Source: Eutypella sp. D-1 (lineage: Eukaryota; Ascomycota; Sordariomycetes; Xylariales; Diatrypaceae). From it: a stretch of 64,000 bases of DNA. Where the stretch lies: contig JAJTTP010000001.1 of the NCBI GenBank assembly GCA_023313575.1, forward strand, positions 62,001 through 126,000, in the 5' to 3' direction. Below the pieces are notes generated by a model that ran no database searches, was not told the origin of the DNA, and was given only the letters and a program-made list of their open reading frames with translations. Position numbers and translations under genes: made by a program. Positions 1 through 64,000 of this stretch are shown piece by piece (position 1 is the first letter of the stretch; the number at the start of each line of letters is the position of its first letter).

Positions 1-1820
1 TTCGATTTATTTTAAGGGTTAATAACGTATATTAAAAAAGGTTATAACATATAAGTTATTAAATTAACCGCTTTTTATATATTATGGTATAGTTGCCCCG
101 ATTATTTAATAATAGGCTAGCATATACCAGGTTATGGTATTACTTTTGTTTTTATCATTAATGTATAATTTCTAATTTATTAAAAAATAATATGCGGATT
201 ATATACGGGTCGACCGATATTATAAAAGCGAGAAGTAATAAAGATTAAAAATTAAGTGCGAGCTAAAAGCTTTTATAAGATATGGACCTAAGTGCAGTAC
301 GGTATATAGCATATAACGGCGGCAGGTAAGGTTATGGGGTATATATAACGAATATGTTAAGCTTAAGGTTATAAGAAAATACGGGGATTTACAGATAAAA
401 ATTATGGGTATACCAGATATTAAAGATGCGTTCGTAATGTTATTAATTAAGCCCGCGGCCGGTAACCGGTAAAGGTTTGGCTAAATAAGATAATAGGTAT
501 ATTATTTATTAAATAATTAAACGGGCATTTTATTTTATAACGTAATAAAAATATTAGGTCGAACCTTAAGGTAAATAATTATACTTTATATACGCTTTTT
601 TAACTATTAATAGTTATAAAAAAAGGATTATCGAAAAGCGTTAATTGCGTTACTTTGTTTTTAAGCAATTTGCGGAAATAAAAGAGTAAAAATAAAACGA
701 TGCTTATTTATAGGTATATATTATAAAAAGGTATATAGGCCAGTGCATATTTATTAAAATATAAAAAGCATTAAATTATTATTTTATTAATCGAATATAT
801 TTAATTAAATACCGTAAATATTATTTATTAAATATAAATAATTATATTAATTACGGTTTTTTTATTTCGGTATATTCGAAAATTACGTAATTAATAAGTT
901 ATTATTTTTATTAATTATTTAGAATAATTATTAAAATAACTTTATTATTTTATAATATACTTTTTTAACGGTAAAGTTTATATTAAATCGTTAAAACTTT
1001 TTATAACCGTAACTTTCCCGTTAAAAATTTAATATTTTTATAAATTAAGTTTTATAATAATAATTATTTTAATCGTTTTTTTATTCCCGTATTTAATTTT
1101 TAAATTATTTTTTTAACGTTTTTATAAACTTATTAATAAATATATTAATAATAAATATATATTCGATTTTAATATATTACCGCGTAATAACTTAACGTAA
1201 TTATTAATTATAAATATTAATATACCGTAATTTAATTCGTCAAATTATAATTTTTATAATAATTATTTAAATCGTAACTATATTATTATATTATATAATA
1301 ATACGATTAATATTTAACCGTATTTTAAGTTTTTTAATTAGTTTTAATATAAATAAAGCCTTTTTTATAACTTAAATTAAAAATAATAATTTAACTTTAA
1401 TAATTAAAATAATTACGGTATTTTATTTTAAAGTTTATTATTTTATAACGTTATTAAAAAGCTTAATAACGTAAAATTAAAAACTTTTACGGTTTAAATT
1501 ATTATTTATAAATAAAACGTTACTTTTTAAACTTAAATAATAAATTATTTAATTACCTATTTTATAATATAATATATTAAGATTAAAATTAAATCGTATA
1601 AACCGGGAAATAATAAAAATAATATTTAACTTAATATATATAAAAGTATATAATAATAAGCTTATTTTTTTTAATATTTAATAATAAACCTTAAATATAT
1701 TAAATTTTTAAAAAGGAATAACTTTTTTTATTTATAAATATAACGGAATAAACGTAATTAATATTGTAAAATAATAAATTATATAATTTATTAAAATAAT
1801 TTTTAATTACTTTTATTTTA
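1..1820. other. AT-rich, RIP-degraded repeat DNA without recognisable gene
   Basis: All frames are closed by frequent stops. CpA and TpG are rare while TpA is very common and CpG persists, the expected footprint of RIP in ascomycete repeats. The first ~700 bases keep slightly more G/C islands than the rest. The right part (roughly 800-1820) is probably the continuation of the antisense Copia remnant found beyond the solo LTR, because that LTR is flanked by a target-site duplication and so was inserted into a continuous sequence. I could not recognise an RNase H motif or a Copia LTR here. Confidence 0.6.
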
Positions 1821-2215
1821 TGACCTGGCTAGGTCATTAGGCCTAAGTAGGATTAGCATAAACAATCCCTGACCATGGCATTAAAAAGGACAGCCACGAT
1901 AAAATAAGCCATATTTGGGTTACGTAATAAGGAGGATAACCAGGATAGCTAAGATAACCAGTTATCTTAACGATTTAATATTTAATATCATATTCCGGTA
2001 TCAGGAATAAAAGATATAAATAAATATATAATTACGTTTATTACCACTTTTTTAAATAATTTTTAAACTTATTAATATATAATATAATTTAATTACTTAA
2101 AGTATTTTTTATTATTATTATTAAACGTGATTACTTATTACTTAAAACCCCCAGCATTTTTATTAATATAAACCCTTTAACTGGATTATATGTTAAGAAT
2201 AAACCGGCCGTTACA
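1821..2215 (+). repeat. Solo LTR of the Gypsy family, with TSD TTTTA
   Basis: The 395-bp segment starts TGACCTGGCTAGGTCATTAG and ends CCGGCCGTTACA, matching the LTRs at 6770 and 20243 in the same orientation. It is bordered by the perfect 5-bp direct repeat TTTTA (1816-1820 and 2216-2220), the TSD size usual for Ty3/Gypsy integrases. No internal region is attached, so this is a solo LTR left by LTR-LTR recombination. It splits the minus-strand Copia remnant just past the reverse-transcriptase region. Confidence 0.85.
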
Positions 2216-3084
2216 TTTTATCTTTAAAAATTATTAAAACTTATTACTTTTTATTAAAATAAATTAAGCTTATAAATTTATTATAAACTTTATAACTTTT
2301 ATTTATTATTTTTTTTATAAGTTATACTTATATTGTTAACGTAAAGAAATAAAAGAACTTTAATTTTTTTATAATAATAAAATTTATAAAAAATAAAAAT
2401 AAAACCGAACTTTTTAAATATATTTATAAATTTCTTTTATTATAATAAAAGGAATTCTTTTAACCCGTATAAAGTTTTAAATAATAAATATATTTTATTA
2501 TATTTTTAATAACTTTATAATATTTTTATATAAAAATCGTATAAAAGCTTAACGTTAATAAAAATATTAATAATATTATATTAAATTAATTTTAAATTGA
2601 ATTTTATAACGATATTAATTAAAACTTAAAACGATTTTTTTATTAATATAGCGGCGTAAATATTAATTAAAGGATTCACTGTTTATTAATTACTTTATAT
2701 AATAAGCCGGGTTTTAGCTTTAAAAATTAATTATATTTATCGAATTTATAAATATATATTTATATATAATTTAAAACCTATTATGTTTTAACGCGAATTT
2801 GGTTAATTATTTATTAAAAGCTTATTGTTTTATAAAATTATAAATAAATCTATTTTATTTTTTTAAGTAAATTATTAAATAAATAATATTAAAATTTACG
2901 ACAATATTTTAAAGTTAATAATAACTGCTATGTATAAATTTTAAAATTAAAAGACTTTATTATAAAATAACTTTTTTTTAATCCTTAATTTATTAATATA
3001 ATATAAAAAACGTAAAACCTTTTTTTAACGCTTTTTGTATTTATAAACTTACCGTTAAAACTTTTTATAATTTAAAAACATTTA

Positions 3085-3231
3085 TTTTATAAAGAAATAG
3101 CCCCGGGGCGTTCTTAACCTTAAGTACGGATATAAGGTTTTTAATGTTTAATATATGCTAGAACTGTTAATTTTTATTAAGTTGTATAATAAAATGGCTA
3201 ACCTTTTTTAATTTTTTATATAATTTTAACA
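3085..3231 (+). repeat. Left LTR of the TRIM-like element
   Basis: Shares the core CCCCGGGGCGTT, then ACGGATATAAGG, AATATATG and GGCTA with the repeat at 3861-4005; most differences are C/T or G/A transitions. It ends AACA, a plausible CA terminus. Confidence 0.65.
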
Positions 3232-3860
3232 AAATTAAGGTTTAAGTTTACGTTAACTAATTATTTAAATGCTTTTTATATTATTTAACTTTAAAAGTTT
3301 TTCGTTTTAATAAAGATTTATAATAACCAGGCAGCTTTTAAGTTTATAAAAATAAAACGCTATTAAAACGCGCGATCGTTATTAATATAAATAACGGTCG
3401 GCTTTTAATCGGAAATTAATTAAATTAAATAATATAATTTTAAAGTTAAAAGGTTATTAATTAAGCGGTTTTATTAGTTATTATCACCGATCGGCGTTTA
3501 TTAACGGTATTTCGGTTTTATAATATATTTATTTTTAAAGGGTTTACATATTTAAGCCCGATTTATAAAAAAGCGGTTATACCGATTTTTATTTTAAGTA
3601 TAATTACGGCTTTATAAAACGTACCGCGTATCGCCGAAATATCGCGTAATAAATATTTAATAAGCGTTAAGCGTTAATTAAGTAATAATAATAACGCGGC
3701 GTATTAATATTATAATTAATAAATTTCGTTTACCGGTCGGGGCGTAGTTAATTATAACGGGTTATTTACTTTATTTATTTTAAAAATAATACGTTACGGT
3801 AATTATTATAACAGCTTTAAGCTTAAGCTATTAAAAATTAATAATTAAAAAAAAGGGGAG

Positions 3861-4005
3861 TAATATAAAGGAATAACCCCGGGGCGTTTTTAACTTTAAA
3901 TACGGATATAAGGCTTTTAGCGTTTAATATATGTTAAAATTATTAACTTTTACTAAGTTATGTGGTAAGGTGGCTAGCCATTTTTATTCCCTTATATATT
4001 TATTA
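3861..4005 (+). repeat. Right LTR of the TRIM-like element
   Basis: Direct repeat of 3085-3231, preceded by a polypurine tract. It is less AT-shifted than the left copy (for example GTGGCTAGCC against ATGGCTAACC), so the two LTRs have been mutated to different degrees. Confidence 0.65.
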
Positions 4006-6769
4006 AAAAAACAGGTTTTTCAATACGATAATACTTTTTACGGTTTTTTAAAATCTTTATTTACGTTAATTTAAAATTTATTATTAATATAAGCTTAAAT
4101 TTACCGATAAAAGCGTATAATAATGCTGGTAATAAAAATATCGGGTTTAAAATTATTAAAAAAGTAAATTATAAATTAATATAAAAATAATTAACCGTTT
4201 TATTATTACTTTATTTATAAACGGAATCTTTTTCGGCTTTAACCCTTTTTATAAACGTTAGTTTTTAATTATTTAAATTTAAAACATTAATAATATTGCT
4301 TAAAATTAAAGTATTACGATTATTATTAATTAATTTATTTTTATTATTTACTTTTTAAGCTTTTTATTTCAGCCGTTAAATTATTATTATATATTTAAAT
4401 TTTAATCCTTTTTTTATTAATATAATGATTATAATAAAAAAGTTTCGTAATTTTAATTTATCGATTTTAATTAAATTATTTTATAAATTATCGATTGCTT
4501 TATTAAAAAAAGCTTATTTATTAAATATTACGTTTTTAATAGTTATAATATTATTAATAAAAAGGTTTTAAATTTTATAAATATTAAACGATTAATAATT
4601 AATAAAGTAACCGATTTTCTTTTTAAAATTAAACCGTTTTAACCGTTTTTAACTTTTTTTACGGCTATAATAAAAGTATAAACTTTATAATTATAAACTT
4701 AAAAATATTTTTAATTAAATATTTTATAAAATACCTTTAATTTATTTTAAAATATTAAATATAAATAATGCGTAAAAATACAGTTATAAAAATCAACCAT
4801 TACGTAAATAATTGTTTAAATTAAATAATTAAAAATTTAACCCTTAATTCTATAACATTTACTTTTTTTATAATTACTTTTACGATTTCTTTTATTTTAC
4901 CGTTTTAAGCTTAAGTATTTAACGTTAAAAGCTTTAACCGTATATTATATAAAAGTTTAATAAATATCGTTATTAGCTTTAAACATTTTATTATTTTATT
5001 ATCGGCTTTAATAATTTTCATAATAACGTAATTTTATTTAGCGATTTTTTAAAAACCCGTTAAAACGTATCGATTAATATATTTTATAAAGTATTTTTTA
5101 AATAATAATTACGGTAAAACGTACAATATTTATTTATTATAAGCAATAATTTAATATATTAATTAAAATCGTTTAAAATCGGTATCGTATTAATAATTAA
5201 ATATTATTTAAAGCGTATAGCTTTTTTTATAACGTTAAATTCATTTTTTAATTTATTATTTATAATATAATATAATAAATAAATAATAACTTAAAAATTA
5301 AAATACTTTAATTATAAATGTTATAAATTGTTATTTTTAATAATAAAAAACGTTTTAATAACCGTATAACCGATTATTTATAAGTAATAAATATAGCGTT
5401 ATGTATATTAAAAAAGAGTGTTTAATAAAACATTATTTAAATTACTTTATAAGCTTATATATAATTATATTATTTTAATCGCGTAAATAAATAATTTAAT
5501 GTTTATTATTTTATTAAATACTTTTTATTTAAAACAGGCGTAATAATATTAAATTATAAGTAATATTTCAATTTAAAATTACGTTTTATAATTATTAAAG
5601 TTTTTTAAACTTTTAAAAAATTATTAAAACGTTTTTATAAATATCGATTTATAAAAAAATATTCCCGGTATAAACCCCGTTATTTATATAAATGCTTTTA
5701 AAAACTTTAAACCGTGCCGGGTTATTAAATATATAAAACGTAATATTAAAATTTAAAATTATATAATGTTTTTAAAAGTATTATAATATATTTAATATAA
5801 CTTTTAATTATAAACGTTTCCCGATTTACTTAAGCTTTAATATTATTAATTAATTTTAATTACTTTAATCTTTTTCTTTTTAAATAATATCGTTTATAAA
5901 ACGGTAATTTATTAATCTTTAAATTTTGTTAAAGGGATTATATAATAATACCGTTTTAAATTATAATTTCTTTAAAAATAAATTAAATATTTATTTTCCC
6001 GCTTTATTATAAAATTTATATTTAATTTAAAACGTTTATTATTAACTTTATTTTATACGTTTTTACCGTAATTACCCCGGTTTTCAAGGTTCTTTCGTAC
6101 GTTAAATTATTTCTATTAATTAATACGACTTTTATTTTAATTAATATTATTAAAATCGTTTTAATTAAAGTTTTTTTAATTGTTATAAAAAATAAAACAA
6201 AATTATCTTTATTAAGCGTTAAATTATTTATAATTTAATAAATGAATTATTATTTTTTAATAATTAAAAGATTTACCGTTAATTTATTATTTATAAACTT
6301 TTTAATAAATAATTATTTAGCTTTTTATATACGGTTAAATTACGGTAATAAAGTTATAAAATTACGTTTTAAAATCGAAAATATTAAATTTTTTATTTTT
6401 TAATTTTTAACTATTCTTTTTTATTATACCGTAATTTACTTTTTAAACTTTTTAATATTTTTTAAAAAAGCTTTTAAGTAAGTTTAATATTTATTTTAAA
6501 CGTCGATTATTTTTCGTTATTCGAAAATTTTATTATTTATTTTAAAAACATAATAATAAGTTTTTAAATTTTAATTAAAGGTTAAAATCGTATTTTAAAT
6601 CGATTAAATAACGTTAATAAAAAGTTATTAAATTAATATAACGCAGCGTTTAATACCTTTATCGTAATTACGTTTTATTTTATCGTATATATTAAAGATT
6701 ATTTAAAAGTTTTAACATTTTTAAATAATTATTTTTATTATCGACGTAAATTTATTATTAAAGTTTTCG

Positions 6770-7197
6770 TGTTATAACCTGGTTAAATTATTAGGCCCTA
6801 ATAAGATTAGCATAAACATAATCCTTAACCGTGGCATTAAAAAGGATAGCCACGATAAAATAAGCCATACTTAGGTCACGTAATAAAAAGGATAGATAAA
6901 ATAGCTAACTATCCCAGTAATTTAAAATAGCTAAAATAATTAGTTATCTTAATAATTTAATAATAACCATATATTTTAATATTAGGAATAAAAGATATAA
7001 AATTATATATAGTTACGTTTATTACCTTTTTTTTTAAATATTTTTTAAGCTTATTAGCTTATAATATAACTTAATTACTTAAAACACCTTTTCTTTTATT
7101 ACTAAATGTAATTATTTATTATTTAAAACTTTTAATATTTTTATTAATATAAACTTTTCGATTAAATTAATAATTAAAAATAAACCGGCCGTTATAC
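6770..7197 (+). repeat. 5' LTR of outer Gypsy element
   Basis: Begins TGTTATAACCTGG and ends near CCGGCCGTTATA. It is the reverse-complement relative of the LTRs at 8143 and 14576 and same-strand relative of those at 1821 and 20243. Heavily transition-mutated. Confidence 0.75.
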
Positions 7198-8142
7198 GTT
7201 ATAAGCTTTTGTTTAATAATGTTATTAGCTTTAAATAATATCCGATATTATATTTTTTTAAATTAAGATTTTTAATAAATTATTAGCTTTTTATTTAAAC
7301 GGATTAAATAAATCGAATAAACGGTAATTATAACCGTAACTTAAAAAATTATATTTATTAAATTTAAGTTTAAAAAATTTAAACTTTATAATAACATTAC
7401 TCCCGTATAATCTTTTTTTATTATAGCTATAATTTATTTATATTAATAACGTTATATAATAATTACGGAAACCGATAAAATTCTTAATATTACTTTATGC
7501 TTTACAGGAGGAATAACTTAATAATTTAAACCCATTTTAAATATTTTTATAAAAATAGAAAAAAAAATTACGGAAATTAAATATTTTTTCGAAAAATATA
7601 AAAACTTTATAAAAAAGGTAAAAGTTAATTATAAAAACCCGGATAAAACCTAAGCCGTTACGTAATAACTTTTAAGTTTTAAATAAAAAAAAACAGCTTA
7701 TATATATGCCGTGTAATTTAAATAACTTACCGTTAAAACAGATTAAATCGATAATAAATCCTTTATCGATACGTTTTACCGAGGATTTAAAAGTTTAATT
7801 AAAAGTAAAATTATTACGTAAAATAAATTAAATACTTTCGATAAATTCATTATTTTAATAATTAAAATCGATAATAAATAATTTTAATAACGATAAAAAA
7901 AAGGATATTATATATTTAAAGAATTTAAAACATATTAAAATAATACAAATTAAAACTAAAAGCTTATCGATATATTTTATAAAACGGTAGTAGGATTTAT
8001 ATTATTTAATATAATACGAAAAAATAAACGATAAATTAAATGATATAATTATAGTAAAATAAAATATTTTTAAAAAAAATATAAAAACTTTAAATAAAAT
8101 AAAAATTAAAAACTTATACCCGAAAAAAAGCAACTTTTTACC

Positions 8143-8559
8143 TGTTATGACGGCTGGTCTATTCCTAACTATTAGTCTAGTTAAGGGGTTTATGTTAATA
8201 AAAGTGCTAAGGTTTTAAGCAATAAGTAATTACGTTTGGTGATAATAAAGAGAAAGGTGCTTTAAGTAATTAAGTTATATTATAAGCTAATAAGTTTAAA
8301 GATTATTTAAAAAAAAAGTAATAAACGTAATTATATATTATTTATATCTTTTATTTTTAACATTAAAATATATAATTATATTAAATCCTTAGATCGTAAC
8401 GGATTTAACTGATACCTTTAGATCTATAGATTATAACGGATTTATATATGGCTTTTTTTATGGCTTATTAAATATAGCTGGCTTACGTTTTTATTTTTCC
8501 GGCAATACCGTTAACAAATAAGGTTATTAGCTTTTATTTGGCCTAATTAAGCCATAACA
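8143..8559 (-). repeat. LTR of inner Gypsy element (3' LTR in element sense)
   Basis: On the plus strand it starts TGTTATGACGGCTGG and ends GCCATAACA, a TG..CA-bounded 417-bp repeat. It matches 14576-14996 and 18347-18761 in the same direction. Confidence 0.8.
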
Positions 8560-11455
8560 CGATTTTTCTTTTTTTAAGGTTTTTATTTTTAAAACTTAAC
8601 TTCCGTGCTTTTATTTATTTTTTATAAGTTTTTTCCGTCCTTATGTTTTTATCTTTTTATTATAACTGATTATATTTTTAAATCTCGTCGCCGTTTTAAT
8701 TAACGGGATAGTTATAAAGCTTTTATTTTTTATATTTTATCTTTTAGTTTCGAAGTTATACCTTATTTTTTTTGTTTTCGTTATAAAAAATAATGCGTAA
8801 TATCCGAAAGTTTTATTTATTATTAAAATTGCATTTTATATAAACGGTAATACGATAGCTTAAAGATTTTAATTAATTTTTTTTAAAACATTATTTATAA
8901 ATAAAATCGCTTAAAACGTAAAAAAGCGTTAACCGAGAAGCGATTTTTTCGTTTTTAAAAGGAGATGAACGAGGTTATTGCGCGTTTTTAACGTTTTCGA
9001 AAATTATAAAAGTTTTTTCGATATCGTGGGAAAAAGATGGTTCGTTATGGTTTTTAGTTTTTGGAGGAGTTGGAAAGTTTGGAGGAAAAAAAGCGTTAAG
9101 CGGAAAATACGCGTTTTACGGGGTTTATTAAAGCGTCGGTAAATCTTAAAGTTGTTTCGGATTTTGATTAGTTTGGGATGGATATGTCGGGTGATTTTAA
9201 CTAGGATATTATTTTTGTTAGCGTTTCCGTCGGCGTTAGTAAAAATTTTTTAAAAGGTATTAAGCGTTTATTAAGTAGTTAATGGGTTTTTATGTATTTT
9301 CGGAGTTATTATATTTTTTTTATTTAACTTTATATTTTATTCGTCCATTTTTTATTCGTACGTTTAAGATTTTCTCCGTTTCGTATTTGTTTATTTTTAT
9401 TTCGACGTTATTTTATCCTATTTTTATGGCGTTTATATCCGTTGCGTTTTTAAATAAAGAAACGTAAAAAATTAAATGGATTTTAACTTTTAATGATAAG
9501 TCCAGTTCGTAATTATTTTTTAATATTTTTTTAATAATTGGGTATGGTCCGATGTATTTATAATTAAGTTTTTTATTAGGTTATTTTATCGTAATATTTT
9601 TTATAGCTAAATAAACCATATTTTTTTCCGAGAAAGTTAGTTTTTTTAACCTTTTTTAGTTATAATATTTATTTATTTATTAGCGTATAAGTTTAAGTTT
9701 TGCCTTTATTTTTTTATGTAATTATTTAAGTTATTCCGATATTAGTATGGTTTTAATATTATTTAGTCCTTTTTTATAAGTATTTCGGTAAGCGTCCGGG
9801 GTAAATCCGAAATTAGCGTTAATAAGTATTATCCGTATATTTTTATAATAAGTTATATTATAAGCTAATTATGTAATAGGTAGTTATTTTATTTAGTTAT
9901 TTTGTTTATAATTAATATATTATTAAAAGTAAGTTTTTAATATTTAATTAATTCGTTTTATTTATCCGTTTATTTAAGGTTTAAAAGCTGTTATAAGCTT
10001 AAGGTTTAATTTTAATTTTATTATAAAACTTTGCCAGAATTTTAATACGAATGTTATTCTTTTATCGAAAATAATTTCGAATATAAAACCGTGTATCGTT
10101 ATAATATGTCGTAAAAAGATGTATGCTATTTATTCCGCGTCGGTATTTTCGTTATATAGGATAAAATAAAAAAACTTTATAAATCGGTTAACGATTACGA
10201 ATATGTTATTATAACCGTTACGTGTTACTGGATTTTTTAATATTAGTAATTTGGTGATAAAATCGAATGTAATGGATTTTTATAGTTATTTATTAATTAG
10301 TAATGGTTATAATTTTCCGTAAAGTTTATATTATTTTGTTTTAATTTTTTTATATATATTATATCGTCGTTATATTTATTATATTACTAATTTTATTTTG
10401 TTAAATATATAAGTCCGTTATAATTATTTAAAGATTTTATGGTTTTTTAAATATTTATATAAAAGATATTTGTAAATTTCTTATATTAATTATTCCTGCA
10501 GTTTTTATAATATTTATAGCTTTTTTATTTGTTTTTTTGTTAATAATTTATTATTATGTTATTTAATTTATTTATATAAGTCGTTTTAAGTGATTTTAAT
10601 AATAGAAATTTATCGTTATTCCAGGTGTTTTTTTAGCGTTTATCGGAATACTACGTGTTTAATTGGTATGTACTTTTTTTTTATAGCAGGCTGTTTGTTA
10701 ATAGCATTTGTTTATCCGTTCTTTAATTTTTTTTTATAAATAATAATATAATCGAATTCCGTAAGATATTCGGCGTATCGTAATTATTTTCCGTTAAAGG
10801 TTTAAGTGGTAGAAAAGTATGTAATATTTTTATGGTCGGTATAAACCTTAACTTGGTACATATTTCTTATAAGGTAGTGTTTAAATTCTTTAAATGCGTT
10901 AACGATAATAAAAAATTTTTTGTTATAAATTAAATAATTAAGTTTGGTTTTGGTAAATTTATAAGAATAGAATGCGATAAGGTATAATTTTCCTTTTTTA
11001 TTTCGTTATTTAATTTACGTTCCGAAGGTGTAGTCCGAGGCGTTAATTTTTAGCTTAACGGGTTTTTTAAAATTGTATATAATAAGTATTAGTTCGTTAA
11101 TGATAACGTTTTTTAGCTTTTTAAAAAATTTATTTAACTTGTTAATTTATATAAACCGTTTATTTTTTTTTATTAGTTCCGTAAAGGGTGTTATAATATA
11201 TTTAAATTATTATATAAACTTCCGATAATAGTTTATTAAACCGAAAAAGGCCTGTATTTTTTTTATACTGGTGGGTATTTTTTAATTTTTAATAGTTACG
11301 ATTTTTTTAAGGTTTATTTTAATATGTTTAAAGGTAATAATATATCCGAGGAATTCCATTTCTTATATATAAAATACATTTTTTTCGGGTTTTATTAATA
11401 GGTTAACGTTTTATAATATTTATAATACTTTATGTACATATTTTTTATGCTATTT

Positions 11456-11820
11456 TTCTGATTCCGAATAGATAAGGATATCGTTAAAATAGCAAATAAC
11501 GAAAATATTAAAATATTTTCGTAAAACGTGGTTAATTATGCGTTAAAACGATGTTAATACGTTGGTTAATCCGAAGGGCATAATTAAATATTTAAATAAG
11601 CCGTATTTCGTTTTAAAAGCTGTTTTTTACTCGTTTCCGGGTTTAATTCTGATATGATAATACTTATCTTTAAGATTTAAGGTGGTAAATTATTTGGTTC
11701 CGTATAAGCGGTCCTTTATTTTAATAATAAGTAATAACGGTATTCGGTTTTTAACGGTAATTTCGTTTAATTATCGATAATCGATTATTAATTATAATTT
11801 GCCGTTTTTTTTAAGCATAA
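11456..11820 (-). pseudogene. Gypsy reverse transcriptase relic (inner element)
   Basis: The minus-strand translation shows L-LKKNGKL-LIIDYR-LN-, the conserved Gypsy block leading to the catalytic core, and about 300 bases later CYFNDILIYS, where the family has Y(L/V)DDILIYS. The first catalytic Asp is changed to Asn (GAC to AAC) and stops replace Trp/Arg/Gln codons, all transitions expected of RIP. Confidence 0.75.
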
Positions 11821-13683
11821 ATATAATAAAGTATTTTGTTAATAATTTTAATCGTCGAATATATCCTTTTGTTAATTTATTTTTAAGGTATTTTCGTAAT
11901 TTTTTAAGTTCGATTTTGTTAAGGTTATAGATTTTATAAAATCGTGGCGTTTTTTTTTCTATAAAAATAATCTTATAATCTTATTTATTACGGTTTAGTA
12001 ATCCTTTTTTAAATTTTTCGCGAAACATTTTATCGTATTAATAATATTATAGTGGTACGTTACGTATTTATAATATCGTCGTATTTTCCTTTTTTAAAAT
12101 GCTATTAAAAAGGCGGAATCGTTATCGGATAAATGTAATAACTTATTTAATCCTTTTTTTATATCTTTTTTTTTTAATTTGTCGTATTTTTTTTAATAAA
12201 GTTTCTATTATATTCTTATATCCGTACTTGCTATCCGTTAAGTATTAAGATCTTTTTTTTAAGTTATTATCGGTTTTTAAAAGATAAGGAAATATTATCT
12301 GGCCAGTTTTTCAATTAATCGATAAATTATATTAATATAGCTATGGTTGCTTAAGGATTATATCGTATCTTTTTAAAAGCATAATATCGAAAATAACGTT
12401 TTATTTTTATCTTTTAATATATACGTTAAATTAATCGGTTTTTTGTAATACTTTTTTTTCGTCGTATTAAAAAACATAACTTTCGGCTTTTATTATGTTA
12501 TAAAAGTATTATTTCTCCTTTTATAATAGTTATAACTTATTATATAGTTTTAAGGTTATATAATTACCGTTAGCTCCGTTATTTATTATAACGGTATACC
12601 AGTTATCTTTAACCTTTATTCGTATTATAATATATCCGTATCGTTTTTAAGCTTTTAAAATGGCTCGTAAATATTGTATTACGTTTTTAAGCTTTAAAAT
12701 ACCGCTTTATAGCCTTGGTACAGGCGGTTTTATTATTTTAAATCCTTGCCGTAAACTTATGCGGCATCGTATAGGTCGTTATAAAGTTTTTTTTTACTGG
12801 ATTCCTTTTATACATATAATTATTCTTTTACTTTTAAGTCTTTATAAAGATATTTAAAGCTAATCTTATTAAAAGTTATTCTTTTTAATAAATCCTTAAA
12901 CGTATATAAATCGGCGTTTAATAATTTATTTTTTTAATATCGGATTTTATATTTTTATTATTCGATCTCGTTCCGGATTTTTATGGCTTTTAACGTTTAA
13001 TGTGTATATTCGTTATAATAACATACCTAATATCCTCCGGGGCAGGACATTTTTTTTAGTTATTCCCATTTATACGGTACACGGTTGCAATAACGCCGAA
13101 TTTCTTTATATTATCGTCGATCGGTTTCGTTTCCTTTTTATTATAAAAAATCGAATTTTTCTTTAGTTATTTATTTAATTCGGCTGGTAATACCGATTTT
13201 TTATTTTTCGTGTTAATAATATTTTTTTTTCCGGCAGTTAATAAAATGTTTTAAAAAATACGGCGTCCGAGTTTGGATTTTTTAATTAATAAACTTATCC
13301 TAGTTACGAAGTTATTATAAGTAAATTTTAGATCGTTACTTTTTAAAGCGTTATTAGGATCGTTTAATATAAATGCCGTATATTTCTTATGGCTTATAAT
13401 TTTATCGTTTTTTAAACCAGTTAATTAATTATTTTATTTTTTTTTTTTCTGCGAAATGGGTTTTTACGAAGGCTTTTTTTTCGTCGTTATCGAAATATTT
13501 GTTTTACTATTATTAACGTTATCGTTTTATTACGGCTTAGGCTAATCGTTTAACTTTTTATAATCCTTATTAATAGATGTTATTATCCGAATATGCGTAG
13601 CGGATTATTCCGAACGTTTTTTTACCGGCAGGAGGTTATTTTTTTTCGGGCACGGGTTTTTAATTTATATTTTGCTTAAGTCC

Positions 13684-13735
13684 TTTATATTCTTTTTTAA
13701 AATGTTTTATCTTGTTATAATTGTAACATTTAATT
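13684..13735 (-). pseudogene. Gag CCHC zinc-knuckle relic (inner element)
   Basis: The minus strand translates to KCYNYNKIKHFKKEYK. This fits C-x2-C-x4-H-x4-C with the second and last Cys turned to Tyr (TGT/TGC to TAT/TAC, G-to-A). Its place upstream of RT fits the end of Gag. Confidence 0.6.
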
Positions 13736-14575
13736 TGTTGTTTATTTTTTCGTATCATATTAAGTGATATAGGTCCTAGTGCCGTCCCGTGAGATATGTT
13801 GGTAGGTTTTTGGTTCTGATTTTTATTATTTTAATATCTTTTAAATCCTTTAAGTATATAATGTTTTTTTTTCTCCTGGCGTTATTTAAATTATTTATTA
13901 TCGATTTTAATTATTAAAGTAACGAATTTGTCGAAAATACCTGGTTTATTTTACGTAATGATTTTATTTTTAACTAAATCTTTAAGTTTTTAATAAAACG
14001 TATCGATAAGGGATTTATTATCGACTTAATTTGTTTTAGCAGTAAGTTGCTTAAATTACGCGGCGTACGTATAGGTTACCTTTTTTTATTTAAAGGTTAG
14101 GAGTTGTTACGTAACGGTTCGGGCTTTATCCGGATTTCCGTAATTAGCTTTTACTTTTTCCTCGAAATTTTTATACTTTTTAAAAAAGCGTTTAATTTCC
14201 GTGGATCTTTTTTTTTCTTTTACTTTTATAAAGGTATTTAAAATAGGTTTAAACCATTAAGTTATTCCCCCGGTAAAACATGATATAATGTTAAAAATTT
14301 TATTAGTTTTTATAGTATGTATATAACGTTATTAATATAAGTAAGTTACGGTTATAATAAGAAAAGGTTATACGGGGGTAATGCTATTATAAGGTTTAGG
14401 TTTTTTAGGCTTAAATTTAACGGGTATAGCCTTTTAGTTCGTAAATGTAATTACCGTTTATTCGATTTATTCGATTCGTTTAAGTAATTGTTAAATAATT
14501 TATTAAAAGTTTTGGCTTAAAGAAAATATAATATCGGATATTGTTTAAAGCTGATAACATTATTAAATAAAAGCT

Positions 14576-14996
14576 TGTAATATATAACGGTTAGTTTATT
14601 TTTAATTATTAATTTAATCGAAGGGTTTATGTTAACAGAAGTGTTAGGGTTTTAAGTAATAAGTAATTACGTCTGGTAATAGCAAAAAGAAAGGTGCTTT
14701 AAGTAATTAAGTTATATTATAAATTAATAAGTTTAAAAATTATTTAAAAGAAAGGTAATAAACGTAATTATATATTATTTATGTTTTTTATTCCTAATAT
14801 TAAAATATGTAATTGTGTTAAATCCTTGGATCGTAACGGATCTAACTGATACTTTTAAATCTATAGATTATGACGGATCTATGTGTGGCTTTTTTTATGG
14901 CTTATTAAGTGTGGCTGGCTTACGTCTTTATTTTTCCGGCAATACCGTTAACGAATAGGGTTACCAGCCCCCACTTGGCCTAGTCAGGCCATAACA
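14576..14996 (-). repeat. LTR of inner Gypsy element (5' LTR in element sense)
   Basis: Matches 8143-8559. The first ~280 bases are strongly AT-shifted, but the last ~100 (from GTGTGGCTGGCTTACG to CAGGCCATAACA) are almost unmutated, a mosaic of RIP damage within one repeat. Confidence 0.75.
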
Positions 14997-16810
14997 CCTG
15001 TAAAAAGACGTTTAAAACAATCCGTTACGTATATTCGGATAATAATATTTATTAATAAAAATTATAAAAAGTTAAACGATTAATTTAAACCGTAATAAAA
15101 TAATAACGTTAATAATAATAAAATAAATACTTTAATAACGATAAAAAAAAAGCTTTCGCGGAAACTTATTTCGTAAAAGAAAAATTTAAAATAATTAATT
15201 AATTAATTTAAAAAACGATAAGGTTATAAATTATAAAAAATATATAACATTTACGTTAAACGATTTTAATAACGTTTTAAAAAATAACGATTTAAAATTT
15301 ATTTATAATAATTTTATAACTAAAATAAATTTATTAATTAAAAATTTTAAATTCGGACGCCGTATTTTTTAAAATACCTTATTAATTATCGAAAATATAA
15401 ATACTATTAATATAAGGAATAAAATATCGGTATTATTAACCGAATTAAATAAATAATTAAAAAGAAATTCGATTTTTTATAAAAAGAAAAAGATAAAACC
15501 GACCGATAATAATATAAAGAAATCGCGCGTTACGTTATTTACGTACCGTATAATTAAAAATAATTAAAAAAAATATTTTACCCCGGAAAATATTAAATAT
15601 GCTATTATAATAAATATATATATTAAACGTTAAAAATTATAAAAATCCGGAATAAAATCGAATAATAAAAATACGAAATCCGATATTAAAAAGATAAATT
15701 ATTAAATATTAATTTATATATTTATAAAAATTTATTAAAAAGGATAACCTTTAATAAAATTAATTTTAAATATTTTTATAAAACATTAACGGTAAAAAAA
15801 TAACCGTACGTATAAAAAGAATCTAATAAAGAAAAATATTACGATAATTTATATAACGTTATATAAATTTACGGCGAAAATTTAAAAAGATAAAGCCGTT
15901 TATATTAAAGTTATAAAACGGTATTATAAGGTTTAAAAACGTAATATAATACTTATAAGCCATTTTAAAAGCTTAAAAATAATACGGATATATTATAATA
16001 TAAATAAAAATTAAACATAATTAATATACCGTTATAATAAATAACGGAACCGAAAATAATTATATAATTTTAAAATTATATAATAAATTATAATTATTAT
16101 AAAAAAAGAAATAATATTTTTATAATATATTAAAAGCCGAAAGTTATATCTTTTAATATAATAAAAGGAAAGTATTATAGGAAACCGATTAATTTAACGA
16201 ATATATCGAAAGATAAAAATAAAACGTTATTTTTAATATTATGCTTTTAAAAAGATATAATATAATCTTTAAATAATTATAGCTGTATTATTATAATTTA
16301 TCGATTAATTAAAAAATGAGTTAAATAATAATTTTTTATTTTTTAAAAACCGATAATAATTTAAAAAAAAGATTTTAATATTTAACGGATAATAAATACG
16401 GGCATAAAAATACGATAAAAACTTTATTAAACAAAATACAACGAATTAAAAAAAAGGATATAAAAAAAGGATTAAATAAATTATTGCATTTATCCGATAA
16501 CGATTCCGTTTTTTAACAGTATTTTAAAAAAGGAAATAATTATATTATTACGAATATATAATATATTACCGTAATATTATTAATACGATAAAATATTTTG
16601 CGAAAAATTTAAAAAAGAAATATTATAATATAATAAATAAAACTACGAGATTATTTTTGTAAAAAAGAAAAAACGTTACGATTTTATACAATTTATAACT
16701 TTAATAAAATTAAATTTAAAAAGTTACGGGAATACCTCGAAAATAAGTTAATAAAAGGATATATTTAACGATTAAAATTATTAACCGGATATCCGATTAT
16801 ATTTATATTA

Positions 16811-17125
16811 AAAAAAAACGGCAAATTATAATTAATAATCGATTACCGATAATTAAATAAAGTTATTATAAAAAACCGTTTACACGGGGCTAAATAATTT
16901 ATTACTTTAAACCTTAAGGATAAATATTATTATATTAAAATTAAACCCGGAAATAAGTAAAAAATAATTTTTAAAACGAAATACGGTTTATTCGAATATT
17001 TAATTATGCCTTTTAAATTAATTAATATATTAATATCGTTTTAACGCATAATTAATTACGTTTTACGAAAATATTTTAATATTTTTGTTATTTATTATCT
17101 TAACGATATCTTTATTTATTTAAAT
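16811..17125 (+). pseudogene. Gypsy reverse transcriptase relic (outer element)
   Basis: The plus strand reads KKNGKL-LIIDYR-LNK at 16811-16861 and YYLNDIFIYLN around 17090-17120. These are the RT fingers/palm block and the YxDD box with D-to-N, plus scattered stops. Non-functional. Confidence 0.75.
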
Positions 17126-18346
17126 TTAAAGAAATAGCACGAAAAATATATATATATAATATTATAAATATTATAAAATGTTAATTTATTAATAGAACCC
17201 GAAAAAGATATATTTTATATATAAAAAATAAAATTCCTCGGGTATATTATTACCCCCGAATATATTAAAATGGACTTTAAAAAAATCGCAATTATTAAAA
17301 ATTAAAAAATATTTACCAGTATAAAAAAAGTATAAGCTTTTTTTAACTTAGTAAATTATTATCGGAAATTTATATAACGATTTAAATATATTATAATACT
17401 TTTTACGGAATTAATAAAAAAAATAAACGGTTTATATAAATTAATAAAATAAACGAATTTTTTAAAAAATTAAAAAACTTTCTTATTAATAAATTAATAC
17501 TTATTATATACGATTTTAAAAAATTTATTAAGTTAAAGATTAACGCTTTAAATTACGCTTTCGGAGCATAAATTAAGTAACGAAATAAAAAAAAATTTAT
17601 ACCTTATCGCATTTTATTTTTATAAATTTATTAAAACCGAACTTAATTATTTAATTTACGATAAAGAATTTTTTATTATCGTTAACGTATTTAAAGAATT
17701 TAGATATTACTTTATAAGAAATATATATTAAATACTTTACGGAATTCGATTATATTATTATTTATAAAAAAAGATTAAAAAATAAATAAATAGATGCTAT
17801 TAATAAATAACCTATTATGGAAAAAAATATATATTAATTAAATACGCGGTATTCCGATAAACGTTAAAAAAATACCTGGAATAAGGATAAATTACTATTA
17901 TTAAAATTATTTAAAATAATTTATATAAGCAAATTAAATAATATAATAACGAATTATTAAGAAAGAAAAAAATAAAAAAGTTATAAATATTATAAAAACT
18001 ATAAAAATAATTAATATAAAAGATTTATAAACATTTTTTATACGGATATTTAAAAAATTATAAAATCTTTAAACGATTATAAAAATTTATCACATTTAAT
18101 TTTATTACTAAATTACCGATATTAAAAGATTTAATAACATATAACGGTTATAATAACATATTCGTAATCGTTAACCGATTTATAAAATTCTTTTACTTTA
18201 TTTTATATAACGAAAATACCGACGTAAAATAAATGGCATATATTTTTTTACAATATATTATAATAATATACGGCTTTATATTCGAAATTATTTTCGATAA
18301 AAAAACGATATTTATAGCGAAATTTTAATAAAGTTTTATAATAAGA

Positions 18347-18761
18347 TGTGACGGCTGGTTTATTCCTAACTATTAGTCTAATCGAGGGGGTCTATATTAG
18401 CAGGAATGCTGGGGTTTTAAGTAATAAATAGTCACGTCTGGTGATAATAAAAAAAAAGGTGCTTTAAATAACTAAGTTATATTATAAGCTGGTAAGCTTA
18501 AAGATTATTTAGGAAAAAGGTAATAAACGTAGCTATATATTATTTATATCTTTTATTCCTGATACTAAAATATGTAATTATGTTAAATCCTTAGATCGTG
18601 ACGGATTTAACTGATACCTTTAGATCCATGGATCATGACGGATCCATGTGTGGCTCTTTTTGTGGCTTATTAAGTGTGGCTGGCTTACGTCTTTATTCTT
18701 CCGGCAGTACCGCCAACGAATAGGGTTACCAGCCCCCACTTGGCCTAGTCAGGCCATAACA
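18347..18761 (-). repeat. Solo LTR with TSD TAAGA, inserted in the integrase of the outer element
   Basis: The 415-bp LTR (TGTGACGGCTGG to AGGCCATAACA) is flanked by TAAGA on both sides (18342-18346 and 18762-18766). Removing it and one TAAGA rejoins integrase-like sequence on either side. It keeps many CA and TG dinucleotides (e.g. CCGGCAGTACCGCCAACG), so it is far less RIP-mutated than the host element and probably the youngest insertion in the block. Confidence 0.88.
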
Positions 18762-18766
18762 TAAGA

Positions 18767-18960
18767 TTAAAATTAAACCTTAAATTTATAACAGCTTTTA
18801 AACTTTAAGTAAACGGATAAATAAAATAAATTAATTAAATATTAAAAACTTATTTTTAATAATATATTAATTATAAATAAAATAATTAAATAAAGTAATT
18901 ATTTATTACATAATTAGCTTATAACATAGCTTATTATAAAAATATATAAATAATATTTAT
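18767..18960 (+). pseudogene. Gypsy integrase C-terminal part, beyond the solo LTR
   Basis: The plus strand reads (G)-IRLKLNLKFITAFKL then VNG-I then INQILKTYF-like residues with stops, the standard Gypsy segment (KLNLSTAYHPQTDGQTERVNQ). It is followed by LAYNIAYYKNI-like sequence, matching ELAYN of that family. The N-terminal half lies before 18342. Confidence 0.7.
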
Positions 18961-19384
18961 TAACGTTAATTTCGGATTTATTTTAAATATTTATTAAAAC
19001 GTTTATAAAAAAGGACCGGATAATATTAAAGTTATATTAATATTAAAACGATTTAAATAATTATATAAAAAAAAAACAAAAACTCGAATTTATATATTAA
19101 TAAATAAGCCGATATTATAATTAAAAAAAGTTAAAAGGATTAACTTTTTCGGAAAAAAATATAATTTATTTAGTTATAAAAAACATTACGATAAAATAAC
19201 TTAATTAAAAACTCGATTATAAATATATCGGACCGTACTTAATTATTAAAAAAATATTAAAAAATAATTACGAATTAAATTTATTATTAAAAGTTAAACT
19301 TTATTTCATTTTTTATATTTCCTTATTTAAGGACGTAACGAATATAAACGTTATAAAAATAAAATAAAACGACGTCGAAATAAA

Positions 19385-19515
19385 AATAAATAAATACAAA
19401 GTAAAAAGATTTTTAAATATACGGATAAAAAATAAATGGATAAAATATAAAGTTAAATAAAAAGGATATAATAACTTCGAAAATATATAAAAACTTATTA
19501 ACTATTTAATAAATA
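19385..19515 (+). pseudogene. Chromodomain relic at the end of Pol
   Basis: The plus strand shows NKYKVKRFLNIRI, then WIKYKVK-KGYNNFENI, then K-INYL. This matches the chromodomain pattern YEVEKILDSR..YLVKWKGY...TWEP..NL, with stops at the Trp codons. It identifies the element as a chromovirus, the Gypsy clade that targets heterochromatin through H3K9 methylation. Confidence 0.65.
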
Positions 19516-20130
19516 TTTAACGCTTTTTAAAAAAGTTTTATTAATACCGACGGAAATGCTAATAAAAATAATATTTTAATTAAAATTACCCGATATATTT
19601 ATTTTAAATTAATTAAGATCCGGAATAATTTTAAAATTTACCGATATTTTAATAAACCTTATAAAATATGTATTTTTTACCCGATATTCCTTTGCTTTTA
19701 ATTTTTTTAAATTTTTTAAATTATCGATACCATAAAAAACCGCTTTTATTATCTTTTTATATTATATCTTTTTCTGTTTTTAAATACGTTAAATACGCGC
19801 TTTTATACGCTTTTTAACTTTTATAACTTTTTTAAGTTCGGCCTTTAATTTATAATATTAAAAAAATATTTTAAAAAGTTATTTAATAATAAGATTAAAA
19901 ATATTATATCGAGGCTGGTTTTTTTAAATGTAAGAAAAATAATAAGAAAAATTTAATTCCGAAACTTTATACTTAAAGTAACGACGTTTATAATAAAAAT
20001 AAAAAGCTATATTAAAAAGATTAACAGATAATACGGTAATTAAAAAAAAATCGCGTTACGTAATTTTCGTAAAAGGTTTAATACGTTTAAATATACGATT
20101 AAATATAATAAAAAAATAACGTAAAGGAAA

Positions 20131-20191
20131 AAAAAAAAGGAAAAACTTATTAAAGGATGTAAAAAAAAAGGAAAAACTTATTAAAGGATGT
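20131..20191 (+). repeat. Tandem ~31-bp duplication upstream of the 3' LTR
   Basis: The segment containing GGAAAAACTTATTAAAGGATGT occurs twice back to back. It is purine-rich, about 50-110 bp before the 3' LTR, where polypurine priming sequence is expected. Confidence 0.6.
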
Positions 20192-20242
20192 AAAAAAAAC
20201 GGAATAAATTTTAAGGATAAAACCTTAAAAAAGGAAAAATCG

Positions 20243-20674
20243 TGTTATAACCGGTCGGATTATTAGGCCGAGTAAGGCTAATATAATAAAAAAAAATCCT
20301 TAACTTTAGTTTTTTAAAAAAAATAGTTATATTAAAATAAGCTATATACGTTATATAATTAAACAAAATCGGTTAAATCGGTAATAATCTTAACGATATT
20401 AAAACATTATATTCGGATACGATTTTAACGATTTAATAATAACCATATATTTTAATATTTAAAATAAAAAATATAAATAATATATAGTTACGTTTATTAC
20501 CTTTTTTTTAAATAATTTTTAAATTTATTAGTTTATAATATAACTTAATTACTTAAAGCATTTTTTATTATTATTACTAAACGTGATTACTTATTACTTA
20601 AAACCCTTAACATTCTTATTAATATAAACCCTTCGACTGGACTAATAATTAGGAATAAACCGGCCGTTATAATA
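20243..20674 (+). repeat. 3' LTR of outer Gypsy element
   Basis: Starts TGTTATAACCGGTCGG and ends near CCGGCCGTTATAATA. Same orientation as 6770-7197. Much of the middle is identical to the other LTR copies after allowing for transitions. Confidence 0.75.
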
Positions 20675-21650
20675 ATAATAACATTAATATATTTTAATTA
20701 ATTTAATTTAATAATTTAATCCGGTAAATTAATAATATCGATAATTTTAACAAACGATTCGATTAATAATAACGTTAAATTATTAAAATCGATGAATTAA
20801 AAGATTTTTAAATTTAATAAATAAGCTATTTAATATTTAATAAACGCCGGTAATTTAAAAAAAAATGTTATTATATAATGCGGTTATTATAAATAAGCTT
20901 AAATATTAATAATATTAATAATGTTATAAATGGGAAAAATCTTAAGCTAAATAAGTAACTTTAAGCTATTTATTTAATAACAGCTTTAATAAAGCATTGT
21001 AAATGCTTTAAGAATTTAAATAAGTTATTTATTATTTATTAATAACTTTTTAAAGATTTATATTAATAATTATTATATAATAACATTTAAGTAAATTATT
21101 ATAATATTTAATACGGTTTCTATTATATATTCAAATATACAAATTAGAAATATTACGTAATATTTTATAATAAAAGTTAATATAAAAATATTTATAATTT
21201 AATATTAACAATTTATATTATAAATTATTATGTAATATATATAAACTTTTTATATTTTATATATATAATTATAAAATATTAATAACAACGTTTTAAAATA
21301 TTATATAAAAGTTATTAATTTTAATTATAAATATTTATATTATGTATTATTTAAATATAAAACCATTTAAAATATAAAACGGTTAAAATTATATAAATTA
21401 TATCATAAATTAAAAAAATTTTATTATTAATATATAATTATACCATATCATATAATATTAAATTATTACGTAATAATAATAATTATTTTATTTATTTACA
21501 AATATAGCTTTATTTTTCAATTAAATTTTATATAATATATATAATTATATAGTATAAAAAATAAGGTTTATAAATATATATATATTTATATATTAAACTA
21601 TATTATTTATAATATAAATACGGTTTATATTTTAAAATATATTAAAAAGA
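20675..21650. other. AT-rich flank of the transposon block
   Basis: Extremely AT-rich, with all frames closed and no recognisable domain. It ends abruptly at about 21,650, where balanced-composition sequence begins within a few tens of bases. It may be the far side of an older insertion target, but I cannot identify it. Confidence 0.55.
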
Positions 21651-22263
21651 TACATGTGCATATGGGGGTGGTGTGCACTGGCCCGTACGCCCCTCTAGTT
21701 GGCATGTGCGTATGTATGGCGGGGCGGAGGGGGGAATGGGGCGAGGGGCCCTCTATGTTAACAGACTTGTCTCAAACTAGGCTAGTCTAAAATTAACTAG
21801 GTACATATGTAGTCTGGTGATCCAGTTAACGGGTAAGCAGGGCCTATCCATGCAGTTACTGGGCGCTAACCACCTAAAGCTAGCCCAGAGTTCGCTATCT
21901 TGCATAAGTTACGTCAAAAGCGCGGGGGAAGGAAGCAAGAGCAACCCAAACCCTTTAGCAACTTCTCAAGATTTAGTTAACGAATTAACGAACTTAGGTT
22001 CTTCCTTTCCACCAACTTCCAAAATCATGCCCCTACCCTCTCACCTACCCTCTCTCCGTCGCTCATATCTTCCAGTCCCTCCTCCTTCGGCAACACCAGA
22101 ACTTTCGATTAGAGAATGCACGTAATAATGATAAGGCGCGCCGCAGGTTATCCGGTTCGCATGTGGAAGTAGATCCGTCAGTCACAATTACAATCATCAT
22201 AATCATAATCATAATCATAATCACGATCGGGATCGGGATCGGGATCACGACCAAAATCACAAC
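21651..22263. other. Upstream region of FIG4
   Basis: First balanced-composition sequence after the AT block. A short ORF at 21817-22125 has no recognisable features and is not called. It contains C/T-rich stretches (around 22010-22090) and simple repeats near 22195-22246, so the FIG4 promoter and 5' leader are probably here. No clear TATA box was seen. Confidence 0.5.
22195..22246 (+). repeat. Simple repeats in the FIG4 leader
   Basis: (AATCAT)n followed by (GATCGG)n, ending about 20 bases before the FIG4 start codon. Confidence 0.8.
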
Positions 22264-25200
22264 ATGGCAGCGATAGATGCGATCGAATCTAATGGTGATG
22301 GTGGTGGTGGTGGTGGTGGTGTTGGGGGCGGTGGTAGTAGCAAAAGTAGTATTATCAGTAGACATTCAAAAGCCCAACCTGACCCTTCCAGCCTCTCATC
22401 CCGAACACCAAGCCAAACACCAAGCCGGACACCAAGTATTCATGGCTCACAGCCAGACCGGAATACCGAAGGAGACGTTTCCCCTTCTTCCATATCGTCT
22501 ACATCTACCACCACCGATAACGACGAAATTCCCTCATCGCTTCCGCCGAACTTACCCCCGACAACGATAACGACTACGACTGCGACTACGACGACAACAA
22601 CGACAGCAGCCCCCACAAGTGCAACTACCGAAGCCACCCAAGAACAGCTGCTCGAGGAGCCTGATTTCCCTCAACTGCAGAACAACGCGAGCAGCGAAAC
22701 CTTGGCCGCGGCCGCCCAACCCCAAAAGGGCGGTGGTGGTGGCAGTGGCACTCTGACTATGGATGGTGACGACAACGACGAAGAACCAGCCGTAGCGAAG
22801 CCCTTCGTGCGGACGAGTAGTCCTGACCCCATATCCTCCGCCGCCGCCGCCGCCGCTAGAGGCGATGGCAGCGTTGCAGATATATCCTCCAACGCAAACG
22901 AATACTACGACGAACTAGATGACGCTGATATGAATTTCCACCATGAGACAAAGGCGGGGCCCTCTTCCAACGCAACGGGAGTAGGCGCGTCGACGGGGCC
23001 CTCGGCACCACGTCGCCGCCGACTTTTCTATCGCATGCATAAGTTCACGCTATACGAGACGGCGAGCCGGTACTATATCGTTGGTGGGGACGTGACCGAA
23101 CGACGGTACCGCATCCTCAAGGTTGATCGGAACACCCACGAGTGTGGTGAGGGGGATGATGATTCGGGCGCCTTGAGTATTACCGACGACGGTATAGTAT
23201 ACAGTCCTCGTGAGATGAACGCTCTGCTCGACACAATCGACGACGGAAACCGGAGCACCGGCGGCATAAAGCAGCGCTCTACTGCCTGGGGCTTGTTGGG
23301 CTTCATCAAGTTCACGGGACCTTACTATATGCTCCTCATCACCAAGAAGAGCACCGTCGCCATGGTCGGCGGCCATTACATCTACCAAGTCGACGGCACC
23401 GAGCTGATTCCCCTTACACCCCCAAAATACAAGGCCGACGTGCGCAACACCGAGGAGTCGCGCTTTCTCGCCATTCTAAATAATCTCGACCTGACTAGGT
23501 CTTTCTATTACAGCTATTCTTATGATATTACGAGGAGTTTGCAGCACAACATTACGAGAGAGCGGACTGCTTTGATCGATGGGCTTCCTACCTCCACGTA
23601 TGATGACTATAACTCTATGTTCGTTTGGAACAGCCACCTTATAAAGCCTGCTGAGGGTGCTCTCCATGATACTTTCGACTGGTGTCGCCCCATAATTCAT
23701 GGGTACATCGACCAAGCGGCTATATCCATATACGGTAGGACAGCGCACATAACTATCATAGCTAGGCGGTCGCGATTTTTCGCCGGTGCGAGGTTCTTGA
23801 AGCGTGGGGCCAATGATTTGGGATACGTAGCGAACGACGTCGAGACGGAGCAAGTCGTCTCCGAGTCCTTGACTACGTCCTTCCATCTACCGGGGCCGAA
23901 GTTGTTCGCTAGTCCCCAGTACACCTCGTACGTCCAGCATCGCGGCTCCATCCCCCTGTACTGGACCCAGGACAACACCGGTGTCACGCCGAAGCCGCCC
24001 ATAGAATTAAACCTCGTTGACCCCTTCTATACCGCCGCCGCCCTACACTTCGACAATTTGTTCGAGCGCTACGGGTCCCCGATCTACGTGCTAAACCTAA
24101 TCAAGGCCAAGGAGCGAACGCCCCGAGAGTCGAAATTACTCGACGAATACACGAATGCCATCAACTACCTGAACCAATTTCTACCGCGGGAGCACCGCAT
24201 TATCCACAAGGCCTGGGATATGAGCCGAGCCGCCAAGAGCCGCGACCAAAATGTCATCGGCACGCTGGAGAACATTGCCGAGTCGGTCGTGACTACGACT
24301 GGCTTCTTCCACAACGGCGACGGTATCGTGTCGCCCATGCAGGTGCAAAATGGCGTGGCGCGCACCAACTGCATCGACTGCCTAGATCGGACCAATGCGG
24401 CGCAGTTCGTCATCGGAAAGCGAGCCCTCGGTTACCAGCTACATGCGCTGGGCATCATCGAGGAGCCGTCGGTCGAGTACGACACCGACGCCGTTAACCT
24501 CTTCACGCATATGTGGCACGACCACGGCGACACCATCGCGGTGCAATACGGCGGCTCCCAGCTCGTCAACACCATGGAGACGTATCGTAAAATCAACCAG
24601 TGGACGAGCCACTCCCGCGATATGATCGAAAGTTTCAAGCGGTATTACAACAACTCGTTCATGGACAGTCAGCGCCAGGAGGCCTATAATCTCTTCCTGG
24701 GCAACTACACCTTCACCCAGGGTCAACCCATGCTTTGGGATTTGTCCACCGACTACTACCTGCACCATGCCGACCCCCGGGCCTGGTCCCAGCGCGTCAG
24801 TCGCCACTATATCCACTGGTATACGCCACAACACCTCGAGAAACGGTCGCTGCCGGCGTATCAGGCGCCGAAACGACTTGAGGGTCCACCGAAGCCGGTC
24901 TCGTTTTATGATGACTACTGGCTCGAGTACTATCGCCCCGCGACGCTGTCGTCCTTCATGAAGATGTTCCCCTACAAGATGAATTCCACCATCAAGTACA
25001 TCCCTTTCAAGTCAACGCAGGAGGGCAAGTACGATCTGAGTCCGTTCCGCGTGCGCAACGAGGACCGCGAGGGGGACCCGAGCGAGAAGAAGAAAGCCTT
25101 CACCAAGAAGGAAGTAGTGATCGTGGATCCGCAGCAGGAGGCGCGCGACAAACACAATAAGAAAGTCAGAGCGCGCGTCGCCGCTGCCAACAGCAACAAC

Positions 25201-26181
25201 AGCCTCGACAATGACAACAGCCGTAACAATCTGGTGTCTATCGTGGAGGAAAAGCCTGCAGGTAGTGGCGGCCGCCGCGGCCATTCGCGTGGAATATCGA
25301 TCCAGCGATGGCTGCAGCCGATGTCGCAGACGGAGACTCGAAGCGGGCCGCTGGGGGGTCCACCGCAGAGCATCATGAAAGAACACTCCGCAGATCACCA
25401 CCAGCAACAGCAGCAGCAGCAGCAGCAGCAGCACAGACATGGCTATGCTGTCCACGACTACGCGCCGGCGTACCGTAACTACAGCAGCAAAGCAGCCACG
25501 AATGCGGCGGCGCACACGGCGGCGCCGGCGGCGGCGATCCCGTTCCGGAAGAAGCACAAGCAGACGCCGCTGGAGAAGTCGAGGGCGGCGCAGTGGACGA
25601 TCAAGAAGGTGGTGCACGAGTCGCTGAACCCGAGCGTCAGCGGCCAGGAGATGGAAGACTACCTATCGTACGTGACGCACCCGCAGACGCTGCCCCTCGT
25701 CGTTTCAGATAACAACTACAATTACGAGAGCTCCGGCCCCGGCGTCGAGGGGGATGATAATAATCAGTACGACACCGCCGCCGTCGCCGAGTACCGAGAT
25801 TACCTCCGCGGGCACACGAGCTGGGTCAGTCAAAGCCACGACCACGGCCAAGACCAGAACCAGAGCCAGTCCCGTAACCGCGACCGCGATCGCGATCGCG
25901 AGGTGCTGGGCGTGTACCACGATAGCGTGCCAGGCGTCATCGGCCGCGGCCTGGGCGGCTACGGACACGTGTACGTGCGGGCGGGCAGCAACGCCACGGC
26001 CTCCGATACGGAGGACACGACGGTGAACGGTGGTAGCATGGGCGCGACGTACGCGGAGCTCCTCAAAGTCGGCGAGAGCCCGCTCACGGTCCTCGACGGG
26101 GATTTCGCCAAGAAGCGGTATAAGGCCTACGGCAAGTGGCTCCGCGGCAAGTCCTTGTTTAAACAGCCGCCTGTCGATTGA
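22264..26181 (+). CDS. FIG4: FIG4-like polyphosphoinositide phosphatase (SAC domain)
   Basis: Predicted 5-phosphatase converting PI(3,5)P2 to PI3P on the vacuole/endolysosome membrane, working with Vac14 and the Fab1 kinase. Uninterrupted ORF of 1305 aa starting at ATG 22264. Residues ~1-245 are low-complexity (Gly, Ser, Thr, Ala runs) and not conserved in the family. The SAC domain starts near LFYRMHKFTLYETASRYYIVGG. The CX5R(T/S) catalytic loop is CIDCLDRT, with Cys703, Arg709 and Thr710. The C-terminal third has a poly-Gln tract (~residue 1044) and other low-complexity sequence, and ends in KKRYKAYGKWLRGKSLFKQ, typical of fungal Fig4. It is longer than yeast Fig4 (879 aa) because of these insertions. 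Intronless and convergent with TTI2. Family assignment is firm; the exact start could lie at a later Met. Confidence 0.93.
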   Translation: MAAIDAIESNGDGGGGGGGVGGGGSSKSSIISRHSKAQPDPSSLSSRTPSQTPSRTPSIHGSQPDRNTEGDVSPSSISSTSTTTDNDEIPSSLPPNLPPTTITTTTATTTTTTTAAPTSATTEATQEQLLEEPDFPQLQNNASSETLAAAAQPQKGGGGGSGTLTMDGDDNDEEPAVAKPFVRTSSPDPISSAAAAAARGDGSVADISSNANEYYDELDDADMNFHHETKAGPSSNATGVGASTGPSAPRRRRLFYRMHKFTLYETASRYYIVGGDVTERRYRILKVDRNTHECGEGDDDSGALSITDDGIVYSPREMNALLDTIDDGNRSTGGIKQRSTAWGLLGFIKFTGPYYMLLITKKSTVAMVGGHYIYQVDGTELIPLTPPKYKADVRNTEESRFLAILNNLDLTRSFYYSYSYDITRSLQHNITRERTALIDGLPTSTYDDYNSMFVWNSHLIKPAEGALHDTFDWCRPIIHGYIDQAAISIYGRTAHITIIARRSRFFAGARFLKRGANDLGYVANDVETEQVVSESLTTSFHLPGPKLFASPQYTSYVQHRGSIPLYWTQDNTGVTPKPPIELNLVDPFYTAAALHFDNLFERYGSPIYVLNLIKAKERTPRESKLLDEYTNAINYLNQFLPREHRIIHKAWDMSRAAKSRDQNVIGTLENIAESVVTTTGFFHNGDGIVSPMQVQNGVARTNCIDCLDRTNAAQFVIGKRALGYQLHALGIIEEPSVEYDTDAVNLFTHMWHDHGDTIAVQYGGSQLVNTMETYRKINQWTSHSRDMIESFKRYYNNSFMDSQRQEAYNLFLGNYTFTQGQPMLWDLSTDYYLHHADPRAWSQRVSRHYIHWYTPQHLEKRSLPAYQAPKRLEGPPKPVSFYDDYWLEYYRPATLSSFMKMFPYKMNSTIKYIPFKSTQEGKYDLSPFRVRNEDREGDPSEKKKAFTKKEVVIVDPQQEARDKHNKKVRARVAAANSNNSLDNDNSRNNLVSIVEEKPAGSGGRRGHSRGISIQRWLQPMSQTETRSGPLGGPPQSIMKEHSADHHQQQQQQQQQQHRHGYAVHDYAPAYRNYSSKAATNAAAHTAAPAAAIPFRKKHKQTPLEKSRAAQWTIKKVVHESLNPSVSGQEMEDYLSYVTHPQTLPLVVSDNNYNYESSGPGVEGDDNNQYDTAAVAEYRDYLRGHTSWVSQSHDHGQDQNQSQSRNRDRDRDREVLGVYHDSVPGVIGRGLGGYGHVYVRAGSNATASDTEDTTVNGGSMGATYAELLKVGESPLTVLDGDFAKKRYKAYGKWLRGKSLFKQPPVD

Positions 26182-26419
26182 TTGATTGATCGATGGGTGG
26201 TAATTCGAAAGCAAAGGGGGAGGGGAGGGATGATGGGATACCCTATGTTGATTGACAGAGGCGCTGGGGCGCAGTCGATTCTTGCCGCCACGACTCACTA
26301 TACATATAACCGACATGTGTTAACACGCTTTGATGATAATGAGTACAATGCCGGTTTCTGCTTTATCTTGGTCGCGAGGCGGGTGGCGTAAGGACAGCGG
26401 TACCTTTTCAGCGAGACGG

Positions 26420-28727
26420 CTAAGAGTCACGGCTCTTCGCGGGCCTAAACAGCTCCAGCAGCCCAGGCTCAGCATTCACGAGCATAGCCACGCGCTCATC
26501 CATATCGTCGTCTGCCGCCTGCATGACGGCAGCCAGCATATCAGCGGCCTTGACCAATTCCGCCTTGAGCTCGGCGGCGAGGAACAAGCTTTCGTCCTCC
26601 TCCTCTTCCACGTTCAGCCAGCACAGCATCAGGCCTCGCACGATGTCGTTGCAGTAGTGCGGCACCCGCGGCCAGCACGTGCGCAGGAGCGCCTGCAGGA
26701 CCGCGATGGCGGACTGTAACATCGGTGGGTGCGTGGTCCCGAATGGCTCGGCGAGGATCGCGCATGTCATTGCTATTAGGTTCTGTTTTCGGGAGTATTG
26801 GGCGTTAGTTACATCATCGTGCTGCCTGGGGTTTTTTAGGTCGGAGTTTAGGGGCTGCTCTGGGCGGTGTTGGGGGAATTATGGGAGAAGACAGAAAAGG
26901 GGGGAGCGGGGGGTGGATTGTGAGTAGGGCAATAGGAAATGGGGTATTCGCATTAGCGTGGCGTGAATTGATTTTGTTGAACAAAGTATTTGCCCAATCG
27001 GCAATGGTAATACGAAAGAAAGGTTGCGTACGCACCTTCAGATGTTTAATAGCAAGAATACCCATCCCGTCGACGAGGCGGCGCAGCTGCTCGCACAACA
27101 GCTCCACCAACCGCATGTACTCGCTCGCGTGGTGATACCCGACTAGTATACCTTCACGGATAATCCGATCAAGGAGCTTACGCTGCTCCTGCGTAAACGC
27201 GGCGGGGTTGTCGCCACCGCCGTCCTCCGCGTCGGGGTCTATGCCCGCCATAGCCATGAGCGCGGGGTAAGCGGCGCCCAGGACGGCGACGGCCTCGGCC
27301 TCGGGCGTCAGGCTCGGTAGGTACAGGACCGCGGGGAACACGGCGTCCTCGATGACCTGCGCCAGTCCCGTCCGCCGCATCAGGTCCGTCGGGCACCGCG
27401 CCCAGAACCGGCGTAGTGCGCCTAGTCCCCGCACCCGGATTGCCGCGTCCCCTTCGTCTAGAAGCGCTAGGAGTACTGGTGTGAAGAGGTGCCAGTGCTT
27501 TTCGAGTAGGGTTTCCTGTTGGGTGGGATTTATGTTGCGTGTGGTTAGTCAGCTTGTCCTGGAAGGACGCAGAAGCGGTCATGCGTATGTGTAGCTTGGA
27601 GGGTAGGGAGGACGGATGGATGGATAGATGAGTGCCCAGGAAGAAACTCAAGACATTTGGCGTTGCTGTATAGTATATCGAGATAAAACCAGTGGTTAAA
27701 ATGAAAAAGAGGAAGAACTCACGTCAGAATACTCCACAGCCCATTCGAAGACCGAGACGGCGTACCGACGCTCGTACTTCCACGGCTTCCGCGCCTCGGC
27801 ATCATCGCCGCCGTCATAGCGAGTCGGTTCGACAAACTCGGCCTTGCGCCCCGACGCTGTGACAGTCGCCGGACGCGACTTGGAGAATAGCGGCCGCAGG
27901 AAGCCGGTTAGCACGTCCTCTGTGATGAACCTGGCGCGCTGCTCCTCGCCCCGGTCTCCGAGGGATCCGAAGTGCTTGTCTAGTAATCCACGTGCCAGCG
28001 CCGCGGACGAGGTGGTCGTCCACCCGTCATCGCTGTTGCTGAATGCCGCGATGGTAAGCAGCGTCGCGGTGTCTGGCTTAGCGCCGTGCTTGGTGAGTAG
28101 CGTGTTCAGAATATCTAGGCCTAGTTCGCCCTGAGCCCTCAGACTGTCATAGTCCGTGTTGTCTGTGCAGTGCGTCAGCAAATATGACACGTAGTCTTCT
28201 CCCTGAAGCATGGAGGGACGGGGGTGATATATACCTTGACCGTGGGGTTGAGTCTTCAGAACGGGGAGGATGATCTTTCCCACAGATTCCGTGATCTCTT
28301 GCAAGGTTTTGCAGTCCTCGTCCGCAACTCCATCGTTCCGGTTGCGAATCGAGAGCCCGGAATCGCTGCACAGGAGAACATGGAGCGCTCGTAGCGTACC
28401 CGTCCGGTCCTAATTTGAGACAAGACAATAGGTCAGGAATTTGTCTCGCTTGAATGAGAATCGCACGGCCTCCCTTACAATGACGGATGCATCTGACTCT
28501 AGCCAATGCGCCACGTCTCGCGTGGTTATCTGCTCCGAGACCACTGAAAAGACAGCTCGGACTTCTGGTTAGCGGGTGAATGGGAAATGCGGGCCGCCAA
28601 GGACGGGGAGGTTGGGGGTTTTTTGGGGGTGTTATTTACAGCGTTGAATCTCTTCCGGGATCTTCTTCGGGAGCGTTTCGGCGGCAGCAAGGCCGAGGTC
28701 GCCTAGGGCCTTGACCAGATCTTCCAT
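26420..28727 (-). CDS. TTI2: Tti2-family protein (TTT complex, PIKK assembly), five exons
   Basis: Tel2-Tti1-Tti2 is an Hsp90-linked cochaperone that matures the PI3K-like kinases (TOR, ATM/Tel1, ATR/Mec1, Tra1). Exons derived by hand, minus strand: 28727-28640, 28543-28479, 28409-27723, 27515-27036, 26782-26420. Together they give 560 aa. All junctions are GT..AG with CTGAC/CTAAC-type branch sites, and frames join cleanly. The signature lies in exon 4: EKHWHLFTPVLLALLDEGD, a HEAT-like helix pair, then RTGLAQVIEDAV and FPAVLYLPSLTPEAEAV, the conserved Tti2 core. No catalytic motif, as expected of a helical scaffold. The last intron (253 bp) is long for this gene. It converges on FIG4, with about 240 bp between the stop codons. 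Recognition rests on memory of the family pattern. Confidence 0.78.
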
Positions 28728-29295
28728 TTAAGGTGTGTATTATATTATATTGCCCGTTGATCACTGCGTCGGCACGTCTCGTTAATTGCTTGTATAATGC
28801 AATTATGTCGTGATGACAATTATGTATCGCCTTTCAAAGAGATGGAATGTTGAAGTAGCTGAGGTAGGTTATCTACCTAGGTACCTAAGTAGTCACGTTT
28901 AATGCTACCAGGTGTCGGAGACTGGGCGATAGACTTGGTGGTGATAGCGAAATACGAGTTGACAGCTGGCAGACAGCCTTCACACTTTATCTGATCACAC
29001 AGTGCTCCATACAATATGTACCTAGGTAGTTCATTTCGATTCCTTAGGATAAGGGATGCTCTTGTAAGGGATAAGAGCAAGAGTTAGAGCTATGGAATAA
29101 ATATTCTTCTTCAAATCGTAGATGATCTACATATAAATCGACGACACCTATAATACAGGAGACGGGAGATAAGTCGACGGTTGATTGTCTTGGCCCCCCT
29201 ATTAATTGCCCTCCAAGGCAGGTGCGGAGTGGGCCGCTAAAGTTCAACTGGAGGGTCGACGCCACAGCTGCCTTTGTACACATTTTATACCGCTA
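28728..29295. other. Spacer between TTI2 and the bacterial block
   Basis: Ordinary fungal intergenic sequence with CCTAGGTA-type palindromic motifs (around 28875 and 29018). No gene seen. It probably holds the TTI2 promoter. Confidence 0.5.
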
Positions 29296-29299
29296 ATTG

Positions 29300-29959
29300 T
29301 CCAAAAATACCGGCAGCTCTAGGGCTGTCAGGACTTCAATATCGTAACGCGCCGCGATAGCTGGCGTTCTGAGCGTTCTGACGTGAGCATCGCATAACAA
29401 TTGGTCAGCAGTGAACGCGGTGTGGCGTAGGTTGTTGCCGGAGGGTAGCAAACGCCCGCCGGAGATTTGCTGGCGGTAGATCAGGGGACAAATCGGCACA
29501 GATCCGGCACCACCGCTTCAACAGTATGTTCACCCGCCGCCGTCAGCGGCGGCGTCACGCGCATTAAATAGGTGTACAGCGTCAGCTTGTGGTTCCCCAA
29601 CTTGAACACCTAGAATCCAAAACGCAGAATATATCCGTGTCTACTATCATAATGTAGCCACTCGGTATTATTGGGTAGGACCAATAAGCACAAACTGATG
29701 ATAGTCCTGACTGAGGTAATTCGGCGTCACTAGTGGGTCAACTACACGATCTTCCAGCTCACGCAGCGCGTGATTGATGGTCATGCGGCTTCACGCCCAG
29801 CTCCTTCACCAGTTTACTTTGGGACGGCACGCGCTGGTTGGCTTTCCAGCGACCTTCGCGGATCTGGCTGACGATCGCTTGCTTCACCCGCTGGTAAAAT
29901 GGCGCGGGCTCATCACCTATCGCCGCAGCCAGCTCTGCTACTGCTCTTTGCTCTGCCAT
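29300..29959 (-). pseudogene. hutC: hutC relic (GntR-family repressor of hut genes)
   Basis: In bacteria HutC represses hut transcription and is released by urocanate. On the minus strand from ATG 29959 the N-terminal winged-helix start is clear: MAEQRAVAELAAAIGDEPAP then FYQRVKQAIVSQIREGRW. Near 29780 the frame shifts (LGVK instead of LGVS, then SRMTINHALRELEDR in the next frame). About 100 middle codons are missing, then VDPLVTPNYLSQDY appears, then ~100 bases of foreign-looking sequence, then TYLMRVTPPLTAAGEHTVEA, the conserved effector-domain segment, and further stops. It cannot make a working repressor. Sequence below ~29,480 is probably the decayed 3' end, but I cannot align it with confidence. 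Confidence 0.75.
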
Positions 29960-29989
29960 TTCTTTGTTCCTGTTTCGAAAAATGCCCAA

Positions 29990-30059
29990 AGTTTACTGTC
30001 TCTGCCCGAAAATGTATATCTGCCATAGCGCTTGCTATTTGTATAGACAGGAGTAGACA
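29990..30059 (+). promoter_or_regulatory. Relic of the bacterial hutC-hutH divergent control region and hutH ribosome-binding site
   Basis: Between the divergent starts lies TTGTATAGACAGGAG (from ~30038), resembling half of a TTGTATA-type HutC operator, and a Shine-Dalgarno-like AGGAG at 30049-30053, six bases before ATG 30060. These bacterial signals would not work in a fungus; any expression must use eukaryotic signals that I cannot identify here. Confidence 0.5.
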
Positions 30060-31613
30060 ATGTCAGGTTCGATTCAAGAAATTCGCCTCGTTCCCGGTGA
30101 AGTGGACCTCGCTACGTTGCGCACTCTTTACCAAAGCAAGGTGACGCTTACGCTGACTGACGAAGCGCGTACAGCGATCAATCGTGCCCATGAAACCGTT
30201 GATGCCATTGTCGCATCTGGGAACGTGGTGTACGGCATTAATACCGGTTTCGGCAAGCTAGCGCAGGCGCAGATTCCCTCGGCGCGGCTGGCAGAACTGC
30301 AACGCAATCTGGTGTTGGCGGATAGCGTTGGGCTGGGCGATCTGCTGCCGGATAATGTTGCGCGTCTGGTGGTTGCCACTAAGATTATCAGCCTGGCACG
30401 CGGCCACTCTGGCGTGCGTATTGAACTGGTTGAAGCGCTTCTGGTGCTGTTCAACGCTGGCGTGATGCCCTGTATTCCGGAGAAAGGATCGGTCGGCGCG
30501 TCCGGCGATCTGGCGCCGTTGGCGCATCTGTCGCTGATGGTGCTGGGCGAAGGCCAGGTGCGCATGGAGGGTGACCTGATGCCCGCTACCGAAGGTTTAA
30601 AGCGCGTTGGTCTGCAGCCAATAGTGCTGGGACCAAAAGAGGGACTGGCGCTGCTGAACGGCACGCAGGTCTCTACCGCACTGGCGCTGCGCGGCTTGTT
30701 TGAAGCGGAAAATCTGTTCGCCGCTGGCTTGATGGCCGGTACGCTGTCGCTGGAAGCGATCAAAGGCTCGGTGAAACCGTACGATGCGCGCATTCACGAA
30801 GCGCGCGGTCAGGTCGGGCAAATCAATGTCGCCGCGGCCGTATCCTCATTATTAGCCGGCAGCGAAATTCTTAGCTCGCACACCCATTGTGGTCGCGTGC
30901 AGGATCCCTATTCGATTCGCTGCGTACCGCAGGTGATGGGCGCCTGTCTTGATAACCTCACTCACGCCGCGCGCGTGTTGCAGATTGAAGCTAACGCGGC
31001 ATCCGACAACCCGCTGATGTTCAGCGACAGCGGCGATGTGATTTCTGGCGGTAACTTCCACGCTGAGCCGGTGGCCTTTGCTGCTGATATTCTAGCGCTG
31101 GTGATTGCGGAGATCGGCGCGATTTCTGAACGTCGTCTGGCGCTACTGCTTGATGCCGGCCTCTCTGGCCTACCGCCATTCCTCGTAAACGATGGCGGCG
31201 TTAACTGCGGCTTTATGGTCGCCCAGGTTACCGCAGCGGCGCTGGCCTCCGAGAACAAATCTCTGGCGCATCCGAGCAGCGTTGACAGCTTGCCCACCTC
31301 AGCTAACCAGGAAGATCACGTCTCGATGGCGGCCTACGCGGCACGCCGCCTCGGTAGCATGTGCTTCAACACCGCTTCCGTCGTGGGCATTGAAGCGATG
31401 GCTGCAGCGCAAGGCGTTGATTTCCATCGCCCGCTGCAAAGCTCACAGGCGCTGGAGCAGGAAATGAGTCGCATCCGTACACGGGTGGCTTTCCTCGACC
31501 ACGACCGTTTACTGGCGCCGGATATCGAATCCATGCGCCTGTGGGCCAGCAGCCCTGTCTGGCTCGAATCCCTTACCGCGCTGCTGCCAAGCCATCGTCC
31601 GACTGTTATTTAA
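30060..31613 (+). CDS. hutH: Histidine ammonia-lyase, bacterial type, intact
   Basis: Converts L-histidine to trans-urocanate and ammonia, the first step of histidine catabolism. The 517-aa ORF has no stop or intron and matches the usual bacterial length (~510). The MIO prosthetic group triad Ala147-Ser148-Gly149 lies in [16 protein letters not shown]. Other active-site elements are present: Tyr58 in [10 protein letters not shown], Asn200 in ALLNGTQ, Tyr284 and Arg287 in [11 protein letters not shown], and QEDHVSM in the C-terminal half. It looks bacterial HAL rather than the longer fungal PAL. It follows hutC divergently and precedes a broken hutU by six bases. Flanking genes are wrecked while this one is open throughout. 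Whether it is transcribed in the fungus is unknown; contamination is the main alternative. Confidence 0.93.
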
Positions 31614-31619
31614 GGAATC

Positions 31620-31851
31620 ATGATGAGCGAAACTCTGACTCAGGCTGTTGCCTGTGAAATAAATCCGGGCGCCGCGCGAGAATGAATTGCACTGCGCCAA
31701 CTAGTTGATTAAAGCGACCTACCGCATGATCCAGAACAACCTCGATCCTGACGGGGCAGAGCGCTCGGAATACCTGTTGGTATACGGCGTCATCGGTAAA
31801 GCCGTGCATAACTGGAAGTGCTTCGAGCAAATTCTGCAACGTCTAAGTTAA
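31620..31851 (+). pseudogene. hutU: hutU 5' fragment (urocanate hydratase), truncated and disrupted
   Basis: Starts ATGATGAGCGAAAC six bases after the hutH stop. After ~20 codons a frame change occurs (GAATGAATTG), then the conserved N-terminal segment follows: ELHCAN, a TAG where the family has Trp, LIKATYRMIQNNLDPDGAER, and LLVYGVIGKAVHNWKCFEQI. HutU has ~560 residues; only ~75 remain before similarity ends near 31851. The TGG-to-TAG stop is a G-to-A transition. Confidence 0.82.
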
Positions 31852-31852
31852 A

Positions 31853-32582
31853 AAGGGCCACCATTTAAAATGAGCGCGTCACCTCCTAAGCCCCTTCCAT
31901 TTTGTCATCAGATGTCTGAAGGATCATGCCAAAGCCAATAATCAGGTTATGATTACTCTTATATGAATATGTATCATGTATGTTAAGAATTGGTTGCTTT
32001 TAACGTCGACTGTTAAATATTGCCTTAAATTTCTCAAGCCTCCATATCGTGGTTGTGGCGCTGCAGCTGCACCGCAGCCTAGAGCAGGGAGGTATTTGCA
32101 CAGGACGCCATATCATACAGAGACCTAATATAATACCTACCTGAGAAAGGCCTCGGTTCTCTTTAATGGATGACATAAGTTGATGATAGAGTTTTGTAAT
32201 CAATTTTATTGGTCTACCCTCCTTCCCTAGTGACCATCCCTGCCATTTTAGTATTCTAGCAGCGACATGGTCTAGCACTTTTAATCCTGCAAGTGCAATT
32301 ACTTACTTACCGTGTGGACCTTTTCTTTTCATCCGTCTAGTTCTACCGGCTTCGGAATGCCTGTTCCACAATCTGCTTCAGGGTCGCATTCTAAAACCTA
32401 CAGATAAGCAAGCATGTAAATGAGCAAGCCAATGGATAGTATATATAATCAGCCAGGGCGCTACTCTCCTTGAAAGGGGGGACGCCAAAAAAAAAAGGAC
32501 CCAGACCTCTGCCTTTTTATTATTCTTCTAGCATTAACTGTTCTCTTGACCGTCGAGAAAGGGACATCACATCGTGATCGAA
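31853..32582. other. Spacer between the hut block and the MFS gene
   Basis: Fungal-type intergenic DNA without a gene. From ~32430 it becomes promoter-like (TATATATAATC at ~32438, then C/T-rich sequence), probably belonging to the transporter. Confidence 0.5.
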
Positions 32583-34178
32583 ATGGTCGTACCGCCATCG
32601 TTTCCACCGGCGGCCCCGCTCATCCCGCCGCCGCCGACGCCCCCCAATAAACATTCAACAGTGAACAAGCACGGCTTCAGCGATGATCGCGATGTGGTAG
32701 ACCAGGTTGAGGAACAGTCCATTGATGCCGGCGACATCGACGTCGACGTCAGCGCGGACGCCGATTCGAGCGGGGAATCTCCCGCCGACCGGGAGCGGCG
32801 CGCGGCGATAGAACGGCGGGTACGGCTCAAGGTGGACCTGCGACTATGCACGATCGCGGGGGTGCTGTGCTCGCTGAACCTGCTAGATTCCGGTGTGATC
32901 AGCTCGGCTGCCGTGACGTCGATGCCGACAGACCTGGGGCTGACAGGCAACCGATTCAGCGTGGCGGTATTCTCGTTCACGTTGTCGAGCATCGCGTTCC
33001 AGCTGCCGTCGACACTGGCAGCGCGCGCTCTGGGACCACGTCTCTGGTTCGCCGCCCTCACCGTCGCCTTCGGCCTCATCACCGCCTGCACCTCCCTGGT
33101 CCGCGACTGGCGCCAGATGATCGCCCTCCGCGTCCTCCTTGGTGCCGCCACCAGCGGCGTCTACCCGGGCCTCACCTACCTTATCTCCACCTGGTATCCG
33201 CGCCGCGAGCAACAGACCCGCTTCGCCCTCCTGCAAAGCGGCGAAGTCATCATGCTCGCGACCGGCAGCATCGTGAACTACGGTATCAACAACGGGCTCG
33301 GCGGGCGCGGAGCCGGCGGAAACAGTATGGAGGGCTGGCGGTACATGTTTCTAGTGCAGGGGCTGATCGCGGTGGTGTTCGGCGGGCTAACGTACCTCTG
33401 GATCGTCGACTTCCCCGAGAACGCGCACCGGACGCCGTGGTTCCTGACGGCGGAGGAGCAGGCGGTGGCAGTGGCGCGGATCGAGGCGGACCGGGCGGAC
33501 GTGGCGCCAGGTCGGTTCGGCTGGCGACGGGAGGTACTGCGGCACGCGCTCGACGCCAAGGTGTGGGGGTTCGCGGCGCTCTTCTTCCTCCTCAACCTCG
33601 TCTCCACCTCGCTGTCCTACTTCCTTCCCGCCATCCTGCGCGGCGGCATGGGGTTCTCCGAGGGCGACGCTATCCTGCTGTCCGCGCCTCCCTACTACTA
33701 CGCAGTCGTCCCCGTCCTCGCCTCCTCCGCCTTCGCCGACCGCTTCCGCCTCCGCGCCCCCGTCATCGCCTTTAACTGCGCCTGTCTGATCGCCGGGTTC
33801 GCGATGCTCGGGTTCGCGGGCGAGACGCGCGTCGCTACGCGTTACGCCGGCACTTTCCTCGCTACCGGCGCCTACGTCAGCAATTGGGCCGCCCTCAGCG
33901 CCTACCAAGCCAACAACGTCGCCGGCCAGTGGAAGCGCGCTTTCACCGCTGCCGCTGTCACTGCTATGAATGGCGCGGGTGGCATCGCCGGCAGTTTCGT
34001 TGTTCGCGCCCATGAGGCTCCCCGCTACGAGACCGCTGTCTGGGTCGCCATTGCCTCCCATCTCCTCATGATTGTCCTCGTCGCCGTCTTCTCCCTCCAT
34101 TTCTACCTCGCTAACCGCCGCGCCGACGCCGGCAAGGTCGTACTTGAGGGTCGTCCGGACTTTAGGTATACGTATTGA
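32583..34178 (+). CDS. MFS transporter, anion:cation symporter (Dal5-like) family
   Basis: Proton-coupled plasma-membrane carrier of an organic anion; Dal5-type members move allantoate, nicotinate, biotin precursors or similar acids. First ATG is 32583, giving 531 aa in one exon. The cytoplasmic N-terminus (~85 aa) is Pro- and Asp-rich. The first helix begins near VDLRLCTIAGVLCSLNLLDS; about twelve hydrophobic segments follow, with a central loop around PENAHRTPWFLTAEEQAVAV. The family motif STWYPRREQQTRFALLQSGE after helix 4 and the GWRYMFLVQGLI helix are typical. Some family residues differ: the first-helix Asp is embedded in LLDSGVIS, whereas most relatives have DR(A/S)N(I/L)G, so the substrate cannot be guessed. 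Confidence 0.85.
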   Translation: MVVPPSFPPAAPLIPPPPTPPNKHSTVNKHGFSDDRDVVDQVEEQSIDAGDIDVDVSADADSSGESPADRERRAAIERRVRLKVDLRLCTIAGVLCSLNLLDSGVISSAAVTSMPTDLGLTGNRFSVAVFSFTLSSIAFQLPSTLAARALGPRLWFAALTVAFGLITACTSLVRDWRQMIALRVLLGAATSGVYPGLTYLISTWYPRREQQTRFALLQSGEVIMLATGSIVNYGINNGLGGRGAGGNSMEGWRYMFLVQGLIAVVFGGLTYLWIVDFPENAHRTPWFLTAEEQAVAVARIEADRADVAPGRFGWRREVLRHALDAKVWGFAALFFLLNLVSTSLSYFLPAILRGGMGFSEGDAILLSAPPYYYAVVPVLASSAFADRFRLRAPVIAFNCACLIAGFAMLGFAGETRVATRYAGTFLATGAYVSNWAALSAYQANNVAGQWKRAFTAAAVTAMNGAGGIAGSFVVRAHEAPRYETAVWVAIASHLLMIVLVAVFSLHFYLANRRADAGKVVLEGRPDFRYTY

Positions 34179-34481
34179 TAGAGTTGCGCATTTGTGGTCA
34201 TCCATCTATCACTCACCTGGGTTTGCTATTGCGAGGCAAGGTAAACTATATACTATGGAGCGTGTCAGCAAGTACTACAGGGGGTGATGACAATTCCCAA
34301 TGCCGAGTCTCGAAAATAAATAGGGTATGAGAATGGTGATGTACATAGTCATGTTCACGAATAACGAAGATAATGAATGAATGAATGGCCTTCCTGCATT
34401 CGACATGAACTTGGTTTGAGTAAAGTCTATGGGTATCACGCATATTCGTCTAGCTAGTATTGAACGACCCTTGCATTTTCA
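34179..34481. other. Spacer between convergent MFS and CCA1 genes
   Basis: About 300 bp of 3' flanking sequence shared by two convergent genes; no other feature seen. Confidence 0.5.
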
Positions 34482-36464
34482 CTATCCCGGTATGCCGAGC
34501 TCCTCCTTCCTGGCCTTGACCTCCTCGACGGCGCCGGCCGGGTCCGTCGCGTCCGGGTGGCGCAGCTGCCACGCAATGCAGACCTCGAGCGCCGGCGCCA
34601 TCCATTTACCCGGTTTGACGCCCAGCGCTTTGGCGAGCTGCGTGCCGTCGATTATTCGCTTCAGGGACGGCGCCTCCAGAACGTCCAGAGCCCCTAGATG
34701 ATCTAAGAACGCTTGCCACTCGCGCAAGAAACTTTCTTCGGTGCGGTCTATGGGAAAAGGATTTAGTTGAACAAGCCCAGATTCCAAGGAATACACACAT
34801 ATTATTGTGCAGATAGATCGGCGTGTACACCCGAAGAGTCAACGTAGAGGTGAAACTTACCGGCATTATCCGAGGCACCATTACTGTTGGCGGTAAGCGG
34901 AAGCACCTCCATGGCCTCCACCAAAAGGGCCGACAGCACCTGAAGTCGCCAGTGGCCGCCCTTGGCCTCCCAATGTCGGATCGCCATGCCGAAGCGGTCG
35001 CGCTCGCGGACGACGTCCGGCGAGCCCTCGAGCACGGAGCGCTTCAGCGCCATGATCTCCTCCCTGTGGTTGATTGCGGCGGTGCACACGTCGCACAGCT
35101 TGTGCGGCGCCTTGATGCCCTCGCGCGTCGCCAGGGTCCCGTAGGGCGGAGGGGCCTTGCCTTTCCCCGTATGCGGGGGCTGGCCTAGTTGTCCGAAAGG
35201 CGCTACCGCCGCCAACACCCAGGAAAAGTACGTCGCCTCGTCGGGGCGTACCAGTGTATCGTAGATGGAACCCGGGGTCTTGTTCCGTCTGAGGGTGTCG
35301 AGGATGTCATATGCCACTTTCCAGTGCGATGTCTCTGGCGTCGGGAAGTCGCCGTTGCTGGGGTCGGTGAAGATTGTTTGGTAGAGCCCGAGATCATCGA
35401 TGTACTGCAACGATCTCCGCGGATGGTTTCCTGTATGTGACCGATCAGCCAAAACCGACTTACCATAATGTATAATAGGCATGAGGTAACATACCCTTTA
35501 ACATCTTCTCCAGCTCCCCACCCACTCTTTCGCGGCTAATCTTCAGCCGCAGCGCTTCGAGGACACGGCGGTCTCCCATGACGTCCTCGGCGGCGGGGTC
35601 GATAGAGAACTCGAGCCGGCTCGCGAACCGGATCAATCTCAGGACCCGGAGGGGATCATCCATGAAGGTCTGAAGCGGCTCCAGCGGGGTGCGGATCCGT
35701 TTCGCCTCCATATCCGTGAGGCCCGTAGTGAAGTCCTCGACCATACCAGTGTTCAAGTTATAGAACAAGGCGTTGACAGTGGCGTCGCGACGGAGGGCAT
35801 CCTCCTCGGCGGTGCCGAACTCGACCTGGGGGTTTCGGCTATCCTCGGCGTACGTCTCGCGCCGGAGGTTGACGAAGTCGACGTCGTACCCGAGCAGCCG
35901 GACCGTAGTGGTCTCCAGGTGCTTCGACTTATCCGGGTTACGGGCGATCTTGTGCAGATTGCCGATGTCGGTCTGTTCGACGCCGTGCCGGCGCACCGCC
36001 TCGGGCCGGCGCTCACACAGTTCACCGATCTTCACGGCAAACGCCTCCCCGGTCATCACGTTGATAGCGACGTCGATGTCGTGCGATTCGATCCCCAGCA
36101 GCTTGTCCCGCACCCAGCCCCCAGCCCAGCGCAGGATTACGGGCTCTGCTGCCGTCCCTGCCGCCGCTGCCGGCTGATCCTCATCGATATAGCGGGCAAC
36201 ATCTAGCAATAGACCCTTGAGCTGCTCCTCCTTCGGGGTCAGCGGGATAGTGGTAGTCGCCGGTTGTGTGGCCATCTTCCTGATCTGCGACGGCCTGTGC
36301 TGGTAAATGAGAAGAGGATCGTCACGGGCGTCTAGCTTCCTCTTAGACATGAGCGAGCATGAGAATGCGGATGCGATCCTGGCAGTCCTCAAGGTTGTTG
36401 TTGCCCTTCCGATTATCGCAGCAGACACGCCGCAATTGCTAAGTGGGCGAATGAGAGTGTGCAT
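34482..36464 (-). CDS. CCA1: CCA tRNA nucleotidyltransferase, three exons
   Basis: Adds the 3' CCA to tRNAs in cytosol, nucleus and mitochondria. Exons on the minus strand: 36464-35495, 35430-34861, 34747-34482; 601 aa, introns of 64 and 113 bp with GTATGT/GTAAGT donors. Class II motifs: GGWVRD (Gly115-Asp120) then DID (Asp129, Asp131) binding the metals, ALRRDATVNAL (RRD 225-227), EDFTTGLTD, and MDDPLRVLRLIRFASRLEF. The first 38 residues hold Arg but no acidic residue and look like a mitochondrial presequence. Met39 and Met64 are later in-frame starts that could give cytosolic/nuclear forms, as known for yeast CCA1 with several AUGs. Convergent with the MFS gene. Confidence 0.92.
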
Positions 36465-39400
36465 CAAACGGCTAGGAAAATGAGTGAGTCAACCTGTGGT
36501 TCTTGGATGTTTTCCCATTTCACGTGATTGTAAACCGTTATTCTGACCGATGTTGTTAAGGCCGGGCTGTGTCCACCTTGAAAGTTGCTACCTACCTAGG
36601 TATTGTATTAGGTATGTATGGACTTTCGGCTTTTGATCTCTCAGTTTCATTTAGTCCTAATAGAGCTCTTCAAGGTACCTGCAATCAAGGTACCTAAATC
36701 TTCGAATGCCGTCCACACCTTTTTTGACAGCGTCAATTAGTGCGGGGCGATGTTTTTTCAGCTGTCCTTGTGCCCATTCGGCAAGTACTACAGCTGACAA
36801 CAGCCGTCAGGTACACCGAGCAGTCTTACCAACTGAATAGGGGCTAAAAGGGTGACCCCTGTTCTGACCATACTTCATTGCCGCTCTTCTTTTCTAGTAT
36901 AAAGGCCGAAATGAAGGCTTCGGTGTAGTCGATAGTATCATCTCAATATGATTTAGGTGGGCTAGTAGTATATCCCGTGCAATCATTATAATACGGCACT
37001 GCTGGCCTGGGAGGATTGGCAAAACAAGACAGGGTCGAAGAACACCTGCCTATCAACATACTAAACTAGACGATTCAATTACAAGCACTGGAAAGAGATG
37101 GTTCTTCGCTGTCGTTAATATACCATAGAATTACAATTACATAAAAGCTACCACTGATTGTGCTACTCGGTAGGCAGTTAGTAAATCTCCAGATGCAGTC
37201 AGCGTTCCATGGGTAGGACAGGAACGTCTTGCAACTTAGCTGCACAGCAGCTAGTCCACAGGACGTTATCTCCAGGTCCCACCACCGACAGCACTTTCAG
37301 CGACGGGGAGACTACGAGGATGTCGTTGGGCTAGTAATAGCGAGCCAAATGGACCTCTACGCGTCAGGGTCTTGTTCTGGGATTCCGGTGGCGGCCGGTA
37401 AAGGCGGCAGGCCTGAGACCGCACGATAGATATCTCAGTACTCAAGAGGCGGCGGGAGCACGAGGAAATGCTAGTCTCATAAACCTGCTTGTGAATCGCA
37501 CGAAACCGGCCTTCGCTAAGAGAGAATGCACGAGATTCAAATCCTGGCTGCAGTGCGCGATGCAAGAGTATCCAGCAGTCAGTAAAGGTAGTAATAAAAT
37601 GCTGATAGGATCGTCCTATGCTGGATACGAGGTCCACGTGGGACGCCTGTTAACAGTCCGAAGAATGTTGATTTATCTGTCAATGGTTGTAAGGCTGTGG
37701 TTCTACCGAGTGACCTCGTGGTGGCTTGCATGCTTATTTAGGACTATCCAGCATTCGCATCCAAACGACACGATAGGTTCCCCGTGAGGGCAATAGCCAT
37801 AAGCAAGTTCTTCACATGTTTACGGCGGTGGCTCCTTCAACCAAAATGCATAATGAAACCGGAGGCCTCCTGGAGGGCGGGGTCGATGGAGAGCGAAAAT
37901 GACGCTCAGTTCATGAAGTCGTCTGAGGGATTTTGCGACTTGCCAGAGATGGAGTCTTCTAGGGTCGGACCGAAAGATCTGATCAAAATGAGGCGATCAT
38001 GCAATAGTAAAGGAGTCATGACCGGTGTGACCTGGTCATCTTTGAAAAGCATAAGATGCAGTTGAGGCATTTCTCCAAGCGCGCGCAGCATCTTGGCAGG
38101 CGGCCTCAGTTTCTTTTAATGCAAGATAGGTAAATTATCTCTGGATAGCGAGGAGCCAACATAAACCCATGGCTTCCTCCGGATTGCATATGTAGCCAAG
38201 GCTGATAAACCCATATTATCGCCCAATGGTGATCCGAATATAGCCACCACATTCGCGTGCGCAGAACAACGCCCCTTTGGCTTGTTCTGAGCAGATATGC
38301 TAAATTAGCTAATGGGGAGACTTGAGGGATGCTGCGCCTTCCGCGGTGTGGTGGTAGAGCAGTGATAATGCCGCAGTTGTAATGGCCACTAGACGCTCCG
38401 GTCGCCGATCTGCCTGTGGATTGTCGCAGACTAGTATAGGACCGCAAACGGTCAAAATGCGAGGCGGCGGCCCGCCGACAATCTTGGGACCACCACCACG
38501 TGGCGGCCCCCCTAATCTAAGTAGGCTAGATAACAAGATCCTCTGGTAAGTCAAACCCGAACCTGGAGAAAAGTCTGTGCATTTGACCAATCGAGTTGGG
38601 ACGTCGTATTCTTCTCGTAAATGGTGGGCGACGCCAATACTGAGATCCGAGGAGCCATTTATCGTCCGATGTGTTACGAACCTTCAGAAGTCGAGATCTT
38701 CCGCGATATTATCGCAATGTTTCCTAGCGGCGAATATGGTTGATCAAATTCCCTGGACGTTTAAACTTAGACTTACACACAGTCTATATCGGCCGTTTTC
38801 GTCGGGCATAGTAAAGACAAAAACGGCCTCCCAATGACAGGGAATAGAACCAGTTGAGCTATGGTGAACCAACCAGCGAGTAAAGACAACAATCCGATGA
38901 GGTAAGAGGACAGTGTAGGGATATGTAGTCGCTCCGATAGGGGTTCAACGGTGCCGGCTCCGGACCGACCTTGACTAACGCAGATATTGGCATCTATCAA
39001 TTATTATGTGTTTCTGTGCAGTGGGACTACCGGCGCCGGAACTGATCCTGGGGAATTAAATATTGGCGGGGTGATCATCGAGGACTTCTTCCCCTTTCTG
39101 ACGTCAAGGGAACTTCCGATCTCTCTATCCACCCAGATCAATACGTAATAGCCTACCAAGATACCAACATAGCTACATAGCTACCACAGACAGGAACTAA
39201 CGTTTCATTCATTTATATTTGTCTGATATTCTACATTTTTGCACATTACGGTTGAATCACGTCCGTCTTCAAGCGTGATGGGTAGGCGGATAGGGGTAGT
39301 TCAATATTGTGTAAGTGAGCGTAATATAGTAGTATTGATAGGTGGGGGGGCGGGGGAACATGTCTTAGTAGAGGTTGTGTAGCAAGCCACCCTCTCAGAT

Positions 39401-39998
39401 CTAGACCGATCTATATAGTCCTCAGACCCCATTGATAGATAGTCCATATGCACTAAGGACCCCTATGGTAGTATGTCAAGGCAATAAATCCACTGGGAAT
39501 CTGTGAACTCGGGACTGTCCTCAGGAGTATTCAGGACTGGACTGGGGCTGTCACCTGGGCTCGAAGCTGCCTAGGCCAGCTAGGGTGGAAGTGACAGAGT
39601 GGATATAGTGGGTTACCCCACAACCCACCGATAAGGTCATGGTGGTGGTAAGCTATGCCGAAGCAAGTGCGGGGTTCCTATTCAGAGAATGCGATTGGTC
39701 CGTGTAGGAAACGGGTGTATGGTAGGTGTATGGTGTGGACGGGGGTTCGAACGGTAAGGCCGTGCCATCCCTGACGTCATGGAATAGCTTGCCGAGATAG
39801 ACGAACCTAAGAAAAACATCATCATCGATGGATGGATGGGAGACTGTCGTGGCTTTGGAGGCTGCTTTGAGAGATTGACTGGTAGGTAGGTAGACTGGGA
39901 ATCTGGGAGGAAATCCAACCCTTCTTCCTTGTCTGCTAATTTGTATCACCGGAATCATGCATTGCATTTTTTGTTTGTTTGCTATTTACAGGACTTGC

Positions 39999-40054
39999 GC
40001 ATCCAGCATCCAGCATCCAGCATCGTACATTACATCGTACATTACATCGTACAT
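39999..40054 (+). repeat. Two short tandem repeats
   Basis: (ATCCAGC) about four times, followed directly by CGTACATTACAT repeated about two and a half times. Confidence 0.8.
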
Positions 40055-41644
40055 GTATAGCGGCATGTGTGTGTATGTGTACCATGTTAGGTCATGTACG
40101 ATCACGTATGATGCGCCCTACTTATCTGCTCATTTGCCCACCTCCAAATCTAAGGCATTCTGCCAAGATCTCCTGGTTTCCTCTAGCCAGGCTTTCCAGG
40201 CTTTCTACTTGGGACATCTCCGTCTTGCCGGCTTGCTCATCTTCATCTTATTTGTGTCTTTTAGCTTCAATCGTAAATGGGTTGTTGATGGGGGCGCCGA
40301 TAACCGATCATCAATCACATATCTTGGCCCCCGACCTCGCACGACTTGACGTTATCAGAGTCACACCTTGTCTGATGACAAGACACCATAGTATGGCCAC
40401 AAGATGGGACAAGACGGGCCCATACATGCCGAGCAAAGCTTGAAGCCCCCGATGAGCCCCCCTTGATTACGTTGGCGTAGCTCTCCCCGAAGGCTTAGCT
40501 ATGTTATACTGCCATTTGTGCGCGCCCCCATCCGTGTGACCCGCATAGCCTCCTCGCTAGGATAGCGCCGGGACGACACTACCTGAGCCAAATTGAGTCA
40601 AGGTTCGATATAGTAGTGTAGATTACCTACGTAGGTCGATGGAGAGAGATGGGTGAGGAATGTCCATGATGACAGATCATCCACACATTTTACATAGCAT
40701 AGCATCCATCCCAACTGCGGCTTCGCATAGGTAGCTTTTCGTGAGATTACCAATAGGCAGTAAGCTCCGGGCCAGCGTTTAAGGCTACTGCAGTGCGTGC
40801 CCCCCCGATCTCCCCTCTAGGGGGTGACCCGGGGCACCGACCAGTCGACCCCATCGCGGCTAAAAGAGGCAGTGGCGCCAGAGAATCGACGATGCTACCT
40901 CGTCGTTCACGGCCTTGGCGCGTGAAACGGGCCACTAGGAGCACGGCAGCGATCACAGTAAGATGTGCTACTTGACTACTCAGTCTAGGTTGGTCCTTGC
41001 CCGACAATACCTGACACCGTCTTCCGGTAGGGAGACTAGTTGGCTAGCAAGCTAGGTTCTTGGGTAGTAGTCTTGTGGATAAGTCTATGGTCTGGCAGTT
41101 AAAGGGGGGAAAGGGGAGGGGGGGGGGGGCGTGGATCAGGGTATGGTCCTGTGGCCCGCAGAAACTCTACATGTTTACCCAATCCGACTCGCTGCTTCGA
41201 AATGTGTGATCTTGATAAGGTTCAGGGTCTTGACCGGGTCGTACATGTCATGTATGTACGCCCTGCGTAGTCCGTGGCTTGGGAGGGAAGGTCGGGTGGC
41301 CGATCGCCTCCCTAGACTGCCGTCACCCTATGTCATATCCCCCCTCGATACAGGCCAAGGTGTACCCGGGTACATACGATGTACGTATGGAGGGTAGGAA
41401 GTAGAGCTCTAGGTTGTGCTTGCACGTATCCGACGAACTCAATAGGGGCAATACCACATACGTACACAGTACACCACACCATCATCATGTGGTCGTCCTG
41501 GGGCTGGGTTGCCTGTTGCCTGCCTGGGCTGGACTAGACTAGATAGACGTTGTAGAAGTTGCCATCGAGGAAACGGACAAAGGAACGAGACGGACCCCGG
41601 CTACCCGGCTGACTACCGCACCTACCTACCCCTAGACTCTGGCT

Positions 41645-41650
41645 TATAAA
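41645..41650 (+). promoter_or_regulatory. Candidate TATA box of the gene at 41941
   Basis: TATAAA within GGCTTATAAAGGGCACTT, about 295 bases before the start codon, implying a leader of roughly 250 bases. Confidence 0.5.
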
Positions 41651-41940
41651 GGGCACTTCGCCCCATGATGGCATTGTTTCATTTTCCGCCCATTGTTCAA
41701 GAAACCTGACGATACTTTCAAGTTCTAATACCTAGATATTCCCAACCCCCTTCAACCAAAACAAAACATCTAAACATCGTTCTATAACTCTATACTTTAC
41801 ATATCGCCCTTCCCTATCGTCTACAAACTTCATTAGTGACGCTTCTGCCGGCGAGGAACAAGTGAATTGCATCGATATACATACATCGCTACAAACCCTT
41901 TCGAAACCAAAACCCCATCCAAGAACCACCCATCGGCACG

Positions 41941-42540
41941 ATGACAAGCACCGAGCAGCCCCAGTTCGCCAACGCCTTCGGCGCCGAGGCTCCCGAGATG
42001 ATGCGGCCGCGGACCAGGTCCCGGGACTACTCGAACACGGCAGAATGGGGTGCGTAGTGACCGAACCCCCCCCCCCCCGCCAAAACTCCTTTTCCTCCAT
42101 CATCAACAACAAACCTTCCCTCCCTCCCTTCCTCCCTAACTTTTACCTACCTATCCACAACCCAAACAGAAACCACCACCAACCCCCCCCCCAAAAAAAC
42201 CTAACCTTGCTAACGATCCACAACAGACGCATCCAAGACCCCACCAAGCCGCTTCCAAAAGCGGAAGGGCAGCATCTACGCGACGCCATCGTCGCGAGAC
42301 GGACACGTGGAGCGGAACCGCGACGCAGTCGAGGACTTCCACCGCGCGCACAGCAAGCGCTGGTCCATCTCGAGCGCCGGCTCCTCGACCTCTGGGTCCG
42401 CCGGCGGTGCCCAGAAATCCACGCTCTGGGGCATTGGCGGTGGTAGTGGTAGCGGGAATGGCAATGAGAATGAGAAACACCAGAACCAGGATCAGCAGAG
42501 ACGGAAGTCTTCGGCTTCCGGAGGCGGCGCTGCTGCTTGA
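41941..42540 (+). CDS. Small Ser/Gly-rich conserved fungal protein, two exons
   Basis: Exons 41941-42049 and 42227-42540 give 140 aa; intron GTGCGT..ACAACAG of 177 bp with a GCTAAC branch site. The protein begins MTSTEQPQFANAFGAEAPEM. Its most distinctive part is SSRFQKRKGSIYATPSSRDG followed by HVERNRDAVEDFHRAHSKRW, a basic, phosphorylation-prone stretch. I believe this occurs in other small Pezizomycotina proteins but cannot assign it a function. The C-terminal half is Ser/Gly/Asn/Gln low-complexity. No signal peptide or membrane segment. The clear TATA box and long leader suggest regulated, possibly strong expression. Existence is well supported by the splice and frame fit. Confidence 0.65.
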
Positions 42541-43555
42541 GCTTGAGTTTGAGCTGGAGCCCGGAGCCGGGATTTCGGGGGGGTCTCCGGGTGATGCCGG
42601 TGTTGTGATGTGGTGTGATGGTGTTTAGGGCGTTTTGGGAGGTGTCGGGTTCATCATGATCATCATCATTTGGAACGGGCGCGTAGAGGGGGAGGGGTGG
42701 AGGGGTTATCTTCGGGACACGCCGCTCTCTCGCCATGGCGGGAAATCCCAAGCCAGAGGAACCAATCGCAATGTTCGCGTGCACATGCATTCGTTCGGCG
42801 GCGGCGGCGGTAGGACTAGGGCGGATTCACCTCACCTACCAACATGAAGCAACCAACTCCCCTACTCAAAATATGTAGTAGGAAAGGGGCGTGCATGATC
42901 CATTCCATCCATGCGCGGATTGAGGGGGGGGGGACGCTTACGTACGCTCTCCTTCCTTCCCTTCCTCGCTTCCTAACTCGCCCCTCGATACAACACCCCC
43001 CCCCCCCCCCTTCTTCACCTAGGAAAGAGCTGTACAATACTTATGTAAGGGAAAACCAAACATACCCGGGTAGGAATGGACGAGGGAAGAGCGTTTCTGT
43101 TTTCTTTCATTTTATTTTACATTTGCTCGATCCTACTTTCCTCTATTCTTCCTGCGTTTCCGTATATGTATGTCATTAGGTCTATCATCAAATAAACTCA
43201 GGAGCATACGGATGGATGGTATTCTTACAACAACGCTTTGGATATATGCATGCCATGAGCACTTGACGTAACTGATTCGGGTGATTCATGTGCGTGCGTA
43301 TTGTCCTGAATATGATGAGGTAGTTCCCGGTGATAAATGAGTATGAAAGACGGCAAAATAAATTGATACATCACGAGGGTACGTCAGAAACAACTATTTT
43401 AGGGCACATATTGCCAAATACAGACGGATGAAGGTACATTCCTTTAGCTGTCGTTCGTTCATCAATTCAATACCACCACCGACGAGCTCCTCCTCAGCGG
43501 GCGACTTGACTTGCCTTGACTTTACCTTTATATCCATTTTTCTCTTTTCTATTCG

Positions 43556-43556
<1 letters not shown>

Positions 43557-43588
<32 letters not shown>
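43557..43588 (+). repeat. (TCTG)8 microsatellite
   Basis: Eight perfect TCTG units. Confidence 0.95.
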
Positions 43589-43589
<1 letters not shown>

Positions 43590-43644
43590 TCTGCCATCTC
43601 ATCTCATCTGGTCCCCCCGGAAATACGTATAGGCCGCTAGGGGT

Positions 43645-43668
43645 TTTGGGTTTGGGTTTGGGTTTGGG
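43645..43668 (+). repeat. (TTTGGG)4 tract
   Basis: Four TTTGGG units followed by TTTAGG. G-rich and telomere-like in style, but not the fungal TTAGGG repeat. Confidence 0.9.
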
Positions 43669-44144
43669 TTTAGGTAGCTAGGTACATACTTAATACAAAG
43701 GGGAAGCTTCAATGGAGGAAGAAGTCCTGTATAAGATGAGGATGTGGATTTAGGGGGGGGGGGGAGAAAAGAAAGACCTGGAAAGGGGGGGGGGGGTAGT
43801 CTCGATTCGCGCAGGCGCAGGCCAGAGAAAAGCACAACGACGATATGCCCAGACCAAAATGATAAAGATCGGGAGAGAGTAATTTGTTCCCAACCTACCT
43901 ACCTACGACCAAGGCGTAAAAAATACGTTTTTAAAAGATAGGAAACATAGACAACCGACCAACCGATGACCTGAGAGAAATACTTAAGTATGTAATAACC
44001 ATTTGTTTACCAGCCAAGTTTATAAAACCACTCCCACACCCACTCCCACTCCCCACCCAACACAAACACATTTCCACCACCCCTCCATATACCACTCAAA
44101 TATGCACGATATATCCGAAAAAAAAAAGTTCTTCTCGTCTCAGT

Positions 44145-46892
44145 TCAGTCGTCCTCCATACCGTCGATATCGATGGCGTCCGGGTTCGAAGCCGCCACTG
44201 GTGGTGGTGGTGGCTGATTCTTATCGTCAGCGGCGGCGAGTGTGCCCGCGATATTGGTGCTGGCCGCCACGAAGCCCGCCGGCGCGCGTGCCTGCCGCTC
44301 CAGCTGCTCCATCGCATCCGCCACCTCCGGATCCGCTGCGTCGCCGTTGGTGTCCGTGCCGTTGCTGTTGTTGCCCTTGGCCGCCTGGCTTCGGGCGATG
44401 GCCTGCGACGCGATGAAGTTGACGTCGGTGTTGTACTGGGCCTGTACGCTGCGCTTTATGCGCAGCATCTCCTTGTACGTGTCTTCGTTGCCGTGCTGCA
44501 CCTCGAACTGTTCCCATTTGGTCCAGAACGCGGGGTTGGTCCGGGGGTCGCAGAACTGGGATGCGTGACCGTAGATAGCGCGCGCGCGGTCGATCTCGCC
44601 CAGCCGCTTCTCCATGTCCGCAAATTTGAGACACATGTCACGCGCCTCCTCGTCGGGCAGCGCCGCGATGGCCCGCTCGTAGATTGGCCGCGTCGAAGGT
44701 AGGCCGAAATTAGACGCGGACTTCGTGATGTAAAAGTTAAACATGTCGGCTCGATCTTCGTCCGATACCGCCCGGGTGGCTCGCTCATAGATGCGCATGG
44801 CGTGTCTGGCAAGTCCGCGCTCCTCTTCAAGGTTCCCATACATGAGGTAGAGCACCTTGGCGAACTTGGGCGGACAGTCCTCGACGGCTTGTTCGAAGAG
44901 ATCTCGTAGGCGCTCGATGCTGATCTTGCGATCGACGGCCTTGGTCAGGTAGAGGTTCCATAGCTCGAAGGCGACGGGGTAGCTGAAGAGATCCAATCCG
45001 CGCTCGAATATCTTGAACGACTCCTCGTAATATTTGTTCTCCTCCAAAAGGTTCGCGTAGTTGACGACCGTCTGGGGCGTGGCTATCCGCAGCTCGAAAA
45101 TTCTCTCGTATACCTTCTTTGTCTCGTCGAGGGATGCTACGCTTTCCACCAAGTCGACGTAGAAACTCCAAAGCTTCCAACTCTTATGCACTCGCTGTTG
45201 GGGGGAAAGAGTCTCGTCAAAGTAATCCACGGTGGACCGTTTCGGGGCCTGGACGGCCTTGGCCATGATGCGAACAGCGTCGTCGAAGTTCTCGTTACGA
45301 AGTTCCATCTCGGCCCATTCGATCCACATGTCGGCAAGCTCAGCAACCGACTTGAATGGCACCTTGACGGCCTTTTCCATGATAACCCTAGCGCTGCGTA
45401 TGTCTCCTCCCTTCTCGTAGAATTTGGCGTAGTTAGCCCACAGCTGGTGGAAGGCGCCGACCGCCTTCTTCGGCTGGATTGCTGCGATGGCGTCCGTGTA
45501 GGTCTGCACGACTTCCTCCTTATTTTCACCCCATAGGGCGACTCTTTTCTCCCATTCCGCAACATTGTTAGGGTTCTGCCGCAGTAAAACGTCGTTTAGT
45601 AGGAATGGCCGGCGATCCATGAGCTGTTCGAAGCGTAACATTCGTATATCGAGATCGAAGTCGGCGTCCTCGTCTACCGTACCGTCCTCGGCCCGTTTCG
45701 AGGCCAGTTCCATTAGAGCACCGATGATCGATTCCTCGAATTCGGCATAGGTATCAAAGATGAGGGTGAAGTCTCGGACGGTCATGACGGTCGTGATGCC
45801 CTCCTCAAACACATCCCTTGCACGTTCGAAGCTCCCTCTCCTAATCCAATAAGTGGCTAGGCCACACCAGAGCTTCCCTCTTTGGTCGGCGAAGCGGTCG
45901 ATGCCGCTGCGAATGATGCGCTCCACGTCGATGCCGGACTCGTGACCAGTTTCGACTTGGTTAGCGTGTTCGACGAGCAGATCGACCATCTCGCTCCATA
46001 ATTCGTAGTGGCCCTTGCTTTGCTTGCTGTTGAATCGCGGGTTGTTGAGTATCTCGATATACTTCTTGACAGCCTCGGTATACAGGCCGACCTGGGTCAG
46101 GAGCTCGATGAAATCCTCGGCATCTTCGGGATGGACCTGCATATACCTTCTCCAAATCTTGACGGCGGTGTCACCAGCGGCGGAGTTGGCAAAAGGACGG
46201 TAAAGAGCCCATATCCGGTTGTGTTGGGTTATAGGGAGGGCGCGTAATGCGCGATCGAAAGTTCGGCGGGTGAGGGTGACGAGGGGCTGTTGAAGCAAGA
46301 ACTTGAGGTACATCTCCCATATTCGAGGCATCTTATTGAGCAAGATCAAAGCTTTCTCAAAAAGCGCATTGACCTTGTTATACTCGGCGGAGAAGACGGC
46401 AGCGTTCAGCTTTGCAAGATGCTTCGTTCGGAATTGGAGATACTGTGTTAGCTCTCGATGTGGTCAGCAAAAGTATGTTTTTAAATATTTGTTTAACGCG
46501 CACAGTGGTCCGTACCATCTTCCAAAGCTTGTATGACCGGGGTAGTTGAACGCAGGCTCGCTCCAAGATGAAGGCTTGCTCCTGAATGGTGCCATGTTGG
46601 AACTTGAACTGGATATATGCCAGCCAGGGTTTGGTGCTGCCGGGATCTCGTAGGATATCTTGTTCGTAGACGGCATCTTCGTCGGCCTAGAGAGGACATT
46701 AAATGTGTAAGAGAAGAGGTATGATACCATCAAAGGAGAGACAGGGAGAGAGACAGGGAGAGAGACAGGGAGAGAGACAGGGAGAGAGACAGGGAGAGAG
46801 CTAGGGAAAAAGAAGGAAAAACATACGACCAGGTGGAGATCGGGTTTTCTGGTGGCGTGAGAGCCATTCGTTAAGCCGTTGGAGGGGGACAT
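44145..46892 (-). CDS. SYF1: Pre-mRNA splicing factor Syf1 (HAT repeats), three exons
   Basis: Scaffold of the NineTeen/Prp19 complex in the active spliceosome. Exons on the minus strand: 46892-46827, 46686-46516, 46442-44145; 844 aa, the usual Syf1 size. The N-terminus reads PDLHLVADEDAVYEQDILRD, then PGSTKPWLAYIQFKFQHGT, then ERACVQLPRSYKLWKM, the first HAT units. The HAT helices (W..Y..FE pattern) continue to about residue 780, e.g. NKMPRIWEMYLKFLLQQPLV and RAIYGHASQFCDPRTNPAFW. A low-complexity tail ends DAIDIDGMEDD. Introns are 140 and 73 bp, and the first holds a 12-bp minisatellite. Divergent from VMA8. ATG 46892 is the first ATG that fits the frame. Confidence 0.93.
46739..46800. repeat. 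12-bp minisatellite in SYF1 intron 1
   Basis: AGACAGGGAGAG repeated five times in tandem on the plus strand, without mismatches. It lies wholly in the first intron. Confidence 0.95.
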
Positions 46893-48017
46893 TGTTGATT
46901 CGCTGGGAGAGAGGAAGAAGAGGCGATCCAAGGGTGTTAACTGGCCGATTGCTTCTTCGTCTGCCTCGTCGTCTGCCTCGTCGTCTGCCTCGTCGTCTGC
47001 CTCGTCGTCTGCTTCGTCGTCTGGTTTGTCTGCGAAGATGCGAGAAAGCGAAAGAATCGCGAAATCGCAGAATCGCAGACAAATCTCTGCCGATTTGAAA
47101 GAGGGGGAGGGAAGTAATTAGGACATCAGGACATGAGAATATCGAGGTAGACGCTGCATTGTTTTTTTTTGGAGGGTGGCTTGAGCGTGCAATTCCGAAG
47201 AAACCGGAGTAAGAAATAATGAATTGTGTGTTTGCGTTGTACGTAGCTTTTAAATAACTACCTAGGTAGGTATGTATAGATGATGATGAGAAAGGTGAAG
47301 AGAATAAGAGAAGGAGAGAAGAAGAGAATAATAGGAAGAGAGAGCCAACCAGTCCAGTCCAGTCTCTGTCAGTCTTGGTGGTTAATAATAACTTTTGTCA
47401 CTTACACTTTTTTCGGGGTTGCAGGTTGGTTCGCGACTGCCAGCTCTCTGGAGACTGACTGCACTGCACACTGCTTTCCTTTCCTAAAAAGCCAATGGCC
47501 CTTTCCTTTCCTAACCTAGCAACGCAATGTACCTACCAACCTTGGAACACCCAACGAACCTATCAGGTCAAAGTATTTCTATTTTAACCAATGAGAGTGG
47601 GGTTTGGATAAAGCTATGCTGATTATATAAGCGGATAAGACAGCGGACGTTGCCGATTTCCTTCTTTCCCCACCTTATTCAACTATCCCCTCCCGTATTT
47701 CATCGACCCACTCTATATCATTACACAAACCGGGTTATTTAACAAACATGCATAAATAGCAGCTTGGTGGAGCTCGACCATCGTCATCTACAAGGTACTA
47801 ACATATCTCCGCCAAGCCTCCAGTATACAGTAGTACCTCTAGCTACATGTGTGTTACTCCATGAGGTTTACAACTTACCTAACATCCTCCCGTCGTGCCT
47901 AGATCAGATATAACCTTCACATGCAACACGCCACTGGTAGATACTGAACTATCGATTTATATATCTCATACATCTCACACCCAGACATAAAGCTACAGTT
48001 ACAGATCGCCAACCAAA
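46893..48017. promoter_or_regulatory. Divergent SYF1/VMA8 intergenic region
   Basis: The 1.1 kb between two divergent housekeeping genes holds a CCAAT motif (47588-47592) and TATATAA (47624-47630) ahead of a pyrimidine-rich stretch (~47655-47700), an arrangement that suits the VMA8 promoter. A CCTAGGTAGG palindrome is at ~47261. Confidence 0.45.
46957..47016. repeat. 12-bp minisatellite in SYF1 5' leader
   Basis: TCGTCTGCCTCG repeated five times (one base differs in the fifth), 65-125 bases upstream of the SYF1 start. Confidence 0.95.
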
Positions 48018-49247
48018 ATGTCTGGCGCTGCGGTCAGTCCAACCCCCGCCTCCTTCCATCCTCCTCCTTTCTATCCCCTCTCACTCCGAGCGCTATAATA
48101 AGAATAATATAAGAACAATATATGCTACGTTCTGAATACTGATGATGCCTCGTAACAGGATCGAGAGGCCGTCTTCCCGACGCGACAGTCGCTCGGTATC
48201 ATGAAGGCGAAGCTGAAGGGTGCCGAAACCGGGCACAGTCTATTAAAACGCAAGAGTGAAGCTCTAACCAAGTATGTTTCCTTTCTAATAACATCGAAGC
48301 CCTTACTTTACTCATCGTCTGACTCCGAAGTCTTAACGATCTTGAACTAACAACCCCTACCACAGACGTTTCCGAGGTACCTACTCTACATCCACAGAAC
48401 AAATCTGCCCCCTCCGGCTCCATAAAGAAAGAGCCCTCCCGGTTGACCATGGCTTATCTCCCCAGAAATCACGAGACGAATCGACGAGGCGAAGCGCAAG
48501 ATGGGCCGGGTAATGCAGATCGCGGCGTTTTCGCTGGCCGAGGTGCGGTACGCCGTAGGGGGGGACATAGGGTACCAGGTGCAGGAATCGGCGAGCCAGG
48601 CGCGGTTCCGTCTGCGCACCAAGCAGGAGAACGTCTCGGGTGTGCTGCTGCCGGCCTTCGAGAGCTGGTTGACCGAGGGCAACAACGATTTCGGCCTCAC
48701 TGGTCTTGGAAAGGGCGGCCAGCAGGTCCAGAGATGCAGGGAGACCTATGCCCGCGCCGTCGAGACCCTCGTCGAGCTCGCTAGTCTCCAGACCGCTTTC
48801 GTCATCCTGGATGAGGTCATCAAGGTCGTCAACCGAAGAGGTAAAAAAAATAACTGACGACGGGGCTCCCGAGAAGAGAGAGCGTGTCCTGTGCTAATAT
48901 AGGGTGAAACAACAGTAAACGCCATCGAGCATGTGATTATACCCAGAACAGAAAACACCATCAAATGTAAGTCCCTACCGTTCCCCGATAAGCTTCGTTC
49001 GTCACGAGAGAGCTAACTCCGCGCTTTTTTTCTTTTTCCTAAAGACATCAACTCGGAGTTGGACGAGTTAGATCGAGAGGAGTTCTACCGCCTGAAGAAG
49101 GTCGCGGCCAAGAAGGTGCGAGACACGGCCGAGACAGACGCACAGATGAAAGCGAAGAGGGAAGCCGCCGAAGCCGCCGACGATGGGAGCGCGAAGCAGC
49201 CGGCAGATATACTGGCGTCTGCCGAAGACGACGACATCATTTTCTAA
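48018..49247 (+). CDS. VMA8: V-type ATPase subunit D (Vma8), six exons
   Basis: Central rotor-shaft subunit of the V1 sector that couples ATP hydrolysis to proton pumping into the vacuole. Exons 48018-48032, 48159-48271, 48366-48376, 48466-48840, 48916-48966 and 49045-49247 give 255 aa, near-identical in length to yeast Vma8 (256). Sequence in order: REAVFPTRQSLGIMKAKLKG, RRIDEAKRKMGRVMQIAAFS, LAEVRYAVGGDIGYQVQESA, VNAIEHVIIPRTENTIKYI and ELDELDREEFYRLKKVAAKK, forming the long N- and C-terminal coiled-coil helices. All junctions are GT..AG and keep frame. Exon 3 is only 11 nt (encoding RFRE across its borders). The acidic C-terminus is EDDDIIF. Confidence 0.95.
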
Positions 49248-49708
49248 GGCATAATTCTGTATTCCACTCTCATCGGTCGCGCATGGGAGTTTCTTTTTTA
49301 TATTGTTTTTCTCTCTTCACGTTCAGCGGAGTTCTAAGGGCGCGTGTTGTTTTCGTTCTAGTCATAGCCAGTTGTGTCATGACAACCTCCCAGGTTAGGA
49401 TCTTAATGATATTTTAAGTTCTTTGACGATTTCCATGTTTCTCACCGCGTGTTTTTTTTTCTTCTAATGATATTTGTATGAAGGCCACAAAAGCACGTAA
49501 GTAAATCATCCACTTGCTTTCCTTGTTCTAGCTACTGTTGTGTTGTATCGTGAAACCCATGGCCTCTTACGATACAACCCACTTGCATATGCATCACATA
49601 TGCACGTCTACATCTCTACAACCGACGCCGGACACTCCGCATCCAGGGAGATATATATATATATGTAAGAAAAAGAACCCGCAGTCCAGTAGTAATCCAA
49701 CGCATCCA
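49248..49708. other. Spacer between convergent VMA8 and GRF gene
   Basis: Shared 3' flank, T-rich. Nothing else seen. Confidence 0.5.
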
Positions 49709-50821
49709 TCATTCCGACAACGAATAAACCCTCCTGCCAAAAAACACATTAACCTCCTCAGGGCTCAACGGGTCATCCCACTCAAACCTCCGAAACGCAC
49801 AAGCATCCGTAGCGCACTTAAACCAAGGCGTATCCGGCTTCAGCGACGCCTCACCCGTAAGATCCCTGCGGGTCGGGAACCCGCAATCGCAGCGCGGGTT
49901 ATCAGCCTGCACGCCTACGTCATCAGCCCAGCAGATGAACGCGCGACACGTCCCGCAGCGGAAGTATTCGCGCCCGCGATTCCGCGACCCGCTGCCCGCG
50001 GCCTCGCACACTACGTCCGCGTGTCCCGCGCTGCGGTGAGGACACCGCAGCGCTGGCCGCGTGGGGAAACTCGGGTGGTGCACTGGGGAGGGCGGCGGTA
50101 GCGGGGAGGGCGAGCGTGAGCGCGAGTGGCTTAGGCGCCGAGCGAAGAACGGCGGCGGTCGCGGAGCTGGGATTTCGAAGAAATCCGGGTCCTCGCTCCG
50201 GCGTCGCTTCAGGGGCGATATCTCGATCACGTCGTCGTCGGCGTCGGCGTCGTGGAGATGACGCCCGCGGCCGCGGTGGGGGGTATTCCATGCCGCGACC
50301 TCGTCGTCGCTTATGTAGCCTGGCTCCTCTTTCTTGACTACTGGAACCGCGCCGTCTCCTCGGCCTGGCGATGTGGTAGGTGGTACGTGGCCAACACTAT
50401 TATCGTTGGGTTTTCTCCCGCTGCTGCTGGAGTTCAGCGGCGGAGTTGCAGCGCGAGCTGTGCTTGGGCCCGCTACGGCGGTACCAGATACCGGTGCCGG
50501 TGCCGGGAGGGGGGGACTCGGCTCCGCGTCTAGCGTAGCGGAGCGTGCCGTGAACTCGGACAGAGCCGTCCTCTCGGTAAGCGTCCTAGTCGATGCCATA
50601 GTCGGCGCCTCGCTGATTATTCTAGCTCCTTCGTCCTCCTCCTCGGTGTCGCTGGGGATTTCCAGGATCGTCCGGGGAGTTGAGGCTTCTGTGGGGATTC
50701 CTTCCGCCTTGGCTCCCTGCAGCGGCAGCACCTCGACTTGTATGACTATCGTTGCCCTAAGCTCAGTTAGCGAAGTCAAAGGATCCCGCTGAGTGAAGGG
50801 CCGGGTTTCCTTTTCTTACAT
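49709..50821 (-). CDS. Protein with two GRF-type zinc fingers
   Basis: GRF fingers bind single-stranded DNA/RNA ends in repair and topoisomerase proteins. Preferred model: exon 1 supplies only AT (50821-50820), a 63-bp intron (GTAAGA..CTAACTGAGCTTAG) follows, and exon 2 (50756-49709) begins GGCAACG, so splicing creates ATG. This gives 349 aa. The unspliced ORF lacks an ATG until 50599 (289-aa-plus alternative, 296 aa). The first finger (residues ~239-280) has C-P-H, then YFRCGTCRAFICWADD. The second (~290-329) has CDCG, then WFKCATDACAFRRFEWDD. The rest is disordered. TILEIPSDTEEEDE and DDDVIEISPLKRRR look like SUMO-interacting motifs. Partner and pathway are unknown. Confidence 0.72.
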
Positions 50822-51962
50822 GGTGTACTAGAAACCTCCGTGTCCTCCGTTTATTGCTTTCGTCCAGTCAAGTGCAAGTGAGAAGCTTATGTCAACCTTC
50901 CCCCCTCCCCCCCATAGACAAGGTGGAAGGCAGGAAGTGCCTCGTCTATATAACCTGGGGAGAGAGGGTGTCCTCAGCCGCACTCAGAGGAACCGCCCGA
51001 CCTCCTCAATCACAACGGAGAAAATCCGCCTTATCATCTCCATCCTTTCCACATCACCCCCTTCAGGCTCCTTGGCTTGCATGATCGCGTCGTAGGGACA
51101 TCGTGCCCCCATTGGCTCGGCGTGAGACCTTGGGCGGTTGTGTAGCCCCCTTCTCCCATTCGCCTGTATCGCCACGCACGCACCGGACGCCACAGCTGAA
51201 CTGTTAGCGCTCCTGAGCTAGTCCGAACAGGTCGTAAGGCTTTCTTTCCCCTTCTCTCTTACCACGAGGAAGGAGACGGGGTTGGAGGGTGTGCGCGACT
51301 TGAGCATTCGTCGGCGGTTATTTTCAGTGTAAATACTGTTCGCCATTTATAACTCCCTCATGTGACCACTGGCTGGCTGGCTTCCTCGCTTTCACGCCAA
51401 GGGCGCCAATTGTACGGTATTCCGAGGTATCCCCCCTCAGCTGAAATCACCCATGCTGCCACTATAGTGTCACATGCCACATTGCCAGGTTTTAGCAGTG
51501 TGCGGGAAAAGTGAGGGTGTTGTATGTTGGGGAAACTCATTGGAATGTGATGTTGATGTCTTCGAAACTCGCTCCGCTACGTCTTCTCCAAGCAAGCGAT
51601 CAACGGCCCTTTGAATATTGTGGTCTCAGTGACGGGTTGTTTTCACTAAGCTACTTAAGTCTTAGGCGGCTTCCATAACGCTGGCTGAGTAGCTTCTCCT
51701 CAATGCAGCTCTAAATCAAAGCTTGTTGCTGAAAGACATAGATGGAAAGCCTTACTTGGACTACAGAGGTCTTGACATACATGGCTTTTTCAAATGAGGA
51801 TAGGAGGTGGATATCCACACATATTATATGAAGTTCACGAGGCAGTGAGAACCTCTAATTGCCACCTCCTATGAGTAGTTGTGTGAAATCAATTGATGGC
51901 TAGTTTAATACCATAAATACATCTGACAATCTTCCAAACCACCCCTGACGATCTCGGGCCCG
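50822..51962. other. Spacer upstream of the GRF gene
   Basis: No convincing gene. Contains the leader and promoter of the GRF gene at its left end. Short ORFs lack features. Confidence 0.45.
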
Positions 51963-52514
51963 TCACGATTCCTCCGCGAGCTGTCCCTCAACCTCCACCT
52001 CAGCAATAGGGCAAGTTGTCGAGTCGCCGACCATAGTCGGCTCAACGATACACGCGCCGGGGGAAGTATCGCGATCGAGGGCCGTTTTGCCCGTAGCCTC
52101 ATAGGCCGCCATACTCTCATCGCCGTCGCAGGCCCAGGTGCTCCGCAGCGTGAGCAAGAGAGTATCCATATCGAGCAAGACGGTGGTATTAAGATTGCTC
52201 TCGACGAAATTGATACACGCGTGCTCGACCGTCGGGTCGTAGTCGATGATCTTCCCGTCCGTCCCGTTGAGCCGGTACTCGACGTTGCAGGCGTTCAGCA
52301 CGGCCGTCGGGATGTGGCGTGCGAAGAACGAGACCCGGCCCCCGCCGCCCCCCGGCCAGTCCGACGAGATCGCGTTCGAGATGTGCCAGTTCGGCGTCGT
52401 TGTCGATAACTCCCTGCATGACGAGGACTGTCGGATGTTGATGGGGCCCGCGATCGCTACCTGTCCCGCAAGGGATAGATAGAGTGCGACTCGTCCGGCC
52501 CACGATCCGAGCAT
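51963..52514 (-). CDS. Small secreted cysteine-containing protein
   Basis: 183 aa from ATG 52514 (an in-frame upstream extension lacks an ATG that fits better). The N-terminus MLGSWAGRVALYLSLAGQVA is a signal peptide, cleaved probably after AIA-G (~residue 22). The mature part has six cysteines (CRELS, ACNVEY, ACINF, WACDGD, GACIVE, TCPIA), enough for three disulfides, and N-glycosylation sites NGT and NTT. The W-x-I-x-N opening after the first Cys and the LTLRSTWACDGD strand recall a common ascomycete secreted beta-rich fold, but I cannot name the family. Role unknown; cell wall or extracellular. Effector function would be speculation. Confidence 0.65.
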   Translation of the reverse strand: MLGSWAGRVALYLSLAGQVAIAGPINIRQSSSCRELSTTTPNWHISNAISSDWPGGGGGRVSFFARHIPTAVLNACNVEYRLNGTDGKIIDYDPTVEHACINFVESNLNTTVLLDMDTLLLTLRSTWACDGDESMAAYEATGKTALDRDTSPGACIVEPTMVGDSTTCPIAEVEVEGQLAEES

Positions 52515-53498
52515 TGTGGCGGTTTTTCGCGGCTGTGATTCAAGTCGAAGACGAGTATGTCGATGCTTTGTCGTCCTGGATTTGTCTTGGTCACAGTTTA
52601 TATCCCGTGGTAAGGAAGCAGCAGAAAATTGGAATCGGAGGAAGTGGCAATGCATGTCTGCACACTCACACCGGCGCTAGAATTATATAACAAGCCTATA
52701 GTGCCGGCATCGAAGGCAGGGTCTCATCGCGGGCGAATTCCCACGAATATTCACCCTATCTTCGATAATGGATATTAAATGTCCCCAGGCCCATCACATT
52801 CTAGACTTCGAGTCCAAGTCGGGGAAGCAGGTGCGTCTACATTTATCCTTGACTCCCTACTGGTCCCGGACCGCCTATTTAGCCGCAGCCTATATCTACT
52901 TTTATTGTACGCTTCGTAGCTCGATGCTACCTACCTCCTAGGCACTCTTGCCTATAATTATTCTGATAAGCTGAGAGAGGCTATGCATCTACATTTATTT
53001 TCCTGATAGTGCGCTCCCTGGCTGTCATTACTCTGGGCTGCAGCATATGTCGTAAGACCACTGTTCGTCTGGTACTCTACAAGACCTGGTCGCCTTCCGC
53101 GTGGTAACAAGGCCGCGTTAAGCTCTCGATGTTGCACGGTCAAACGAACCTAATCATCTATGACTATACGATGGCTTGAATAAGATAGACTATCATCGAA
53201 TTGAATAGACCAGGATAGTTATGAATATTAACGACCGGCGATGTCCTAAGAATAGATAGGGGCAATGGGGTGGGGACGAGGCATTCAGTGCAGTTCGCTT
53301 ATTTACATTTTTCTATAGCACATAACCTTTTGACTTAGCACGGTAACCCTCTGCAAGTCCTAATTGCGCTGGCTGGGCTGTTGCGCCTAAGCCCGGCCCG
53401 GCCCGGAATTCCGAAGACTCTGGTAAAAATCCCCATACTCTATACCACGAAACACCAGGCTAGGTGATAGCAAGTTACCTACCTAGCGAGCGGGATCT
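52515..53498. other. Spacer
   Basis: No gene seen. A GGCCC repeat (GCCCGGCCCGGCCCGG, ~53393) and CTACCTACC motifs only. Contains the promoter of the secreted-protein gene. Confidence 0.45.
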
Positions 53499-54464
53499 CT
53501 AATCAGAATCATATTGATCATCTACATGCATCAGCATACCGCGTAAACGAGTGAACCCTCCGCCGCCGCCCACGAAGTTGATCTTCAGGGCGGTCCCGCC
53601 CTGCCCATCGCCTAGCTCCGCACGGACAAGCGCCTTCAACGACGCACCGGACTCGCCCGCGAGGTAGAAACTCCGGAGCCGCGGAAAGAGCTGCGGCACA
53701 CTGGCTAATAAAGGCGCGAAGATGGCAGGGGCCACCTCAGGCGGGAGCTCTTTCGGCGTTTCCGGTGGGTCGGGACCTCGGCCTGGGCCTCGGCTTACCA
53801 AACGCGGCGCCTTGGCCCCGTATTCCGTGAACCTGGATGATATGTGCATCTCTAGAAAGTTAACGGCGCTGGGATTCCTATCACCTACGCCATCGGAACT
53901 CCCCACCTGATGCTCGGCGCCTCCGAAAATGCGCCGCAGGTACGTCGTGAACCCCAGACCGACAGCGGGATCCAGTTCCACGACGACGGTGCGAACGGCC
54001 AGAGCATGCTCCCGTATCAGTGTGCTTACGCAATGGTGTCCATCTGCCGCCGTAGTCGGCAAAGAAAGATCTACACGGATCCCACCCGCCACCAGTCGGG
54101 TCCGGCTAAACCGGACAATAGCCTCAGGAAACCAGAGGGACCGCGCCTCAACAGCGAGGCGCCGGCAGATATGCAGGAACGTGGGCGGTACCACCGGTCC
54201 TACTGGTGGTGGCTACAGGAACACGCAGCCGCCGGCGGTCGGCACGTCGATGTTCGTGGGCTCGTAATACCGAGGTGATCTCCACCGGTCGGGGCCCGAC
54301 ACGGTGTAGTAGTGATCCCGCGCGTAGTGTTCTAAGATCTGTTGCCGTAGCTCGGCCGGGATGCGGAAGAGTGGGGATTGCGACTGTGGGTTCGGCTCCG
54401 GCGACGGATCCCGGGCGCCCCCGGTACTGGCGGTAGTTCCGCCCGCGTCTCCCATGGAGCACAT
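53499..54464 (-). pseudogene. Hypothetical protein gene interrupted by one in-frame TAG
   Basis: One reading frame from ATG 54464 to the stop at 53499 (322 codons) is broken only by TAG at 54215-54213 (codon 84). Before it: SPLFRIPAELRQQILEHYAR, an opening like F-box-type/2EXR-like fungal proteins. After it, in the same frame: PPPVGPVVPPTFLHICRRLA then VEARSLWFPEAIVRF, the usual continuation in which a Leu-rich helix follows. The region after ~residue 150 is Gly/Pro-rich, then SVPQLFPRLRSFYLAGESGA. No intron of acceptable size that removes the TAG and keeps frame was found. A single CAG-to-TAG change (CpA to TpA) would explain it. It may be a recent pseudogene, a polymorphism or a sequencing error. 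Confidence 0.6.
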
Positions 54465-55319
54465 AGAAGCGATATTATATATATCGCTAAGCGACCAAGG
54501 CTTCGGTAGGAAGATAGCACAGATGGCGGTATCCGCAGAGGACTGATGTCACGTCAGTACATGACGACAATATCTAACAGAGTTAGGATGACCAGTACCA
54601 GTGAAACCAGATCGGCTCCCTTTTGATCTACAATGCCAGGCAGTGTGTCCCGTGGGGTGTTAATGTATTAGGCAGTCAGTCGCCCACCTGCCCTCTGTAG
54701 AAATCGACATACTGACATAGTTAGATCGAGAGGTGAGAAAAACACGAGAGGAGCCGTAGTGAATCCTTCGCTATGCTGGCTCCTTGGCAGTAGGCCGGCT
54801 TACAGGCCATTTCAAACGCCTCCGTTTTCATCACATACACACGTACGTCCTGTGCGGAGTTTATACAGACTGTGCGTCAAAGAAGCAATGAAAGCATGCC
54901 TTTTTGGACATCTAGTTGGACACAACAGCCGGTTCTTTCATGATAAATTTCGATATCGTAGAGCACCATGTCAGAGTCTAGGATCGTCATCCGTGGACCC
55001 ATCATCTCCACATACTTGGCGCCGCGGGCCCGGGAATAGGTCGGGACAACGACGGCGGCAGCACGGAATGAGCCGTGACTTCAACTCCCCCACCGTGGGG
55101 CCGCTGCCTGGTTTCTCGGGCCCGAGACTTCGGCCATCCCTAGGCAACAACAGCGGGGCATGGTATACATCCGTATAAATAGTTAAGGTTGCAGCATTTG
55201 GTAGGCCGCCGCTTTACGAACTGAATAGCATAGCAAACCCATAGTTTCAAGAAGCTGAAAACTAGAGCAAGGGAAGAGCGGCAAAAGCAAGAAAGAACGA
55301 AAGAAAAAGCAAAAAAAAA
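54465..55319. other. Spacer and promoter of the gene at 55320
   Basis: TATAAA at 55174-55179 lies about 145 bases before ATG 55320; the leader is A-rich. The remaining ~700 bases hold no gene I can support. Confidence 0.5.
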
Positions 55320-55988
55320 ATGGCAGTCCGGTCAACAAAAGAACTCGCAGCAACGCTCCCGCGCAAAGCAGCGAACACAGAGCGACACCGGGCGGTTCTA
55401 AACGCCGCGCCATACCAATACAAATACCAGATCTACAGCCTCGCGGCACAAAACGAAGCAGCGCTGTTGCGTCTCGAGCGAGACATCAACACGGGAGATC
55501 CGTCGGACGAGAACAGCGGGGGCAACTCAGCCGTGGCGAAGGAGGCGGGCAATCGGTTTGCGGGAGGCTCGCTGCGCGACGTCTACGAGTACCACGTTTC
55601 GGCGCGGGACCGGGATCACGGCGTGCATCCGCTGTACTTCATCGTGGCCGATAGCGCGGATTGGAAGACGGATGGGTTGGTGGTTGTGCATCTGGATTGC
55701 GGGTATGTGCAGGGTGGGAAGGAGGGCGGGGAGGATTGTGTGGGTGTGGGACGCTGCGGTGTCGAGTGGGCGGATTCGTGGGGTGTTAATATCGATATTG
55801 GGAATATGGACTGGATGGATCTCAAGGAGATGGAGCAGTCGGATTGGGGCGGGGATGATCCGTATGAGGGGAATGAAGATGGGGATGGGGATGGGGATGG
55901 GGATGAAGATGAGGGTGAGGATGACGATGGTAAAAAGGAGGGCAATGGTGGTAAGGATAAAGAGACCGACAAGTCGAAAGAGGGATAG
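55320..55988 (+). CDS. Hypothetical protein with acidic repeat tail
   Basis: 222 aa, single exon, ATG 55320 preceded by an A-rich leader (nine A's) and a TATA box at 55174. The N-terminal helix-rich part is TKELAATLPRKAANTERHRA and YQIYSLAAQNEAALLRLERD. The middle LRDVYEYHVSARDRDHGVHP then LYFIVADSADWKTDGLVVVH looks like a folded alpha/beta domain. The last ~45 residues are (DG)n/(DE)n then Lys-rich, coded by a GATGGG minisatellite. No signal peptide, membrane segment or known motif. Context gives no clue. It is probably a real gene because the frame stays open with a balanced N-terminal sequence, but the function is unknown. Confidence 0.6.
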   Translation: MAVRSTKELAATLPRKAANTERHRAVLNAAPYQYKYQIYSLAAQNEAALLRLERDINTGDPSDENSGGNSAVAKEAGNRFAGGSLRDVYEYHVSARDRDHGVHPLYFIVADSADWKTDGLVVVHLDCGYVQGGKEGGEDCVGVGRCGVEWADSWGVNIDIGNMDWMDLKEMEQSDWGGDDPYEGNEDGDGDGDGDEDEGEDDDGKKEGNGGKDKETDKSKEG

Positions 55989-56297
55989 GTGACCGTTCCA
56001 GCTTGAGATTCAGAGCACAGTGAACGACAGAGAACCTCTAGGTAAACTCAGCCTCTGTGTACGCCTCTGTGTACAAACATTGACGCTCATCACTTGCTCT
56101 CTCGACTAGTTGGCCCCTCGCTCTATACTTGATTACTACAATTTGTGACGACCAATGTATTCTGGTAGAGTTATTCATTCGTTCTAGTTTGCCCATAGAC
56201 AAAAGGGTATCTATCCACCTACTATTCCGAGACCGCAGCCTTCAGTGGGAAATATGCGTGCGTCGCCTTACACTACCCTACCTACCTACCTTCCCAC
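55989..56297. other. Short spacer
   Basis: 3' flanks of two convergent genes. CTACCTACC repeats near 56280; nothing else. Confidence 0.5.
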
Positions 56298-57266
56298 CTA
56301 CTGGCGCTGGTACGTGACCTTCATGAACTTGGCGCCATCAGCCAACGCCATGCCAGCGGTGTTCTCCTTCGCGGTGATAGCGCCAGCCTCGGCCTCGTAC
56401 TCGATGAAAGCAATTCCCTTGCGTCCGGGAACCAAGCGCACCTCGCGGAAACCCTCGAAGCGGCCGAAGATACCGGTAAGGGCCTCGATGTCGTAGTCGT
56501 CCGGCAGGTTCTGGACGAAGAGAATCTTGTTGGGCGGCAGGTACTCATCGGGCACGACGGTGTTGGCGGCGGGACCCGTGGGCTTGAGACCTGTGCCGCG
56601 TGCTGTCTTGACGGGTCGATTCGCGTCTGTCGCGGATGGAGCGCCAGGGCGCTTGAGACGCTTCTGCTCTTCCTGTGCCTCTGCAGCCTTCTTCCTCTCT
56701 GTTTGCGGTCGATGACGCGTCAGTTTTGTCCTGGTTTATTCGTAATTCCTCAAGAAATGATGCACATACCCTTCTCAGCTAATCTCCTCCGCTGGTGCAG
56801 CTCGAACTCGTGGTCATTGCCGGTGCTCTTGACGGTGGCATCGCTTCTGGACCGGGCGAGGGCGACCTGCATGGGCTTATCGAACAGCTCGAAACCCTGG
56901 ATCTCTTCGATGGCCTGAAGGGCGGACTCGGGCTTTTCAAATACGACGAAGGCCTGGCCCTTGGCCTTCAGGTTCGTCTTGGCGACGATATCGATGATGT
57001 TTCCATACTCGGAGAAGACCGTAGTCAGAGCGGACTTCAAAACTTCGGGCTTGACGCGCTCCTCGAGATTCCGCACGTAGACGCTATACAGGTATCACAT
57101 GACACAGGAACATTGGTTAGTAGCAGAACGCAAACGGGCAAGTTTCCGATATCCGATGGGAAGAACGGGAATAACATAGCCCAGGGAATGAATGAGCCGG
57201 GAAAGCGCGAAAGTATGTGTCGGAGTGCAATGACACATACGTGGTAATAGGCGTGTTGGAGGCCAT
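56298..57266 (-). CDS. U1A/U2B''-type snRNP protein (two RRMs), three exons
   Basis: Binds the stem-loop of U2 (U2B'') or U1 (U1A) snRNA in the spliceosome. Exons on the minus strand: 57266-57241 (26 nt), 57083-56770, 56698-56298; 246 aa. RRM1 (~residues 8-86) has RNP2 VYVRNL and RNP1 GQAFVVF. A Lys/Glu-rich helix HQRRRLAEKERKKAAEAQEE and a Pro/Ala linker follow. RRM2 (~170-246) has ILFVQNL and KGIAFIEYE. This matches the two-RRM architecture and length of the SNF/U1A/U2B'' family. The sequence alone does not tell me which snRNA it prefers. Introns of 157 and 71 bp keep frame; the first intron lies nine codons in. Confidence 0.88.
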
Positions 57267-60200
57267 ATTTTTATTGTCTTTCTCTGGCGCGGCTTTTTGT
57301 GTTTATGCGACTGCACAGTAGAGTTTTTGGCTATATTCTGTGTAATATTTTGTATCGGGAATGATGGCCGTTTCCAGTGTTGAGAATGTTGAAACTGGAA
57401 GGAAACTGGGGAGAATGTAAGAATCAGATAATTAGGTACTTAGTAGCGATATGTATGTATCTCAGCTATGCACTTAAGGGGGCTTACACTTGGACCACTT
57501 TTTTCTCCTGAAGGTCATCCTATTCTGATACCTCCTATTCTATCTATATTTCCACCCGACTATCTGTCGGTTTAACCTTATAACACTCGGGATAATAACC
57601 ACAGTGCACTGGCGGCACCGTACGGCGCGGGGTTTATATTCTCAGATCCCTAACTTGAAATAGGGTCCTGTCCGATAGCTGCATGGTTCATCTCAACCCG
57701 AGCCCGATACACCCCGCGTGTTTTAGTCGCCCCAATGCAACTTTCCAGCAACTCATGAGTTGCATGGCTCACTCTATCATATCATAATCAGAAGCCGAGG
57801 TGAGGTGAATTTAGCTGTCAAAATTAGAAGATAAAACGCGTTGCTGTGGTGCTGGTCCGATCCCGAGTCCATTGCCACCCCTGGCCACCCCTGGCCACCG
57901 AGGCGTCTGTCATGAGGTGGAGCGAAATTGCGGTAGAGATGAACAACCCTCTTTTGTTACTCACGAGAGGCTGAGTTCTTAATTATGACCGTAAGACTGT
58001 TTTGTGTTACCAAGTACGTAATTATTCCAAGCGATGGCAGGTGGTCTCCTGGGGGCAATCCCGACTGTCGTATGCGGTTGATGCAACAGGTCGTGCTCTA
58101 GGCACCTGACCGCGCCCTTTCAAGATTCTGTCTGGCCTAGGCTAAGACCCCGGTACGCTGAGCCTGCCAACCAGAAACCGGGCATTTATAGTTACACGTC
58201 TCATGCTAGATAGGATAACAACAAACTATGACTCAGTAGGTGAAGCATGGTTACGAACAGCAATCAATGACTTGGTTGTGCAACAGGAATCGCTCGTCAT
58301 TGCTACGTTAGATACTTTTAGCTATTAGCCCTGGCATCCACCAGTGTAGGGAGGACAAAGACCGGGTTAGAGGGACAACGGTTTCTCCCAACTCCATTTT
58401 CCAATGTCCCCTGACTATTTCCACTCCAATATCACACCGCTCTACCTTATGCAACAAAATTTCTTCACCAGAGGGGCTGGCACGTTAAGGGAGATCTCCT
58501 AGACAGGTGTTTCTTTTGTTTAATACCAAGTTACTAGAACTATTTGCCGGGCCGTCGGCATAAACAGCTTTAATTAATACCAAAGCACTCATCAAAAAGT
58601 TGCAACGAAGCCGTCACCACTGGTCTTGATTTTAGATAACAAAGGGCGTAGAAGGGTAATTACTTAGATTGATCGCTGGCTAGCTAAAAGAGAGACTATC
58701 TAGATGGGAGTGATCCCATACCCTTTATATAGGAAAGAGGTCCTCACCACCTTGGGATCGGTCGCTAAGGTGGCCTTGGCGACGTTATCGCCACGTGACC
58801 GTCATCGTACTCTTTGACTAGGAATGAGAGGTGTGTAACAAAAGTAGCAACCGCCTTAAAATGAGTGATTCTGCGGAGTCGCGAATATCCATCCCCAAAC
58901 CAATAATAACAAGGCGATACTGGAAGAGAACGTCAAGCCGACAATATCGAATACCGCCCTTTTGACGTTCAGACATATGCTAGCGCTAGGGCTTGGTCAT
59001 CCTTCGGTCTCGCAAGTTGTCGCCGTAAAAGGAAAGTCATGGGTTTGGTGTCCAAGGTCCTGTAAGCCCCATCAGGCCTCATTTCCAGGGTTTGGGTTGG
59101 GGTTGTAGTTGTAACAGAAAGGTGGGACGGGAAGGCAGGTACTCTCTTCAACGGGATGTTCTGGGTGCGGGACAGCAGTCCGTTCATGGTCAAATGAGCT
59201 GCGCTCCGTGTGGTCACCGCCGGTGCATTTGCCTTCCTCTACCGAGTTAGGATTTACTTCTCTCTTCGAAAACGTCACGCAGCCACACAAAGTGCATTTT
59301 GTTTCTGTAACCCACCACTCGCACATGGTCGATTGATTAGAGCACAGTTGGCGTCAGTGAGAGGGCTGGGGTATTCGCTTGCTGTGTAATATTCGATTTA
59401 CTTTCGAAGTAAGAGCGTCGAAGTCGTAGAGCCGCGCTAAGTGGAGAGTTTTGTATAGCTGAAGAAGTTGTGATATCTCTTGAAGGAAATTTTGTTGGCT
59501 TTGTGAATTTTATTCTGCGATCCGCATACGGGTTCTCGAAGTTACCTTTATAGCTGGTGGCCTTGAGATTCTCTTTTATAATAATTCTCGTTTGCTAGGT
59601 AAAAGGAGTTTCTAATTATATTGCAGGTTGATCAAACGGGCCTGTGCGTTCCATATCGGTGATGACACCGTGCTACTTTGATGTTTGTATTTGAGCCGCA
59701 CCGACGGACGTGAGTGGAAGACTTGTTTCGAGGAGAGCTATCGGCTGGGTGCTACTGACATACGAATCAACGTGAATAGGCAAGGTGCTCCCGTGTCATT
59801 TCATGGTACTCAGCTACGTGTAACTCTCGATGTAAGCTGAGTACACTTGACTTTTACCGCCCTCTTCAAACTGCATTACAAACATGGCAAAGGATTCGGG
59901 GAAGAGTCCAAGCTTGGGTTGATACACCAGAAGTAGAAGGGAGTGGTAATTAACACACTGAGACTCGCTCACTTGAAGGGCACAGCGTCAAGTACTCTTC
60001 GAGGCTCCCAGTCGCCGCATCGGACGTTTAAATGTTTGATACAAACACGGTAAACCTTTCGTTCTTTGAAGCTAGTGACAAGAATTATATCATGACCGAG
60101 ATGAAGCTCGTAGGTTTATAATATGAATTGATTCTGATCCTTGATCGTTACACCACTCAGCTTTCAGCCACCACCGTGCTCATGCAATGAGCGCAGCCAA

Positions 60201-60553
60201 CTAGACAAGATAATACCTTACCAGGCCGTAGCCCCCAACATTGTAACAGTCAGTCAAGCTTGTCAAGACGAAGGTGTAGAGAGGTGTGTACGAGGCAATC
60301 AACATCTCGACTTGTATGTTACAGATTAGTCACCTGTAGAGGTTCTCCACTATATGTCCCGGGGGTCACATATACTGTAAGCACCAGTATGATTGCCACC
60401 ATTGCAATCATTCACCAATCCTTCGGCCCCGATGGTGCAACGGTATGGTGCAACCGTAACATTGTAGCCTGATGCAAGGCTATCGTATCGAGATCACGCT
60501 AAGTCCACATAGGAACGCAAACAGGTTGAAAGCGTTGAACCCTTTAATAGATC
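57267..60553. other. Gene-poor spacer
   Basis: 3.3 kb with many stops and no recognisable domain, apart from the small ORF at 59072-59326 listed separately. CCACCCCTGGCCACC is duplicated near 57880. Confidence 0.45.
59072..59326 (-). CDS. Possible tiny Cys-rich protein (doubtful)
   Basis: 84-codon ORF from ATG 59326. It starts MCEWWVTETKCTLCGCVTFS, with C-x2-C-G-C spacing like small zinc-binding fungal proteins, and a later Cys in GKCTGG. The C-terminus is Asn/Pro repeats from a GGGTTTGGGTTGGGG tract. No introns, signal peptide or clear promoter. It could be a chance ORF. Confidence 0.25.
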   Translation of the reverse strand: MCEWWVTETKCTLCGCVTFSKREVNPNSVEEGKCTGGDHTERSSFDHERTAVPHPEHPVEESTCLPVPPFCYNYNPNPNPGNEA

Positions 60554-62993
60554 TTAAATGACAATATCGGGTTTGCCACCGGGTAACATCATGCGGAATG
60601 ACCAGCCTTCCCATTCGTGAACCTCAACGGCGACACGACGTAACCACACAGTAGGAACAACTGGAAGCCAGAATTCGCATTTCTCGCTCCTCAGAATTTC
60701 CAAACCAGTTGCCCATGAGTGCCGACCACCATCTCTGTCCTTGGCCCACAGTTGCGCATGGGCGAGGGACAGGTATATCACCGCCGCCGTGAAACCAGCG
60801 CCAGACTTGAGAGTCTGCATCTGTTGAACTTCCCGAAGGGCATGTTTCCAGCGGGCTACTGCTTCCGTGTAGTCAGTCTGTATATGAGCTATGCGGGCCG
60901 TAGATATGAGCCTGCGCATGTGGAGTTGTTCGTCGTGGATATCATCGAGCGTCAGCGGTAAGGAATCTCCTAATTCTTTGAGCGTTGCTTCTGCAGCATC
61001 CATTCTTCCAAGGCCGGTGTTGGCTTCCACCGATGCCAGAAGTAGCCGTTGAAACCAGCGACGCGGGCGGTCGGACTCAGTGCTGCGATCGAGCTCCGGC
61101 TGCAGTATCTCCACAGCCTTAGCGCACTCTTGCATCTCGCAGTATATGTCGGCAAGCCGGCCGACTAGGAGACGGCGCGTATTCGGTCGTATCGGCTTCG
61201 TTGTGTCTAGGCATAGGAACTGTTCTAGGGAGGCCTTCGCAGCTCCGAAATCCCCGACAGATTGGAAGAACCGCGTTGCTGTACTTTGAAGTCGAAACGT
61301 AACCTCGATGTCAAGAGTCGACAATGGCTGCGTCACTTCCCATTGGTAAATGGATGATGGCACGTCGTTGTCGTGGCACTTGATCTTGTTCTCGATTTGA
61401 GAGATATGTAGGCGTCCCTGCAGTGCATGGTCTAGCCGAGTGGATGGCTTTGGACCTCGCCACATGAAGTCGCGGATTCGCGCTTCGGACTTGGCGAACT
61501 CTCCGCCAACACGATGAAGAATGCTCTGGAAGAGAACAACTGACGCGTGAAGGTAGTATGGCATCGACTTCCGTAACAACTTCCTAGCCTGTTCGGTGGC
61601 AGCTTGCCGCATAGGAATGAAGTCTCTCTCGCTGAAATAAAGCATCGCCTCTAGTACCTGGGTTTGCAGTGATACTGATATCTTGTAAGTACTTGCGGCC
61701 CACTCCAGGATTGACCAAACTGCTCTCTTCAGCGACCGTGACCTACCGGAGACGATGGTTAGTAATCATGGAAGGTGGACCGGGACCGGAAATCATACCA
61801 GTGTGTGTTGCCCTCGTAGCATGGCGGACAGGCGAAGCAGATAAGCTTCAAAACTGTACCCCCAAGGTCGTTCATGGTTTGAGGATGCAGGGAATTAAAG
61901 AAGAATGACTTCATGTCTGGTCGCAGGGACCAAGTAATGGTGCTATCATCCAGGGCGGATTTGGTTATGTATGAACTTTCCATAATCTGGCGGAATACGA
62001 TCTCATCAGATAATAGGCTGACAAGTTCAACAGGGAGCTCAAATTGGGAAGTGCTGATCGATTCCATTTCTCCCTCTTCATTCCATCGCCGCTGTGTGGA
62101 TCGGACAGCCTTAAGAAGCACATCGGGAATGTCAGAGCCACCAAGTGCATATAGCAAGAGTATCAGCTGGTCTGAGGGTGGAAGGAAGTCTCCATAACCA
62201 ACAGCAAGATTGTAGTACGACGAAGACAGCGACGAGTCTAGAAGCATACGTTAATCATACGTTAATCCCATAGATACAACATAATACATTCTGGACTTTA
62301 CTAACCACGAAGCTGGCATAAAACTAGACGCTGGACAAAGTCTGTAAGATGTTCGACCTTTGGACGGAGAGAAAGTAGATGACTAAAGACTTCCTCGTCT
62401 TCTAGATTCAAATATCTCTCATAACTGGGAAGCCTTAGTACCTTACACTTAACGCCCTCACACATGGACACATTTGCTTACGTTGAATGAGGTATATCCA
62501 GTGGAAGCCAACAGATAGCTCCGAGGCCGCCAAGCTTTCGGGCGATCTTGATATACTTCCTTCCCGCATTTCGAACCTCCGCATAATTTAGCGGTTCCGG
62601 GAACAGCTGGGCTATATGCTGTGGCACTGAGGCCTGCGCATCGAGTATTGACCTAAGAAATACTACAACACAGCCAAGCCGCCGCCTCAGTTCGATGTGG
62701 ACGCTGTTGATAGAGCCTACCCAAAACCTATCAACATTCTCTTTGAACGTGTCCCAGACCTGATCGACGGAGGAATGATCCACCGAGTCTATAGTTAGGA
62801 CTTTGTTTCTTCGCTCGTTCTTTGGTGTGATTTGGTATTGCACGCCGCGATAGAGCGACTTGGATGTCGTTAGAAGAAGGTGTATGTCTTTTAAATGGCG
62901 ATTTAGAGTAGGGATTAAATCTTGGGCTTGCGCGTCGTCGTAATTCTTGGTAAGTAGATGGACCGTACTGCAAAGACAGCACGTACTATCCAT
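60554..62993 (-). CDS. Helical-repeat (TPR-like) protein, possible STAND-type relative, four exons
   Basis: Exons on the minus strand: 62993-62482, 62424-62306, 62237-61799, 61742-60554; 752 aa. Introns are 56-68 bp with good donors (GTAAGC, GTTAGT, GTATGA) and keep frame. N-terminal MDSTCCLCSTVHLLTKNYDD is followed by a helical region. The middle LPPSDQLILLLYALGGSDIP resembles the winged-helix part after an NB-ARC/NACHT domain in fungal STAND proteins, and LKLICFACPPCYEGNTHW is a striking conserved-looking block. The C-terminal ~360 residues are TPR-like helices (e.g. RLLVGRLADIYCEMQECAKA, WFQRLLLASVEANTGLGRMD). No P-loop seen, so if it is a STAND derivative it has lost its ATPase. Exact family and role are unknown. 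Confidence 0.68.
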
Positions 62994-63407
62994 TGTGTGC
63001 AGGATGCAAGGGTTGCGAGATTATGCGCAGCTTTTATCTAGACATTTAAAAATAGGGGTTAAGATAATATGTTTTTGTGAATCTATCGTTTCATATGAAG
63101 GTGGTGCACAAGAGTAGAATCTTCGCTGGCCAGCCACATTCTGGATTGAATAATGTACTTACTTAGGTACTATAACAACCTTTCTGTATCACAGTGGTAC
63201 TTTAGGCTACTTAGTATACGATCTGCCGGAGCGTACGCTCTAAGTACTGTCAAGGTTAATTTATTTTGATATAGCGTCCATTACGATATGTAAACAATCA
63301 CTGTGGCTTTATTTTATGAGGCTACTTTTAGCCCTAACCATATCTAGCGCAAATAGGGAACGCCGGTTTGGCCTACTATCAAAACTAATGACTATCCTAC
63401 GAGTAAC
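62994..63407. other. Upstream region of the helical-repeat gene
   Basis: Intergenic sequence with no gene seen; contains TTAGGTACT motifs. Confidence 0.45.
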
Positions 63408-63451
63408 GATAACCAGACAGGGCCCGAATGATAACCAGACAGGGCCCTAAC
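63408..63451 (+). repeat. 22-bp tandem duplication
   Basis: GATAACCAGACAGGGCCC occurs twice, 22 bases apart, directly before the foldback element. Confidence 0.85.
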
Positions 63452-63452
63452 C

Positions 63453-64000
63453 GCATTTGTATGGATGCCCCACCCACCCATTTTGTATGGTCAGATTCTC
63501 CCCTTATATGCAAAACCACTAAATAGAATTTAAATAAAGCTATTCCTGAATACAAGTTTATATCAGTATATCGGGTTTTTTATAACGATAATTATTATAG
63601 CCCTATTTAAGCCTGCTTGTTATGGCTGTTATAGCTGCTATAAGTGCAATGGTTACAGTAGCTACAGTGGTTACAGTGGCTACAGTGGCTTAGTGGTTTA
63701 GTGGCTTAGTAGCTTAGTGGCTTAGTGGCCCAGTAGCTTAATAAATCTTTTTACCCACCCAACTATGGCCACTGTATCCACTGTAACCACTGTAGCTACT
63801 GTAACCACTAAGCCACTAAGCCATTAAGTTATTGCAGCCGTTATAGCTATTATAACCACGGTTGCCCGGGCGCAACCCTATTCGAATAGTAATAACCTAT
63901 ATTTTATTCGAAAAACCTAACATAGAAAATGTGATGGGCATACATGAAGTTGGAGGATCTGGCCATACAAAATAGGTGGGTGGAGTATCCATCCAAATGC
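63453..64000. mobile_element. Foldback MITE with ~49-bp terminal inverted repeats
   Basis: The left end 63453-63501 (starting GCATTTGTATGGATGC, with CCACCCACCCATTTTGTATGG) is the inverted complement of 63952-64000 with few mismatches. Inside, ~63610-63700 and ~63763-63862 form a second inverted pair rich in GGTTACAGTGGCTACAGTGG and GGCTTAGTGG units, so the element would fold into a long hairpin. No ORF: a non-autonomous DNA element of ~550 bp. The right end coincides with the window edge, so the true terminus and TSD cannot be checked. Confidence 0.75.

Follow-up and report, generated by a model that had tools for sequence, protein, structure and literature searches.

Comparison with bacterial hut loci revealed, at the level of sequence, a block of bacterial DNA residing in a fungal genome, in which the operon neighbours have decayed around a constrained histidine ammonia-lyase gene, hutH, whose Ser-His recognition pair is replaced by Ala-Asp. 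We propose that one continuous piece of the hut locus of a Pantoea-like bacterium (the end of hutD, hutC, hutH and the start of hutU) became part of the nuclear DNA of a xylarialean-type ascomycete, where hutD, hutC and hutU would have decayed as neutral DNA, taking up a fungal LTR element, and hutH would meanwhile have remained open, under purifying selection. Bacterium-to-fungus transfer of the block appears near certain. Taken as a whole, transfer followed by decay of the neighbours, retention of hutH by selection and altered recognition is the best explanation, and we consider it probable; the gene itself is best read as encoding a domesticated lyase whose recognition of substrate has altered, and a change of specificity is plausible.

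The stretch of DNA analysed (64,000 nucleotides, hereafter the window) corresponds to positions 62001-126000 of C1, a 6.2-Mb contig of a Xylariales-like fungal assembly of 48.5 Mb in 72 contigs. Between approximately 29311 and 31837, it is colinear with a Pantoea-type hut locus, comprising a hutD relic, a hutC relic, an intact hutH and the start of hutU (Table 1). Anatomy was read against L086, the closest bacterial locus found (90% amino acid identity in hutH, 86% nucleotide identity), whose alignment shows hutC to run on the minus strand, with hutH and the hutU start on the plus strand. A first-pass annotation of this DNA had described a bacterial fragment of about 2.5 kb with the layout hutC< >hutH-hutU, and gave its limits almost exactly; the alignment reproduced this layout and added the hutD relic, a name that we take to be appropriate from the protein sequence and the position beside hutC. 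Also borne out were the location between fungal TTI2 (27696-28304) and MFS (32574-34178) genes, the Shine-Dalgarno sequence ahead of hutH (AGGAG at 30049-30053, with an A at -3 of the start codon), the lack of introns and the protein length of 517 amino acids. By contrast, the parts of hutC and hutU that had been read as genes are now only relics. The block is not a functional hut operon, as hutC, hutD and hutU are relics and the genome gave no urocanase match.

Table 1. Features of the hut block and its surroundings (positions in the window)
Feature	Position	Strand	Remarks
Tti2-family (TTI2) fungal ORF, left neighbour	27696..28304	-	
Fungal left flank, 146 bp	29158..29303	.	79% to a single copy on contig C10
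hutD relic, 3' part	29311..29488	+	firm homology from 29323; 8-bp match from 29311
hutC relic, distal piece	29495..29587	-	L086 alignment
Fungal solo-LTR remnant, internally deleted	29588..29692	.	from other genomic copies
hutC relic, middle piece	29697..29755	-	right end lacks 258 bp
hutC relic, N-terminal (DNA-binding) part	29756..29959	-	1-bp insertion at 29790
hutC-hutH intergenic region, shortened	29960..30059	.	relative to L086
hutH, intact, 517 aa, histidine ammonia-lyase family	30060..31613	+	PF00221, TIGR01225
Ala87-Asp88 codons GCG GAT	30318..30323	+	Ser-His TCG CAC in L086
MIO-forming tripeptide Ala147-Ser148-Gly149, conserved	30498..30506	+	
hutU relic, first ~215 bp, then truncated	31623..31837	+	L086 alignment
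Fungal right flank, 104 bp	31880..31983	.	83% to a single copy on contig C12
Fungal MFS transporter, right neighbour	32574..34178	+	

The relics have been eroded extensively. Relative to L086, 218 bp at the end of hutC, between it and hutD, are missing, with 6 bp in their place; a 258-bp stretch is gone from the middle of hutC; and the intergenic region between hutC and hutH lacks two stretches of approximately 118 and 102 bp, the latter lying between two similar direct repeats. As the bacterial locus L004 also has the intervening lengths, we read the missing hutC and intergenic pieces as deletions in the lineage of the window. The hutU relic additionally carries a 4-bp insertion at 31657. By contrast, hutH is a complete, intron-free frame of 517 codons, and its product scored 662.1 bits against TIGR01225 (curated cut-off 539.15). 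The alignment of hutH with L086 contains mutually cancelling pairs of small indels at three places (near 30274, 31479 and 31551), some of which may be alignment artefacts; at the pair near 31479, Arg-Asp-Asn-Val of L086 became Arg-Thr-Arg-Val in the window with the frame kept.

We then placed hutH among its homologues. All named proteins among the best 120 of 8000 homologues were bacterial, and the best-scoring match listed there was that of Candidatus Pantoea soli (P0001, 87% amino acid identity). A genome search in the family of P. conspicua gave matches in 127 of 295 genomes, headed by L086 at 90%. In DNA and protein trees of 31 sequences (the window, L086 and 29 others, with fungal sequences not among them), the window hutH was nested in a bacterial clade as sister to L086 with a support of 100, near P. 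conspicua (L083) and P. ananatis (L084). Of the genera named previously for comparison, the tree puts the donor side with Pantoea-like bacteria rather than with Erwinia or Serratia. The protein branch leading to the window hutH is long, at 0.115 versus 0.028 for L086, or four times as much. Mobile vehicles were also considered for the segment 29290-31860: blastn against 395 plasmid records gave at best 57% coverage at 72.7%, and only short matches of 67-72% occurred in three phage records, neither being closer than chromosomal Pantoea, and both origins were rejected. Viral contigs held no further copy of the recognition-pair DNA.

The principal difference from bacterial histidases lies in the active site. 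The Pantoea-like HutH proteins (L086 and that of Ca. Pantoea soli) resemble the window protein in length, hut neighbours and MIO tripeptide, but carry Ser-His where it has Ala87-Asp88, in a fungal chromosome amid a dead operon. In the alignment with histidine ammonia-lyase (HAL) of P. putida (1gkm, 1b8f), which extends over 7-510, Asp88 falls without gaps on His83, so that the Ser82-His83 pair is replaced; the catalytic residues are common to both, those kept in the window protein being Tyr58, Ala147-Ser148-Gly149, Asn200, Gln281, Tyr284, Arg287, Phe333 and Glu418. Ser-His was present in all 120 of the homologues listed (best 120 of 8000), in 80/80 loci of the genome collection (best 80 of 590) and in each of the 30 Erwiniaceae-type loci fetched from the P. 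conspicua family search, three sets that overlap. The change from TCG CAC in L086 to GCG GAT altered three of six bases and two adjacent residues. The first-pass annotation had overlooked this replacement.

In this enzyme family, the recognition pair is Ser-His in HAL, His-Leu in tyrosine ammonia-lyase (TAL) and Phe-Leu in phenylalanine ammonia-lyase (PAL), and the Ala-Asp of the window protein matches none of these. We assume that His89 of Rhodobacter TAL is the residue corresponding to His83 of HAL. Substitution of this residue (His89Phe) is reported to switch the specificity of the enzyme, and the position to control substrate selectivity (PMC9002059). With the catalytic residues kept and Ser-His replaced, the chemistry should be retained and the known histidine handle is lost. 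Ammonia elimination from an amino acid should persist, given the intact MIO tripeptide and the other checked catalytic residues, and the substrate preference has probably changed, or else histidine may be bound via the carboxylate of the aspartate; speculatively, Asp88 could still serve to bind imidazole or positively charged side chains. The specific proposition that, in the fungus after transfer, the histidase gained a new lyase substrate through the exchange of exactly Ser-His for Ala-Asp is a tentative one, which we rate as possible but short of probable.

Ergothionase-like specificity of the window protein was also considered, as L085, a P. ananatis hutH paralogue at 40% identity, is possibly ergothionase-like and the ergothionase 6s7j appeared among the PDB matches. 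L085 lacks Ala-Ser-Gly at the MIO site in the alignment yet keeps Ser-His, and therefore the window protein is not of this type. A further member of the family in this genome is its own PAL (C16:205968-207137), which shares with hutH the MIO fold and PF00221, but is native to fungi, has an open frame of 714 amino acids and is only 34% identical.

The rival that survives best accepts the transfer but takes hutH to be dying: the protein would have served as a histidase, releasing nitrogen with excretion of urocanate, for most of its stay, and would lately have been inactivated by loss of Ser-His. Such a lone histidase has a precedent, since Aspergillus nidulans is reported to have an active histidase and no urocanase and to excrete urocanate (PMC1550239), from which it follows that histidase alone can supply a fungus with nitrogen. 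The same case means that the earlier premise of fungi lacking a histidase needs care; in the present genome, the only other match is PAL-like. A profile search of the genome for urocanase (PF01175) gave no match, with a control positive in 5 of 14 genomes, and any urocanate made would go no further via urocanase. Moreover, mutating the residues that changed here cripples known HALs: the Y52F, H82L, N194D and E411D mutants of Geobacillus HAL are reported to be inactive on histidine, and comparable mutants of the P. putida enzyme to have kcat values 1,000-20,930 times lower (PMC11432326). Judging from the numbering, Geobacillus H82 probably equals P. putida His83, with the Geobacillus mutant being His to Leu and the window change His to Asp. 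The protein branch is accelerated, and the window hutH has six changes at sites invariant in all other listed sequences, ranking third of 121 (after P0054 with eight and P0023 with seven), so that relaxed constraint fits too. However, 517 codons persist without a stop or net frameshift beside relics full of them, and a change confined to two adjacent residues, with the other checked catalytic residues intact, looks aimed at recognition rather than random. We consider a dying hutH unlikely.

Alternatively, Ala-Asp may already have been present in an unsampled donor bacterium with a variant HutH. The exact donor is indeed unsampled, and L086 is 14% away in DNA, but Ser-His was found in every bacterial sequence examined, including the 40% paralogue L085. 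We regard this origin as rather improbable and infer that the change arose after the transfer.

Under the preferred reading, hutH was kept by selection, and the decayed neighbours provide the standard for assessing this. In 512 codons, hutH differs from L086 by 154 silent and 51 replacement changes, with no stop. The corresponding counts were 25 and 18 for the hutC relic (113 codons, no stops), 9.5 and 14.5 for hutU (70 comparable codons, one stop) and 15.5 and 14.5 for hutD (51 comparable codons, three stops), giving 50 and 47 with four stops over 234 codons for the pooled relics, and silent and replacement counts differed significantly between hutH and this pool (Fisher p 7e-5). Bacterial baseline omega values, taken against L004 over the same codons, were 0.087 for hutH, 0.047 for hutC and 0.042 for hutU, and 0.206 for the whole of hutD. 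The hutC and hutU relics carry approximately 0.07 neutral substitutions per site since transfer (0.060-0.070 in the joint model), while hutD alone, with its high baseline, showed no replacement excess (0.133 versus approximately 0.14 expected) despite its stops.

In the joint model, fitted six times (three baselines by two sets of relic genes), the L004 baseline put the post-transfer omega of hutH at 0.085; the highest baselines gave 0, and the lowest hutH baseline 0.29-0.30. This estimate depends on the choice of baseline and on some 33 replacement differences in the hutC and hutU relics. Every one of the fits rejected omega = 1 after transfer (p 2.2e-5 to 1.6e-3), and a Poisson version gave 51 hutH replacement differences observed versus 116 expected if neutral. 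Against this, a branch codon model yielded a window-branch omega of 0.134 versus 0.082 in the background, a difference that was not significant (p 0.059); it rejected omega = 1 (p 6.5e-9), but this branch mixes donor and fungal evolution. The open frame and the excess of silent changes fit purifying selection since transfer, making retention by selection likely and suggesting that a useful protein is probably made in the fungus. That hutH is instead a decaying relic like its neighbours, open by chance, gains some colour from the decay all around it and from the few conserved positions lost, but is very improbable in view of the rejection of neutrality across three baselines and two relic-gene sets and of 0 stops in 512 hutH codons against 4 in 234 relic codons.

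The relics also bear on the age of the event. Taking fungal substitution rates of between about 1e-9 and 1e-8 per site per year, 0.07 per site would place the transfer, as a rough estimate, at about 7 to 70 million years ago. The first-pass annotation had proposed a recent inter-kingdom transfer of a piece of an operon. Transfer is upheld by the colinearity, the 90% amino acid identity and the fungal LTR inside the block; recency is not supported, because the relics carry this many neutral substitutions together with large deletions and stops.

Claimed bacterium-to-fungus transfers mostly concern single genes, for which age, integration and selection are difficult to establish. In the present block, the hutD, hutC and hutU relics supply an internal neutral standard beside the kept hutH, and the fungal LTR in one of them proves residence. 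In Valsa mali, 32 bacterium-to-fungus transfer events have been reported (PMC5025739). The present case resembles such general transfers in that a single bacterial metabolic gene is retained in an ascomycete, and differs from them in the decayed operon neighbours that remain attached and act as a neutral clock within the block. Among the open-licence PMC entries listed, judged by title and abstract beginning, we found no earlier report of this fungal HutH/HAL transfer. If Ala-Asp gives a new substrate, the case would illustrate the re-purposing of a transferred enzyme via a site known to control selectivity in the family; if true, it would be a natural, datable specificity change of an MIO enzyme after inter-kingdom transfer, with the dead operon neighbours as the clock.

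Residence in fungal nuclear DNA is evident from the LTR insertion, the flank homologues and the 6.2-Mb contig. The LTR family has eight other copies on six other contigs (C6, C10, C12, C21 with three, C22 and C34), which are 84-89% alike to window positions 29588-29692 over 75-89 bp. The longer copies, of approximately 232 bp, run from TGTGGTAACC to AAGCACA with the TG...CA ends of solo LTRs, and the three of the eight that were inspected by eye have 4-bp duplications (GGCT at L116, GGTA at L118 and GGCC at L120). The remnant inside hutC has its middle deleted and is flanked by AGCT and AACT, an imperfect 4-bp duplication. This 105-bp insert was first suspected to be an introner element, a reading rejected because the longer copies have TG...CA ends and, in the three copies examined, 4-bp duplications. 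As a family (L115-L121 and the window remnant), these solo LTRs are dispersed in the genome, with members 79-99% alike. The left fungal flank stops approximately 8-20 bp short of the bacterial block. With the LTR remnant in hutC and homologues of both flanks in the fungal genome, the bacterial block is therefore itself fungal nuclear DNA.

Controls for contamination were in agreement. The genome holds one 100% copy of hutH, the sole other match being the PAL-like one. Bacterial rpoB (TIGR02013) gave seven matches in the genome, none above the cut-off, which 10 of 14 control genomes exceeded; judged by number and score, three of these loci appear to resemble eukaryotic RNA-polymerase subunits. 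A bacterial SSU model, a weaker control for which 5 of 781 first-look candidates were scored, gave ten matches of at most 235 bits on small contigs. These SSU-model matches (184-235 bits) lie two each on C33, C37, C39, C48 and C57, approximately 2.3 kb apart. Identity to a bacterium, which the earlier annotation had named as evidence against transfer, was not found. Contamination or mis-assembly is thus very unlikely, given the fungal LTR in hutC, the fungal flank homologues, the single hutH copy and the lack of rpoB above the cut-off. Bacterial DNA chimerically joined to a fungal contig could account for the Shine-Dalgarno sequence, the lack of introns and the absence of a fungal name among the best 120 of 8000 homologues, but is scarcely credible for a decayed operon with a fungal LTR remnant within its hutC, in a genome with no rpoB above the cut-off and SSU matches no higher than 235 bits, even with 5 of 781 candidates scored.

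The MFS neighbour has its closest named homologues in Monosporascus sp. GIB2 (70%) and Anthostomella pinea (71%), both Xylariales. Another protein, P0121, is 99% identical to this neighbour, and hutH has no match closer than 87% among its best 120 of 8000. Telomeric insertion was considered and rejected, as the window begins 62 kb from the contig end and the first 2000 bases of C1 contain no TTAGGG or CCCTAA. Positions 1-21750 of the window are AT-rich, with 13-27% GC in 1-kb steps versus approximately 50-60% elsewhere and a sharp edge near 21.7 kb, and this part looks like territory of repeat-induced point mutation.
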